Below the pieces are notes generated by a model. That model was not told the DNA's origin. It ran no database searches and saw only the letters and a program-made list of their open reading frames with translations. Positions 1-64,000 of a stretch of DNA of 64,000 nucleotides are shown piece by piece. Both the position numbers and the translations under genes were made by a program. The stretch comes from Saccharofermentans sp. (lineage in GTDB: Bacteria; Bacillota; Clostridia; Saccharofermentanales; Saccharofermentanaceae), in assembly GCA_024691325.1 (NCBI GenBank), contig JAILNR010000019.1, positions 1 through 64,000 on the forward strand, read 5' to 3'. Every line of letters starts with the position of its first letter. Position 1 is the first letter of the stretch.

Positions 1-210
1 GCATTCATAGAGAATGTGGTGACACATGAAGATTACAGAGGTCACGGGTATGCAGGTGAATGCCTTGATATGGCAAAAAGGATCGCAGTAGAAAACAACT
101 GCTATAAGATGATGCTGCTTACGGGTTCTAAGGATCCGAACACATGGCACTTCTACGAGAAGGCCGGCTACAACAGCCACGACAAGACCGCGTTTATTCA
201 GAAGCTTTGA
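1..210 (+). CDS. GNAT-family N-acetyltransferase, C-terminal fragment (5' end outside window)
   Basis: Frame is open to base 1 (AFIENVVTHEDYRGHGYAGECL...); V.T...YRGHGYA acetyl-CoA binding motif and C-terminal FYEKAGY. Confidence 0.8.
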   Translation, partial: AFIENVVTHEDYRGHGYAGECLDMAKRIAVENNCYKMMLLTGSKDPNTWHFYEKAGYNSHDKTAFIQKL

Positions 211-393
211 CAGCCCCGGAATAATCAGTTATTATCCGCTTACAGCAGTTCAATTGGTTATTCGCGTTCTGCTGTCGTGACGCCTTGAGGCGGGGTTAAT
301 AATGATAAGAACCTTAGAATCTCATCATGAATAACACCGGGACGTATCAAAGATATGTCCCGTGATGTTGTTTGTGAAAGGAGGTTCTTTTTT

Positions 394-1146
394 ATGTCAC
401 AAAACAACGCATTGGATTATTACGGAAAGCTTGGAAACTGGTCGTTCGATGAGTTCGGGATCCGCACGGAGAGCCTGACATCATGGGTTCTTAACGAGCT
501 GATAAACAAGTTCGCAGATTCGAAGTCACGTATACTCGATCTTGGCACGGGCGGCGGTGAGAAGCTTCTGGAGAGCTATCCCGACTGTGAGGAGATCTTA
601 GGCACTGATTTCTCACCCGAGATGATCGTTACAGCGAGAAGAAATCTTCAGCTAAGCGTAAGAAAGAACATCTCGTTCAAGGTCATGGACAATCTTCGCA
701 TGGATGTTCCGGAGAACCACTTCGACATCGTTGTCGCACGTCACACAATTACAGATCCCAATCAGATAATAAAATGCCTTAAGCCCGGCGGACACTTGCT
801 TATAAGAGGAGTCGACAAGTACGACTGCTGGAGCCTGAAGCTGCTTTTCGGCAGGGGGCAGGCTTATCGTGATGAGGTGCCAGTGAGCATCAGAGATTAT
901 GAAGCCGTATTAGGCGCGGGGTTCTCGGAAGTGGAGCTGGTGCCGATACATGAGAGGGAGTTCTTCTCCGATGCAGATGCTTTTCGAGCTTTTCTCGAGA
1001 AAGTGCCGGTAATAAACGTCTGTGATGAGGACCGCTCGCTGGAGGAGGACAAGCTTCGGGAGTACATAGAAGCCAACACATTTGACGGTCAGATAAGGCT
1101 CCTGCGAAATTACTACGGAATCGCAGCAAAGCGTCCTGTACGGTAA
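394..1146 (+). CDS. SAM-dependent class I methyltransferase
   Basis: ILDLGTGGGEKL motif I; start at MSQNN preceded by aaggagg. Confidence 0.8.
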   Translation: MSQNNALDYYGKLGNWSFDEFGIRTESLTSWVLNELINKFADSKSRILDLGTGGGEKLLESYPDCEEILGTDFSPEMIVTARRNLQLSVRKNISFKVMDNLRMDVPENHFDIVVARHTITDPNQIIKCLKPGGHLLIRGVDKYDCWSLKLLFGRGQAYRDEVPVSIRDYEAVLGAGFSEVELVPIHEREFFSDADAFRAFLEKVPVINVCDEDRSLEEDKLREYIEANTFDGQIRLLRNYYGIAAKRPVR

Positions 1147-1244
1147 GAAGAACCGGTCAAGTGATAAGCGGGGTCTTTTAATTCCTACTATTTGTGGTTG
1201 AATATAGAAGGAGAGTGAACGAGCTTTAAACGAGGTGTTTTTGA

Positions 1245-4200
1245 ATGAAGCGAAGTCAAAGACGAATAATAACTTCTGTAACAGCAGCCGTATTGCTCTT
1301 TATATTTGCGGCTCCGAGCATGATGAGAAGCGAGGCCGCGCAGGAAGTATATACTGCCCGTCCATCAGTAAACGGTAATCTTCACGTCGAGAACGGGAAA
1401 CTTACCGATGAGAACGGAGAGCAGGTTCAGTTAAGAGGCGTCAGCACACACGGACTTACATGGTATCCCGAATATATTAATGAGGAGCTTTTCGCGCAGG
1501 TGTCGCAGGATTGGAACTGCAACCTCGTGCGTCTTGCGATGTATGCAGATCTGTACTGCGGCGGACAGAAAGAACTGAGCCTTGAGATGCTTCATCAGGG
1601 TATCGAGTACGCGATAGAGGCAGACATGTATGTACTCGTTGACTGGCATATGCTCGAGGAGAAGGACCCTAATGTAAATGCGGACGCGGCGTGCGATTTC
1701 TTTGAGATGATTTCCGCGGAGTATTCTGACTGCCCGAACATAATCTATGAGATCTGCAACGAGCCTAATGGTCCGACTTTCTGGGGGGATGTAGTTAATT
1801 ATTCCAACCGCGTTATACCTATAATCAGAAATAACGATCCGGATTCTGTTATAGTCGTCGGCACTCCGGGGTACGATACTGACCTGGGTGACCCGTACAT
1901 GACTCCGCTGCAGTTTGATAACGTGATGTATGTTCTTCACTTCTACACTGCCACACACCACGAGGAACTTTTTGAATCATTAAAGTCTGCTGTCGATTCG
2001 GGGCTTCCGGTCTTTATAAGCGAGTGCGGTCTTTGTGAGGCGAGCGGTGACGGTGTTATCGATCTTGACTGGGCATCCACCTGGTTCTCGTACCTTAATG
2101 AGCAGAAGATAAGCTACGCGATATGGAGTCTGTCGGATAAAGACGAGTCCTCGGCATTCTTTGAAAGTGAGTATGTTCCAGGAGAACCTATAACGGATGA
2201 CATGCTGACCGAGGTCGGTATATGGGTGCGCGCTCTTGTAAGAGGCGAGGATCCTACTGCGATCTATAAACCTGCAGGTCTCATCGCGCCTCAAAAGATA
2301 GACAGGATACGCGGCCTTGTCATGTTGTCCCTGGGTTCAGGCGGTTTGGATGAAGAACATTCCTGGCCGTTCCTTGCAGCGGTGGCGGCCGGAGTCATTC
2401 TTGTTTTCTCGTTGATCTCGGCGGCAGTAATCGCCGTCGGCCGCAGGAAAAACCATACCTATGATGATATCGCGGGTCCCGATCCCGATGAAAAGAAAGA
2501 CTTAAGTTATTACCTGGCGCGCGTGTGCATAATCGTCAGTATGTTCTGCACGATAGTCTATCTGTCGTGGAGAATAAGGTGGTCGATACCGGCGGGAAGC
2601 GGAGTGGTTGCCATAGCTGCAAATATCATCCTGCTAGTGGTTGAAGTGCTTGGCTTTATAGAATCCATGATCCTGTTCCGCAATCTTCTCGGTAAAAGAA
2701 ACTATAAACTTCCGAAGATCCCTGATGATGCATGGCCGGAAGTTGATGTATTCATAGCAACTTACAATGAGCCGTGTGAGCTTCTCGGGCGCACCATAAA
2801 CGGCTGTAAGCATATGAAGTATCCGGATCCTTCCAAGGTTCACATCTGGATCTGCGACGACAACAGAAGATCTAATATGCGTGATCTTGCGAAGAAGATG
2901 GGTGTGGGTTACTTTGACAGACCGGATAACAAGGGCGCAAAGGCGGGTAATCTTAACAATGCAATGGCACATACCAGTGCACCTTATGTTGTTACTTTCG
3001 ATGCCGACATGATACCGAGAAGCGAGTTCCTTCTTAAGACGATCCCCTACTTTGTGGATGCAAAGCTCCGTCAGAAGGACAAGCCTGAAGATAAGAAGAT
3101 CAAGCTCGGCTTCCTTCAGACGCCGCAGAGCTTCTATGACCCTGATGTATTCCAGTATGCGCTCTACGCTGAGAAGAGGATACCTAACGAGCAGGACTTC
3201 TTCTACAGGACGATAGAGCCGTCCAAGACCTCCTCCAACAGTGTTATCTACGGCGGATCCAATACGGTCATTGCAAGAGAGGCACTCGAAGCGGCCGGTG
3301 GATTCTTTACGGAATCCATTACAGAGGACATCGCGACAGGTCTTCTCATTCAGTCAAAGGGCTTCGTCAGCCTTGCTATTCCCGAGCCTTTGGCAAGCGG
3401 GCAGACACCTCATACTTTTAAAGAGCACATCAAGCAAAGAACGCGCTGGGGCAGAGGCGTTATCGTTACCGCGCGTAAGCTTCGAATACTTACTCGAAAA
3501 GACATTTCTCTTGCACAGAAGATAAGCTACTGGAGTTCGGTGGTCTACTGGTACTCTCCTTTGAAGAACCTTGTCTATATGCTTTCGCCGCTGCTTTATG
3601 CAGTGCTTGCGGTGCCGGTGTTCAGGTGCGACTGGCTTGATCTTGTTGTGTTCTGGCTGCCGATGTTTGCGTTCCAGGATATTAACTTGAGACTTAACAG
3701 TAAGAACTCCATCTCGACAAAGTGGAGCGGTATTTATGAGACATCCGTAATGCCGCATCTTCTCCTGCCTGTTCTTAAAGAGTCAGTCGGAATCACTCTT
3801 AAGAATTTTAAGGTAACAGATAAGTCTGGAAGAGCCTCTGTAAGACAGAAGGACTTCCGCTCGATGCTTCCGTTTATTGTGCTGTCAGTTTTGTCTGTCG
3901 CCGGTATCGTCCGTGTAGTGATGAGCTTTAAGATACTTCAGATCATACCGACGTTGATACTTCTATTCTGGATAGTGCGTAACCTTTATTTCCTCATAAT
4001 GTCTATGTTTCTTATCGATGGAAGAGACAGTGATGAAGAGCCTGTCAAAGTTGCTTTCCCGGAAATAGTCACGGTTGAATCCGATCTGGGAAGGATGGAC
4101 GGAGTTACGACATTAATGACAGAACATAACCTGACGGTTTATCTTGACGAAGGAGCAGCTCTTACTATCGGAACACCATGTACGGTTGCTCTATCCAACG

Positions 4201-4436
4201 AGAATATAACCGTGAATCTTAAAGGCGTTGTGACCGGTGTCCTCTCATCGCGCAACAGTCCTGCCATGACGCATACGATAGAGATAACAGATCTTGACGG
4301 TAAAGAACATGAGTACTGGCAGATCCTGTACGACCGTGTTCCTACTCTTCCCCAGTCCCTTTCAAGAGATACGGGATTATTCCGTTATTTATGGACAAAT
4401 ATAGCACGTAGACTTGCAGGCACGGCAAGAGCGTAA
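1245..4436 (+). CDS. Fusion: signal/TM + GH5 endoglucanase-like domain + TM + BcsA-like processive GT2 + C-terminal degenerate PilZ-like region
   Basis: GH5 NEPNG acid/base and FISECG nucleophile motifs; GT2 CDDN, DADM, TEDIATG and QRTRW motifs; multiple TM segments. Confidence 0.88.
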   Translation: MKRSQRRIITSVTAAVLLFIFAAPSMMRSEAAQEVYTARPSVNGNLHVENGKLTDENGEQVQLRGVSTHGLTWYPEYINEELFAQVSQDWNCNLVRLAMYADLYCGGQKELSLEMLHQGIEYAIEADMYVLVDWHMLEEKDPNVNADAACDFFEMISAEYSDCPNIIYEICNEPNGPTFWGDVVNYSNRVIPIIRNNDPDSVIVVGTPGYDTDLGDPYMTPLQFDNVMYVLHFYTATHHEELFESLKSAVDSGLPVFISECGLCEASGDGVIDLDWASTWFSYLNEQKISYAIWSLSDKDESSAFFESEYVPGEPITDDMLTEVGIWVRALVRGEDPTAIYKPAGLIAPQKIDRIRGLVMLSLGSGGLDEEHSWPFLAAVAAGVILVFSLISAAVIAVGRRKNHTYDDIAGPDPDEKKDLSYYLARVCIIVSMFCTIVYLSWRIRWSIPAGSGVVAIAANIILLVVEVLGFIESMILFRNLLGKRNYKLPKIPDDAWPEVDVFIATYNEPCELLGRTINGCKHMKYPDPSKVHIWICDDNRRSNMRDLAKKMGVGYFDRPDNKGAKAGNLNNAMAHTSAPYVVTFDADMIPRSEFLLKTIPYFVDAKLRQKDKPEDKKIKLGFLQTPQSFYDPDVFQYALYAEKRIPNEQDFFYRTIEPSKTSSNSVIYGGSNTVIAREALEAAGGFFTESITEDIATGLLIQSKGFVSLAIPEPLASGQTPHTFKEHIKQRTRWGRGVIVTARKLRILTRKDISLAQKISYWSSVVYWYSPLKNLVYMLSPLLYAVLAVPVFRCDWLDLVVFWLPMFAFQDINLRLNSKNSISTKWSGIYETSVMPHLLLPVLKESVGITLKNFKVTDKSGRASVRQKDFRSMLPFIVLSVLSVAGIVRVVMSFKILQIIPTLILLFWIVRNLYFLIMSMFLIDGRDSDEEPVKVAFPEIVTVESDLGRMDGVTTLMTEHNLTVYLDEGAALTIGTPCTVALSNENITVNLKGVVTGVLSSRNSPAMTHTIEITDLDGKEHEYWQILYDRVPTLPQSLSRDTGLFRYLWTNIARRLAGTARA

Positions 4437-4567
4437 TAGTCAAGCAACAAATTGAGGCAAATCTGTTGCTTAAGCAACATTTACAAGGAACTTTGATTAT
4501 TGGTTCGGGCTCTCGTATGCCCGATAATGTCATTGTAAGCGAGATTTCCATTAAGGAGGGCAATACA

Positions 4568-4840
4568 ATGACACAGAACAAGGTTTTGACTGCGGAATTC
4601 CTTGAAAAGGTCCTCGGCGGAGTGAGTGGTGATCGTACGCTTATGGGATACGATATTACCGATGAAGAGGCAAAGATGATCGACCAGTCTAATAAGATTG
4701 TCGAGATCAGAAGCAAAAAGTTCCGTGCGGGAGAAATCTCTGAGGATTCCATGAATGAAGCAAGAGGCTTCCTCACGGCTTTGGTATACAGGATTCTGTG
4801 GCGCCACGGTGCCAGGAATATTACTAACCCGTGTGCATAA
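4568..4840 (+). CDS. Small protein with double-glycine-type leader (LTAEFLEKVLGG)
   Basis: ATG preceded by aaggagg; leader resembles L..EL..I.GG processing motif; ~90 aa. Confidence 0.6.
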   Translation: MTQNKVLTAEFLEKVLGGVSGDRTLMGYDITDEEAKMIDQSNKIVEIRSKKFRAGEISEDSMNEARGFLTALVYRILWRHGARNITNPCA

Positions 4841-4848
4841 CGGCTTTC

Positions 4849-6216
4849 ATGGTTAAGATAAACATGAGAAAAGCCGTTGCATTAATAATCTCTATCGTTC
4901 TTCTTCTTAGTACAGGGTGCTCCCATTTGGAAGCACTCTTTACTGACGAAAGTTACAAGGATTTGCTGTTCAATCCCGGTTTTGTTCATTTGATTGATAT
5001 ACATCTTGACGGAGATGATTGGACTGAGATTCATGAAGAACCGATGTCGGGGTATACATACGAGGCAAACATCACTATCGATGATGAGTATACACATAGA
5101 GTCGGTTTTTCAACCAAAGATGATGATCCGGTATTACAGCAGGTGGTTGAATCGGGCAGCAGCAAATTCTCTTATGATATAGACTTTGACGGTTTTATCG
5201 ACGGACAAAGCTGGCATGGTCTGGATCAGTTTTACCTTCTTAACATGTACGGTGATGCTACATGTATGAAGGACTATATAACTTACAACATGTTCAGAAG
5301 GGTGGGTGTTCCCTCGCCGCTCGCAAGCTATGTTTGGCTCAAGGTAAATGGAGAGATCCAGGGGCTTTACCTTGCGGTAGAAGACATTAACATGTCTTTT
5401 ATCAACAGATGCTTCGACGGCGAGGGTTCTTTGTATAGACCTGAGAAGGCCTTCAGTCTTTATGTCAGCAATGTTAAAGGAGCTGATCTTGTGTTCATGG
5501 GGAATGCTCCGGAGTTTTATTCGGATATTTTTGACCATGACATATTGATCCAGGATACTCGTTCCAGGGATCGTGTTATAAAGTGTCTTCAAAAGATCCA
5601 GCAGAACGATGATCTTGAGAATGCGTTGGACACCGATGAACTGATAGCCTATTTTACGGTCAATAATTTTGTCGTTAACTACGACGGTTATACCGGAGAA
5701 CTGATCCATAATTTCTATCTTTATGAGGATGATGGCTGCCTGGCCATGATTCCTTGGGATTACGATCAGATATTCGGCAGCTTCCCGGATGATTACACGC
5801 TCTGCCAGAATCAGAGTTCGAAGATTATTAATCAGGGAATAGATTCACCTCTTGATAACAGGTTTTCTGATTCGCGTCCGATGTGGGGCTGGATTGTTTC
5901 TAACGATGAGTATCTTAATAAGTATCACGAGACCATGGGTGTATTAATTGAGGAATACTTTGATTCGGGTGCATTCGAAGCCGAGACAAGTGCTGTTTAC
6001 GATATGATCCTGCCCTATGTTCAGTGTGATCCTGCATCTTTCTGTACGGTTAATTGCTTCGACAGTGCGTTCCATATGTTCAGGCGTGCCGCTTTACTGA
6101 GATCAGTTAGCGTAAAAAGGCAGCTTGAAGGATCGCTTGCGACAGTAACTGATGAGCAGAAAAAAGAGGACAGAGTTGACGTTTCCCCGATAAGTCTTGC
6201 AGATTTTACCCATTAA
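4849..6216 (+). CDS. CotH-like kinase family lipoprotein
   Basis: Lipobox LLLSTGC; CotH-like HNFYLYEDDGCLAMIPWDYDQIFG. Confidence 0.75.
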   Translation: MVKINMRKAVALIISIVLLLSTGCSHLEALFTDESYKDLLFNPGFVHLIDIHLDGDDWTEIHEEPMSGYTYEANITIDDEYTHRVGFSTKDDDPVLQQVVESGSSKFSYDIDFDGFIDGQSWHGLDQFYLLNMYGDATCMKDYITYNMFRRVGVPSPLASYVWLKVNGEIQGLYLAVEDINMSFINRCFDGEGSLYRPEKAFSLYVSNVKGADLVFMGNAPEFYSDIFDHDILIQDTRSRDRVIKCLQKIQQNDDLENALDTDELIAYFTVNNFVVNYDGYTGELIHNFYLYEDDGCLAMIPWDYDQIFGSFPDDYTLCQNQSSKIINQGIDSPLDNRFSDSRPMWGWIVSNDEYLNKYHETMGVLIEEYFDSGAFEAETSAVYDMILPYVQCDPASFCTVNCFDSAFHMFRRAALLRSVSVKRQLEGSLATVTDEQKKEDRVDVSPISLADFTH

Positions 6217-6274
6217 AGTAAGCCACGGATAACTAATGGAAACAAACTGTGAATAAGTTTGTATTCTCCCCCAA

Positions 6275-8497
6275 TTGTCTAAAAAAAATATATATAATAA
6301 TGATTGTCGGGAGAGTATGAGTGTGGAAAATCTTAATGCTGACACCAAAACCACAAAAGTAGCCACAAGGGCCAGGGGCTTGATGCGTCCCCGAGTCTGG
6401 GTGCTTATCGTGTGCGGTACAGCGCTCAACTTCATTCTCTCATCCATCGTAAGACAGACAAATCTTCCTTTTTACATAGATAATGTCGGTTCGATCATAA
6501 CCACTGCTTTGGGCGGCATCCTCCCGGGTGTTATAACAGCTCTTTGTACGAATCTTTTGAACTTCGCGGTTGACGGTGAGTCTATATTCTATGCTTCGCT
6601 CAGCGTTCTTATCGCGATGGTTACAGGAGCATTCTTCGAGAGCAAAAGGATCAAGACTTTCCGTGGAAAGATTATTTACATACTTATCATCGCTTTCATA
6701 GGAGGAGGAATAGGCTCACTTATTACCTGGTTCCTCTATGGTGAACCGTCTGCTGCACCTATGATCGTAGCCATAACTGATTGGCTCAGCGCCACATTCG
6801 GTATGGGCGAGTTCGCGTGCCATATTATATCCACTTTCGTTACTGACATAATCGACAAGACCATAACTGTTGCCATCGCGTTAAGCATAATGCAGGTTAT
6901 GCCTGAAAGCTTCAAGAGGACATTTAAGGTCACGGGCTGGAGGCATATGCGCATCAGCCACAAGGATCAGCGTAAGGTCCTCGATAACATAAGAGGCAGG
7001 ATCTCAATTGGTGCAAGAACCATCTTCATAGTTGTTATATCAGGATGTCTTATGGCCGCGATCATCACAGTCTTTGCATTAATTAATTACCGTGATAAGA
7101 CGCGTGAGCAGATAGCTGCTAATGCAAGACAGATCGCTTTTATAGCCGCGAACGAGATAGACCCTGAGAGAGTAGATGATTATATAAGATACGGATACGA
7201 AGCTGAAGGGTATACAGAGATAAGAGAGAATCTGTATTCCATCATGAACAGCTCTGATGACATACAGTTCCTGTACGCTTACAGACCTGAAGCAAACGGA
7301 TGCCGTGTCGTATTTGATCTTGATGCAACACTTCCTGACGGTACATTTGTTCCGGGTGTTGCTCCGGGTTCACTTGTCGATTATGAAGTGGAATTTGTCA
7401 ATTATAAAGACCAGCTTCTTGCGGGGCAGGAAGTTCCAACTTTGGAAGTCCATGACCAGTATGGAGAATATCTCATGCATTACCATCCTTTGTTTGACAA
7501 GGACGGCAATCTGGTTTGTTATGTCATCTCAAACATCAAGTGCTCCACTATCAGCGAGAACACAAGAGATTTTATCGGGCGCGTAATACTGCTTTTCGCA
7601 GGGTTCCTCCTGCTCATCGTAATAATGGGTGTGTGGATTGCAAGGTACCGTATTCTCCTGCCGATTGCGGCCATGACGAGGTTTGCGGATGAAGTCGCAT
7701 TTATGGATGATGAGAACTACGGCGAGAAACTTAAGAAGATAGAGAGCCTTGATATACATACGGGAGACGAGCTTGAACTTCTGTATAAAGCAATCTGCAA
7801 ATTAACGAGCGATACTGTAGCCCAGACCACGGATATTAAGAATAAGTCCGAGGAGATCTCGAAGATGCAGACGGGACTTATCATCACCATGGCGGACATG
7901 GTTGAGTCGAGGGACTCCGATACCGGAGCTCATGTACAGAAGACAGCCGCATATGTAAGACTCATACTTGAGGGGTTGAAACGTAACGGTTACTACACCG
8001 AGAAGATCACTGACAGGTATATCAGGGATGTTGAGATGAGTGCACCTCTGCATGATGTAGGTAAGATAGCGATTTCCGATACCGTTCTTAACAAGCCCGG
8101 CAAGCTTACGGACGAGGAGTTCGCGATAATGAAGACGCATACGACCGAGGGCCGCAAGATGATCGAGAGTGCGATAAGCAAGGTCGAGGGTGACACTTAC
8201 CTTAAGGAGGCCCGTAACATGGCTGGTTACCATCACGAGAGATGGGACGGCAAAGGATATCCCGAAGGCCTTCACGGCGAGGTTATCCCTCTTTCCGCAC
8301 GTGTCATGGCGGTTGCGGATGTATTTGATGCTCTCGTCTCGCCCCGTGTTTATAAGCCTGCATTCCCTCTCGAAAAGGCGCTGTCAATCATCAAAGAGGG
8401 TGCGGGAACACAGTTTGATCCCAAGTGTGTAGAGGTGTTCATCGAGTCCATCGATGAAGCAGTGAAGATTATGAATAAGTATAAGGAGGAAGGATGA
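6275..8497 (+). CDS. Membrane HD-GYP protein: ECF S-component-like TM domain, extracellular sensor, HAMP-like linker, HD-GYP (start may be ATG at 6317)
   Basis: [31 protein letters not shown] motifs. Confidence 0.88.
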
Positions 8498-11400
8498 AGC
8501 GGTTTGGGCTTAAAACATGCATCACTTTGATCCTCCTTGCCCTGTGTATATCAGGCATGAGTATGGTGTCGTATGCAAGGTCGGAGCAGACCGGCTATGA
8601 CATGACGGGCGGCGGTTATGCCGTTACGGGACAGATTCCCGGTGTCGGTTATTCGGCTCAGCTTTATGATGCGACTAACGGACTTCCCACCTCAGAGGCA
8701 AACTGCGTACTGGCTGCAAGGAACGGCTACATCTGGATCGGCGGCTACAGCGGAATCATGAGGTTTGACGGCAACGAGTTCGAGCGAATAACTTCGGTCG
8801 AAGGTCTTACCAGCGGGCGAGCTATTTTCGAGGATAGGCAGGGAAGGATCTGGGTTGCCACGAATGATAACGGCGTCGTAGTTATTAGCGGTTCTTCGAG
8901 CAGACATTACACGAAGGCGGACGGACTTCCCTCTGCTTCTATCAGATGCTTCGCGCAGGACAGTAATGGCACGGTCTATGTAGGAACGACATCCGGCCTC
9001 GTTTGGATCGGTTCTGATATGAACGTATATCCTATTAATGATGACCGTATTAATCACGAGAGAATCATTAATCTTGTTTCCGATACAAACGGTGAAGTCT
9101 ACGGTGTCACCAAGAACGGTGCCGTATTCCAGGTCAATGAGGGCGGCCTTATCGGCTATTACGACAGCGGAACGCTCGGTATAGCTAAGATCAACTGCAT
9201 TATTGCCGACCCGGAAAACCCGGGAGAGCTCTACATAGGAACATCTCTTGATACTGTATATCACGGCAGCTTCGGTGCAGGTGCATCAGATCTTGAGAGG
9301 ATCGATCTCGATGGCATTGAAGATATAGGCTGTATGTATTACGGATGCGGACGTCTTTGGCTTGCAAGCGGCAACGTAATCGGTTTCCTTAACGAGAACA
9401 ATGAGTTCGTAGCTCTCGAGAATATACCGGCGAACGATGCGTTCGAGATGATAACGTCCGATTATCAGGGCAATATCTGGATAGCCTCGTCAAGATACGG
9501 CGTCATGAAGATAACGTCGAACAATTTCCTTAACTACACTCATGTTGCCGGAATTGAAGATCAGGTTGTTAATGCGACATGTATCAATGATGGTCTTCTT
9601 TATATCGGAACAGATAACGGACTTCATATCATTAATGATTCGGATGCTGAGGTAACGAATAATGTGACCTCATATCTTGAAGGCGTAAGGATCCGAGATA
9701 TAGAAAGAGACGGCGGCGGCAATGTATGGTTCTCCACATTTACGGAGAATATGGGGCTTGTCTGTCTTACCTCGGGCGGACAGATCGTGGACTTCACAAC
9801 GGATAACGGTCTTCCCAATAACCAGGTAAGATGTACGTCCGTGACATCTGACGGAGATGTGCTCGTTGCTACTAATGACGGTATTGCGGTTATCAGGGAT
9901 ATGCAGGTCGTACGAACATACGGCGAGAGTGACGGAATCGACAATACGACTATCCTGACGGTAAGCGAAGGTGATGACGGAACGATCCTCGCAGGATCAG
10001 ACGGCGGCGGAATGTATATCATAAGCGATGAGGAAGTAACTGAACTCGGAGCTGTGGATGGACTTACGAGTGAAGTTATCATGAGAATCAGGAAAGATGA
10101 GGACAGAGGTCTTTACTGGATAGTTACGTCGAACTCGATAGAGTATATGAAAGACGGCGTTATAACCAATGTATCCACATTCCCGTATAGCAATAACTTT
10201 GAGATTATTCCTGACAGTAATGACAATCTGTGGGTTCTATCTTCTCAAGGTGTTTATGTTGTAAGTGCATCAGATGTGATTAACGATTCCATCGAGGATT
10301 ACAGGCTTTACGATGTGTTTAACGGGCTTACGAGTGTTCCGGTATCTCATTGCCACAGCTGTCTTGATGAAGAGGGCAATCTGTTTATAGCAGGTCAGTC
10401 CGGCGTATCGAGAGTTAATATCGATCACTACTATTCAGGTGATACACAGATAATGACCGGAGTAAGAGGCGTGTACTGGAATGATGAACCAGTCGAGCCT
10501 GATGAGAACGGAATGTATGTTATCCCTGCAGGCAAAGGCAGACTTCAGATCATCCCCTCGGTTATGGATTACACTCTGACCAATCCGACTGTCCATGTAT
10601 ATCTTGAAGGAACACGTGATCCGGGTTTCACAACTTCACAGAGCAGACTTTCATCACTTGAATATACTGACATCGCATATGGTGATTACACTCTCCATAT
10701 CCAGATACTTGATATGAGTTCGGGAAATGTAATCTCCGATACCACTTACAAGATACAGAAGACGCCTGAGTTCCTGGAACTTTGGTCTGTCAGGATCTTT
10801 ATTGCCTTTCTTGTTATCGCTACAGCGGGAATCATAGTTTGGAGGGTAATGACAAGTACGGTCGTAAGGAAGCAGTACATTGAGCTTCAGGCCGCACGTG
10901 ACGAGGCACAAAAGGCAAATCAGGCGAAGTCCGGATTCCTTGCCAATATGAGCCATGAGATAAGGACGCCTATCAACACCATAGTCGGTATGGATGAGAT
11001 GATCTTGAGAGAACAGTTGAACGAGGATGATCCCAAGCAGTTTGTAAATACTGTTAAGAAGCATGCCAGAGATATTAAACATGCTTCCGAGTCACTCCTT
11101 GCACTGGTTAATGACCTCCTTGATATCTCCAGGATAGAGACCGGTCAGATGAGTCTTAATGAGACTGAGTATTATCCTGAAGATTTGTTAAGACAGGCGA
11201 TAGCGATAACGAGATCAAGAGCAGAAGAGAAGAGACTGTTCTTTGATGTTGATGTTGATCCCGAGCTTCCTTCAAAGCTGTACGGTGACGGAGGCAAGAT
11301 CGAGCAGATGATAAACAATCTTCTGACGAATGCCGTAGACTTTACTGAGGAAGGCGGAGTGAGGCTTATTATCCGTGTCCTCGAGAAAACTGATGTGTCA

Positions 11401-12102
11401 GCCGGTCTTAGAATATCTGTTCAGGATACCGGTGTAGGAATCAAGGATGAAGATACTAAGAAGATCTTCAACTCTTTCGAGAACTTTGATGATGTAAACA
11501 CAGCGGCTATCAAGGGAAACGGCTTAGGTCTTGATATCTCATATCAGAATGCACAGCTTATGGGAGGCAAACTTGAGTGTGATTCCGTATGGGGTGAAGG
11601 AACGGAATTCTCGATCACATTAAGTCAGAAAATCGTTGATGGAACACCTGTCGGCGTGTTTGCCGAGGCTAAGGAAGATGCTTATGACAAAGAGTATGTT
11701 CCTAACTTTATAGCCCCGGATGCCAACATTCTTGTTGTTGAGGATAATGCCGCAGACATGCGCATTATAAAGGAACTTTTGAAACCGACGAAGATATTTG
11801 TAACCGGATCAAAGAGCGGTGAGGATGCGATAGACAAACTGCGCACCGGAAGTTATCACATGGTCTTCTTAGACCAGCAGATGCCGGGCCTTAATGGTGA
11901 GCAGACTCTCGAGATCATCAGGCAGACTCACCCTGATCTTCCGGTATATGCGATGATAACGAACTCTTCCGAGGGAGGAGAGGAATACTTCAAGTCTAAG
12001 GGCTTTAACGGTCATCTTATAAAGCCTATTGCACCTGAAGTGCTTGAGAAAGTAATAATGAGCAATCTGCCTGAACAGATGATGCTTAAGCCAAGGGATT
12101 GA
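8494..12102 (+). CDS. Hybrid histidine kinase with Reg_prop beta-propeller sensor, HisKA/HATPase and C-terminal receiver
   Basis: Repeated GLPTS../W.G......G motifs; [33 protein letters not shown] overlap with upstream gene. Confidence 0.9.
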
Positions 12103-12106
12103 TTTT

Positions 12107-14524
12107 ATGATCGAATTAATTAGGACATATCAGACTTATATAATGCTCTGCTTCTTCGGCATCTGTATGATGCTTGCTGTCCTGGCGGGTATCTCGAAGA
12201 CAATGTCGACCAGAAGAAAGTTCGCGCTGATTTATATTGAGATCAGTGCCGGTCTCGTTCAGTTCTTTGACAGGCTGTCGTATGTATATATCGGGAACCT
12301 GAGTGACCAGGGCATCTGGATGATGAAGTTTACTATGTTCAATGTGTTCCTGCTTGTTATCCTGTTCCTGCAGGCCGTTAATCTCTATGTAACAGATCTT
12401 GCTTTGAATGAGATGGGACTTGAGAAGGTGCCTGTAAGGATACGTGTATCGAGTTTTCTCGTATTTGCAGGAATAATCTTAATAGTACTGTCTCAGTTCA
12501 ACGGTCTTTACTACTATATTGATGAACTTAATCAGTATCACAGGGGACCGGGATTTGTATTCTCATACATAGTGCCGTTTGTTATCATTGCGCTTCAGAC
12601 ATCTTTGCTTGTGAACTACGGCAGGAATCTGAAAGTGTCTTTACGCGTCTCTATGTTCCTGTTCATAGCGATCCCGATCATAGCTTCAGTCATTCAGTTC
12701 TATACTGACGGAGTCTCTTTTATCAATATCGCAATGGGTATATCTGCGATAATCCTTTACATCTTTGCCATTAAGGATCAGAACGACAGGATTGATACGG
12801 AGAAGAGACAGAAACTCTATGCAGTCGAGACAGAGAGAGCCAGGATCATGCACGGCTTTGATGAGGCTGCGGTAGCCATAGCGAGTGCGGTCGATGCAAG
12901 AGATGAATACACAAGAGGTCATTCGGTAAGAGTAGCTAAGTATGCGCGTATCATAGCGGAAAGAGCGGGCCTTGATGAACAGACATGTCACGAGGTTTAT
13001 TACGCTGCACTGCTTCATGATATTGGTAAACTCACTATTCCGGAAAATATAGTCCGGAAGAGCGGAGATGAGTCATCAGAGTCCGATAAGGAAGTTTTCC
13101 GCCAGCACACCGTGAACGGTTCTCAGATAATGTCGACTATAACGGATTACCCCTATCTTCCTTATGCCGCAAAGTCTCATCACGAGAATTACGATGGCAC
13201 GGGTTATCCTGACGGGCTTATGGGAGAGCATATCCATCTTTATGCCCGTATAGTTAAAGTTGCTGATGTTTATGATTCGATGACTTCCCACAAGAAGAAC
13301 AGAGATCCTTATTCGCAGGGCAAGGTAAGAGAGAAATTTATAAGCGGTTCGAACAAATTGTTTGATCCCAGGTTTGCGGCGATCATGGTAGAGATGATCG
13401 ATGAGGATACTGATTATAAGATGCGTGAGATCGAAGGCGATGTCATTAATGAAGTGGAACATTCTTCGTACGATCTTACAGAGACAAATGAGATGAGATT
13501 TGGTGAGTATAAGGATACCGTAAGTGACGGACTGCAGATTACTAATGAGATCATGAAGATATCCTTTACAAGTGTGGTCGCGGATAATGCCGTTCCCAAG
13601 AATTCTCTTCCTTCACTGATCGTATTCGATTCATTTGATGGAACAGTACACACGGACGAGAGAAAGATTAGAAACCTCCACTACCTGGAGTTTGGTGAGG
13701 TGTGGGTTGACGGTAACTATATAAGCACCAAAGCCCGTAATATGAAGGTCTGTATAAAGAACAATGAAGGTGTTACCTTAGATCTTGAGAAGCCCGTTCA
13801 TTACGAGGTCACTGCCGTAAGGTTCAAAGATCATGTAAGAATAAATATCTCCTGCCCGGATAAGACTATCGAGACAACGATAGCCCTTCCCGAATCGGCC
13901 CGTAATGTTTATTTTGCTCTTGCAGGTGAGCACTGTCTTGTCACCAACATTCAGGTGGAGAATACCGGCGAATTGATTGATGAGAAGTATATACCGAGAA
14001 TATGCAGAGCTGTCGATATCATTAACCTCGAAGACGGGGATATTCCGAATGTTCAGATAGATGAATACCGCTCACTGACGACACAGAGCGTTCAAGTAAA
14101 TGACGGTATGAGATTGCTGTTCCACGCGAAGTCTTTGCCGGAATACGATCAGGTATCCTGCTGCCCGTACATTCTTCTTTATTCTTCCGATGACGGAAAG
14201 CCGGATGGTAAGAACTATAAGGAATATGCATGTATCAGACTCGATGGTGACGATGTTACCAAGGTGCCGGAACAGCGCAAGCTTAATGATTTGTCTGTTC
14301 AGCGTAGGAATGACTTTATCGGCTGGGATGCATGGAAGCAGTACAACCGGAAAGGCTATGAGTGTGAGGTCTCGTTCAGGAGAAGAAGAAATACGATAAT
14401 GTTTACGACTGAGAATGCAGGTGTAAGCATCAAGTGTATTACGCCGGTTCCGAAGGAGAAGGAAGTCCTTGTTGCATTGACAGGTGACAGATGCGCTCTG
14501 ATGGATATCCGGTCGATAGACTAG
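12107..14524 (+). CDS. Multi-TM HD-GYP protein with ~300 aa uncharacterised C-terminal extension
   Basis: AALLHDIGKLTIPE, HHENYDGTGYPDG, VADVYDSMTS motifs. Confidence 0.87.
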   Translation: MIELIRTYQTYIMLCFFGICMMLAVLAGISKTMSTRRKFALIYIEISAGLVQFFDRLSYVYIGNLSDQGIWMMKFTMFNVFLLVILFLQAVNLYVTDLALNEMGLEKVPVRIRVSSFLVFAGIILIVLSQFNGLYYYIDELNQYHRGPGFVFSYIVPFVIIALQTSLLVNYGRNLKVSLRVSMFLFIAIPIIASVIQFYTDGVSFINIAMGISAIILYIFAIKDQNDRIDTEKRQKLYAVETERARIMHGFDEAAVAIASAVDARDEYTRGHSVRVAKYARIIAERAGLDEQTCHEVYYAALLHDIGKLTIPENIVRKSGDESSESDKEVFRQHTVNGSQIMSTITDYPYLPYAAKSHHENYDGTGYPDGLMGEHIHLYARIVKVADVYDSMTSHKKNRDPYSQGKVREKFISGSNKLFDPRFAAIMVEMIDEDTDYKMREIEGDVINEVEHSSYDLTETNEMRFGEYKDTVSDGLQITNEIMKISFTSVVADNAVPKNSLPSLIVFDSFDGTVHTDERKIRNLHYLEFGEVWVDGNYISTKARNMKVCIKNNEGVTLDLEKPVHYEVTAVRFKDHVRINISCPDKTIETTIALPESARNVYFALAGEHCLVTNIQVENTGELIDEKYIPRICRAVDIINLEDGDIPNVQIDEYRSLTTQSVQVNDGMRLLFHAKSLPEYDQVSCCPYILLYSSDDGKPDGKNYKEYACIRLDGDDVTKVPEQRKLNDLSVQRRNDFIGWDAWKQYNRKGYECEVSFRRRRNTIMFTTENAGVSIKCITPVPKEKEVLVALTGDRCALMDIRSID

Positions 14525-14605
14525 ACATGATGTGATTTTTTTGCTTCTTACCAATGTAACGGATGCAGTAATTGCGGTTACTGTGAAGGTTGGAAAGAGC
14601 AGTAA

Positions 14606-15127
14606 TTATTTTCCCTCGTATGAAAGAACGGACGCGACATCGTAGTTAAGTCTCGCACGTGCGTTGAATCCGCGAAGCTCAACCAAAGCGACGACTTTAA
14701 CGACTTGTCCGCCTAACTTCTCGACGAGTTTTCCCGCTGCCTCAAGAGTTCCTCCTGTAGCGATGAGATCGTCAAGAAGGACAACTCTGTCTCCGGGGTT
14801 TATCGAGTGCTTATGGATCTCGATAGTTGCATTTCCGTATTCAAGGCCGTAATCCTGCGATATCGTCTCACGGGGAAGCTTGCCCTTCTTACGGACAAGT
14901 ACCATGGGTTTTTCCATCTCATATGCAATAGGTGCGCCGAAGATAAAACCTCTTGATTCCAAGGTAACAAGTTTATCGAATTCAACGTTTGACAGAAGTT
15001 CCATAAACTCATTGATTGAGAGCCTGAATCCGTCCACGTTCTCGATTACAGATGTTATGTCACGGAATAAGACTCCCTTCTCCGGAAAGTCGGGGATTGT
15101 GGTTATGTAGTCTTCAAGCTTTTTCAT
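14606..15127 (-). CDS. apt: Adenine phosphoribosyltransferase
   Basis: FPEKGVLFRDIT; VVLLDDLIATGGTLEA PRPP loop. Confidence 0.95.
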   Translation of the reverse strand: MKKLEDYITTIPDFPEKGVLFRDITSVIENVDGFRLSINEFMELLSNVEFDKLVTLESRGFIFGAPIAYEMEKPMVLVRKKGKLPRETISQDYGLEYGNATIEIHKHSINPGDRVVLLDDLIATGGTLEAAGKLVEKLGGQVVKVVALVELRGFNARARLNYDVASVLSYEGK

Positions 15128-15205
15128 GCTGTGTCTCCCGATTGCGTTATCAATAGATATGATAACAGAACATAAGCGTATTATTCAGACCGATTCTTTG
15201 TTTTG

Positions 15206-15234
15206 TTGACAACACTAAGTGGTGATGTTATAGT
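15206..15234 (+). promoter_or_regulatory. Predicted sigmaA promoter TTGACA-N17-TATAGT
   Basis: -35 at 15206-15211, -10 at 15229-15234, upstream of 15285 CDS. Confidence 0.65.
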
Positions 15235-15284
15235 TACTGCGATAGTCGTAGTACGACAATCGTGGTTATTAGGGGGATGTTATT

Positions 15285-16847
15285 ATGCAAATGGGGTTTT
15301 CATATGTTGGCCTTATTATGCTCCTTATGCTTTTTATTCCTAATTTTATCTGGACTAAGAATCAGCCTAAGGACTATGACAAATATGCAGCAAAAGAGAA
15401 TAAGATACTTCTCGCGTTCGAACGCGCCGGCCAGTTCATAGTAACGCCATGTGCACTTCTGTTCTCTTCGTTTAACCCGCACGGCTGGAACTTCTGGTGC
15501 GCCGTTTTGATACTCGCGATCCTTAATCTCGTTGTATACGACATCGCGTGGGTAAGATATTTTAAGTCAGAGAAAACGATGGAGGATTTCTACAGAGGTT
15601 TTCTCGGCATGCCTTTGGCACTGGCAACATACCCTGTTATCGCGTTCTACCTGTTAGGTGTCTTCGGCGGCAACATCATCATGATATTGGGCTCCGTTAT
15701 CCTAGGCATCGGACACATCGGGATTCATGCTCAGCATGCTCGTCAAGTTTACGGCAGGAAGCCGAAGAAGAAGCTTATCGTCCGCATCTTAAAGTGGACC
15801 GGTATTGTTGTACTTGTACTTGTTCTGATCACATTGAATATATTCATAGCGGGCAGATGCTTCAGGCAGGTTAAGCGTTACTTCGCTTACAGGAATGGCG
15901 TGAATGAGCAGATCTATGTTCAGCTTAACGATCAGGAAGAATACATAGTTATAAGCGGTAAGAGTGAGGACAATCCGGTCATCATCTCTTTGCACGGAGG
16001 CCCGGGCGCAACTACCACTTTTATTGATTACTGCTGGCAGGATTATCTTACTGATGACTATACGGTCGTTTCATGGGATGAAAGAGGCTGCGGACGCTCG
16101 TATTACAGGAATGCTGATGTTGATCCTGATAACTCCACATTGTCCTTCGAGCAGCAGCTTGAAGATCTTGATGCTCTGGTTGACTACTGCTTAGAAAGAT
16201 TCGGCCAGGATCAGGTAATTATCATAGGTCACTCTTACGGCTCGATGCTTGGAAGTGAATATGTATTCGCACATCCGGAGAAAGTCAGCGAATATATAGG
16301 TGTAGGCCAGTGCGTCAATGAAGTTGATTATTATGGTGAGGTCTATTCTTATCAGGATGCATTAAGGATAGCGAATGAGAACGGTGATGATACGACAGAG
16401 ATGGAAGCCGCATTTGATACGTTTATGGAGGATATGTCATTAGCTAATCTTATGGCTTTAAGAAATCTTGTAGATCCGTATCATCCCCAGACTGATACCA
16501 CGGATATTTCCACTTATGCAGGTCTGGCTTCTCCCATTGCCGGAGTTGATGACATAAGATGGTATTTACTGGAGATTTCCACTTTGACGGGCAACAGCCG
16601 ATTTGAAGAATTGATGGGTTCACTCGATGAAGAACTCGAGAAGTTTATGTTGGAAGACAACTATCAGATGCCGGTATTGTTTATATCTGGCGACTGTGAC
16701 TGGATTTGTCCGTACGGTCTGGTGGAAGAGTTTGCTGACAGTCATGGATATGAATATGCGGCCATGGAAGGCTGCGGACACTCGCCTCAGGGCCAGCATC
16801 CTGATCAGTTCGCAGACATCATAAGAAATTTCCTGGCAGAACAGTAA
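15285..16847 (+). CDS. Membrane domain fused to alpha/beta hydrolase (S33/prolyl aminopeptidase-like)
   Basis: N-terminal TM helices; HGGPGATTTF, GHSYGS nucleophile elbow, GCGHSP. Confidence 0.82.
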   Translation: MQMGFSYVGLIMLLMLFIPNFIWTKNQPKDYDKYAAKENKILLAFERAGQFIVTPCALLFSSFNPHGWNFWCAVLILAILNLVVYDIAWVRYFKSEKTMEDFYRGFLGMPLALATYPVIAFYLLGVFGGNIIMILGSVILGIGHIGIHAQHARQVYGRKPKKKLIVRILKWTGIVVLVLVLITLNIFIAGRCFRQVKRYFAYRNGVNEQIYVQLNDQEEYIVISGKSEDNPVIISLHGGPGATTTFIDYCWQDYLTDDYTVVSWDERGCGRSYYRNADVDPDNSTLSFEQQLEDLDALVDYCLERFGQDQVIIIGHSYGSMLGSEYVFAHPEKVSEYIGVGQCVNEVDYYGEVYSYQDALRIANENGDDTTEMEAAFDTFMEDMSLANLMALRNLVDPYHPQTDTTDISTYAGLASPIAGVDDIRWYLLEISTLTGNSRFEELMGSLDEELEKFMLEDNYQMPVLFISGDCDWICPYGLVEEFADSHGYEYAAMEGCGHSPQGQHPDQFADIIRNFLAEQ

Positions 16848-16858
16848 GGGTAAAGATA

Positions 16859-17698
16859 ATGGAAAACAAGGATAAGAAAGCACTGATGATTTTCTATGCC
16901 GTCACCATGACGATAAGTATCGCGGTCATGGTGGTTAGCGTGGTACTTAAGTCGACAAATATCATCGGTCTTGCGATGTGGATTCCGGGAATAGTCGGAA
17001 TCATATGCGCCAAGGTGTTCTATCCGAAGCAGCAGGTCCTCGGAATAGCCGTTAAGTTTAAGTTCAAATATGTTCTATACGGCATCCTGATACCTATCCT
17101 GTATCTTGTGCCGTCTTACCTCGTGGCATGGGCTGCTCTTGGGAATAAGAATGCGGACCCGTCTTTGATAATTCAAGCTATAGCAGGCGGGGATGTAAAT
17201 TTCACTTCACCGTGGCTTGCGGCCATCGCTTTATCTCCGGTCGTGTTTGTTGCCGGTGCCATGACAGCGGCAGGAGAAGAGATCGGCTGGAGAGGATTCG
17301 CATATCCTGTGCTTGAGCGGCTCTATGGACCGCGAAAAGCTTGCCTCATCAACTGCTCGATCTGGGCTCTCTGGCACTTCCCTATAATCATCGGAGGCAT
17401 ATACCAGGCTCAGGTTAATCTTGTATACGGTATGATAAGTTTCTTCATAATGGTCCTTCTTATCGGAACGATCTTCTGCTGGACAAGAAGTGTGAGCGGA
17501 AGTGTGATTCCCGCCATTCTTCTGCATTCAGTTCATAATGCTGTTGATCAGATATATCTTCAGCCTCTTAACTCGAACGAGAAAGTTCCTTACCTTGCCG
17601 GTGAGCAGGGTGTTATCACCATAGTGTTAGCAGCAATAATCCTTGTTGCGGTAATTATCAGCTGGCGTAAAACGGTAAATAAGGGGGCAGCAAATTAA
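16859..17698 (+). CDS. CPBP family intramembrane metalloprotease
   Basis: AGEEIGWRGFAYP and WALWHFP motifs. Confidence 0.87.
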   Translation: MENKDKKALMIFYAVTMTISIAVMVVSVVLKSTNIIGLAMWIPGIVGIICAKVFYPKQQVLGIAVKFKFKYVLYGILIPILYLVPSYLVAWAALGNKNADPSLIIQAIAGGDVNFTSPWLAAIALSPVVFVAGAMTAAGEEIGWRGFAYPVLERLYGPRKACLINCSIWALWHFPIIIGGIYQAQVNLVYGMISFFIMVLLIGTIFCWTRSVSGSVIPAILLHSVHNAVDQIYLQPLNSNEKVPYLAGEQGVITIVLAAIILVAVIISWRKTVNKGAAN

Positions 17699-19887
17699 TG
17701 ATCAAGAATTTCTTTAAGAAAGTATGGGGAGGCATCAAGAAGCCGTTCGGGTTTATCAAGCGCAAATCAGAGCCCGCCCGGGAGTTCATGAAGTCGGGCC
17801 GCACAGGAGCTATCATCATGGAAGTCCTTCTGGCTTCCCAATGCTTAACGTGGATTATAAGTTCTTATACTTACGACAAGTATCCGTGGATACTGATGTT
17901 CATCATCTCATGCGCGATGTGGGTAATCATCGCGGAGCTTATGAGCCTTCTCATAAAGCTCGTATTTGCAGGCGGTAAAAGATGCAGGACATACTTTATC
18001 ATCGCTCTTTTCTCAGGAACACTGAATAATGTCTTAGTAAATCAGGGAGAGTCCATTCCCGGCGCTATCCTTATGACATTCGCACTTGCACTCGCGGCAG
18101 ATGTATTAGGCAGGATCATCTGGGCGTTCGTAAAGACAAAAAGATACAAGCAGGTATTCGCCTATATCGCCATCGCACTTTGTGCGGCATACTTAGGCTT
18201 TTATGCATACTTCTACCACACAGATAGATTCGGCGACAGCAGGGTGGAGTTCTATAATTCGTTTGCTCCTGAGCAGAGGGCTCAGGTCCAGGGCTTCGAT
18301 ACATATCTTCAGAATGGAAACTTCGAAGTTGTATCTCTTTCCTATGGCCCGGATGAGTCAGATGATATAACAACAGATACGATCGACTTTACCGTGTATG
18401 ATTCTGTTAATGACAGAAGCGGTTTTTCCGCATTCCAGGATATGTTTAACGATTATGACTTCTCGGCTGTTCCCGTCAAAGGTCAGATCTGGTACCCTCA
18501 GGGACAGACGAACTGCCCCGTGTTCTTCATGGTTCACGGCAACCACGATTCATACGTGCCTTCATACTTAGGCTACGAATACTTGGGCGAATATCTCGCG
18601 AGCAACGGCTATGTAGTCGTCTCGGTCGATGAGAATATAATCAACGGTACTGATGAGGGCAATGACAAAAGAGCGATACTTCTTCTCGAGAATATGAAGA
18701 CCATCTTAGGATTAAGTGAGGAAGGCGGCAATCAGTTAAGCGGGCTTATTGATCCCGACCGGATTGCTATCGGAGGACATTCCAGAGGTGGTGAGATGGT
18801 CGCGACTGCATATCTGTTCAACGATCTTGACGCTTATCCCGAGGACGGCAATGTAGAATTTGACTATCACTTCAACATCACATCGATAGTCGCCATAGCT
18901 CCGGTAGTCGATCAGTACAGACCGCTTGATTACTCAGTTGAGATCGAGAACGTAAACTATCTTCTTATCCACGGCTCGAACGATCAGGACGTCAGCTCGA
19001 TGATGGGCGAGAAGCAGTATAACAACATCACTTTCACAGAGGATGCGGATGAATTCTACTTCAAGTCTTCCGTCTATATCCTTGGTGCGAACCACGGCCA
19101 GTTCAACAGCCTCTGGGGACGCTACGATATAGGAGACACGGGCCCTTACGGATTCCTTAACACCAACAACTTCCTTGATGAGCACGACCAGAAGGTCATC
19201 GCGATGGCTTATATAAGGTCCTTCCTCGATACGACTCTTGGGATCGACGGCACGTACAGCTCACTGATGTATGACATCGACAGCTATAGGTCATATCTGC
19301 CTGAGACGGTCTATGTCACGAACTACGAGGATTCAAATTCTGAATCAATAATAGATTTTAATAACACAGTAGATATCACCGGCGGTGACGGAACAGAAGT
19401 TAGTGTGGAAGGCGCTTCGACATGGACATATGAGCCTTACTCAAGAGGCTTCACGAATGAGGGCGAGAACTACGTGCTCTCGCTGGAGTGGGAAGAGGAG
19501 TCTTCACCTCAAGTGCAGGTGCTTTTCGACGAGATTGATATCTCGGAAGGAGATATAAGCTTTGCTATCGCAGACACGTGCGAGGACACCGAGGATATCG
19601 CGGAGGACTTTGGTTACACAGTCACTTTGACGGATGCTGAAGGCAACACGGTAAGTGTTGACAGTCCTGTGTTTGTGTATCACACACTTGCGGTTCAGCT
19701 TTATAAGCAGGATGTTCTATTCGGAAACTACGAGTACAAGCCGCAGCTTCAGACCGTAACGGTAAGTGCGGAAGACTTTCCGGATGCAGGAGATTTTGAT
19801 TTTGCTCATGTTACTGGAATCATAATAACTACTGACGGTTCGGGCGAAGGATCGATGATAATAGACAATCTGCGTTACAGCGGATAA
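17698..19887 (+). CDS. Multi-TM protein fused to alpha/beta hydrolase with C-terminal beta-sandwich-like domain
   Basis: HGNHDSY, IGGHSRGGEM, GANHGQF; C-terminal GSMIIDNLRY. Confidence 0.75.
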   Translation: MIKNFFKKVWGGIKKPFGFIKRKSEPAREFMKSGRTGAIIMEVLLASQCLTWIISSYTYDKYPWILMFIISCAMWVIIAELMSLLIKLVFAGGKRCRTYFIIALFSGTLNNVLVNQGESIPGAILMTFALALAADVLGRIIWAFVKTKRYKQVFAYIAIALCAAYLGFYAYFYHTDRFGDSRVEFYNSFAPEQRAQVQGFDTYLQNGNFEVVSLSYGPDESDDITTDTIDFTVYDSVNDRSGFSAFQDMFNDYDFSAVPVKGQIWYPQGQTNCPVFFMVHGNHDSYVPSYLGYEYLGEYLASNGYVVVSVDENIINGTDEGNDKRAILLLENMKTILGLSEEGGNQLSGLIDPDRIAIGGHSRGGEMVATAYLFNDLDAYPEDGNVEFDYHFNITSIVAIAPVVDQYRPLDYSVEIENVNYLLIHGSNDQDVSSMMGEKQYNNITFTEDADEFYFKSSVYILGANHGQFNSLWGRYDIGDTGPYGFLNTNNFLDEHDQKVIAMAYIRSFLDTTLGIDGTYSSLMYDIDSYRSYLPETVYVTNYEDSNSESIIDFNNTVDITGGDGTEVSVEGASTWTYEPYSRGFTNEGENYVLSLEWEEESSPQVQVLFDEIDISEGDISFAIADTCEDTEDIAEDFGYTVTLTDAEGNTVSVDSPVFVYHTLAVQLYKQDVLFGNYEYKPQLQTVTVSAEDFPDAGDFDFAHVTGIIITTDGSGEGSMIIDNLRYSG

Positions 19888-19955
19888 TCTCTCCCGATAT
19901 TAGTTAATCGTGATATAATCAAGTATGGTTTAGGGATCATAGGGGAGGGGATTAT

Positions 19956-20510
19956 ATGTCATTTTTCAACGAGTTAAGCGAGACCGTTAACAGCATGCTT
20001 CAGGAACTTCAAGATGCCCGCGAAAGATATGCCGAGTACAGAAGTGTTGATATTCATAAGCTGGAAGGTTTTCATGAGCCTGATAACGAATCACAAAAGC
20101 AGATAGCAAAGAAAGCGGCCAAAAGCGGAATGCCGATAATCATCATCGTAGGCGTGGTCTTTGTTCTGGCCGGAATATACGGATTCCTTCAAGGTGAATC
20201 GTCGGGTAAAGCTTTTTTTATCGTTTTTGCTGTCCTGGGTTTAATCATTGTGGGCTTTGCTCTGTTCACCGGATTTAGCAAGGTCGAGGTTATGGAAGGC
20301 GGTAAAGCTGCATTTAAGCAGATGCGAAGCTCGGGATCAGGGAAAAGCAGAAGCACCAAGTATTATGTTGCGGTGTACTTTGATCATCCCGAGAAGATCA
20401 TTGTCCCTAACATGCAGACTACAAGAGCCGAGTATTTCGATATTGTCGAAGGTACCCCGATTCTTATCGTTAAGAAGGGGATACTGTTTTTTGCCCGCAT
20501 AGACAAATAA
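19956..20510 (+). CDS. Small membrane protein of unknown function
   Basis: Good ORF with aggggaggg upstream; two TM segments. Confidence 0.7.
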   Translation: MSFFNELSETVNSMLQELQDARERYAEYRSVDIHKLEGFHEPDNESQKQIAKKAAKSGMPIIIIVGVVFVLAGIYGFLQGESSGKAFFIVFAVLGLIIVGFALFTGFSKVEVMEGGKAAFKQMRSSGSGKSRSTKYYVAVYFDHPEKIIVPNMQTTRAEYFDIVEGTPILIVKKGILFFARIDK

Positions 20511-20563
20511 TTCGTGGTACAATATACCCCGTTGTGCACGAGAGGCAATTGGGGGTGTATTAA

Positions 20564-21958
20564 TTGGAAAACCGTGAAAGAGGTTCCTTTAAGGGTTCGA
20601 TAGGTTTTGTTCTGGCAGCAGCAGGAAGTGCTGTCGGACTTGGTAATATCTGGAGATTTCCATATTTGGCAGCAAGAGACGGCGGAGGTCTGTTTCTTGC
20701 TGTTTATATTTTCCTTGCTTTGACCTTTGGATTTACACTCCTTATCACTGAAGTCACTATCGGCAGAAAGACCAAGCAAAGCCCTCTGACAGCTTATAAG
20801 CAATTGTCTAAGAAGTGGCGCTGGCTTGGTGTATTATCCTGCCTTGTTCCTTTCCTGATACTTCCTTACTACTGTGCTATCGGAGGCTGGGTCCTTAAGT
20901 ATTTTGTTTCCTTTGCTCTCGGTAACAGTGAAGAGGCTGCAGCAGACGGATACTTTACTACCTTCATAACAGGTAAGTATGAGCCGGTTCTTTATATGGC
21001 CCTCTTTCTTGTCATCTGCTCAATCGTAGTCTTTAAGGGAGTCGGTAACGGGATAGAGAGATCATCAAAGATTATGATGCCTATTCTTCTGGTGCTTGTA
21101 ATTGGAATCGCAATCTATTCTCTTACGATAAGCAGTACTAATGAGGCCGGTAAGGTTGTTAATGGTATTGACGGATTAAAGGTATATGTCATTCCTAATT
21201 TTGATGGTGTCGGTTTAAAAGAATTCTTTTATGTAGTAATGGATGCACTCGGTCAGTTGTTCTTCAGCTTAAGTGTATCCATGGGTATTCTTATCGCATA
21301 TGGTTCTTATATGCCGGATAAAGTTAATCTTGTTAAGTCTGTAAATCAGATTGAGTTCTTCGATACGCTGGTTGCTTTTCTTGCAGGTGTAATGGTAGTT
21401 CCCGCTGTGTATGTATTCATGGGCACTGATGGAATGGCAACGGGACCTTCCCTGATGTTCGTCTCTCTCCCTAAGGTATTCAATGCCATGGGTGTAGTAG
21501 GAGATGCAGTAGGAACTGTTTTCTTCGCGATGGTATTTTTCGCTGCGGTAACAAGTGCTGTTTCCATTCTTGAGGCTATCGTGTCGAGTTTTATCGATGG
21601 CTTCGGGTTAACAAGGAGAAAAGCCACTATCATGGAATCTGTGATAGGACTTGTGATAGGTCTGTTTGTCTGCTTAGGTTACAGTGTCCTCTACTTCGAG
21701 GCAAAGCTTCCTAACGGAAAAACAGGACAGCTTCTCGATATCTTTGATTACATAACGAACAATCTGTTTATGCCTGTTATCTCTATTGCCACATGTATCC
21801 TGATTGGCTGGATACTAAAGCCAAAGTTTATCATCGATGAGGCTACCAAGAATGGCGAGAAATTCCAAAGAAAAGGGCTATATACCGTTATGATCCGGTT
21901 TATAGCCCCTGCATTCCTGATTATCCTGTTGCTGATGTCCACAGGCATTGTTAAGTGA
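20564..21958 (+). CDS. Sodium-dependent transporter, SNF/NSS family (TTG start)
   Basis: GFVLAAAGSAVGLGNIWRFPYLAARDGGG signature. Confidence 0.95.
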   Translation: MENRERGSFKGSIGFVLAAAGSAVGLGNIWRFPYLAARDGGGLFLAVYIFLALTFGFTLLITEVTIGRKTKQSPLTAYKQLSKKWRWLGVLSCLVPFLILPYYCAIGGWVLKYFVSFALGNSEEAAADGYFTTFITGKYEPVLYMALFLVICSIVVFKGVGNGIERSSKIMMPILLVLVIGIAIYSLTISSTNEAGKVVNGIDGLKVYVIPNFDGVGLKEFFYVVMDALGQLFFSLSVSMGILIAYGSYMPDKVNLVKSVNQIEFFDTLVAFLAGVMVVPAVYVFMGTDGMATGPSLMFVSLPKVFNAMGVVGDAVGTVFFAMVFFAAVTSAVSILEAIVSSFIDGFGLTRRKATIMESVIGLVIGLFVCLGYSVLYFEAKLPNGKTGQLLDIFDYITNNLFMPVISIATCILIGWILKPKFIIDEATKNGEKFQRKGLYTVMIRFIAPAFLIILLLMSTGIVK

Positions 21959-22843
21959 TCATGCGTTGACCTTCATCTGAACCCCTCGTTCGGGCTGCTT
22001 GAGAAGATAGACGATAAGTCCGATGCCGGTAAGACCGAATATGATATATATAGCTATGTTTGCAGCTTCGGGCAAATCTAGTGCGTCGAGCGCCTGAAGA
22101 CCGTAGGTAGCCAAAGCGTTGTAGAGGATATGGAAAAGGCATGCAATGCGTACATTTCCAAGCTTCCATCTTACAAGACCTATAACTACACCGAGGATAA
22201 CTGCATAACTTCCCTGAACCAGGTTCATATGTGCTATGCCGAAGTATACTGCCTGGATGAGTATTACCCAGAACATAGGAAGGTTAGCCTTGCGAAGATA
22301 AGACATTGATAATCCTCTGAAGACGAGTTCTTCCGTGATGGGACCTAAGATACATGCGTAGACTATCGTTGTGAGAGGGTTGTTTCCGATGCCGGACGTC
22401 TCCATAAGCTCGTTAAACTGCTCTATCATTGAAGGTGCTGCCATGTTAAGGAGCAGCAAATAACTCTCAACAAGACCTATAGCACCGAAGATTCCGATAA
22501 GAACAATAACGATTGACTTAGGTGCGAATACTTCTTTATTTGAAGTGGTGACAACCTTCTTAAGAAAAACTTTTTTGTACCAGATGGTGCATACGGTGAT
22601 CATGATGACGGCATACGCGATAAATCCTGCGGCAAGAAGATTCTGTGCTCCGGGATACATGATAGCCTGGTAAGGATCAAAGGCATCTCCAGCCGTCGAC
22701 TGTTCATATGCTCCGTAGATAATAGCCGGTATCTGTGCAGCAGTGATAAGTATTATCATCATTATCAGCGGTATTACTGATATAAGAAGAGATGATATAT
22801 TTATCTTCTTTTTTGCGGTTTGTGTGTTGGTTGAATCTGACAT
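21959..22843 (-). CDS. CPBP family intramembrane metalloprotease
   Basis: ITEELVFRGLSMSYLR and FGIAHMN motifs. Confidence 0.88.
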   Translation of the reverse strand: MSDSTNTQTAKKKINISSLLISVIPLIMMIILITAAQIPAIIYGAYEQSTAGDAFDPYQAIMYPGAQNLLAAGFIAYAVIMITVCTIWYKKVFLKKVVTTSNKEVFAPKSIVIVLIGIFGAIGLVESYLLLLNMAAPSMIEQFNELMETSGIGNNPLTTIVYACILGPITEELVFRGLSMSYLRKANLPMFWVILIQAVYFGIAHMNLVQGSYAVILGVVIGLVRWKLGNVRIACLFHILYNALATYGLQALDALDLPEAANIAIYIIFGLTGIGLIVYLLKQPERGVQMKVNA

Positions 22844-22924
22844 TTTAATTCTCCTCTTTTTTACTTACTGAGTCATTATAAGGATTCCGGATAAAAATAG
22901 TGACAAGTAAAGTTAAAGATAAAG

Positions 22925-24190
22925 TTAAGACTTAACTTCTTCTTTTTCCTTGTTGAGCTCGTCGTATTTATTGAGCAGATAATCAACTGTATGCTTCGCG
23001 CCTGAACCGATATTGCACCATGTTTCCTTGCGGGCTTCATCGCGTGCGCCGGCAAGCGCCTTGGCTGATGTTCCGTTAAGGCAGTCATCAACGATCTTTG
23101 CAATATCTTTGGAGTTGTCCTTGTTAAGCTCTTTACCGATCTTCGGCAGTACCTCGAAAGTCCATAAGGGCTCCTCGTCCCATGCACAGTCGTAAGGTGT
23201 TCTGTCAAATTCCGATACAGCGTAAATTATAGGTTTATCAAATACGAGCGAGAAGTCGAACAGGACACCCGAGAAGTCAGATATCAGGATGTCTGCCTTA
23301 TTTAAGATGTCAAAGTTGTCCGCATCCCTGTTCCAGGTTACCTTGCCGCCGTCAGGGTACTTAGCCATAAGACGGTCCATAAGATCCTTCTCGGACTCAA
23401 ATGACTGGGGATGAGGTCTTATTACTATCTCATATCCCGTGTCGATAAGAGCATCGATAAGAGCGTCTCCATAGACATTAAGGATACTGCTCGTGCCCCA
23501 TGAGGGAGCAATCAGAACTACAGGCTTGTCATTCTCAGGTGCTTTACCGTTCTTAGTCAGTCTGTCTCTCATGACATCAAGGTAGGGGACACCTACAAGC
23601 TTTAATTCCTTAGCAGGGATGTGACGTATATTCTCGAGTCTTCTTATCTCGTCAGCCTGGTACTGTCCCGAAAGAAGGACTGCATCGTAGAAGTCGAGAC
23701 CGAACATACGGTATGTTGTAAGATCGTTTGCCAGGTGAGGCAGATGCACATAGTAGCGGCCTTCTTTTGATCTTTTCCACTGGAAGACATCAAGGCTCGG
23801 AGTAGTCGAGAGGATAACATCCGCACGGATGAGGTTCATCTTGGAGATGCCCTTGTTTCCTTCTCCTATAAACTCGGCATGCACATGCTCGTATCCGTTC
23901 GTAAGGGCAGGATCATCCTGAGTCGATGTATAGTAGTAAACATCCTTGCCGCGGCTTTCAAACTCGTCGCAGACAGGACGGAATACAGACCAATAGCGCT
24001 TACCCTCAGAGAAGATAACGATAGGGAGCTTATTCTTATCAGCGTTCTTGGCGCGTCCTCCCGTGATGATGAACTTAAGCTTGATCCAGAATGTTCTTAC
24101 CGCGAACACAAGCACACCTACGATACCGATAAGTATCGAGAAAAGCATGCTTCCCGTTCCGGGATCGATGTATAACAGTTTCAAAAACAT
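22925..24190 (-). CDS. CDP-glycerol glycerophosphotransferase-like protein with N-terminal YIDPGTGSM membrane anchor
   Basis: LYIDPGTGSMLF TM start; DILISDFSGVLFDFSLVFDKPIIYA. Confidence 0.8.
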   Translation of the reverse strand: MFLKLLYIDPGTGSMLFSILIGIVGVLVFAVRTFWIKLKFIITGGRAKNADKNKLPIVIFSEGKRYWSVFRPVCDEFESRGKDVYYYTSTQDDPALTNGYEHVHAEFIGEGNKGISKMNLIRADVILSTTPSLDVFQWKRSKEGRYYVHLPHLANDLTTYRMFGLDFYDAVLLSGQYQADEIRRLENIRHIPAKELKLVGVPYLDVMRDRLTKNGKAPENDKPVVLIAPSWGTSSILNVYGDALIDALIDTGYEIVIRPHPQSFESEKDLMDRLMAKYPDGGKVTWNRDADNFDILNKADILISDFSGVLFDFSLVFDKPIIYAVSEFDRTPYDCAWDEEPLWTFEVLPKIGKELNKDNSKDIAKIVDDCLNGTSAKALAGARDEARKETWCNIGSGAKHTVDYLLNKYDELNKEKEEVKS

Positions 24191-24238
24191 AACATCTAAT
24201 ATTAAGTTACATTGATAACAGGTGTCAAGAAGAGTAAA

Positions 24239-25108
24239 TCAACTAATTTCCACCGCTTTTTTATCGTTATACCTGTATCTGTATCTTTTGCCGTTACAAT
24301 CAAATTCAAAGCCCACAGCTTCGGTTGTGGAATCCTTAACAGCCTTAATCCCGGCAATATCAGACTCACTAACTTTAAGGTCAGACGCGATTACAGATAA
24401 TATGGCCGAACCGGAATGTTCGATAAAAGAATTATCAAAGATCCGTAAATCGTCCAAAGTATCAAATTCGTAGATTGAATCTTCGGGATACTTTCTTATC
24501 TTCATCGGCAATTCGCTTATATGATCAATATATACGCTTTCCCAAAGTTTATCCGCCGTATTGGGGAGATTATATTCTTTCTTAAGTATGTCCAGGAATC
24601 TTTCTGTGAAGCTGCTGTCCCAGAATGTATGTCCCAACATGTACCAGGCGTTTTTACCTCCGATATTTACCTTTTTTATCAGTCCGTCTTCAGAGGATTC
24701 AATGCACCATTCGTTTGTTTCCTTGTCTGTATAGACGGCAGAATAGTAGGAGCATTCGACTTCAGATTCAAAAGGATTGATCAGAAAGTAGTTATCTGAA
24801 GAGCAGATATAACTGTTCCTGATAACATCCCTTGCTGCCCAAATGCTTGAATTGTTGTTCCGCGATATATAGTCGGGATTATGAATAAGACTTACATTAT
24901 ATTTATCTTTCAGATACAGGAATTCTTCTTCCTTATATCCGGTTACAATGTATATGTCGGATATCCCCGCTTCTTTAAGCTGGCGGATCTGCCGTTCGAT
25001 AAGTACTTCTCCTCTTACAACAGTCATGGCCTTGTGATGCTCATAAGACAAAGGTGCAAATCGTGAGCTTGTTCCGGCCGCCATAATGATTGCATTATCA
25101 ACGGTCAT
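24239..25108 (-). CDS. LicC-like choline-phosphate cytidylyltransferase
   Basis: IIMAAGTSSRFAPLSYEHHKAM nucleotidyltransferase motif; DNYFLINPF; neighbourhood. Confidence 0.75.
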   Translation of the reverse strand: MTVDNAIIMAAGTSSRFAPLSYEHHKAMTVVRGEVLIERQIRQLKEAGISDIYIVTGYKEEEFLYLKDKYNVSLIHNPDYISRNNNSSIWAARDVIRNSYICSSDNYFLINPFESEVECSYYSAVYTDKETNEWCIESSEDGLIKKVNIGGKNAWYMLGHTFWDSSFTERFLDILKKEYNLPNTADKLWESVYIDHISELPMKIRKYPEDSIYEFDTLDDLRIFDNSFIEHSGSAILSVIASDLKVSESDIAGIKAVKDSTTEAVGFEFDCNGKRYRYRYNDKKAVEIS

Positions 25109-26651
25109 TTTTATCCTTTTTCTCCTCGAGGTACTTATTGGCATCTTTAACAAAACTCAAGATCATAACTATCATAATGATGCCGATTGGGAACGCGCTT
25201 ATTATAGATACGGATTGTATATTATTCATAGAGCTTTCTGAGAAGACGAGGGCGATCGGCAGTACTATCAGCAATAGGCACCAAAGAAGCGTTATAGCGA
25301 TCCCGGGCTTCTCATCCTCTCCAAGCTTTTTGTAACTGTAGCAAGCAGCGGTATATGCAATGGAGTCAAAGCTTGTTGCATAGAACGCTATCATGCAAAG
25401 GAGGATCAGCAGGAGGAAAGCTCCGCTTCCTGGCATAGTCTTGATGATATTGAATATAAGATTATAAAGATCCCCATCTGCTTCATACATGCTTATGAAG
25501 TCCGCGGTCCCGGCGCTTTGCATTCCAAGGCTGTAGTTACCGAGAACAATGAATGAACTGATTGTCGAACCGACGCCGAATACATAACCGCCGAGAATGA
25601 CCTGTTTGATGGTTCGTCCGCGGCTTATGTTGCCGATAAAGAACGGGGCGGCTATGCACCATACCATCCAGTACGCCCAGTAGTAGATAGTCCAATCCTG
25701 GGGGAAGCTGTTAGTTCTGGCAGGATCCATATAAGTGCTTAATCCTATGAAGTTCTGAACCATCTTTCCCAAAGACTCGATTCCGTTCTCGATAATGAAT
25801 CTGCACTGACCGCCGATAAGAAGGAAAGCCAGCTGGAGACCGAAGAACAGATAAATGCAGACTTTGGCCAATACGCTTATACCCTTGAATCCATGGATTA
25901 CGGCGTAAGTATAGACCGCACATGTGATAAGAAGAATGATAATGGTAACGACTGTCCTGCTGATATTGATTCCAAAGAAAGAAACAATTATCTCTGCCAT
26001 AAGCGGAGTTGCCACAGAGAATGTTGTAGCAGTGCCTGCTAACAGTGCAAACAAGGCAAACAGATCGATAACACGGCCGAGAAGTCCGTCTGCGTGTTTG
26101 CCTATGAAAGGTCTGCATGCCTCTGAATAGCGCTGCCTGGTCCTCTTTCTGCAGTGAAGCATAAATCCGAATGCAACCGCCAGAACAAGATAGAACGACC
26201 AGGGAATAAAGCTCCAGTGGAACAGGGGGAATACGCCTGCCCATTCTGTTATGTCATCACCCATTTGCGACACGTGAGGATTGGTTGCGTACATAACCCA
26301 CTCCGCGAAAGAGTAGAAAAGGATATCGGCGGCAAGACCGCAGGTGAACATCATGCTTCCCCAGGTAAAGAAACTGTACTTGGGTTTCTCTCCGTAAGCT
26401 CCAAGCACGATGTCACCGTATTTCGAGAATGAAAGACACAACGATATGATAAAGATCCCCAATCCGATGACTATATAGTAAGCTCCTAATGAATCACCGA
26501 AGAAGAAACGGATCTGGGATATAACATCATTGCCCTGTTCCGGAAAGATCAAAAGATAAACGGCGAGCCCCATAATGAGAATGAAAGGGACAAGTGTTAT
26601 CATCCAATCGATTCTGCCGCTTACGGCATTCTTTTTTGCATCCTTACTCAT
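25098..26651 (-). CDS. BCCT family (betaine/choline/carnitine) transporter
   Basis: 12-TM protein; WTIYYWAYWMVWCIAAPFFIGNISRGRTI BCCT signature. Confidence 0.92.
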   Translation of the reverse strand: MSKDAKKNAVSGRIDWMITLVPFILIMGLAVYLLIFPEQGNDVISQIRFFFGDSLGAYYIVIGLGIFIISLCLSFSKYGDIVLGAYGEKPKYSFFTWGSMMFTCGLAADILFYSFAEWVMYATNPHVSQMGDDITEWAGVFPLFHWSFIPWSFYLVLAVAFGFMLHCRKRTRQRYSEACRPFIGKHADGLLGRVIDLFALFALLAGTATTFSVATPLMAEIIVSFFGINISRTVVTIIILLITCAVYTYAVIHGFKGISVLAKVCIYLFFGLQLAFLLIGGQCRFIIENGIESLGKMVQNFIGLSTYMDPARTNSFPQDWTIYYWAYWMVWCIAAPFFIGNISRGRTIKQVILGGYVFGVGSTISSFIVLGNYSLGMQSAGTADFISMYEADGDLYNLIFNIIKTMPGSGAFLLLILLCMIAFYATSFDSIAYTAACYSYKKLGEDEKPGIAITLLWCLLLIVLPIALVFSESSMNNIQSVSIISAFPIGIIMIVMILSFVKDANKYLEEKKDKNDR

Positions 26652-26655
26652 TTAA

Positions 26656-28410
26656 TTACCAACCCATCCTTTGCTTTACATATGTATAGTAATCCTTGGC
26701 ATAGCGGTACTGACGGATCGAGTACTCACCGAACTCAACACCAAGAACACTTTTATACTCACACCAGTTCGACCAGAGAAAGCCACATGCTGATATATAC
26801 GCGTAGATCTTTGTTCTAACCTGATCGGTGCAGCTGTTCTCGAAGTATATGTCTATCAATCTGTCGATCTTATCTTTGTCATACATGCTGTAAATGCAAA
26901 ACATAGCGATATCCATATGTGGATCCTGCATACCGGAGTATTCCCAGTCTGTCAGTTGGAGTTTTTCCTTTCCGCCTTCTTTGTAGAAAAGGAAGTTATC
27001 AGGGACTGCATCTATATGAGTAAGACATATCTGTTTGGGGAAAGAGTCGATCAGGCCCTTAAGACTCATAACATCCCTCTTCGTTTGTTCGTAGTCGCTG
27101 TACATGGACGGCCTGTTGTTGCGGAGCGATTCGTAGAATTCGATCTGGCCGAAGATATCAAAGGAATGATCGACCTCAAGCTTCATGGAATGGAATGATT
27201 TAAGAAGATCCATGCATTTTGCAATATCGTCAGGATCGTTTGTATCACATACTCTGATGCCGTTCAGATACTTTGTTATCTTATAACCGTTTACCGGGTT
27301 GATATAAACGGGATCATCACAAAGGCCTTTTCCTTTAATGGCGCCGTAAACCTTTGTCTCGTTATATCTGTCGATCAGAAGCTCGGTTCCCTCTCCCGGT
27401 ATCCTCATGATATATCTTTCATCCCTTACCTTAAACAGGAAGGAACGGTTAGTCATGCCCTTCTTTAATACGGATATATCCACTATCTCGTCGGGCTTGC
27501 AGTTGAAGACCTCTGTAATAACTTTTATGGAATCTGCTTTAAGATGATTTGAATTATTGTCGAGATCTCTTAACTGCTCATATGTGTTTATCTCGACTGC
27601 TCCCGAGTCGTTTATCAGGTTGGCAAGAACAGTCATCTTGTTGTTCTCATAAAGGGCAGTCTCCCAAAACAAACTGTCATTTCTTCTGTCCTTAGCTAGC
27701 GATTCTATCTTTGTCTTTAAAACGCGCGCATCGGGATTTGTAATGTAAGATAAGCCGATCATGGTGTTGCCGGATGCATCAGCACTTATTCTTGTAAGTT
27801 CCTGCTTGCGGTTTATGCGCACATCTGATTCGGAAGAGGGTTTGTCGGATACCATATACCATGAATAGTATTCATGTGAATTGAATGGATTATTCTCGAA
27901 CCAAAGGTCGGCAGGAATTATATAAGAGTTTGATAATCTGTTTGCCACCAGGCTTAAAGATGAGAGAGTGTTCTTTCTGTAATAGTCCTGGTTAACGACT
28001 AGCTCGACGCCGTACTTATCGATAAGGCAGTCGAAGCGTTCCTTCATGAATCCGACAATAATGACTATTTCCGTAATGCCGACATCGTGGAGCTGACGGA
28101 TAATGCGGTCTATCAAAGCTTCTCCTCTAACTTCCAGGAATGCTTTGGGGGTAATGTGATTGATGGGAACCATGCGAAGGCCGTATCCTGCGGCAAGAAT
28201 GATTGCTCTTTCGGGCTTATGCCTCCTCGAGTCCTCGATAGCTTTTCGCGTGGCTTTGTAATCGCTGTCAATGTAGCCTTCTTTTTTGAGGTTGTTGATG
28301 GACTTGTTGACCGCACCCAAGCTGTAATCCAATTTCTCGGATAACTCTCGTTGACTGATGATGGTCTCAGCAAGCAGTGTTCGTAAAATATCTTTATCTA
28401 TCTTGTTCAT
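26656..28410 (-). CDS. Three-domain fusion: N-terminal wHTH + nucleotidyltransferase + LicA/choline-kinase-like domain
   Basis: ISQRELSEKLDYSLGAVNKSI HTH; IILAAGYGLRMVPINHITPKAF; LTHIDAVPDNFLF and LTDWEYSGMQDPHMDIA kinase motifs. Confidence 0.88.
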   Translation of the reverse strand: MNKIDKDILRTLLAETIISQRELSEKLDYSLGAVNKSINNLKKEGYIDSDYKATRKAIEDSRRHKPERAIILAAGYGLRMVPINHITPKAFLEVRGEALIDRIIRQLHDVGITEIVIIVGFMKERFDCLIDKYGVELVVNQDYYRKNTLSSLSLVANRLSNSYIIPADLWFENNPFNSHEYYSWYMVSDKPSSESDVRINRKQELTRISADASGNTMIGLSYITNPDARVLKTKIESLAKDRRNDSLFWETALYENNKMTVLANLINDSGAVEINTYEQLRDLDNNSNHLKADSIKVITEVFNCKPDEIVDISVLKKGMTNRSFLFKVRDERYIMRIPGEGTELLIDRYNETKVYGAIKGKGLCDDPVYINPVNGYKITKYLNGIRVCDTNDPDDIAKCMDLLKSFHSMKLEVDHSFDIFGQIEFYESLRNNRPSMYSDYEQTKRDVMSLKGLIDSFPKQICLTHIDAVPDNFLFYKEGGKEKLQLTDWEYSGMQDPHMDIAMFCIYSMYDKDKIDRLIDIYFENSCTDQVRTKIYAYISACGFLWSNWCEYKSVLGVEFGEYSIRQYRYAKDYYTYVKQRMGW

Positions 28411-28434
28411 GAACGGCCTCGATATACAGTTATA

Positions 28435-28475
28435 TGAACACGGATATTATACACACCTGTTTGCAGGCGTTTCAA
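28435..28475 (-). promoter_or_regulatory. Predicted promoter TTGAAA-N18-TATAAT (minus strand) overlapped by TGAACACGGATAT element
   Basis: ATTATA at 28446-28451 and TTTCAA at 28470-28475 on + strand; element at 28435-28447. Confidence 0.55.
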
Positions 28476-28497
28476 GTGAGATCTGATGCCGGTGGGA

Positions 28498-29751
28498 TTA
28501 TTTGCCGGAAACGGACTTGGAATTTATGCTCTCGTACTTGTTTACTATGAAATCAACGGTTCTCTTTGTTCCCTCGCCCATGTAAACCCATGTCTCAGAG
28601 CGCGCCTTGTCTCTGCCGTCTTTGTAGCGGGGATCTGACAGAACCTCGTCGATAAGATTCTTAATGTCTTTAACGTTATCGTTGCTCAGGCGCTTCCCTA
28701 AGTAGGGAAGGATAGAGAGCGTCCAAGGCTCATCGTCGATCCAGTAGTAGTCATAACAAGCCTTATCAAATGAGGTGTCGGCGTAAAGGATTGGCTTATC
28801 AAACGCAAGCGTAAAGTCGAAGATGATACCCGAGAAATCGGATATCAGAATATCGGCATTCATCAGTGACTCAAAATTATCGCTGCTTCTGTCCCAGACG
28901 AGGTTGTCGTTAGCGGGGAATTGCTCCATGATGCCTTCAATCATACCGGGATCGGAAATGAAAGAATGCGGGTGCGGCCTGATGATAACCTTATAACCCG
29001 TCTTTACAAGTTCGTCGAGTATGGCGGCTCCGTACTTGTTGAAAATACTGTTTGTTCCCCAGGATGGAGCGAGCAGAACGGTAGTCTTATCGCACTCTCT
29101 TTTGCCGCAGGACTTGATCATTGTCCTCATATCATCCATATAGGGGATGCCGACCAGCGCAAGATCCTTAGGCGGGAGATCTCTTTTTGCTTCGAGTTCG
29201 CGCACCTGATCTATTTGATACTGTCCGGATAAAAGTATCGAATCGAAGTAGTCGATACCGAACATTCTGTAACCCGCAATATCATTAGCAGCATGCTGGA
29301 CATGGCAATAGTGGTTAACAAACTTGGATCTTTTCCATTGATACACCTCGAGGCCCGGAGTCGATGCGATAACAATGCATGCATTGACCATGTTAAGCTT
29401 GGCATAAGCTTTGTTTCCCTCACCTATGAACTCGAATTTGATGTGCTCATAGTTAAGGCCAAGCACCGGATCATCAGGAGCCGTAGTCCAATAAAGGACA
29501 TCGATGCCTCTTCTTTCAAACTCATCACAAAGAGGCTTAAAGACTTCCCAGTATCTCTTTACCTCGGCGAAAATCAGATAGGGTATCTTGGCGTCATCGA
29601 TCTTTCCCTGTTTTCCTCTGCTTAAGATGAATTTGATCTTTACCCAGCTTAGTTTAAGAACATAGATCAAAAATCCTACGATACTTATAACTATCGTAAA
29701 GAGCATGCTTCCTGTTCCGGGGTCGATGTATAAACCAATGAGACTATGCAT
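28498..29751 (-). CDS. CDP-glycerol glycerophosphotransferase-like protein, paralogue of 22925..24190
   Basis: LYIDPGTGSMLF; DILISDFSGIIFDFTLAFDKPILYA. Confidence 0.8.
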   Translation of the reverse strand: MHSLIGLYIDPGTGSMLFTIVISIVGFLIYVLKLSWVKIKFILSRGKQGKIDDAKIPYLIFAEVKRYWEVFKPLCDEFERRGIDVLYWTTAPDDPVLGLNYEHIKFEFIGEGNKAYAKLNMVNACIVIASTPGLEVYQWKRSKFVNHYCHVQHAANDIAGYRMFGIDYFDSILLSGQYQIDQVRELEAKRDLPPKDLALVGIPYMDDMRTMIKSCGKRECDKTTVLLAPSWGTNSIFNKYGAAILDELVKTGYKVIIRPHPHSFISDPGMIEGIMEQFPANDNLVWDRSSDNFESLMNADILISDFSGIIFDFTLAFDKPILYADTSFDKACYDYYWIDDEPWTLSILPYLGKRLSNDNVKDIKNLIDEVLSDPRYKDGRDKARSETWVYMGEGTKRTVDFIVNKYESINSKSVSGK

Positions 29752-29768
29752 AAGATTAATCTTTAAAC

Positions 29769-32390
29769 CTATTCATTATAATAATTCCAGTTAGCTTCGT
29801 CATAGATATTATCTCTTACAGTCATCCAAATGCCATCAGGATCGTCGAATTGAGTGTGTCCCTGATAATCAACCGTAAACGGTCTGCCTGATATGTAGAT
29901 AAGTTGATCGCCTTCTCTGTCCGCCTCAGTGAGCAGATTTCCGGTGAACGGGTTAACGGGATTATCAACCAATCCCTGCAGGGCAAGGAGCGGTGTGTCG
30001 GCATTGGTCATGAAGTCATATGAGGTCGTAAAACCTGTGCTTCCAAAATCCTTTACCAATAAGACGGGATTAACCGACTCGACATCGAGCGCAGGGTCTG
30101 TCATGAGCAGGTCATCAAATTGACCGAGCGCGCGTCCGTGATCGGCAACGATGATAATTCTCGTATTGTCGTACAGGCCGTTTGCCCTTAAGTAGTCGAA
30201 CCAGTTGCCGAGGGCAATGCATGCAGCCATGTTGCTCTCATAGTGAGCATAACTGTCATAACTTGCATCCATGTTCATGGTTACTCCGTTGACAGTGAAT
30301 CTGTCCATATGAGCTGCATCGTACTCTGTGTTATCAGCATTTAGCTGTGGCTCATAAGAAGGCTCTGAAAGTATTGATGTATCGTGTGTGGTCTGATTAG
30401 ACAGAATGAAGAAACAGTTTTGCTCAGTCTGCTGAATATCAACCAGATCATCCAGGTTCTCGAGAACAAGATGGGCCATGATATAGTCTTCCTTAAGTCC
30501 CGGCTGAACATGATAACCGTATGCGTTTCTGTATGAAGAGGGAACGTAATCAAAATAGTAATTGCAGTAGAAGTAGGAGCCATCATTGTACAGATAGGGC
30601 TGCATGAAATAAGGCATCATCTTCATGAATCCGAAGCAGAAGAAGTTTCTGTTAAGTCTTGTGTCATACTCAGCTCCGACACTGTTCAGAAGGTCACTCC
30701 TGCTGTTAATGACACCTGCTATCTGATAGGCGTTGATCCTGTCATCACCGGAATATATCGAGGGATCGGGGAACCAGCAATAGTTGGAGTACGGCGGATC
30801 TCCCACGGTAACGTTCCAGCCGTTGTCTGCAAATATGGTCGGCAGGACACGGAGGGCTTCGTTGTTTTTATCGATAAGAAGCTCGTCGGCTCTTGCATTT
30901 ATATTAGCAGGGGTGTATTCATATCCTCCGTATACCGAGGGAACACCGAAGATAGTGAACTGGCCGAATGATACGGTGTTAGGATAATAAGTGAAACCGT
31001 CGAACTGTGCTGCAACATCCGGGCGCTCGTTGAAGATGTAAGGGATGTATCCGTTGATCATACGGTCCATCATGATGACAACAACATTCTGTCCTTCCGT
31101 GGTCATAGGTATCGAGATGTCTTCGATCGTGTTAGAGAAAGAAAAACTGTAATCAGGGAAATCTCTAACCGTCTTATAAACATTCTTTACAGACAGTGCC
31201 AATATGCCGACTGCAACTGCAACGGTTATAAATCTTACGGCCTTCTTGAATCTTCTAACCATGAATACCATTAAGGCGGCGCACAGAAGATTGATCATAA
31301 GGTTGTAACCTATCTGCTTGGCTTCATATTCCATGGGTTTAACGTAGATGAGCTTTTGTGAGAGCACACCGAAGTTAACATTGAAGAATATGTAATTAAT
31401 AACTCCGGTAACAGAAAGGACCGGCATGGCATAGACCAGGAATTTGCCGTAACCGTTCCTGGAAAGATTGTAGAACAGGGGGATCCACAGGAGGAACGTT
31501 CCTGCTGCGATCAATATGCTGTTTATAAGATAGAACATCGGGTTGATCGGGTCAGCGTATACATTAATAAGCTCAAACGAACCGACATAAACGATCTGAG
31601 ACGGGATAAGCAGTCCGCAAAGAACCGTCAAAAGCGCACCTGAAGCAAATATGATGAAAGTGTTGATCTTATCATTCTTATCATTCTTATCCCGGGTTTG
31701 CTTCTTAGCCTTGGCCGGCATCTTGCTGACGATTATGTTCTTAACAAGGGAGAACACGTTGTTGAGGGTCCAGTAAAAAACAAGTCCTGAAGGGCAGCTG
31801 TAAAGAAAAACCAGGAAGAACAGGGCCATGGCGTAAAGAGTTATCTTCGACTTAAAGGGCTGCCCTTTTGTGAAGATCTCACTTGAGATGATATTGATCA
31901 CCGTCATCGCTATGGGAAGAAGATTTAAACTGAAGATTCCGATGGAGATCAGATGATCGGGTAAAGACAGATCGCTGATGGGTCCCAAAGAGCGGCCGTT
32001 AAGAAGATGAAGCTCCGTAAGGAAGCTGTAAGCCGCGATAAAGAACGGGATCTGAAGAATCAGTGATAATGAACTTTTAACAGAAGACAGGGGACTATAG
32101 TGTTTCTGGTTGTAGTAGGTCTGGAGCATCATGATGCGCTCGTCACCCTTGAATGACTTCTTTATGTGATCGGCCATCGGCCTTAATCTGTCCTCTTTCT
32201 CGCGGGCTTCTTTCTGGATCAGGTCCGCCCTGTTGTAAAGCGGGAGCACGAGGATGTTGATGGCCAGGCTTAACACGACTATCGAAAGGCCGACGTTGCC
32301 CGTGAACGCGTAAGCATAGAAGAATAGAAATTCGAATATCAGCTTGATCGGCTGAACCAGTAAACAGAACAAATAACTGCCTAAAGACAT
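29769..32390 (-). CDS. Fusion: YidC/Oxa1-like membrane domain + TM region + extracellular sulfatase/LTA-synthase-like (alkaline phosphatase superfamily) domain
   Basis: GLSIVVLSLAINILVLPLY, LQIPFFIAAYSFL, SGLVFYWTLNNVFSL (YidC-like); NVVVIMMDRM, NTVSFGQFTIFGVPSVYGG, IIIVADHGRALGQFDD (sulfatase-like). Confidence 0.85.
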   Translation of the reverse strand: MSLGSYLFCLLVQPIKLIFEFLFFYAYAFTGNVGLSIVVLSLAINILVLPLYNRADLIQKEAREKEDRLRPMADHIKKSFKGDERIMMLQTYYNQKHYSPLSSVKSSLSLILQIPFFIAAYSFLTELHLLNGRSLGPISDLSLPDHLISIGIFSLNLLPIAMTVINIISSEIFTKGQPFKSKITLYAMALFFLVFLYSCPSGLVFYWTLNNVFSLVKNIIVSKMPAKAKKQTRDKNDKNDKINTFIIFASGALLTVLCGLLIPSQIVYVGSFELINVYADPINPMFYLINSILIAAGTFLLWIPLFYNLSRNGYGKFLVYAMPVLSVTGVINYIFFNVNFGVLSQKLIYVKPMEYEAKQIGYNLMINLLCAALMVFMVRRFKKAVRFITVAVAVGILALSVKNVYKTVRDFPDYSFSFSNTIEDISIPMTTEGQNVVVIMMDRMINGYIPYIFNERPDVAAQFDGFTYYPNTVSFGQFTIFGVPSVYGGYEYTPANINARADELLIDKNNEALRVLPTIFADNGWNVTVGDPPYSNYCWFPDPSIYSGDDRINAYQIAGVINSRSDLLNSVGAEYDTRLNRNFFCFGFMKMMPYFMQPYLYNDGSYFYCNYYFDYVPSSYRNAYGYHVQPGLKEDYIMAHLVLENLDDLVDIQQTEQNCFFILSNQTTHDTSILSEPSYEPQLNADNTEYDAAHMDRFTVNGVTMNMDASYDSYAHYESNMAACIALGNWFDYLRANGLYDNTRIIIVADHGRALGQFDDLLMTDPALDVESVNPVLLVKDFGSTGFTTSYDFMTNADTPLLALQGLVDNPVNPFTGNLLTEADREGDQLIYISGRPFTVDYQGHTQFDDPDGIWMTVRDNIYDEANWNYYNE

Positions 32391-32416
32391 ACTGACCTCT
32401 CACAAAATATTATTTA

Positions 32417-32444
32417 ATTATATTTGCGCGCGTTACATTGTCAA
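32417..32444 (-). promoter_or_regulatory. Predicted sigmaA promoter (minus) TTGACA-N16-TATAAT
   Basis: + strand TGTCAA 32439-32444 and ATTATA 32417-32422, upstream of the 29769..32390 gene. Confidence 0.65.
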
Positions 32445-32471
32445 GAAGCTGTGTTCCAAATCTTGCGTCCG

Positions 32472-32500
32472 TTGACTGAAATTGAACACGGGTATAGAAT
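32472..32500 (+). promoter_or_regulatory. Predicted sigmaA promoter TTGACT-N17-TAGAAT for the AEP operon, overlapped by TGAACACGGGTAT
   Basis: -35 at 32472-32477, -10 at 32495-32500, followed by aaggagga and ATG 32525. Confidence 0.6.
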
Positions 32501-32524
32501 GTTACCGCTAAGGAGGAATTGTTC

Positions 32525-33424
32525 ATGGCGGAACTTACCAGGAATCAGTTCAGTATCCTGTCGGTACTCGCAGAATCCAAAGAGGCGCTGACACAAAGGG
32601 ATCTGGTCAAGGCGACGGATCTGTCGCTCGGAACAATAAACAGGACGGTCAAGGAATTGACCGAGCTCGAGTTCATAAATGACGGTGTTATTACTGCTCA
32701 TGGAACGGCAGCGCTTGAGCCTTACCGTGCGAAACGTGCGGTTTTCATTGCAGCAGGCTTCGGTTCGAGGCTTGTCCCCATTACGCTTAATACTCCCAAG
32801 CCGCTTGTGCGTGTTCACGGAGTCCGCATTATCGATCACCTTATTGATGCTTGTCTTGCGGCCGGAATCGAAGATATTTACATAGTAAGAGGATATCTTG
32901 CGGAGCAGTTCGATCAGCTCCTTTACAAATATCCCATGATCAAGTTCCTCGAGAACCCGGTTTACAACGCCGCTAACAATATCTCGAGTTCGCTTATTGC
33001 AAAGGACTTCCTCTCGAATGCGTATGTTTTCGAGGCGGATCTTCTTATCTCGAATCCCGCTATCATCACCAAGTACCACTACACATCAGACTTCCTTGCC
33101 ATCAGGAAAGACCGCACGGACGACTGGTGCTTCAAGGTTAAGGACGGTGTGATCCGCGAGGAGACTGTCGGAGGTGAGGGTGACAACATCTGGCAGATGG
33201 TGGGTATTTCCTACTGGAACGAAGCTGACGGCAAGAAGCTTTCGGAGGATATAGCAAGTGTTTATGACGCTCCGGGAGGCAAGGAGAGATACTGGGAGCA
33301 GGTGCCGCTTGTGTACTGCAAGAACCATTACGAAGTGGCAGTAAGACCATGTGTTGACGAGGACATAGTTGAGATCGACACCTTCGATGAATTGAAGAAG
33401 ATCGATCCTTCGTACAACGCTTAA
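32525..33424 (+). CDS. wHTH domain + 2-aminoethylphosphonate cytidylyltransferase-like (PntC/LicC family)
   Basis: LTQRDLVKATDLSLGTINRTV HTH; FIAAGFGSRLVPITLNTPKPLV; first gene of phnW-pepM-ppd operon. Confidence 0.82.
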   Translation: MAELTRNQFSILSVLAESKEALTQRDLVKATDLSLGTINRTVKELTELEFINDGVITAHGTAALEPYRAKRAVFIAAGFGSRLVPITLNTPKPLVRVHGVRIIDHLIDACLAAGIEDIYIVRGYLAEQFDQLLYKYPMIKFLENPVYNAANNISSSLIAKDFLSNAYVFEADLLISNPAIITKYHYTSDFLAIRKDRTDDWCFKVKDGVIREETVGGEGDNIWQMVGISYWNEADGKKLSEDIASVYDAPGGKERYWEQVPLVYCKNHYEVAVRPCVDEDIVEIDTFDELKKIDPSYNA

Positions 33425-33440
33425 ACTGAAGAGGTGCATT

Positions 33441-34571
33441 ATGGAATCAATTAAGAGAAATGTTTTGTTAAACCCGGGTCCGTCCACGACAACAGATACC
33501 GTTAAATATGCGCAGGTCGTTCCCGATATCTGCCCGCGCGAAAAGGATTTCGGCAGCCTTATGAAAGGCCTGCGCGAGGACCTCGTAAAGATCGTTCACG
33601 GCGACCTTGAAAAGTATACAAGCGTGTTGTTCTGCGGAAGCGGAACCATAAACATCGATGTCTGCATTAACTCGCTCCTTCCTGAGGGTAAGAAGGTGCT
33701 CATCATAAATAACGGAGCTTACAGTTCGCGTGCAGCAGAAGTCTGCGAATACTACGGTCTTCCGCACATTAACCTGAAGTTCCCTGTAGATGAGACTCCG
33801 GATCTCGATCTTGTGGAGCAGACTTTGAAGGATAATCCCGATATAGGACTCGTTCACACTACTCATAACGAGACGGGTACCGGTATTCTCAATCCGGTCC
33901 GTAAGATCGGTCAGATCGTTCACAGATACGGTGCAACATTTACAGTTGATACCACATCAACTTATGCGATGAGACCCATCAATATCGAGGAAGATAATAT
34001 CGACTTTTTGATGGCATCGGCACAGAAAGGCCTTTGCGCTTTTACCGGTCTGTCATTTGTTATCGGAAACAAAAAGATAATCGAACAGAGCAGGAACTAT
34101 CCGAAGAGATCTTATTACTGCAATCTGTATATGCAGTATGACTTCTTTGAAAGAACGGGCGAGATGCATTTCACGCCTCCGGTCCAGACTATCTATGCTA
34201 CTTTGCAGGCACTTAAAGAGTATTGGAACGAGGGCGAGGAAGCTAAGTGGGCAAGACACACCAGAGTTTTCAATGCGATAAATGAAGGCCTTGATGAATT
34301 AGGATTCAGACAGGTCATCAAGCCTGAATTAAGAGCAGGTCTTGTAAGCTCCGCCATCTACCCCGACGACACTAACTGGAGCTTCGAGAAGGTTCATGAT
34401 TACTGCTATGAAAGAGGGTTCACAATCTACCCCGGCAAGATATCCACAACCAACACTTTCAGACTCTGCGCACTCGGTGCGATCGACGAAGGTGACATAA
34501 AGGATTTCTTTGTAGTATTCAAGGAAGCTTTGGTATCAACAGGCGTTCAGATTCCTGTAGTTTATAAGTAA
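33441..34571 (+). CDS. phnW: 2-aminoethylphosphonate--pyruvate transaminase
   Basis: LLNPGPSTTTDTVKYAQ, DICPREKDFG, THNETGTGILNP, DTTSTYAM..ASAQKGLCAF. Confidence 0.93.
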   Translation: MESIKRNVLLNPGPSTTTDTVKYAQVVPDICPREKDFGSLMKGLREDLVKIVHGDLEKYTSVLFCGSGTINIDVCINSLLPEGKKVLIINNGAYSSRAAEVCEYYGLPHINLKFPVDETPDLDLVEQTLKDNPDIGLVHTTHNETGTGILNPVRKIGQIVHRYGATFTVDTTSTYAMRPINIEEDNIDFLMASAQKGLCAFTGLSFVIGNKKIIEQSRNYPKRSYYCNLYMQYDFFERTGEMHFTPPVQTIYATLQALKEYWNEGEEAKWARHTRVFNAINEGLDELGFRQVIKPELRAGLVSSAIYPDDTNWSFEKVHDYCYERGFTIYPGKISTTNTFRLCALGAIDEGDIKDFFVVFKEALVSTGVQIPVVYK

Positions 34572-34583
34572 GGGAGAGAATAG

Positions 34584-35879
34584 ATGAAGACTGCTTATAC
34601 TTGTTTTTGTACAGATGTAATTCACGATGGTCACTTGAATATAATTAATGAGACCAAAAAGCTCGGAAGAGTTGTTGTCGGTGCTTTATCGGATAAGACA
34701 CTCATCAGGTTCAACAAGTTCCCGACTATCTCACAGGAGGAGAGGATTAAGCTTTACCGCTCGCTTGAGGGAGTCGATGAGGTTGTTATCCAGGATGACA
34801 TGATGTACGACGATGTAATTACTCTCGTTCATCCTGACTATGTGGTTCACGGTGACAACTGGAAGGAAGGTCCCGAGAAGACAATCAGAGATCACGTTGA
34901 GGAGCTTGTTAAGTCCTACGGCGGAGAGGTGGTCGATGTTCCTTACACATACAACGAGAAGGTAAAGAAGATCGATCTTCAGCTCCGTGAGAAGCTTGCG
35001 ATGCCTGAGTACAGAAGAAAGAGACTCCGCCAGCTTCTTGAGATGACACCCATCGTTAAGGCGATGGAGGCTCACAGCGGACTTACGGGACTTATCGTTG
35101 AGAAGACTGTAGTTGAGCACGAAGGTAAGCTCGACCAGTTTGATGCGATGTGGATCTCGAGTCTTTGTGATTCGACTGCCAAGGGTAAGCCCGATATTGA
35201 GCTTGTTGATATGACATCGCGTTTCAGAACTATCGACGATATTACTGAGGTTACTACGAAGCCTATCATCTTTGACGGTGACACAGGCGGACTTACAGAG
35301 CACTTCGTATATACAGTAAGAAGTCTCGAGAAGATGGGCGTATCCGCTGTCATCATCGAGGACAAGACGGGACTTAAGAAGAACAGTCTTTTCGGCACGG
35401 AGGTTGAGCAGACGCAGGCTTCCATCGAGGACTTCAGCGCCAAGATCGCGGCAGGCAAGAAGGCACAGCTGACAGATGACTTCATGATCATCGCGCGTAT
35501 CGAATCACTTATCCTCGAGAGAGGAATGGAGGACGCACTGAACAGAGCGCGTGCTTTCGTGAAGGCGGGTGCTGACGGTATCATGATCCACAGCAGGAAG
35601 AAGGATCCTGCAGAGATACTCGAGTTCTGTGACAAGTTCAGAAGTGAGGATACCAAGACCCCTATCGTAGTGGTTCCGAGTTCCTTTAATACCATTACTG
35701 AAGCTGAGCTTGCGGATCACGGAGTCAACATCGTAATCTACGCTAACCAGCTTACAAGAAGCGCTTTCCCTGCTATGCAGAAGACGGCGGAGGATATCCT
35801 TCGTTACCACAGGGCGAAGGAAGTTGATGACAGACTCATGTCCATTAAGCAGATCATTACATTGATAGATGAATTATAA
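34584..35879 (+). CDS. pepM: Phosphoenolpyruvate phosphomutase with N-terminal cytidylyltransferase-like domain
   Basis: EDKTGLKKNSL signature (EDK...K.NS) and GDTGG; N-terminal HDGH nucleotidyltransferase-like motif. Confidence 0.94.
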   Translation: MKTAYTCFCTDVIHDGHLNIINETKKLGRVVVGALSDKTLIRFNKFPTISQEERIKLYRSLEGVDEVVIQDDMMYDDVITLVHPDYVVHGDNWKEGPEKTIRDHVEELVKSYGGEVVDVPYTYNEKVKKIDLQLREKLAMPEYRRKRLRQLLEMTPIVKAMEAHSGLTGLIVEKTVVEHEGKLDQFDAMWISSLCDSTAKGKPDIELVDMTSRFRTIDDITEVTTKPIIFDGDTGGLTEHFVYTVRSLEKMGVSAVIIEDKTGLKKNSLFGTEVEQTQASIEDFSAKIAAGKKAQLTDDFMIIARIESLILERGMEDALNRARAFVKAGADGIMIHSRKKDPAEILEFCDKFRSEDTKTPIVVVPSSFNTITEAELADHGVNIVIYANQLTRSAFPAMQKTAEDILRYHRAKEVDDRLMSIKQIITLIDEL

Positions 35880-35891
35880 GAGGTAAACAAA

Positions 35892-37013
35892 ATGAAGGTA
35901 GATAAGTTAGTTGAGATCATAGGTTCAGATTTTTATACAGGCGTTCCTGATTCACAATTGAAGGCTCTTTGCAATTATCTGATGGACAGATACGGTATCG
36001 ATTCCAAGCATCATGTGATTGCTGCCAACGAGGGTAACTGTACCGCACTTGCTGCAGGCTACCATCTTGCCACAGGCAAGGTGCCTGTCGTTTACATGCA
36101 GAACAGCGGCGAGGGCAACATCATCAATCCTGTTGCAAGTCTTCTTAACGATAAGGTCTATGCCATCCCTATGGTCTTCATCGTAGGATGGAGAGGCGAA
36201 CCCGGCATTCACGACGAGCCCCAGCATATCTATCAGGGCGAGGTAACGGTTAAGCTTCTTGATGACATGGGAATCAAGTCCTTTATTATCGGCAAGGAGA
36301 CGACCGATGAAGAGGTAATAGCTGCCATGGATGATTTCCGAACAGTTCTTGCTGAGGGTAAGGATGTTGCATTTGTTATCCGTAAGGGTGCTCTTACCGA
36401 TGCTCCCAAGGTTGAGTATAAGAACGACAACAAGATGGTACGCGAGCAGATCATCCAGCACATCGTGAAGGCGAGCGGCGAGGATCCTATCGTAAGCACG
36501 ACGGGTAAGGCAAGCCGCGAGTTGTTTGAGACACGTGTTGCCAACGGTCAGAGCCACAAGTACGACTTCCTTACTGTCGGTTCCATGGGTCACTCATCAT
36601 CCATCGCTTTGGGCGTTGCCATCAACAAGCCCGGCCAGCGCATCTGGTGTGTCGACGGTGACGGTGCAGTCCTCATGCATATGGGTTCCATGGCAGTTCT
36701 TGGAGCAAACAAGCCTTCCAATATGATCCACGTTGTTATCAATAACGCAGCTCACGAGACGGTCGGAGGCATGCCTACTGTTGCAGGTTCCATCGATCTT
36801 GTAGGAGTTGCCAAGGCTTGCGGTTATCCTAATGCCGTGCGCGTTGATACTTTCGAGGATCTCGACAGGGAGCTCGAGGCTGCCAAGGCGCGTAACGAAT
36901 TGAGCCTCATCGAGGTTGCCTGCTCCATAGGTGCACGTGACGATCTCGGCCGTCCTACGACTACCGCGCTCGAAAATAAAGAGAACTTCATGGAGTATCT
37001 TAAGACCTTATAA
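35892..37013 (+). CDS. ppd: Phosphonopyruvate decarboxylase (TPP-dependent)
   Basis: FYTGVPDSQLKALCNY, AANEGNCTALAAGYHLATGK, VYMQNSGEGN, CVDGDGAVLMHMGSMAVLG. Confidence 0.94.
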   Translation: MKVDKLVEIIGSDFYTGVPDSQLKALCNYLMDRYGIDSKHHVIAANEGNCTALAAGYHLATGKVPVVYMQNSGEGNIINPVASLLNDKVYAIPMVFIVGWRGEPGIHDEPQHIYQGEVTVKLLDDMGIKSFIIGKETTDEEVIAAMDDFRTVLAEGKDVAFVIRKGALTDAPKVEYKNDNKMVREQIIQHIVKASGEDPIVSTTGKASRELFETRVANGQSHKYDFLTVGSMGHSSSIALGVAINKPGQRIWCVDGDGAVLMHMGSMAVLGANKPSNMIHVVINNAAHETVGGMPTVAGSIDLVGVAKACGYPNAVRVDTFEDLDRELEAAKARNELSLIEVACSIGARDDLGRPTTTALENKENFMEYLKTL

Positions 37014-37014
37014 T

Positions 37015-39609
37015 TTAACCGGTATATATATTCCAGTTTTCATCATCGTAGATATTGTTCCTGACAGTCATCCAATAGCTGTCAGGGTCATTAAATTGCG
37101 TCTCTCCATTGGTCGCAAGAGATAATTCCTCGGATATATAAATGATCTGATCGCCGGTCTTGTCGTCAGGAATCATCGGGTTGCCCGTAAACGGATTTAC
37201 AGGGTTATCAATGATACCGTCGAGTGCCAGGTACGGCGTATCCGCATTGGTCATGAATTGATCTGAAGTAACAAACTCCGTACTGCCGAAGTCCTTGACC
37301 ATAAGTATTGGATTGAGGCTCTCCGCATCGTATTCGGGATCAGATATGAGAAGATCATCGAACTGCGACAGAGGGAACCCGTGGTCAGCTACGATGATTA
37401 TTCTCGTGTTGTCGTAAAGACCATTTGCTCTTAAGTAATCGAACCATCTTCCTAGTGCTATGCAGGCTGCCATGTCGCACTGATAGTGAAGGTAATTGTG
37501 ATAGTCGGTATCCATGATCATCTGCACGCCATCGACAGTAAAACGGTCCTGATGAGCTTCATCGAATTCGGTGTTATCGATAACCACAGCAGGCTGGTAT
37601 GACGGCTCTTCGAGCATGCAGACTTCGTGTGTACTTTCATTGGCGAACATGAAGAATGTGTTCTCAGGTTCACTTGTCACATCCACGATATCCGGCAATG
37701 CCTCGAGCACCATATATTGCGATACATAATCTTCGAGTATTCCGTACTGGCGGTGAAGTTCTCCTAAGCCTATAAAAGTATCGTCAACATAACCGCCGTA
37801 AGTGAGGTTCATACATGTATATGAACCATCCGTATAGAAGCGTGACTGGATGATGTTTGGCATGATCTTCATGATTCCGTAGCAGAAAAGATTTCTGTTG
37901 AGACGAAGCTCAAGTTCTTCACCTGCATCAGTCAGAAACTCACTTCTGTAGTTAAATGTGCCTGCCATCTGGAAGGCATTGATATTCTCGTTGTCATCAT
38001 AAATGCTTACGTCGTCATACCATGCGTAATTGGCAAGTGACGGGTCGCCGACAGATACTGTCCATCCCTCATCCGCGAAGATGGTGGGGAGGACGCGGAG
38101 CGATTCGTTGTGCTTATCCACAAGCGGCTCATCCGCTCTCAAGTTAAGCATATAAGGCGTATACTCATATCCGCCGAATACCGCAGGAACAGCCATATTG
38201 GTTCTTCTTCCGAATGAGACTGTGTTCGGGTAGTAGGTAAATCCGTCAAACTGCGAAGCGACATCAGGACGCTCGTTAAAGATATACGGGATGTACGCGC
38301 CGATCATTCTGTCCATCATTATGACTACAACATTCTGACCTGTCGTGGACATGGGGACCACAACATCCTCTGCGCTGTTGGTCCTGATCTGACCGTGCTC
38401 ATTAATATCTTTAACTATTGTCCTAAGATTTTTAAATGATACAAAACAGATCGTTATAAGGAATATTACAAGCACGGGTTTAAAGAACTTTTTAAACTTC
38501 CAGACGAGCACCAAAACAGCTCCGGCGATCACGACATTCCAGACTATGTTGGGAATCCACTCCTCATTCAAAAAGTAAAGAACGAGATCGAAGATGAGCT
38601 TCCTTGATATCGTTCCGAAACTCTTGTTAAAGAAGACGTAGTTGGCGATTCCCGCGGTTGCGATTACGGGCATAACATAAGTCATTACCTTGCCGAGCGT
38701 TTCCTTGGTAAGGTAAATAAACAAAGGTATCCAGATAAGGAAAGTTCCTGCGGCAGCAAGCGTGCTGCTGAGAAGATACCAGGCGGGACTGTAAGGATTC
38801 TCGATGTATGTGTTTATCATCTCGGTCGGGTTGGCTGCGATTACATCCGAGGGTATAAAGAAACCGGTAAGCACAGCAAGCACTGCGCACGAGAGCATGA
38901 TGATGGAAAAAGACATTTCACCTGCGGGATGCTTCTTCTTTTCTTTTCGGGCGGTGGGGTGCCACAGGCTGACGACAACATTCTTCATAAGAGAGAAGAT
39001 GTTGTTTAAGGTCCAATAGAATACGAGTCCCGCGGGGGAGCCGTAAAGGAGCACGAGGAAGACCAGCGCGATGATGATAAGCTTCAGGTTGTCTTTTATC
39101 GTTTTCTTATCGGAATACACGAAGCCCGAGATGATGTTGATGGCGGTCATGAGGATCGGAAGAAGGTTGATGCTCACGGAACCCAGCGGGATAAGACCGT
39201 CAGGAAGCCCAAGATCTTTTATCGGGCCCAATGAACTTCCGTGGAGGATGTTGAGGTTCGACAGGAAACTGTAGGCTGCGATGAAGAACGGGATCTGCAG
39301 GAAAAGCGATATCGATTCCTTCAACACATCTGTTGACTTGTAGTTGTTCTCTCTGTAGTAAGCCTGGAGCATCATGACGCGTTCGTCTCCCGAGAATGCG
39401 CTCTTGATGCGGTCCACCCAGGGCTTCATCATCTTTTTCTTTTGAAGTTGTTCCTTCTCTAACTTGTCCGCGCGAAAATACAAAGGCAGCAGCAGGAAGT
39501 TTACCACCAGGCTCATGGCGAGGATGGATAAACCTGCATTATGAGTGAGCTTGTAAGCGTAAAAGCAGATGAATTCAAACAGGAGTTTGAGCGGCTCAAC
39601 TATTAACAA
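37015..39609 (-). CDS. Fusion: YidC/Oxa1-like membrane domain + sulfatase/LTA-synthase-like domain (paralogue of 29769..32390)
   Basis: GLSILAMSLVVNFLLLPLY, LQIPFFIAAYSFL, AGLVFYWTLNNIFSL; NVVVIMMDRMIGAYIPYIFNERPDVASQFDGFTYYPNTVSFG; IIIVADHGFPLSQFDD. Confidence 0.85.
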   Translation of the reverse strand: MLIVEPLKLLFEFICFYAYKLTHNAGLSILAMSLVVNFLLLPLYFRADKLEKEQLQKKKMMKPWVDRIKSAFSGDERVMMLQAYYRENNYKSTDVLKESISLFLQIPFFIAAYSFLSNLNILHGSSLGPIKDLGLPDGLIPLGSVSINLLPILMTAINIISGFVYSDKKTIKDNLKLIIIALVFLVLLYGSPAGLVFYWTLNNIFSLMKNVVVSLWHPTARKEKKKHPAGEMSFSIIMLSCAVLAVLTGFFIPSDVIAANPTEMINTYIENPYSPAWYLLSSTLAAAGTFLIWIPLFIYLTKETLGKVMTYVMPVIATAGIANYVFFNKSFGTISRKLIFDLVLYFLNEEWIPNIVWNVVIAGAVLVLVWKFKKFFKPVLVIFLITICFVSFKNLRTIVKDINEHGQIRTNSAEDVVVPMSTTGQNVVVIMMDRMIGAYIPYIFNERPDVASQFDGFTYYPNTVSFGRRTNMAVPAVFGGYEYTPYMLNLRADEPLVDKHNESLRVLPTIFADEGWTVSVGDPSLANYAWYDDVSIYDDNENINAFQMAGTFNYRSEFLTDAGEELELRLNRNLFCYGIMKIMPNIIQSRFYTDGSYTCMNLTYGGYVDDTFIGLGELHRQYGILEDYVSQYMVLEALPDIVDVTSEPENTFFMFANESTHEVCMLEEPSYQPAVVIDNTEFDEAHQDRFTVDGVQMIMDTDYHNYLHYQCDMAACIALGRWFDYLRANGLYDNTRIIIVADHGFPLSQFDDLLISDPEYDAESLNPILMVKDFGSTEFVTSDQFMTNADTPYLALDGIIDNPVNPFTGNPMIPDDKTGDQIIYISEELSLATNGETQFNDPDSYWMTVRNNIYDDENWNIYTG

Positions 39610-39672
39610 GAAAAGATAATTGAATATAGTCCCACACTCCTTAACCGGGTTTGTTCAAAGCAATCAGAGTTC

Positions 39673-39748
39673 TGGTGGAGACGAAGGGGATCGAACCCTC
39701 GACCTTACGGATGCGAACCGTACGCTCTCCCAGCTGAGCTACGCCCCC
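39673..39748 (-). tRNA. tRNA-Ala (anticodon CGC)
   Basis: Reverse complement GGGGGCGTAGCTCAGCTGGGAGAGCGTACGGTTCGCATCCGTAAGGTCGAGGGTTCGATCCCCTTCGTCTCCACCA folds as cloverleaf; G3:U70 wobble; encoded CCA. Confidence 0.96.
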
Positions 39749-39772
39749 ATAACGGAGACGATTATAACACCA

Positions 39773-40633
39773 TCAGGATAGAAAATCGATAATAGCGGCA
39801 AGCTTGGAAGATGCGAGTTCGCGGCCTGTGTTGTATACGCGGCGAAGTTCATCGGGATCTTTCTCGAGGGGGCTTATGTTAAGTGCATGGGGCGGTCTTA
39901 AGACGAAGGCACTGCCTTCATCCTCGCGGACTTTAACGTAAGCTTTCTGTGCATTATACGTGGCGGGTCTGTCGGCAAGGCCTTGAATGAGTGCCGGGTA
40001 TTTATGAAGAGCCGCTTTGATCGCGGTGAAGTACTTGTACTGGTGCTTGGTATAATCAGCGGGCTGGGTGAGGATCACAAGGTTCCTGTTGCAGCCGCAT
40101 TTTTCCATAAACTCCAGCGGGATCGAATCGCTGATGCCTCCGTCAAGAAGCTTCTGTCCGTTGATGTCAACTACACGGGAGGCAAGAGGCATAGACGCTG
40201 ACGCCTGTATCCACAGCATGTCTTCCGGACCTCCGTCAGTAAGAAGGTGATAGACAGGCTTTCCCGTTACAACATCAGTAGCAACGGCGTAGAACTCAAG
40301 CGGATCGTTCTTAAAGGTTTCCTTATCAAATATATCAAGCTCATCCGGCATCTTGCGGTAGCAAAAATCTGCCCCGTAAAGATCGCCCGTGAATATGAGC
40401 GAGCGGAAACTTTTGTAGTGCCAGTCAGATGCGTAGTTGACGTTGTATCTTATCGCGCGGCCGATCTGATGCGATTTATAGTTGCAGCCAAAGGCGGCAC
40501 CTGCGGATACACCTGCAGCCTTATCGAAAACGATATTGTTTTCCATAAGCACATCGAGTATGCCTGCGGTAAACAATCCCCTCATGGCTCCGCCTTCAAG
40601 CACGAGCCCTTTTACATTCCTGTTACTATTCAC
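39773..40633 (-). CDS. Patatin-like phospholipase family protein
   Basis: GLVLEGGAMRGLFTAGILD, AGVSAGAAFG lipase motif, DGGISDSIPL. Confidence 0.9.
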   Translation of the reverse strand: MNSNRNVKGLVLEGGAMRGLFTAGILDVLMENNIVFDKAAGVSAGAAFGCNYKSHQIGRAIRYNVNYASDWHYKSFRSLIFTGDLYGADFCYRKMPDELDIFDKETFKNDPLEFYAVATDVVTGKPVYHLLTDGGPEDMLWIQASASMPLASRVVDINGQKLLDGGISDSIPLEFMEKCGCNRNLVILTQPADYTKHQYKYFTAIKAALHKYPALIQGLADRPATYNAQKAYVKVREDEGSAFVLRPPHALNISPLEKDPDELRRVYNTGRELASSKLAAIIDFLS

Positions 40634-40699
40634 GCGTCAATGATAGTAAGAGAGTTTGCGCGTGTCAATTTTTGTTATTATGAAGCAGGTGAGGTAATT

Positions 40700-41581
40700 A
40701 TGATCAAACGATTTTTTGAAAAGCATGGAATAGAACCCGTTAAATTCATACACATGTCCATCGCAGGTATTGTGTCCGCTATCGGCATTACTATGTTCCT
40801 GTCCCCGGTCCATCTTTACGATTCAGGCATCGCGGGAACATCTCTTTTATTGTCGCAGTTGTCGTATATCGGTTTTTTCAATCTCTCTTTCTTCCTTGCC
40901 GTGTTAAACATTCCTTTGATAATCTACGGGCTTAAGAAACAGGGTGTGGCTTTTACTGTTTACTCTGTGTTTGCCGTTATCGTGTATTCTATCTCGGCTC
41001 TTGTTATCGAGGACGTGTTTGAACTTGGCGAAGCCTCGCCTATTGCAGGCACCGATCTTCTTTTGTGTGCGATATTCGGCGGACTTATCTGCGGTGCGGG
41101 ATCCGGTATATCAGTAAGGTACGGAGGTGCCATAGATGGTGTGGAAGTCATGGCTGTTATTTTCGCGAAGTCTTTGAATCTCACTGTCGGAACTTTCATG
41201 ATGATCTACAACACATGCCTTTATGTTATCTGCGGCATCATCTTCAAAAGTTGGACATTGCCTTTGTACTCGATGGTGACGTACTACGTTGCTCTTCATA
41301 CGATAGACTTTATCGCCGAGGGTATCGACCGTTCCAAGTCGGTCATGATAATTACCGGTAAGGGGGATGAAGTCTCGAAGGCGCTGATGGAGGAATTCGG
41401 TTCAGGTACGACTATAATCCCTGCCAAGGGCGGCTTTACCATGAAGGACAGAACCGTGGTGTATTTTGTCGTGAACAGATTCCAGATTGCACGTATGAGG
41501 ACCCTGGTTCACAAGGTAGATCCTCACGCCTATTTAACTATCTCAGAAGTTGCTGACATTTATAAGTACGAACAAGGCTAA
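40700..41581 (+). CDS. YitT family (DUF2179) membrane protein
   Basis: GDGIS-type TM protein with SPVHLYDSGIAGTSLLL and C-terminal DUF2179-like TIIPAKGGFTMKDRTVVYFVV; start MIKRFF with aggtgagg RBS. Confidence 0.85.
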   Translation: MIKRFFEKHGIEPVKFIHMSIAGIVSAIGITMFLSPVHLYDSGIAGTSLLLSQLSYIGFFNLSFFLAVLNIPLIIYGLKKQGVAFTVYSVFAVIVYSISALVIEDVFELGEASPIAGTDLLLCAIFGGLICGAGSGISVRYGGAIDGVEVMAVIFAKSLNLTVGTFMMIYNTCLYVICGIIFKSWTLPLYSMVTYYVALHTIDFIAEGIDRSKSVMIITGKGDEVSKALMEEFGSGTTIIPAKGGFTMKDRTVVYFVVNRFQIARMRTLVHKVDPHAYLTISEVADIYKYEQG

Positions 41582-41731
41582 AATGTCTAAAAACAAGGCC
41601 TCTAAAGCGGTTTTTTTGCCATTTTGACAAGTTACATGTAAGACACGCGCGATGATATAATTTACACGTGGCATTTCTCGCCACATTCGTTGGTTTTCAG
41701 AGGGTTTTATCATCAAAGAAAGAGGCGCGAT

Positions 41732-42247
41732 ATGAGTTTCTCGAAGGGCGAGACAGTAGTTTACGGCGGTAGCGGTGTTTGCCAGATTGACGATATCAAG
41801 GATGTTCGCTTTTATCACGAGCGTCCCCAGAAGTACTATATCTTAAAGCCCCTCTTTGTAAATCAGGCACAGGTTGTATATGTGCCTTACAATAACGAGA
41901 AACTGACTGCCAAGATAAAGCCTGTTATTTCCAAGAAGGAAGCGCTTGATCTCATTCATAATATCAAGGATGGTTCATTGAAGTGGATCGAAGACAGAAA
42001 TGAGCGCAAGGAAGTCTATAACGGACTCATCTCAAGCGGAGACAGAAAGAGCATCGTGGATGTCATAACCGCCATCACCGCACACAGACGTGAGCTTGAG
42101 GATGAGGGCAAGACATTGAACCAGCAGGATGAGAAGATCCTGACAGATGCAGAGAGAAGAATGAATGCTGAGTTCGCAGTGGCTCTCGGCATGGATCCCA
42201 AGGAGATTCCGGATTTCATCCAGGAAGAGAAAGCCAAGGTCAGCTGA
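41732..42247 (+). CDS. CarD family transcriptional regulator
   Basis: FSKGETVVYGGSGVCQIDDIKD...YYILKPLF. Confidence 0.93.
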   Translation: MSFSKGETVVYGGSGVCQIDDIKDVRFYHERPQKYYILKPLFVNQAQVVYVPYNNEKLTAKIKPVISKKEALDLIHNIKDGSLKWIEDRNERKEVYNGLISSGDRKSIVDVITAITAHRRELEDEGKTLNQQDEKILTDAERRMNAEFAVALGMDPKEIPDFIQEEKAKVS

Positions 42248-42286
42248 TTAGACGGTTATTGGAATAAACGAGTCAAATCCAAAGCC

Positions 42287-42316
42287 TTGACAATTCCTAT
42301 GGTTTTGATGTTTAAT
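42287..42316 (+). promoter_or_regulatory. Predicted promoter TTGACA-N18-TTTAAT for chorismate operon
   Basis: TTGACA 42287-42292, TTTAAT 42311-42316; predicted TSS at or next to the leader-peptide ATG. Confidence 0.6.
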
Positions 42317-42323
42317 CTACGGC

Positions 42324-42386
42324 ATGAACAGAAACTTTTACGCATTTGCATACAACTATTATTACTACTTTACGAACGTGAAGTAA
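42324..42386 (+). CDS. Tyr/Phe-rich leader peptide MNRNFYAFAYNYYYYFTNVK (attenuation)
   Basis: 20-codon ORF with 6 Tyr and 3 Phe, followed by intrinsic terminator and DAHP synthase. Confidence 0.82.
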   Translation: MNRNFYAFAYNYYYYFTNVK

Positions 42387-42436
42387 GAGTGGTTTGTGCA
42401 AGCAGGAAGTTAATGGAAAACTGATTTAAATGATAG

Positions 42437-42469
42437 GCGCCGCACGAATCACTCGGGCGGCGCTTTTTT
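42437..42469 (+). terminator. Intrinsic terminator/attenuator upstream of DAHP synthase
   Basis: GCGCCGC (42437-42443) pairs with GCGGCGC (42457-42463), inner CGA/TCG pairs, then TTTTTT. Confidence 0.88.
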
Positions 42470-42521
42470 ACGGCCTCGCCCGCAAGGCGCCAAGTAAACA
42501 GTTCTAGGAGGATTAAAGAAC

Positions 42522-43520
42522 ATGATTGCAGTATTGAAGGAAAGCGCAACAGAACAACAGATTCAGAACCTTACTACCTGGTTCGAGTCTCAGGGAGTTA
42601 AGGTTAACCGCTCCAAGGGTGATTATGTCACCATCTTAGGTCTCATCGGAGACACAACAAAGATCGACATCGATCTTTTAAGAGGCCTCGACATTATCGA
42701 TAATGTAATGAGAATCTCCGAGCCCTTCAAGAAGGCAAACAGAAAGTTCCATCCCGAGGATTCTGTAGTTGATATAAGCGGCGTTAAGATCGGCGGCGGC
42801 AACTTCGCAGTTATGGCGGGTCCGTGCTCAGTTGAGAACGAGGAACAGATAATCGAGACTGCAAAGGCAGTTAAGGCTGCAGGCGCAACACTCTTAAGAG
42901 GCGGAGCTTACAAGCCGAGGACATCTCCTTACGATTTCCAGGGCCTTCACGAAGAGGGAATCAAGCTTCTTATTAAGGCAAGAGAGGAAACCGGTCTTCC
43001 TATCGTATCCGAGATCATGAGTCCCGATCAGATCCCTGTCTTTGAGGAAGTCGACTGTCTGCAGGTAGGTGCACGAAACATGCAGAACTTCGACCTTCTT
43101 AAAGCAATCGGTAAGACAAATAAGCCTGTACTTCTTAAGCGCGGTCTTTCCGCTACCATCAAGGAGTGGCTCATGAGTGCTGAGTACATCATGAGTGAGG
43201 GCAACTCCAATGTCATCCTCTGCGAGAGAGGAATCAGAACATACGAGACATACACGAGAAACACTTTCGATGTAAGTGCTATCTCCGCTTTGAAGGAGCT
43301 TACACACCTTCCTGTTGTAGGTGATCCTTCTCACGCTACCGGCAAGGTATCGCTCATCGAGCCTATGGCTATGGCTGCAGTCGTATCCGGCGCAGACGGA
43401 CTCGAGATCGAAGTTCATAACTGCCCCAAGAAGGCTTTATCCGATGCTGCACAGCAGTTGACACCCGACCAGTTCATCGGTGTAATGGAGTCTATCAACA
43501 AGGCCAGAAGCATACTCTGA
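42522..43520 (+). CDS. aroF: 3-deoxy-7-phosphoheptulonate synthase, type I-beta with N-terminal regulatory domain
   Basis: MAGPCSVENEEQI, GGAYKPRTSPYDFQGL, LLKRGLSATIKEWL, DPSHATGK. Confidence 0.95.
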   Translation: MIAVLKESATEQQIQNLTTWFESQGVKVNRSKGDYVTILGLIGDTTKIDIDLLRGLDIIDNVMRISEPFKKANRKFHPEDSVVDISGVKIGGGNFAVMAGPCSVENEEQIIETAKAVKAAGATLLRGGAYKPRTSPYDFQGLHEEGIKLLIKAREETGLPIVSEIMSPDQIPVFEEVDCLQVGARNMQNFDLLKAIGKTNKPVLLKRGLSATIKEWLMSAEYIMSEGNSNVILCERGIRTYETYTRNTFDVSAISALKELTHLPVVGDPSHATGKVSLIEPMAMAAVVSGADGLEIEVHNCPKKALSDAAQQLTPDQFIGVMESINKARSIL

Positions 43521-43550
43521 TAACAGGATAGAAAGAAGGCAGGCGCGAAA

Positions 43551-44390
43551 ATGAGTATTACAGTCGGCGTAGTGGGTCTCGGCCTTATAGGAGCTTCATT
43601 CTGTAAGGCTTACAAGGAAAGCGGAGCACGGGTGTACGGCTGGAACCGCACACGTTCAACGGCTCAGATGGCAAAGATGCAGGGCGTCATAGACGATTAT
43701 CTAACGGATGATAATCTGGGCACATGCGATCTTGTTATCGTCTCACTTTATCCTGAGGCATCAGTCGAGTGGATGAGGACTCATAAGGACAGCTTCAACA
43801 AGGCGGGTATCGTTATCGATGCATGCGGAACCAAGAAATATATTTGTGAGGAAGGCTTCAAGATTGCAAAGGAAGCAGGCTTTACTTTCGTAGGGTGTCA
43901 TCCGATGGCGGGTTTGCAGTACTCGGGTATGTCTTATGCGAAGGCAGATCTTTATGTGGGCGCTCCCATGGTTGTGGTTCCTCCGGTCTTTGATGACATC
44001 AATCTTCTCGACAGAGTAAAGAATCTTCTTATACCCTGCAAATTCGGAAGCTTCCACGTGGCTCATGCCGAGCAGCATGACAGGATGATATCTTTTACTT
44101 CGCAGATGCCGCATGTAATCTCGAATGCATATATCAAGAGCCCTAATGCGAGAGAGCACAAGGGATTCTCGGGCGGATCATATAAGGACTTAACGAGAGT
44201 TGCCAGTCTTAATCCTACGATGTGGACAGAACTGTTCTTTGAGAACAAGGATAACCTGATCTTCGAGATCGAGAATCTTCAGAATGAACTTCAGAAGTAT
44301 AAGGAAGCTCTTATAAATGATGATCATAAGAAGATGTACGATTTGCTTGAAGAAGGAAGCAGGATTAAGGACGAGGTCGACGGTAAATGA
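43551..44390 (+). CDS. tyrA: Prephenate dehydrogenase
   Basis: GVVGLGLIGASFCKAYK; GCHPMAGLQYSGMSYA. Confidence 0.9.
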   Translation: MSITVGVVGLGLIGASFCKAYKESGARVYGWNRTRSTAQMAKMQGVIDDYLTDDNLGTCDLVIVSLYPEASVEWMRTHKDSFNKAGIVIDACGTKKYICEEGFKIAKEAGFTFVGCHPMAGLQYSGMSYAKADLYVGAPMVVVPPVFDDINLLDRVKNLLIPCKFGSFHVAHAEQHDRMISFTSQMPHVISNAYIKSPNAREHKGFSGGSYKDLTRVASLNPTMWTELFFENKDNLIFEIENLQNELQKYKEALINDDHKKMYDLLEEGSRIKDEVDGK

Positions 44391-45451
44391 TCAAGACAAA
44401 GGTTAAGGCATCCAGGAATTACACTGTAATTACGGGAAGAAGACTGATCGGGCGCACGGGCAAGCTTATCGAGGAGATACGCCCCTTTGCAAAGAAGATC
44501 CTTATCGTAAGTGAGAGCCGTGTGGCTCCTCATTATCTTGCAAGAGTAAAGGCATCGTGCGAGAAGAGCGGCTTTGAAGTATATGACTATGTCTTCGAGG
44601 CCGGTGAGAGATCCAAGAACATTAATACTATAGCGGGCATGTGGGGCGCGATGGCAAAAGCGGGCTTTACAAGAACCGACCTTATAGTTGCTTTGGGAGG
44701 AGGAGTCTGCGGCGACATGGCAGGATTTGCTGCCGCCACATTCCTTCGCGGTATAGACTTCATTCAGATACCGACATCACTTCTTGCGATGGTCGATGCA
44801 TCTATCGGAGGCAAGACAGGAATCGATCTTGCCGAGGGAAAGAATCAGGTGGGCGCATTCTGGCAGCCGTCACTTGTAATAGAAGATATAAGCTGTCTTG
44901 ATACATTGCCTGAAGGTGTTTTTATAGAGGGCATGGCTGAGGTTATCAAGTATGCGTTTATTATGGATCTGCCGCTATATAATCTTCTGTGTGAGAACAC
45001 ACTCGGATCATTGAGAAGTGATCCGCTCCTTCTTGAGAAAGTGGTCGGGATGTGTGTAAAAGATAAAGCGCATGTCATCGAGAATGATGAGCATGATAAC
45101 GGCATCAGGCAAACTTTAAATTACGGTCACACCGTGGGACACGTCATCGAGAAAAACAACAATTTCAGACTGCCTCACGGTATATGCGTCGCGAAGGGCA
45201 TGGGCATCATGATAGATGCGTGCGAGAGAAACAGCACATTGTCTTACGAGGATGCCTCGAATATGAAAGACCTGATAAAGGCATACGGCCTTCCCGTAAG
45301 TGATGAGATAACACCTGAACAGGCAGTGGCCGGCGCTATGAATGATAAGAAGAAGAGAGGCTCGATCCTCTCGGTCATTCTGGTAAATAAGATCGGTCAC
45401 TCTCAGATCAAGAACATGACACATAAAGAGTATCTGGAGTTTTTGAAGTAA
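44387..45451 (+). CDS. aroB: 3-dehydroquinate synthase
   Basis: ALGGGVCGDMAGFAAATFLRGIDFIQIPTSLLAMVDASIGGKTGIDL. Confidence 0.96.
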   Translation: MIKTKVKASRNYTVITGRRLIGRTGKLIEEIRPFAKKILIVSESRVAPHYLARVKASCEKSGFEVYDYVFEAGERSKNINTIAGMWGAMAKAGFTRTDLIVALGGGVCGDMAGFAAATFLRGIDFIQIPTSLLAMVDASIGGKTGIDLAEGKNQVGAFWQPSLVIEDISCLDTLPEGVFIEGMAEVIKYAFIMDLPLYNLLCENTLGSLRSDPLLLEKVVGMCVKDKAHVIENDEHDNGIRQTLNYGHTVGHVIEKNNNFRLPHGICVAKGMGIMIDACERNSTLSYEDASNMKDLIKAYGLPVSDEITPEQAVAGAMNDKKKRGSILSVILVNKIGHSQIKNMTHKEYLEFLK

Positions 45452-45454
45452 TAT

Positions 45455-46582
45455 ATGCGTCTTAAGATAAAGGACAGAAGATTCGATTTTTGTGCGCAGG
45501 CGCCGGACTCAAAATCGGTGTACCACAGAGAGCTCATAGTAAGGTTTCTGCACGGGATAAAAGACGATCTTTCTTTCCGGGATTCAGACAGCAAGGATAT
45601 CACGGCAACCAAGGAATGCCTTAAAGCTTTGTCATCAGATCAGAATGTTTTGGACTGTAATGAATCCGGTTCGACATTAAGGTTTATGATCCCTGTCGCA
45701 TGCGCTTTTCTTAAGTCACAGAACAAAAAGATCAGGCTTGTTTTTAAGACCGCGGGCCGCTTGTTTGACAGGCCTCTTGATGATCTTGAGATTTGTCTTG
45801 GCGAACATGGCATCGTTATAAGTAAAGATGCTCAAACAAGAAGTTTCATAGTAGAGGGGGATTTGACGGAAGGGCGCTTTGTGATAGACGGAAGTGTCTC
45901 TTCACAATACGTATCCGGTCTTCTGATGGCGATGATCGTCTTGCCTCACTCAAATGTTGAGGTTAAGGGCGAGGCATCTTCCATTCACTATATCGAACTT
46001 ACAAAGGCCGTTATCGGCAAGTATGCGGGAGGCGTCTTAAATCCTGAACTTGATGTGGAAGGAGACTGGTCAGCTGGTGCATTTCTTTTGTGCCTCGATA
46101 AACTTATAGACGGACATGTAAGCGTCGGGAATCTTAATGCGGATTCGGTTCAGGGCGATAAGGAGATATTAAAGTTTCTCTCCTCGTGCGGCGCGGATGA
46201 ACTTACCTGGGACTGCAGGGACATTCCCGATATCGTTCCCTATATGGCGGTTACAGCTGCATTCACCAACAAAAAGACGGTGTTTAAAAACATAAGCAGG
46301 CTCCGTGTTAAAGAGTCTGACCGCGTCGCTGCTATAAGAGAGCAGCTTTCCGAAGCGGGCATCAAAACAGAAGAGACCCAAGACGATCTTACGGTCCTGG
46401 CCTATGAGGAAAATCATCCGTCAGACACGGTAAGTCTTAAATCTTATAATGATCACAGGATGGTGATGTCGGCACTTCTTCTGGCATGCGCTTTAAGATG
46501 TGATCTTGATATTGATACAATAGACCCGGTGGATAAATCTTTCCCCGGACTTAAAAGCATTATAAGGGAGGAGTTCTCTTAA
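45455..46582 (+). CDS. aroA: 3-phosphoshikimate 1-carboxyvinyltransferase (EPSP synthase)
   Basis: DSKSVYHRELI, NESGSTLRFMIP, RLRVKESDRVAA, DHRMVMSALL. Confidence 0.93.
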   Translation: MRLKIKDRRFDFCAQAPDSKSVYHRELIVRFLHGIKDDLSFRDSDSKDITATKECLKALSSDQNVLDCNESGSTLRFMIPVACAFLKSQNKKIRLVFKTAGRLFDRPLDDLEICLGEHGIVISKDAQTRSFIVEGDLTEGRFVIDGSVSSQYVSGLLMAMIVLPHSNVEVKGEASSIHYIELTKAVIGKYAGGVLNPELDVEGDWSAGAFLLCLDKLIDGHVSVGNLNADSVQGDKEILKFLSSCGADELTWDCRDIPDIVPYMAVTAAFTNKKTVFKNISRLRVKESDRVAAIREQLSEAGIKTEETQDDLTVLAYEENHPSDTVSLKSYNDHRMVMSALLLACALRCDLDIDTIDPVDKSFPGLKSIIREEFS

Positions 46583-47685
46583 TGAGTATGGACAGCACAT
46601 ACAGGGGAGATAAGCTCGAGCTTAAGATCTACGGGCAGTCTCACAGCCCCACGATAGGTGTCTTCATCAAAGGACTCCCCGACGGCGTTAATCCTGACGA
46701 GGACTTCACACGCGCACTTATGGCAAGGCGCGCTCCGGGAAAGAATAAGTGGTCCACGCCCAGAAACGAGAAGGACGAGGTCATCTTCGAAAAGTTTGAG
46801 GACACACTTCACGGCTACATCGTTAACACCAACACAAAGCCCAAGGACTATGCCTCGATCTTAAACAAGCCGAGGCCGGGACACGCTGATTACACTGGAA
46901 AGATCAAGTATAAAGATGAAGCCGCACAAAGCGGAGGCGGAATCTTCTCAGGAAGAATGACTGCACCTCTTTGTATCGCGGGATCGATCGCGATGAACGA
47001 ACTTAACAAGCGCGGAATAAATGTATATGCACATCTTAAAAAGTGCGGCGGCGTTAAGGATGAATCCTATTATGACCACAGCGTTAATGATGAAGGGTTC
47101 AAAAAGAAACTCTCTTTGGTCTGCACAAAGGAATTTCCTTCTGTAAGTGATGAGGCAGGTGAGAAGATGAAGGCAAAGATCGAGGAAGCAAGGCTTGACC
47201 TTGATTCTGTCGGCGCTGTCGTTGAGTGCGTCATCTACGGTTTGCCTGCGGGTCTGGGAGGACCTATTTTCGACGGGCTTGAGGGCAAGATAGCAAACCT
47301 TATCTACGCTATTCCTGCTGTCAAAGGTGTTGAGTTTGGTGCCGGTTTTGATGTTGCGGATATGAGAGGGTCGCAGAATAACGATGCGTTCGAATACGAG
47401 GACGGCAAGGTTGTTCTGAAGACAAATAACTGCGGCGGAATACTGGGTGGAATAAGTGTGGGTGATGCGGCGCCCCTGGTGTTTGACTGTGCTTTCAAGC
47501 CCACGCCTTCAATCGGTAAGACACAGAAGACTATTGATATTAAACAAAAGAATAATACAGATATAAATATAGAGGGCAGACACGATCCGTGTGTTGCTCC
47601 CCGCGCCGTGCCCGTAGTAGAGGCTGCGGCTGCGCTGGCTGTTTACGATGCGGTCCTTGCGGAGGAAAGTGATGAAAACGCTTGA
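46582..47685 (+). CDS. aroC: Chorismate synthase
   Basis: SHSPTIGVFIKGLPDG, MARRAPGKNKWSTPRNEKDEVIF, RHDPCVAPRAVPVVEA. Confidence 0.95.
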   Translation: MSMDSTYRGDKLELKIYGQSHSPTIGVFIKGLPDGVNPDEDFTRALMARRAPGKNKWSTPRNEKDEVIFEKFEDTLHGYIVNTNTKPKDYASILNKPRPGHADYTGKIKYKDEAAQSGGGIFSGRMTAPLCIAGSIAMNELNKRGINVYAHLKKCGGVKDESYYDHSVNDEGFKKKLSLVCTKEFPSVSDEAGEKMKAKIEEARLDLDSVGAVVECVIYGLPAGLGGPIFDGLEGKIANLIYAIPAVKGVEFGAGFDVADMRGSQNNDAFEYEDGKVVLKTNNCGGILGGISVGDAAPLVFDCAFKPTPSIGKTQKTIDIKQKNNTDINIEGRHDPCVAPRAVPVVEAAAALAVYDAVLAEESDENA

Positions 47686-49207
47686 TGAATTAAGACGTGA
47701 CATAGACGCGGCTGATAAGGATCTGATCGATGCTTTTGCAAGAAGACTTAAGACCGCGAAGGCTATAGGCGAGTTAAAGAAGATAGAGGGCAAGCCCGTA
47801 TTCGATGAGGCACGCGAAGCCGCGAAGATCGGCAGCCTCAAGTCACTTGCAGCGTTTGAAGCAAGGCCGTATGTGGACAGACTTTATAAAGAGGTTATGG
47901 GGATTGCAAAAGACTTGGAGTCGAAGCCTCTGTTCGGAGTGCTCGGCAAGTCGATACCTCATACTTATTCCCCGCAGATCCATAGTCTTATTACGGATGA
48001 GTATGCATATACAGTCATCGAGAGAGATGAAGACGAATTGGATGAACTCTGGTCTCAGGGTAAAAGAGGTGTGTACGGAGGCTTTAACGTAACCATCCCC
48101 TACAAGCGTAATGCCTGTGCTTTGTGCGATGAATTAACAGAAGGCGCAGCCAACATCAAGGCGGTCAACACGGTCGTCTTTAAAGAGAACGGCAGGACTC
48201 TCGGAGCTAATACGGATGTTTACGGTTTTGAATACATGCTTAAGTCCTCGGGCATCGATCCAAACGGGAAAGCAGTTCTCATCCTGGGAACGGGAGGTGC
48301 GTCTGCCGCTGTTAAAGAGGCTCTCACAAGACTTAAGTCCGGAAGCATCAGATTCGTAAGCAGGTCCGGCGACATCAATTACGGCAATGTTTACGATGCG
48401 TGTGCTGATGCCAACATTATCGTTAACTGTACTCCTGTCGGCATGTATCCTGAAGTGACGGATTCACCTATAGACCTTACGAGATTTACGAATCTTGAGG
48501 CTGTTGCAGATATAGTCTATAACCCGTCATGCACGAGACTTCTTTATGATGCAGAAAAGCTCGGCCTTAAGACGGCGGGCGGACTTAAGATGCTGGTTGC
48601 ACAGGCGTTCAAGGCATCCGCATTCTTCTTAGGTGCCGCGAATGATGAAGAGGCGGAAGCGCGTGTAAATGAAAGTGACATAAAAAGGGTTACCGGCATT
48701 CTTGAGAACCGCATGAAGAACATAACGGTGATCGGTATGCCGGGGTCAGGCAAGACAGAGTTTGCGAAGGAACTTGCTTTGCGCCTCGGAAGAGAATTTA
48801 TAGATCTTGATGATGAGTACACTAAGGATTATGGTGTGACTCCCGCACAGACGATAGAGAATGAAGGTGAGGAGACATTCAGAAAGAATGAATCCCTGAC
48901 AGCTCTTAAGCACCTTATCAAAAGCGGATGCGTTATATCGTGCGGCGGCGGCATCGTGACAAAGCAGCAAAATGCTTTTCCTTTAAAGTGCAACTCACGT
49001 GTTATTTATAATGAGCGTCCTCTTGAGGCACTTGCTTTGGGCGGCAGACCCATAAGTGCGGCAAAGGGTACAGCGGCGATTTACGAAGAGCGTAAGGATG
49101 CGTATGAATCTCTTGCGGATATGAAAATATCCGTCGGTGCGAAGCAGACACCTGAGGAATATATTGAGGAGGCAGTGAGGATCTACCATGAAAATACTTG
49201 TTCTTAA
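47672..49207 (+). CDS. Trifunctional fusion: chorismate mutase (AroQ-type) + shikimate dehydrogenase + shikimate kinase
   Basis: LDELRRDIDAADKDLIDAFARR (CM); GKSIPHTYSPQIHSL, GGFNVTIPYKR, LGTGGAS (AroE); IGMPGSGKTEFAKELA, SCGGGIV, GGRPI (AroK). Confidence 0.93.
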   Translation: MKTLDELRRDIDAADKDLIDAFARRLKTAKAIGELKKIEGKPVFDEAREAAKIGSLKSLAAFEARPYVDRLYKEVMGIAKDLESKPLFGVLGKSIPHTYSPQIHSLITDEYAYTVIERDEDELDELWSQGKRGVYGGFNVTIPYKRNACALCDELTEGAANIKAVNTVVFKENGRTLGANTDVYGFEYMLKSSGIDPNGKAVLILGTGGASAAVKEALTRLKSGSIRFVSRSGDINYGNVYDACADANIIVNCTPVGMYPEVTDSPIDLTRFTNLEAVADIVYNPSCTRLLYDAEKLGLKTAGGLKMLVAQAFKASAFFLGAANDEEAEARVNESDIKRVTGILENRMKNITVIGMPGSGKTEFAKELALRLGREFIDLDDEYTKDYGVTPAQTIENEGEETFRKNESLTALKHLIKSGCVISCGGGIVTKQQNAFPLKCNSRVIYNERPLEALALGGRPISAAKGTAAIYEERKDAYESLADMKISVGAKQTPEEYIEEAVRIYHENTCS

Positions 49208-49619
49208 CGGACCTAACCTTAACATGCTCGGCATAAGAGAGCCCGACATCTACGGCAAAAAGACATACGCGGATCTCACCGCACTTATAAAAGCACACTG
49301 CGAAAAGAACAATATCGATGTCACCTTCAAGCAGAGCAATCACGAGGGTGCACTTGTTGACTTCATACAGCAGGCGTACTTCGAGAAATGCGATGGCATC
49401 GTTATCAACCCCGGTGCCTATACGCATACTTCGGTTGCAATCCTGGATGCACTTAAGGCAGTTGCCATTCCTTTTGTGGAAGTACACATAAGTGATATCG
49501 ATGAGCGTGAGGGATTCCGCCAGATATCGTACATTTCGAGCATAGCCGAGACGACTATAAAAGGACGCGGATTTGACGGTTATATCGAAGCTGTGGATTT
49601 CCTTAAAGAGCGTTTATGA
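49188..49619 (+). CDS. aroQ: 3-dehydroquinate dehydratase type II
   Basis: LNGPNLNMLGIREPDIYG, QSNHEGALVDFIQ, NPGAYTHTSVAILDAL. Confidence 0.96.
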   Translation: MKILVLNGPNLNMLGIREPDIYGKKTYADLTALIKAHCEKNNIDVTFKQSNHEGALVDFIQQAYFEKCDGIVINPGAYTHTSVAILDALKAVAIPFVEVHISDIDEREGFRQISYISSIAETTIKGRGFDGYIEAVDFLKERL

Positions 49620-49649
49620 TAAAATGACGTTTGCAAAGGAGATAGTTAA

Positions 49650-50969
49650 ATGTCTGATAATGAGAAAGATAACATATTAAATCTTGAAGGCGATGATCTT
49701 GATGCTGCCTTGATGGCGGCTATCGAGGAGACCGAAGAAGAGGAGCAGCAGGCCCGCCTCAAAAGAGAGGAAGAGCATAAGGAGCGTGCCGAGCAGGCGC
49801 GTATAACTGCTATTGAGAATGAGAAGCAGAAGGCAAAGGTCGATGCTATCCGTGCACAAATCAATAAAGCAAATCAGAGATTCTTTCTCGTTAATGAGGG
49901 AAGCGAGTGTGATGAGGCGAAGGGGACCGCTTCTTTGAGAGGTTCTTTGTTCGGTCAGGTCAAGACGGGAGACACCGCATTCCTCTACAGAGATGACGGC
50001 AAGGTTCTTCCTACAAAAGTCATCGGAGTAGAAGTATTAAATAACAGCATATATGAGCCTGTAGGTGAGACGCGTGATAAGAGCGTGGTACTCACGATAG
50101 AGGTTGATTACAAGAAGACGGGATTTACAAAGGAGAATGCTGCACCTAAGTATGCGGTCCTCTCATCTGTTAATCCTCCTGTTGCAGACAGTAAAGGTAA
50201 TGCTCCCATCGAGAATCCCGCACTCTTTGCACTGTCTTTGCGTTATAACTCGTTGAAGGCTGACAAGGATTATATAAGAAACTTCATGCAACATACCGTG
50301 AACGGAAGATTTGTCGTTCCCGCACATACGAGTGACGAAGTCGGACAGGACGGTAAGAAGAAGATACAGATAGTCATGCTCATGGATAAAAGTCATGGCG
50401 ACAGAAAGATATTCCCGCTTTTTACTGATATAAGAACAGTAATGCTTTGGAAGGATCTGTTTAAGAGCGCTAACAAGCCCGCTCTCATTTCCATGAGATT
50501 CCCTGAGGTAGTTAAGTTTATACAGAAGGAAGGATTTGATGCTGCCATCAATCCTATGGGACCTGTCCCGACCTTCCTGCCTAACAAGCTTTTGATGCAG
50601 ATAGCATCAAATCTCGGAAACGGTCCCATAAAGAAGGAAGTGATCACTGACGGATCCAAGATAATGATCGGACCCGTGCAGGATAATCCCGAATCAGATG
50701 CTGTGAGACAGGCTCTTATCAAGCACTGTGAGGGTGTCGGACAGATAAATAAGGCAGGGCTTCTTTATATCAAGAGGAATAACCGCGTAAGCTACTTTGT
50801 TATTATAGATGCCCCCAAGGAGGAGGCGGGAACGCTTTTCCCCGGTATACTTGCTGCGCTGAAGCCTCACCTTAATGCCGTTAAGACGGTCGATTTCTCT
50901 GTCTTGTCGGAGACTCCGTTTGCGGTGGATTACTTTTCGAAGAAGAAGTGGGACTACATCCGCAAGTAA
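49650..50969 (+). CDS. SseB-like domain-containing protein
   Basis: RFVVPAHT...FPLFTDIRTVMLW and C-terminal SseB_C-like region. Confidence 0.7.
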   Translation: MSDNEKDNILNLEGDDLDAALMAAIEETEEEEQQARLKREEEHKERAEQARITAIENEKQKAKVDAIRAQINKANQRFFLVNEGSECDEAKGTASLRGSLFGQVKTGDTAFLYRDDGKVLPTKVIGVEVLNNSIYEPVGETRDKSVVLTIEVDYKKTGFTKENAAPKYAVLSSVNPPVADSKGNAPIENPALFALSLRYNSLKADKDYIRNFMQHTVNGRFVVPAHTSDEVGQDGKKKIQIVMLMDKSHGDRKIFPLFTDIRTVMLWKDLFKSANKPALISMRFPEVVKFIQKEGFDAAINPMGPVPTFLPNKLLMQIASNLGNGPIKKEVITDGSKIMIGPVQDNPESDAVRQALIKHCEGVGQINKAGLLYIKRNNRVSYFVIIDAPKEEAGTLFPGILAALKPHLNAVKTVDFSVLSETPFAVDYFSKKKWDYIRK

Positions 50970-51020
50970 TTATGCGTCTTCTGTGCTATAATTGCGCCGA
51001 TACTTATTAAGGAGCAGTAT

Positions 51021-51200
51021 ATGACACAGGATCCCAACATTTTGTTGAGCGTTATTAACACAGGGCTTCGCGATGAATACGCGACGCTTGAGGATCTTTG
51101 TGCGTCAAAACTTCTTAATGAGGATGAGGTAAGAGGGAAGCTTCTTGGCATAGGATATGTTTATGACGAGGAGCAAAACAGATTTATTCTTAAACAGTAA
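51021..51200 (+). CDS. Small DUF4250-like protein (59 aa)
   Basis: taaggagcagtatATG; MTQDPNILLSVINTGLRDEYATLEDLCASKLLNEDEVRGKLLGIGYVYDEEQNRFILKQ; not in supplied ORF track. Confidence 0.8.
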   Translation: MTQDPNILLSVINTGLRDEYATLEDLCASKLLNEDEVRGKLLGIGYVYDEEQNRFILKQ

Positions 51201-51223
51201 TTAATTATTAAGGAGTTAATATT

Positions 51224-52816
51224 ATGAGACCAAAACCCGTAGTAATGATGGTTCTTGACGGTTACGGAATCACGGACCACGAAGAAGGCAATGCCATTAA
51301 GATGGCAAACACACCTGTTATGGACAAGCTTATGGCTGAATGTCCTTATCAGCTGGGACTCGCTTCCGGCCTCTCGGTAGGACTTCCTGACGGTCAGATG
51401 GGTAACTCCGAAGTAGGACACATGAATATCGGTTCAGGCCGTATCATCTACCAGGACCTCACACTTATTACAAAGTATATCGAGGACGGCGTCTTCTTTA
51501 AGAATGAGGAGCTTCTTCGTGCAATCGATAACTGCAAGAAGAACAATTCAGATCTTCACATCTGGGGTCTTCTTTCTGACGGCGGTGTTCACAGCCACAT
51601 CACACACCTGTACGCATTGATTGAGATGTGCAAGAAGGAAGGACTTCAGAATGTATATGTTCATCCTTTCTTTGACGGACGTGATACTCCTCCTGCATCA
51701 GGTAAGGATTATCTTCAGGCTCTCGTTGACAAGATGAATGAGATCGGCTGCGGTAAGGTTGCTTCCATGTCAGGCCGTTACTACGCTATGGACCGTGACA
51801 GCAACTGGGACCGTATACAGAAGGCATATGATGCTCTTGTAATTGGAGAAGGCGTTAAGGATACAGACCCGGTCGCTGCTATGCAGAAGTCTTACGACAA
51901 CGGCGTAACAGACGAGTTCGTTCTTCCTACTGTTATTACAGATGAGAGCGGCAAGCCTTTGTCAGTTGTTAAGCCTAATGACTCCGTCATCTTCTTTAAC
52001 TTCCGTCCTGACAGAGCACGTGAGATCACAAAGGCATTCTGTTTCTCCGATGAGGACATCGCAGCTTCCGAGGGTGATGCTTCTGATACGAAGTGCATCA
52101 AGTTCCTGAAGCGCCACAACGGCTTCATGCCTTTGACATATGTTTGCTTCAAGGATTATGACGAGACTATCCCCAACAAGTATGTCGCTTTCAAGAAGGA
52201 AGAGATCAAGAACACATTGGGTGAGTATCTTGCAAATAACGGCTTGAAGCAGTTAAGACTTGCCGAGACAGAGAAGTATGCACACGTTACATTCTTCTTT
52301 AACGGCGGTATCGAGGATCCCAATAAGGATGAGGACAGAACACTGGTTCCTTCTCCTGCTGTTGCAACATATGACCTTAAGCCTGAGATGAGCGCTCCCG
52401 AAGTATCCGAGAAGCTCAATGCGGCTATCACATCCGGTGAATATGATGTGATCATCATCAACTTCGCTAACCCTGACATGGTAGGTCATACAGGTGTTAT
52501 CGAGGCTGCCGTAAAGGCTGTAGAGCGTATCGATCAGTGTGTCGGTGCTGCCGTTGACGCTGTTAAGCAGGTTGGCGGAACGCTCTTCATCTGCGCCGAT
52601 CACGGTAACGCTGAGCAGATGATCAACTATGAGACAAAGGCACCTCATACGGCTCACACAACAAATCCCGTACCGTTCATACTCGTGAACTACGATCCGG
52701 CTTACACACTCCGTGAAGGCGGCAGACTGTGCGATATCGCTCCCACCCTGCTTGAGATCATGGGTCTCCCGCAGCCTTCCGAGATGACAGGAAAGAGCCT
52801 GCTCATCAAGAAGTAA
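51224..52816 (+). CDS. gpmI: 2,3-bisphosphoglycerate-independent phosphoglycerate mutase
   Basis: VVMMVLDGYGITDHEEGNAI, GNSEVGHMNIGSGR, ADHGNAEQM. Confidence 0.97.
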   Translation: MRPKPVVMMVLDGYGITDHEEGNAIKMANTPVMDKLMAECPYQLGLASGLSVGLPDGQMGNSEVGHMNIGSGRIIYQDLTLITKYIEDGVFFKNEELLRAIDNCKKNNSDLHIWGLLSDGGVHSHITHLYALIEMCKKEGLQNVYVHPFFDGRDTPPASGKDYLQALVDKMNEIGCGKVASMSGRYYAMDRDSNWDRIQKAYDALVIGEGVKDTDPVAAMQKSYDNGVTDEFVLPTVITDESGKPLSVVKPNDSVIFFNFRPDRAREITKAFCFSDEDIAASEGDASDTKCIKFLKRHNGFMPLTYVCFKDYDETIPNKYVAFKKEEIKNTLGEYLANNGLKQLRLAETEKYAHVTFFFNGGIEDPNKDEDRTLVPSPAVATYDLKPEMSAPEVSEKLNAAITSGEYDVIIINFANPDMVGHTGVIEAAVKAVERIDQCVGAAVDAVKQVGGTLFICADHGNAEQMINYETKAPHTAHTTNPVPFILVNYDPAYTLREGGRLCDIAPTLLEIMGLPQPSEMTGKSLLIKK

Positions 52817-52848
52817 TCCCGGTAAAATACAACTTTATGAAAACCCCG

Positions 52849-52873
52849 AAGACCGCGTAACTGCGGTCTTTTT
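52849..52873 (+). terminator. Intrinsic terminator downstream of gpmI
   Basis: AAGACCGC-GTAACT-GCGGTCTT followed by T run. Confidence 0.88.
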
Positions 52874-52907
52874 CGTGCTTTTGTACCCCTATGTTTCGAA
52901 AATGTAA

Positions 52908-52952
52908 CACAATATATAGTGGTTTGTTATTGACCTTACCACAATATATAGT
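52908..52952 (+). promoter_or_regulatory. Tandem NrdR-box-like sites upstream of nrdD
   Basis: CACAATATATAGT at 52908-52920 and 52940-52952, 32 bp apart start to start. Confidence 0.85.
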
Positions 52953-53093
52953 TAGAATGTTGAAGCAAGAACGGGGAATCAAAAATCCGTTAGAAATGTA
53001 ACATTACAATTGGAAAAAGCGGTTAACAATCTTTTGTAACATTGTTACAATGGACAAATCAATTCAAACAACGACAAAGGGCAGGGTGCACAA

Positions 53094-55277
53094 ATGAAGA
53101 TCATTAAGCGTAACAAGCAGGAAGTAGAATTCGACATCACCAAGATCATCGGAGCTATTACAAAGGCTAACGAGGCTGCTAAGGAATCTGACCGTATGAC
53201 ACCTAAGCAGATTACGAGAATTGCCGAGCGTGTTACTAATGAATGCGAGAAGGTCAACCGTGCTTTGTCCGTCGAGGAGATCCAGGATCTCGTTGAGAAG
53301 CAGATCATGGCTCACGGCGCTTATGAAGTTGCAAAGCTCTATGTAACCTACCGCTATACAAGAACCCTCATCCGTCAGTCCAATACGACAGATGAGTCCA
53401 TCCTTACCCTTATCGAGTGCAATAACGAAGAATTGAAGCAGGAGAATTCCAATAAGAATCCTACAGTCAACAGCGTACAGCGTGACTATATGGCAGGTGA
53501 GGTAAGTAAGGATCTCACAAAGAGACTTCTCCTTCCGCCCGAAGTTGTCGAGGCTCACGAAGACGGACGTATCCACTTCCACGACAGCGACTACTTCGCA
53601 CAGCATATGCATAACTGCGATCTCGTTAACCTCGAGGATATGCTCCAGAACGGAACTGTTATCTCCGGCACGATGATCGAGAAGCCTCACAGCTTCTCCA
53701 CAGCTTGCAATATCGCAACACAGATTATCGCCCAGGTTGCATCCAACCAGTACGGCGGTCAGTCCATATCCCTCACACACTTAGCTCCCTTCGTTCAGAT
53801 CTCAAGAGAGAAGATCATGAAGAAGGTGGAGACAGAGTTCGAGGAATTAGGCATCAATCCTCCCGAGGAGAAGAAGAAGCAGATCGTTGAGCAGAGACTT
53901 CACGAGGAGATCGAGCGTGGTGTACAGACTATCCAGTATCAGGTAGTAACACTCCTCACAACTAACGGCCAGGCTCCGTTCGTAACTGTATTCATGTATT
54001 TAAACGAGGCTAAGGATCCCCAGCTCAAGGCTGACCTTGCAATGATCATCGAGGAAGTTCTTAAGCAGAGAATCCAGGGCGTAAAGAATGAGGCTGGTGT
54101 TTATATCACACCCGCATTCCCTAAGCTCATATATGTTCTTGAGGAAGATAACATCAAGGAGGGTTCTCCTTACTACGAGCTTACAAGACTCGCTGCAAAG
54201 TGTACTGCAAAGAGAATGGTTCCTGACTATATCTCTGAGAAGGTGATGCTCGATCTTAAGAAGGATAAGAACGGTGACGGTCACTGCTACACATGCATGG
54301 GCTGCAGATCATTCCTTACTCCTTATGTTGATGAGAAGGGCCAGCCTAAGTACTACGGCAGATTCAATCAGGGTGTTGTCACACTTAACCTTGTTGATGT
54401 GGCATGCTCCGCTTGCTGCGAGTCAAGAAACGAAGAGAAGTTCTGGACTATCCTTGAGGAGAGACTTGAACTTTGCCACAAGGCACTCCGTGCAAGACAT
54501 GACAGACTTTCCGGAACACTTTCCGATGCTGCTCCTATCTTGTGGCAGTATGGTGCTCTCGCAAGACTTGAGAAGGGCGAGCCTATTACGAAGCTCCTTT
54601 ACGGCGGATACTCAACCCTTTCGCTGGGTTACGCAGGTCTTTGGGAGTGCGTCTATGAAGTAACGGGCAAGAAGCTTACCGAACCCGAGGGTGAAGCCTT
54701 CGGTCTCAAGGTTATGGAGGCTTTGAATGCTGCATGTGCTAAGTGGAAGGCTGCCGAGAATATCGACTATTCCATCTACGGCACACCGCTCGAGTCAACA
54801 ACATACAAGTTTGCCAAGGCTCTTCAGAGAAGATTCGGAATCATCAAGGGTGTTACTGATAAGAACTACATCACGAACAGTTACCACATCCATGTAACTG
54901 AGCAGATCAATGCTTTCGATAAGCTTAAGCTCGAGAGCAAGTTCCAGCGTCTGTCTCCCGGCGGTGCTATCTCTTACATCGAGGTTCCCAACATGCAGAA
55001 CAACATCGATGCAGTTATGGATGTCATGAAGTTCATCTACGATAACATCATGTACGCAGAACTCAATACCAAGTCCGACTACTGCCAGGTATGCGGATAT
55101 GACGGAGAGATCGGTATCGAGGAGAGAGACCATAAGCTCGTATGGGTATGTCCCAAGTGCGGAAACGACGATGAGAACAAGCTTAATGTCGCAAGAAGAA
55201 CATGCGGATATATCGGAACACAGTTCTGGAACCAGGGCAGAACACAGGAGATAAGAGAGCGTGTAATGCATCTTTGA
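53094..55277 (+). CDS. nrdD: Anaerobic ribonucleoside-triphosphate reductase
   Basis: N-terminal ATP-cone; HFHDSDY; CQVCGYDGEIG..CPKCGND and C-terminal glycyl-radical RTCGYIG. Confidence 0.97.
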   Translation: MKIIKRNKQEVEFDITKIIGAITKANEAAKESDRMTPKQITRIAERVTNECEKVNRALSVEEIQDLVEKQIMAHGAYEVAKLYVTYRYTRTLIRQSNTTDESILTLIECNNEELKQENSNKNPTVNSVQRDYMAGEVSKDLTKRLLLPPEVVEAHEDGRIHFHDSDYFAQHMHNCDLVNLEDMLQNGTVISGTMIEKPHSFSTACNIATQIIAQVASNQYGGQSISLTHLAPFVQISREKIMKKVETEFEELGINPPEEKKKQIVEQRLHEEIERGVQTIQYQVVTLLTTNGQAPFVTVFMYLNEAKDPQLKADLAMIIEEVLKQRIQGVKNEAGVYITPAFPKLIYVLEEDNIKEGSPYYELTRLAAKCTAKRMVPDYISEKVMLDLKKDKNGDGHCYTCMGCRSFLTPYVDEKGQPKYYGRFNQGVVTLNLVDVACSACCESRNEEKFWTILEERLELCHKALRARHDRLSGTLSDAAPILWQYGALARLEKGEPITKLLYGGYSTLSLGYAGLWECVYEVTGKKLTEPEGEAFGLKVMEALNAACAKWKAAENIDYSIYGTPLESTTYKFAKALQRRFGIIKGVTDKNYITNSYHIHVTEQINAFDKLKLESKFQRLSPGGAISYIEVPNMQNNIDAVMDVMKFIYDNIMYAELNTKSDYCQVCGYDGEIGIEERDHKLVWVCPKCGNDDENKLNVARRTCGYIGTQFWNQGRTQEIRERVMHL

Positions 55278-55298
55278 TGCGCTCTTAATACCTTTGCC

Positions 55299-55838
55299 AT
55301 GTACTATAGTGCGATCAAAGACTGCGATATTGCTAACGGTGTAGGTGTCAGGGTCACGTTATTTGTATCCGGGTGCACCAACCGCTGCGAGGGCTGTTTT
55401 AATCCCGAGACCTGGAACTTCTGTCACGGTCAGGAATTCACGGATGAGACCAAAGAGGAGATCTTCTCTTTGCTTGGTCACGACTATATCAATGGTCTGA
55501 CCTTGCTCGGAGGTGAGCCGTTTGAGCCTCAGAACCAGCGGGATCTTCTCCCGTTCCTGCGTGAATTTAAGGAGAAATTCCCTGATAAGACACTATGGGC
55601 ATTTACAGGTTTTTATTATGAGACGGAGCTTCTTGTTGACGGTTCCCACCCCAGATGTGAAGCAACAGACGAGATATTGGGTATGGTCGATGTTCTTGTC
55701 GAGGGAAGGTTCATACTCGCCCAAAAGGACATAAGTTTGGTGTATCGTGGCTCTTCAAATCAGCGTATAATAGATATGATTAGAACGCGCGAGAAGGGCG
55801 AAGTGGTACTTTGGGACGAGAAACTGGCAACAAGTTAA
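55299..55838 (+). CDS. nrdG: Anaerobic ribonucleotide reductase activating protein (radical SAM)
   Basis: VSGCTNRCEGCFNPETW; LTLLGGEPF. Confidence 0.96.
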   Translation: MYYSAIKDCDIANGVGVRVTLFVSGCTNRCEGCFNPETWNFCHGQEFTDETKEEIFSLLGHDYINGLTLLGGEPFEPQNQRDLLPFLREFKEKFPDKTLWAFTGFYYETELLVDGSHPRCEATDEILGMVDVLVEGRFILAQKDISLVYRGSSNQRIIDMIRTREKGEVVLWDEKLATS

Positions 55839-57808
55839 AAAGCACTGCTGCAAACAAAGAGAGTCTTACTCACAGAATAGTAAGATGGCTCGGTCTTGAG
55901 AAACAGAAAGAATTTGAGCACGGATATCTGATCAGCAGCAACGCCAGGGCCATTGTTTATATGGCGGGTATAGTCCTGTTTATAACCTTTCTTCTTTCTA
56001 TAAAGCTTACCGTTGACTACTTTGTTCTTAAGAACCTGAACAATGCGGATCTTATTTTGCAGATCTGTCTTTATGTTCTGCTTATTGTCACATGCATACT
56101 GTCGATATCTTATTCGATGAAGCATTACAAACCGGGACTTACGCGCATAACAGATGTTTCCTATACGATGGTTATAATATTCTCTGTTGCGTGTCTTTTA
56201 TTCGGATTTACAAATTCAATTGTTGAGTACAAGAATAACGGGCAGGTCTTTACTTTCATTGCGATGGAACTTCTTGTTATCTGCATACTCGCATGGCGTC
56301 CGTTTATATCCATCTCTATCGTTGTAGGATCGTTCGCCCTGTTTTATCTGTCGATTTCTCTTGAGACGGGGCATATGCCGAGCATACCGTTTACCGTCGG
56401 ATTCATTATAGTTGGTCTTACGATTGTCGTTACAAGTATAAGTGCCTATCATCAGAAGAAGACCGAGTCTATCAAGGATGAGAATCTTACATCCACGAAC
56501 AGACATCTGGCGGATACAGCGGTTAAGGATGAGCTGACGGGTGCCGCCAATATGAGTTTCTTCAGAAAAAGAGCAAGGGAGATACTTAAAGATCCTGAGA
56601 CTCAGTATTTGAGAATGGTATTTGTCTATCTTGATATAGAGAACTTCAGACCGCTCAACGAGAAGTACGGTTTTGAAGCCGGCAATTCGTTCCTTAAGAA
56701 GTTTGCAGGTAAGGTTATAGATGAATTCTATGACGGACTTGTCGGACGTCAGGGAGACGATCATCTGGTTGTTCTTTGTGACAAGATGAATCTCGAACAG
56801 AGGATCATGACATTAAGGTCTTATATCTATGACTGTGGATTTGATACACAGACAGGTCTTAAGGCCGGCGGATACGCAGTCAGAAGCAGGGATGTTGATC
56901 CTACGATCGCGTGTGACAGAGCCCGTTATGCATGTTCTTCCATCAAGAAACATTACGATCAGGACTACTGTGAGTATGATGATGAATTGGACAGAAGATT
57001 CATGATGCGTCAGTACATTGTAAATAATGTTGACGCCGCGATCGACAGAGGCGATATAAAGGTTTACTACCAGCCGGTATGCTGGGCTAAGGATAGGAAG
57101 CTTTGCGGATATGAGGCGTTGTCGAAGTGGGAAGACCCCAATTACGGATTCCTGCCGACATCTTTATTTATCCCTGTTCTTGAAGAGTATCATCAGGTTC
57201 ACAAGATTGATATGGTAGTAGTCGATACTGTCTGCCGCGACATAAGATGGCTCATTGATAACAACAGACCGGCAGTTCCCGTATCACTTAATTTCTCGAG
57301 ACTCGACTTCGAGTTAACGGATGTGGTAGGACTTCTCGATTCATGTATCAGAAAGTACAACATCTCTCCTGAGATGATCCATGTTGAGGTAACTGAGAGT
57401 GCTTTGTCAGATAATCTCGAGTCGCTGCACAAGGATCTCGATGCGCTTAAAGCTATGGGATTCCCTCTTTGGCTTGATGACTTCGGTTCCGGCTACTCAT
57501 CTTTAAATGTGCTTAAGGATTTCACTTTCGATGTCATGAAGATCGACATGGTCTTCCTGTCGAGTTTCAAGGACAAGGATAAGACACAGAAGACTAAGGC
57601 AGTTCTTAAGAACATCGTATCAATGGCCAACGATCTTGGTATGCATACTCTTACCGAGGGCGTCGAGACCGTGGAGGAAGCCGAATACTTAAAGTCGATA
57701 GGGTGCGAGAGGCTGCAGGGATATCTGTTTGGTAAGCCCATGCCGCTTAAGGAGGCTCTGGTTAAGATCACGGCAGGTCTGCTGCCTGTTTCCGAGGAAT
57801 ATATTTGA
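55811..57808 (+). CDS. Membrane protein with degenerate GGDEF and intact EAL c-di-GMP phosphodiesterase domain (TTG start)
   Basis: QGDDH at GGDEF position; YEALSKW, VEVTESAL, DDFGSGYSSL, KIDMVFL, TEGVET. Confidence 0.87.
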   Translation: MGRETGNKLKSTAANKESLTHRIVRWLGLEKQKEFEHGYLISSNARAIVYMAGIVLFITFLLSIKLTVDYFVLKNLNNADLILQICLYVLLIVTCILSISYSMKHYKPGLTRITDVSYTMVIIFSVACLLFGFTNSIVEYKNNGQVFTFIAMELLVICILAWRPFISISIVVGSFALFYLSISLETGHMPSIPFTVGFIIVGLTIVVTSISAYHQKKTESIKDENLTSTNRHLADTAVKDELTGAANMSFFRKRAREILKDPETQYLRMVFVYLDIENFRPLNEKYGFEAGNSFLKKFAGKVIDEFYDGLVGRQGDDHLVVLCDKMNLEQRIMTLRSYIYDCGFDTQTGLKAGGYAVRSRDVDPTIACDRARYACSSIKKHYDQDYCEYDDELDRRFMMRQYIVNNVDAAIDRGDIKVYYQPVCWAKDRKLCGYEALSKWEDPNYGFLPTSLFIPVLEEYHQVHKIDMVVVDTVCRDIRWLIDNNRPAVPVSLNFSRLDFELTDVVGLLDSCIRKYNISPEMIHVEVTESALSDNLESLHKDLDALKAMGFPLWLDDFGSGYSSLNVLKDFTFDVMKIDMVFLSSFKDKDKTQKTKAVLKNIVSMANDLGMHTLTEGVETVEEAEYLKSIGCERLQGYLFGKPMPLKEALVKITAGLLPVSEEYI

Positions 57809-58584
57809 AACACGTTTTCTTTGACATAGACGGGACGCTCTGGGATTTTATGAGCGTCATTCCCGAGTCGGCCGTCCGCGCGATAAAAATGCTTCAGGAC
57901 AATGGTCACAAGGCTTATATCAGTACAGGCAGAACGCGCGGGTATATAACAAAGCCTAACCTTCTCTCGATTGGTTTTGACGGAATCTTATCAGGATGCG
58001 GAACAAGAATAGAGGCGGATGGTGAAGTTATTTATGAATACTTGATTCCGGGCAGGAAGGCTGTCGAGGCGGTGGATATTATCAGGTCTCACGGATTCCG
58101 GGCGATACTTGAAGGTCCGCAGTTTCTTTATATGGATTACGAGGACTTCAAGGACGATGTCTATGGAAAGAAGGTCATGAGAGATCTTGGTGATCACTTA
58201 AGGCCACTTTCACAAAACTATGGCGAATGGGTAATATCGAAGTTCTCCTGCGACATGACAGATTGCGACAAGGAAGCCTGTTATAAAAAACTTTCGAAGG
58301 ACTTCGATATCATTGAACATAATGAGACGATAGCGGAGATGGTGCCTAAGGGTTTTAACAAGGGCACAGGCATAAAGAAGTTGTGCGAGCTTAAAGGGAT
58401 AGATATCAAAGATACTGTTGCTATAGGCGACGGCGCCAATGATCTTGATATGTTCGCAGCAGCGGGATTTTCCGTTGCCATGGGAAGTGGTGCCGAGATT
58501 GCCAGGAATGCGGCGGATTACGTAACGACCGGTCTTAAAGAAGACGGAATATATAACGCGTTAAAACACTTAGGCCTCATCTGA
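57805..58584 (+). CDS. HAD superfamily hydrolase, Cof type
   Basis: FFDIDGTLWDF; AIGDGANDLDMFAAAGFSVAMG. Confidence 0.92.
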   Translation: MKHVFFDIDGTLWDFMSVIPESAVRAIKMLQDNGHKAYISTGRTRGYITKPNLLSIGFDGILSGCGTRIEADGEVIYEYLIPGRKAVEAVDIIRSHGFRAILEGPQFLYMDYEDFKDDVYGKKVMRDLGDHLRPLSQNYGEWVISKFSCDMTDCDKEACYKKLSKDFDIIEHNETIAEMVPKGFNKGTGIKKLCELKGIDIKDTVAIGDGANDLDMFAAAGFSVAMGSGAEIARNAADYVTTGLKEDGIYNALKHLGLI

Positions 58585-59442
58585 TCATTGCTCGATTATC
58601 TTCTCTAACAGTCTTCCTGCCTCAGTCACCATGCTGTCGCATTTTGCATAGATATATATGGATGAGAATATCTTGGGAAGACAGCTGTAGTATGACAGAT
58701 TCTTTTCCTTGAGACCGGGCTTTTCTGCTGACGGGACGAATGCGAGTCCGAACCCTGACTTGATCATCCCTGAAAGTGTATTCGTATCGTTGTATGTGTT
58801 CTGACGCTCCAAAGCAATCTCATATCCTAACCATTCTGATATAGAGGAAAGGCAGGATCTGTCTGTCGGGAATATCAACGGTATGCCTTCGATGTCTTTG
58901 TTTTCTACATATAGTCTGTTGGTCAAAGGGATTCCGGAAGGAGCGGCAATTCCCCATTCGTACCCCTCTATAACCTTTATGATCCTATAGTCGAGGCAGT
59001 TGATCCTGTCCGGCAGAACAGCAAACTCGATCTCTTTATTCATAAGAAGATCTCTTACCTGTCTGCTGTCGCCGTACTGCGGATGGATGATAACACTTGG
59101 GTCCTTGATCATTAGCTCGGCAATATACCTGTCGATCGAATGCCATCCCGACGGGAACGCGATACCGATGCTCACTTGATGGTTCTTATTCATCTCGATA
59201 AACCTGTTGAATCTTTGCGTTGTATTAAGTCCGTTATCGAGAAGGTTCTTAAGAAACACACCGTGAATTGTAAGTACAAGAGGATCTTTTCCTTTAATGA
59301 ATAAAGGGATGTTGAACTCTTCCTCGAGATCGATGATTATCCTCCAGATGGTGGTCGTTGATACATTAAGCAGTTGGGCGGCTTTTGCCTTGTTTCCGCA
59401 TTCAGCCACAGTTTTAAACGCAATCAAACTCTTGTCAGTCAT
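58585..59442 (-). CDS. LysR family transcriptional regulator
   Basis: LIAFKTVAECGNKAKAAQLLNVSTTTIWRIIIDLEEEFNIPLF. Confidence 0.85.
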   Translation of the reverse strand: MTDKSLIAFKTVAECGNKAKAAQLLNVSTTTIWRIIIDLEEEFNIPLFIKGKDPLVLTIHGVFLKNLLDNGLNTTQRFNRFIEMNKNHQVSIGIAFPSGWHSIDRYIAELMIKDPSVIIHPQYGDSRQVRDLLMNKEIEFAVLPDRINCLDYRIIKVIEGYEWGIAAPSGIPLTNRLYVENKDIEGIPLIFPTDRSCLSSISEWLGYEIALERQNTYNDTNTLSGMIKSGFGLAFVPSAEKPGLKEKNLSYYSCLPKIFSSIYIYAKCDSMVTEAGRLLEKIIEQ

Positions 59443-59466
59443 AATACGACCTCCCAATAATCAATA

Positions 59467-61065
59467 TTATTTGGGTTTATTGATCGTAAAAGATTGCGCC
59501 TCCAAAGTAGTTACGATCTTTTCGCCCATATAAAAGACTACTTTGGATCGTTCACCCGCATTTACTTCAAGCGTAATATCGTCGAATGCCACTTCATTTT
59601 TATCCGTTGCCACCGAAGCATTGTTGGCAATTATATGTATAGAATCCGTAAGACTGCAGCAACCGAATTCCCTGTAGGTAAGAAGTGTCCTCAAAGGCTC
59701 TTCCGATTCTCTTCTGGGGAATCTTATGATGCTCATCTTTATCCTGTCGTTCTTAAGCTTTTTAAGTATCAGCTTGTATCGTCCGTACGAGTTATATCTT
59801 ACGAAGTCCTTAAGAGGCCCCGGGTAAGAGCTCTTAATGGAAGCCTTGTGAACTTTGTAATCACCGATAAAACTGCCTATCTTCTCATCAATGCTCTTGA
59901 TAAGCTCCCTGTCAGAGATGGAACCGCCCGGGAAGGACCTCAGCGAAAGAGCGTATTTTGCCTGGATGAAGAATCCGTACGCCTGCACTCGCATATATTC
60001 AGCAGACTCAGGTCCTATATTGAAAGCTTTAAGCTGCACATTTCCCATATTAAGTGCCGCTTCCGCAAATGCACAATCCACATCTCCGTCTTCGAACCTG
60101 CTTCTTGTGTCTTCGTAAACGGCTTCGATAAGTGCCGCTGCAAGCTCATAATTCTTAGCCACATAGATTCCGTCGAGACTCATCTGCGCGAGCTTAAAAG
60201 TGGACTCGTAAATCCCGAATGTGTGCCCTATCGAAAAGTACTTGAAAGCCTGCTCATAATCGGGAACACCATCAGTAAGTCTTCCATCGTAGTGCATAAA
60301 CCCGAGTGCGTTGGCAGCGTATCCGAATCCGCCTTCGCGCCACAGTATTTCCATGCATGAAGCAGCCTCATGCCAGTCGCATTTAAAGGCGGAGTTTCCG
60401 CCTGAGCACGCGAAGCCTTTTATTCTTAAAGCGTTATAGTTTTTCTTCAAGCACAGTTCATTTACATACTTGCGGAAAAGCTTCTTGGTGTATGTATCCG
60501 CCCCCTGAAGGATAAGGTCATTATCAAACTCGCGTATAAAGTCTTCTTTGACTTCATCGATATAATACCTTTGTTCCACCGGCATATCCGCTTCATCTAT
60601 CTGATAGTCGATCATATGAAGAAGGTCCTCGGCATTGATGTATTCTGCCGCAGTCATGTACATATGGAAAGGTGTCATAGTCCTGTACTTGTACAGAATG
60701 AACTTGATTATCCAGCAAAGAAGATCATCATCAGTCTGAGGCATATAGACCATGTGATAAGTGTCGATAGAAGAGATGTCTTCACCGAACAGATGGTTGA
60801 GCATCAGATTATCGTAAAAGTAATTAAGCATGGGTTCAAACCATGCAAGAAAAAACTGGGAGGTATCCTTGTTATCCTCAACAACTTTCTCGAGTACTTC
60901 CGCCATATCATCGAGTGTGAACTGCCTGTAGTGGTCACAAAGAATGACGGAGTTGTTAGTGACGGACAGCGGCAATAGTGTTATATCGTAAAAGTCTTTC
61001 TCATAAACTGCGAAAGACTCGAGAGAATCTTCGGATATGCGTATTCTTCTTACTGAATCGTTCAT
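59467..61065 (-). CDS. Sel1-like repeat-containing protein
   Basis: AANALGFMHYDGRLTDGVPDYEQAFKYFSIGHTFGIYESTFKLAQMSLDGIYVAKNYELAAALI. Confidence 0.65.
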   Translation of the reverse strand: MNDSVRRIRISEDSLESFAVYEKDFYDITLLPLSVTNNSVILCDHYRQFTLDDMAEVLEKVVEDNKDTSQFFLAWFEPMLNYFYDNLMLNHLFGEDISSIDTYHMVYMPQTDDDLLCWIIKFILYKYRTMTPFHMYMTAAEYINAEDLLHMIDYQIDEADMPVEQRYYIDEVKEDFIREFDNDLILQGADTYTKKLFRKYVNELCLKKNYNALRIKGFACSGGNSAFKCDWHEAASCMEILWREGGFGYAANALGFMHYDGRLTDGVPDYEQAFKYFSIGHTFGIYESTFKLAQMSLDGIYVAKNYELAAALIEAVYEDTRSRFEDGDVDCAFAEAALNMGNVQLKAFNIGPESAEYMRVQAYGFFIQAKYALSLRSFPGGSISDRELIKSIDEKIGSFIGDYKVHKASIKSSYPGPLKDFVRYNSYGRYKLILKKLKNDRIKMSIIRFPRRESEEPLRTLLTYREFGCCSLTDSIHIIANNASVATDKNEVAFDDITLEVNAGERSKVVFYMGEKIVTTLEAQSFTINKPK

Positions 61066-61171
61066 AAATATACCTTTCTATTAAATTTTACCTTTTTAAC
61101 GGAAGTCCGTGTAGTACAATAACTATGTGTAAAGGCAAATTTACATATATTTTTAATTTGAGGAGACGTTT

Positions 61172-62158
61172 ATGGGACTTTGTTTCAGAAAGAGCATTAC
61201 AATCCTTCCCGGTGTTAAGTTGAACCTCAGTAAGAGCGGCGTCAGCTGCAGCTTCGGCAAGAAAGGAATCCGTCAGACTATAAGCAGTACGGGCAGATCC
61301 ACCACCAGTATCGGAATCCCGGGCACGGGCGTCTACTACAGAAAGACCGTTAATGCCAAGAAGTTCTTTAAGGGCAAGGGCGCGAAAGCCGCGGAAACAA
61401 AGACCGGCAAAGCTCCTTCTTCCTCAACACCCTCCTCAAAGGTTGATGAGCAGACGATCGAGCAGAACAAGGCTCAGGTCGCCGAGTATGAGAATTATAT
61501 CAATTCCATAAAGTCAGTACACAAAGCATCTGACGGTTATGTTGACTGGGAGTCTTTGAACAAGAACGGCATCCCTTCGAATATCGTTAAGGGCAGCGAT
61601 GAGTATAAGGACTGGGAGAATCTTCAGAAGTTTTCCGACCGCGTGCTTAAGGGTGATGTCGATGCCTACTTTGAGATCATAAATGAGTTCAAGCCCTACG
61701 ACGATCTTCTTGAGTACGGTTCCGAATTTGAAGTAGGTACTGACCGCAAGGATGTTCTCGAGGTGGAGTTCCGTGTAAAGTCAGACGAAGTCGTTCCTGA
61801 TCTTGAGTTATCTTTGCTTGCTAACGGAACCGTTAAAGAGAAGGAAATGAGCAAGACTAATTTCTATGCTCTTGAGCAGGACTATGTTGCAAGTACTATG
61901 ATAAGGATCGCGAGAGATTCATTTGCACTTCTGCCTGTGGATAAAGTATATATTCATGCTGTCGATAAGGTGCTTAACACTGCAACAGGACACGAGGATG
62001 AGATCACTATTCTTTCCGCTGAGTTCGGAAGAAATCAGCTCTCTTCTCTTAACATGGAACTTATAGATCCTTCTGATGCAGTCGAAGCTTTCAGACATAA
62101 TATGAAGTTTGCAAAGACGACGGGATTTAAGGCCGTAGAAAGGATCCTTCCCGAGTAA
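61172..62158 (+). CDS. DUF4236-domain protein
   Basis: FRKSITILPGVKLNLSKSGVSCSFGKKGI...GIPGTGVYYRK. Confidence 0.88.
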   Translation: MGLCFRKSITILPGVKLNLSKSGVSCSFGKKGIRQTISSTGRSTTSIGIPGTGVYYRKTVNAKKFFKGKGAKAAETKTGKAPSSSTPSSKVDEQTIEQNKAQVAEYENYINSIKSVHKASDGYVDWESLNKNGIPSNIVKGSDEYKDWENLQKFSDRVLKGDVDAYFEIINEFKPYDDLLEYGSEFEVGTDRKDVLEVEFRVKSDEVVPDLELSLLANGTVKEKEMSKTNFYALEQDYVASTMIRIARDSFALLPVDKVYIHAVDKVLNTATGHEDEITILSAEFGRNQLSSLNMELIDPSDAVEAFRHNMKFAKTTGFKAVERILPE

Positions 62159-62168
62159 CGGGATTCAC

Positions 62169-63050
62169 ATGAAATTAAAAAGCAACGATGCCAAAGGTAT
62201 AGCATGCATTCTTGTAGCAGCTTTGGGCTTTGCTCTTATGACCTTCTTCGTCAGGCTGTCGGGAGACGTGCCTACTATGGAGAAGGCCTTCTTTCGAAAT
62301 GCTTTCGCAGCAGTGATCGCATTCGTTGCTCTTGTTAGGAGCGAGGACAAGTTTAAGATAGGGAAGGGGAACTTCAAATACATCTTCTTAAGGTGCTTGT
62401 TTGGAACCACCGGTCTTCTTTGCAATTTCTATGCGATAGATCACCTGCCGCTTGCTGACGCCAACATGCTTAACAAATTGTCGCCGTTCTTCGCGATACT
62501 TGCGTCCATTCCCATCCTTAAGGAGAAGCCTACAAAAATAGATATCATGACAACAATCATTGCCTTCCTGGGCGTTGTTCTTATCGCGCGTCCTGCCGGC
62601 GGAGTCAGTATAATTCCTGCTTTGTGCGGTGTTTGGGGAGGTGCCGGAGCGGGTATTGCCTACACCTTCGTAAGACTTCTTGGAAGACGCTCCGAGAGGA
62701 CATCAATCATCGTTTTGTGTTTCTCGATATTCTCGTGTATGCTCTCGTCTCCGTTTATGATCCTTGATTTCAAACCTATGCTGTGGTGGCAGCTCGGATG
62801 TCTGGTACTGGCCGGAATTTTCGCTGCTGTTGCGCAGTTCTCTATTACGTCGGCATACAAGTTTGCTCCCGCCCGCAAGATCGGTGTTTTTGATAACACT
62901 CAGGTAGTGTTCTCGGCTCTTCTCGGTATAGTCTTCCTGGCAGAAGTTCCGGAGCCTTTAAGTGTAGCGGGTTACATCATCATAATCGGAATGGCCGTTT
63001 TCAGATGGTATTGGAATCTTACCCACGAACGGGAGCAGACCGCCAATTGA
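62169..63050 (+). CDS. EamA/DMT-family transporter
   Basis: 10-TM DMT pattern; internal repeat; RCLFGTTGLLCNFYAIDHLPLADANML. Confidence 0.9.
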   Translation: MKLKSNDAKGIACILVAALGFALMTFFVRLSGDVPTMEKAFFRNAFAAVIAFVALVRSEDKFKIGKGNFKYIFLRCLFGTTGLLCNFYAIDHLPLADANMLNKLSPFFAILASIPILKEKPTKIDIMTTIIAFLGVVLIARPAGGVSIIPALCGVWGGAGAGIAYTFVRLLGRRSERTSIIVLCFSIFSCMLSSPFMILDFKPMLWWQLGCLVLAGIFAAVAQFSITSAYKFAPARKIGVFDNTQVVFSALLGIVFLAEVPEPLSVAGYIIIIGMAVFRWYWNLTHEREQTAN

Positions 63051-63086
63051 CGGTCTGCAAAAAGTGGAATGTATTGGGATAATGAA

Positions 63087-63620
63087 TCAGGAGGCTCGGC
63101 TGGCAGGTCTTGTAGGAGCTGCTTGTCCAGAAGAGTTAATTACACTTGGAAGCTTCTTTTTAAAACATGTCTTACAGATTCTCTCACCGGGAATCATTAC
63201 CCATCCGCAATTAGGACAGAACTGCGAATAAGTATATGCACGCGGGGTTTGTGATTTCGGTGTATCCGAGTAGTGATGGTGATTACGCAAGAATGTAAGC
63301 TCTTCGCTCTCTCTTTTCTTGGTGTTCAGAAACTCGGCAATCTTTTGGGCAGTTAATGCTTCACGGCAGATCTTGAATGTCCACGCCGAGATCAGGACTG
63401 CCAAAGGAATCAGGAAGTAAAGATTCCTGGTGTCAGACAAAATAGAATTTGATCCGGGCTTAACTGCAAACACGATAGCAGTAAAGACAGCCATAATAGC
63501 GAAAGCCGCTACAACAAGTTTAATTCCTGTTAAGCGGATCCATAAAGGAATAAGCTTGATTTCAGATCTAAAAATAGTGTTATTATGCGAATCATTTCTA
63601 TAGTTTCTCATTTCCAGCAC
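63087..63620 (-). CDS. Membrane protein with C-terminal zinc-ribbon-like motif
   Basis: FCPNCGWVMIPGERICKTCFKKK; two TM segments. Confidence 0.6.
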   Translation of the reverse strand: MLEMRNYRNDSHNNTIFRSEIKLIPLWIRLTGIKLVVAAFAIMAVFTAIVFAVKPGSNSILSDTRNLYFLIPLAVLISAWTFKICREALTAQKIAEFLNTKKRESEELTFLRNHHHYSDTPKSQTPRAYTYSQFCPNCGWVMIPGERICKTCFKKKLPSVINSSGQAAPTRPASRAS

Positions 63621-63779
63621 CCCTCTTTTGCTTGATGATTGAATGGTACTATGGCTGCGTAACAGGGATTTATCCAGATAAGTTATTTTTTACAAAAAAC
63701 AGACCGAATGTGGCGAAAAAGTGAATTATAGTCTAAAATATGAACAAACGATTAACAGTAAGTAACGCGGAGGTAAAGT

Positions 63780-64000
63780 ATGGACACTGACCAGATCCTT
63801 GATTACAGATTGTTTATTCAAAGAGAAGAAGAGTTTGTCCGCGCAGATTACATCGCGGAATTCAACCAATATAACAAGATAAAAAACGGTGATGTGGAAG
63901 GCGTTGCCGACCGTTTTAAGATTGCCCGCAAGACTTTTCTTGATGGTAAGGACGGACGCGGAAAACTCTCATCTGACCCCCTGCGTAATGCAGTTTATCA
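63780..64000 (+). CDS. AraC-family transcriptional regulator, N-terminal fragment (runs off window)
   Basis: gcggagg RBS then MDTDQILDYRLFIQREEEF...GKLSSDPLRNAVY, resembling N-termini of Clostridia AraC regulators. Confidence 0.6.
   Translation, partial: MDTDQILDYRLFIQREEEFVRADYIAEFNQYNKIKNGDVEGVADRFKIARKTFLDGKDGRGKLSSDPLRNAVY

Follow-up and report, generated by a model that had tools for sequence, protein, structure and literature searches.

The window, by which we mean the whole 64,000-nucleotide stretch of Saccharofermentans DNA analysed here, carries on its forward strand a complete chorismate/tyrosine operon that runs from aroF to aroQ. The first gene, aroF (42522-43520), encodes the type I-beta DAHP synthase already named in the preliminary description of this locus; its product matches PRK08673, TIGR01361, PF00793 and PF18152, and carries an N-terminal ferredoxin-like domain. 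It is followed by tyrA, for prephenate dehydrogenase (43551-44390; PF02153 and PF20463, with another profile match below curated cut-offs), aroB, for 3-dehydroquinate synthase (44387-45451; TIGR01357), aroA, for EPSP synthase (45455-46582; TIGR01356, below the curated cut-off), aroC, for chorismate synthase (46582-47685; TIGR00033), a gene fusing chorismate mutase, shikimate dehydrogenase and shikimate kinase (47648-49207; PF01817 (CM_2), PF08501 and PF01202), and aroQ, for a type II 3-dehydroquinate dehydratase (49188-49619; TIGR01088). The upstream neighbour is a CarD-like gene (41690-42247), which ends 5' of the leader promoter.

Ahead of aroF we find a leader peptide ORF (42324-42386, forward strand) that starts with an ATG at 42324, ends with a TAA at 42384-42386 and encodes MNRNFYAFAYNYYYYFTNVK. 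Six of its 20 codons are Tyr and three are Phe, Trp is absent, and codons 12-15 (42357-42368) form an uninterrupted YYYY run, which bears out the nine aromatic residues counted earlier. The intrinsic terminator (42436-42469, forward strand) begins 49 nt past the leader stop, as the earlier estimate of about 50 nt had it, and consists of the GC-rich hairpin GGCGCCGCACGAATCACTCGGGCGGCGCT (42436-42464), with a folding energy of about -19 to -20 kcal/mol, followed by TTTTTT. A simple terminator scan that requires an unbroken stem missed this hairpin, probably because the stem contains a mismatch; folding detects it, and covariation and its presence in relatives agree. Folding also finds the antiterminator that the preliminary description had suggested looking for. 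Its 5' arm, GAGUGGUUUGUGC (42387-42399), lies directly after the leader stop codon and forms 13 basepairs with a 3' arm, GCACGAAUCACUC (42442-42454), that overlaps the 5' arm and the loop of the terminator, and the pairing excludes the terminator. Duplex energies and covariation also locate the 5' arm. The preliminary description had identified neither these arms nor the TTGACA/TTTAAT promoter considered below.

The whole leader folds more stably than 200 of 200 shuffled sequences (z -3.9). When it is free of ribosomes, the minimum free energy fold has a long 1:2 structure (pause, or anti-antiterminator; 42329-42415), with the terminator formed. To model translation of the leader, we stepped a ribosome through the ORF one codon at a time and folded whatever RNA it left exposed. 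For the full transcript, the lowest-energy structure contains the antiterminator only while the A site is on about codons 12-15, the predicted stall site; at other codons it contains the terminator. In partition function calculations with footprint edges at P+13, P+15 and P+17, the terminator probability in the window is 0-0.2 near codons 12-15, intermediate at neighbouring positions, and at least 0.8 at codons 2-10 and 19-20; the switch window is stable within one codon across the three edges. Compared with synonymous shuffles, the 1:2 pairing reaches the 0.05 level in 25 of 93 loci, where 4.7 are expected, but in the window alone it is not significant (p = 0.205).

Conservation in relatives, which had been proposed as a check on the leader, is extensive. 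Of 112 related aroF loci, almost all from Clostridia, 98 have a Tyr/Phe-rich leader, and 94 of those 98 have an intrinsic terminator between the leader and aroF. In about 14 of the 112 no leader could be detected, and the aroF loci from the other families of the order likewise yielded no clear one. Named records, almost exclusively of Clostridia, supplied a sample of 80 aroF loci. An ORF with at least six Tyr/Phe per 10 codons occurs within 300 nt upstream in 67 of these, compared to none of the 80 in a reverse-strand control and 15 of 800 dinucleotide shuffles (1.9%), so the ORF is not a chance occurrence. Within each of two same-genus groups, changes at the Y/F positions are solely synonymous or exchange Tyr and Phe. 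The core AY(N/S)YYYYF is kept across much of the genus; across the Clostridia the peptide diverges freely, as in MSRNYFTAYFYFYFRS and MHVPSFAAQFFFGYYYFFFWER, and only the density of Tyr and Phe is kept. All 33 same-genus loci, including that of the window, have the leader, one of them damaged: at L022 (genome G020) the ORF is shortened to MLLLLL, apparently by a deletion between two TTATG repeats, and is either a natural attenuator mutant or an assembly error. A further relative, L062, comes from a record titled Treponema sp. MAG. It has a 71%-identical aroF and a like leader, and is probably a misbinned contig or a transfer.

The antiterminator is found across the relatives as well. In a search that began 3' of the middle aromatic codon, and is therefore biased towards arms in that region, the antiterminator duplex has a median energy of -17.9 kcal/mol versus -11.4 kcal/mol for shuffles, with p <= 0.05 in 68 of 94 loci; in 92 of the 94, placing a ribosome on the stop codon costs the antiterminator more than 3 kcal/mol. 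In an unbiased repeat that dropped this restriction, 76 of the 94 loci had an arm left clear by the ribosome at no fewer than half of the Y/F codons and occluded over at least half of its length by a ribosome on the stop codon. Both helices show compensatory changes in an alignment of 30 sequences. For the antiterminator, 93% of the cells are paired, with 20 double-changed cells and a covariation score of 0.382; pairings slid by 1-3 columns have 28-52% of cells paired and scores of at most 0.139. For the terminator, 97% of the cells are paired, with 40 double changes, seven pairs changed on both sides and a score of 0.427, versus at most 49% and at most 0.104 when slid by 1-3 columns. These counts include related sequences and are therefore counts of cells, not of independent events. 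Equilibrium folding of the full-length RNA favours the terminator in many relatives wherever the ribosome is placed. A co-transcriptional measure that uses truncated RNA reveals the switch in relatives, whereas equilibrium folding does not in most of them, and for this reason we assume that antitermination in many relatives is kinetic.

Other amino-acid genes of the same genome give a context for the codons in this leader. The gene pheA, for prephenate dehydratase, lies on another contig (L146, G000:C33) and is preceded by the leader MNKNVFTNFDFFFGFGFFTRSE, with nine Phe and no Tyr, whose ATG is at position 1055 of that contig. This leader has a terminator and an antiterminator that begins at the stop codon (-19.2 kcal/mol, reduced to -6.5 kcal/mol with a ribosome at the stop), has no Shine-Dalgarno (SD) sequence, and has a TATAAT 9 nt before the ATG. 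The 12 same-genus pheA loci, including that of the window's genome, all have Phe-rich, Tyr-free and SD-less leaders with a TATAAT 6-9 nt before the ATG. The T-box covariance model (RF00230) has no match at the aroF leader and five elsewhere in the genome, two of them directly 5' of trpE (L150) and of a trpB-like gene (L151), and others 5' of leuA (L137) and ilvB (L149); these gene names were assigned from translations. As read from the sequence, leader codons fit the products, with Tyr and Phe for the operon that contains the common pathway and tyrA, Phe for pheA, and T-boxes in place for Trp, which accounts for the absence of Trp codons from the aroF leader. The earlier statement that Firmicutes tend to use T-boxes for aromatic genes thus holds here for the Trp genes and fails for aroF, which in the sampled Clostridia is normally preceded by a Tyr/Phe leader.

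The start of the leader transcript requires separate consideration. A consensus -35 box, TTGACA (42287-42292), which is kept throughout the window's clade, lies 18 nt from a -10 box, TTTAAT (42311-42316), and sets the expected start of transcription to 42323/42324, the A of the leader ATG or the base before it. A simple sigma-70 scan, which requires an A at position 2 of the -10 box, did not list this promoter. The arrangement TTGACA-17/18-TTTAAT is common to many same-genus loci. In SD-bearing relatives the same promoter has its -10 box about 30 nt before the ATG, while in the window's clade (five species, L002-L005 and L057) every member has only 7 nt between the -10 box and the ATG, and no SD sequence. 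From this spacing and the absence of an SD sequence, the leader of the window is probably translated from a leaderless mRNA. The reading that competes with this one has the leader initiated from a longer transcript, by read-through from the CarD-like gene (41690-42247) or from an upstream promoter. Leaderless mRNAs are thought to be uncommon in Firmicutes, which would favour a longer transcript; however, such a transcript would also lack an SD sequence before 42324, the arrangement TTGACA-17/18-TTTAAT-7-ATG is kept in five species, a second and unrelated cluster of loci has TTGACA-17/18-(-10)-6/7-ATG, again without an SD sequence, and the pheA leaders of the genus are arranged in the same SD-less way. 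We therefore regard a longer transcript as rather unlikely, and return to the leaderless start.

In a tree of aroF proteins, the five loci of the window's clade group together (100/99) within SD-bearing relatives, and the second leaderless-looking group is distant from it (L072, L087, L096, L101, L102, L110 and L111, with L135 assigned to it by inspection). Strongly supported branches force at least four changes of start state. This placement suggests that the window's clade acquired the leaderless state secondarily, and that this state has at least two origins. Taken with the SD-less pheA leaders and their start-proximal -10 boxes, we consider it likely from these sequence comparisons that Clostridia have leaderless leader-peptide attenuators, and that the 5' UTR and SD sequence have been lost independently at aroF at least two times. 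If so, leaderless initiation would let the ribosome that senses the supply begin the moment the 5' end is exposed. Locus L135, which is outside the 98 counted above, has the leader MKKANLSVFAYYFCFGCGR about 159 nt before aroF, with TTGACA-17-TATAAA and no SD sequence. Amongst the SD-bearing relatives, L009-L021, L023, L024 and L027-L030 have a CCGCAG near the predicted 5' end that is complementary to CTGCGG in leader codons 3-5, within the peptide sequence MKTAV. A hairpin between the two would place the SD sequence and the start codon in its loop, and may be the reason why MKTAV is conserved.

The preliminary description had proposed ribosome-mediated attenuation by Tyr and Phe, and the anatomy of the leader, its conservation and the covariation all argue strongly for it. 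Since the architecture is conserved and the antiterminator and terminator both have compensatory changes, it is very likely that the aroF-tyrA-aroB-aroA-aroC-CM/aroE/aroK-aroQ operon is under a classical ribosome-mediated transcription attenuator, which monitors charged Tyr-tRNA and Phe-tRNA. RNA polymerase would start at or within one base of 42324, leaving the leader AUG at the 5' end, to be used without an SD sequence. With ample Tyr and Phe, the ribosome would reach the stop codon at 42384-42386 and cover 42387-42399, the terminator would form and transcription would end. When Tyr-tRNA is short, the ribosome is expected to stall within the YYYY run (codons 12-15) and to leave 42387-42399 free to pair with 42442-42454, so that the terminator would be blocked and the operon read. 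Phe codons 5, 8 and 16 would provide a weaker or flanking input. In an untranslated transcript the leader would fold on itself (42329-42415) and the terminator would form, and therefore the default state would be off. It is from these sequence features that we infer a response of the operon to Tyr and Phe.

A different explanation keeps the terminator but hands its control to a riboswitch that binds Tyr or Phe, to a T-box or to an RNA-binding protein; the ORF, with its many Tyr codons, would then be a by-product of the RNA. In favour of this, the 5' antiterminator arm, GUGAUUUGUGCUGC, shows strong conservation at the RNA level, which a binding site for a protein or ligand would also show. However, no Rfam 15 family, the T-box included, matches the leader locus above threshold, and the best amongst the Rfam amino-acid operon leaders is Thr_leader (RF00506) with 15.7 bits, compared to a gathering cut-off of 55. 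A by-product would also have to account for a Y/F density that is kept while peptide and nucleotides diverge, for Y/F changes in the genus that are only synonymous or between Tyr and Phe, for the position of the antiterminator arm, which is at the leader stop codon in one locus after another, and for a pheA leader that has Phe and no Tyr. We consider control of this kind very improbable. Very improbable too is a nascent-peptide mechanism similar to that of TnaC, in which free tyrosine or phenylalanine would cause YYYYF to arrest the ribosome: the conserved AY(N/S)YYYYF core within much of the genus would suit it, but elsewhere in Clostridia nothing of the peptide except its Y/F density is retained, the N-terminal MKTAV of many relatives coincides with the apparent CUGCGG/upstream CCGCAG pairing, and biosynthetic genes require induction by starvation, the opposite of TnaC logic.

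Attenuation by the ribosome at a leader peptide thus remains our preferred reading, and attenuators of this kind are already known, from pheL and trpL, from aroR-aroF, and from uORFs at aroF and shikimate genes. Enterobacterial pheL and trpL leaders initiate at a Shine-Dalgarno sequence and sense Phe or Trp. The likeness to pheL-pheA and trpL put forward earlier holds for the 1:2, 2:3 and 3:4 logic predicted here; the window's leader differs in that it has no SD sequence and, by its predicted start, essentially no 5' UTR, which had been overlooked, and in that it precedes aroF-tyrA. In the actinobacterium Corynebacterium glutamicum, aroR-aroF has a Phe-Tyr-Phe leader with ribosome stalling, and is induced by Phe but not by Tyr limitation (Neshat 2014, as summarised in PMC11802643). 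As far as that summary describes it, the two have in common an aromatic leader before a DAHP synthase operon and induction on amino-acid limitation (here predicted); they differ in that Tyr outnumbers Phe two to one in the window's leader, with the Tyr run at the predicted decision site. Acholeplasma uORFC-13-1 (PMC8632094; 24 representatives) is likewise a uORF between promoter and terminator, directly 5' of aroF. By its description, it has an RBS, and a run of U residues in it supplies one or more Phe codons, unlike the window's leader, which has no SD sequence and a Tyr run.

In Firmicutes, leader peptides (His leaders) have been reported since 2010 (PMC2965389). Stav et al. (2019; PMC6429828) surveyed five genomes, Clostridium novyi among them, and the accessible text reports two uORFs with notable F/Y codons at shikimate genes. 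One of these may be the element of the window, as Clostridium loci L127 and L131 have such leaders; that text has no visible antiterminator analysis or leaderless start. The view that a Tyr/Phe attenuator is unusual for Firmicutes is not supported given the uORFs in that text and the leaders at 98 of 112 aroF loci: in many Clostridia, the common aromatic pathway appears as a rule to be controlled in this way. The shorthand that Firmicutes use T-boxes fails for this pathway because Tyr/Phe leaders coexist in the same genome with T-boxes for Trp, leucine and branched-chain genes. The element probably goes unannotated, since no Rfam 15 family matches it. The openly readable literature yielded no clostridial Tyr/Phe attenuator with an antiterminator model. 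Judged by the literature searched, what is apparently new is how widespread such leaders are in Clostridia, an antiterminator backed by covariation, the companion system at pheA, and a leaderless state that arose more than once.

Leaderless leader peptides are known in the Actinobacteria. In Streptomyces lividans (PMC8079986), LeuL2, TrpL1 and IlvL lie ahead of terminators and 17% of the transcripts are leaderless; unlike in the window, no Tyr/Phe leader is listed there. No report of leaderless leader peptides from Clostridia was found in the literature searched. Close relatives of the window offer the same attenuator with either an SD-bearing or a probably leaderless leader, a clean natural comparison that makes the effect of leaderless initiation on the timing of transcription-translation coupling testable. 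Genome-wide, TATAAT-N5-8-ATG occurs 143 times versus 108 in a reversed control, an enrichment so mild that leaderless starts are not rampant in this genome. There are three other TTGACA/TATAAT/ATG matches: one is a plausible leaderless 399-aa methyltransferase-like ORF, in the second the start is probably a downstream ATG with an SD sequence, and the third is a 39-codon ORF just 5' of an rpoB-like gene.
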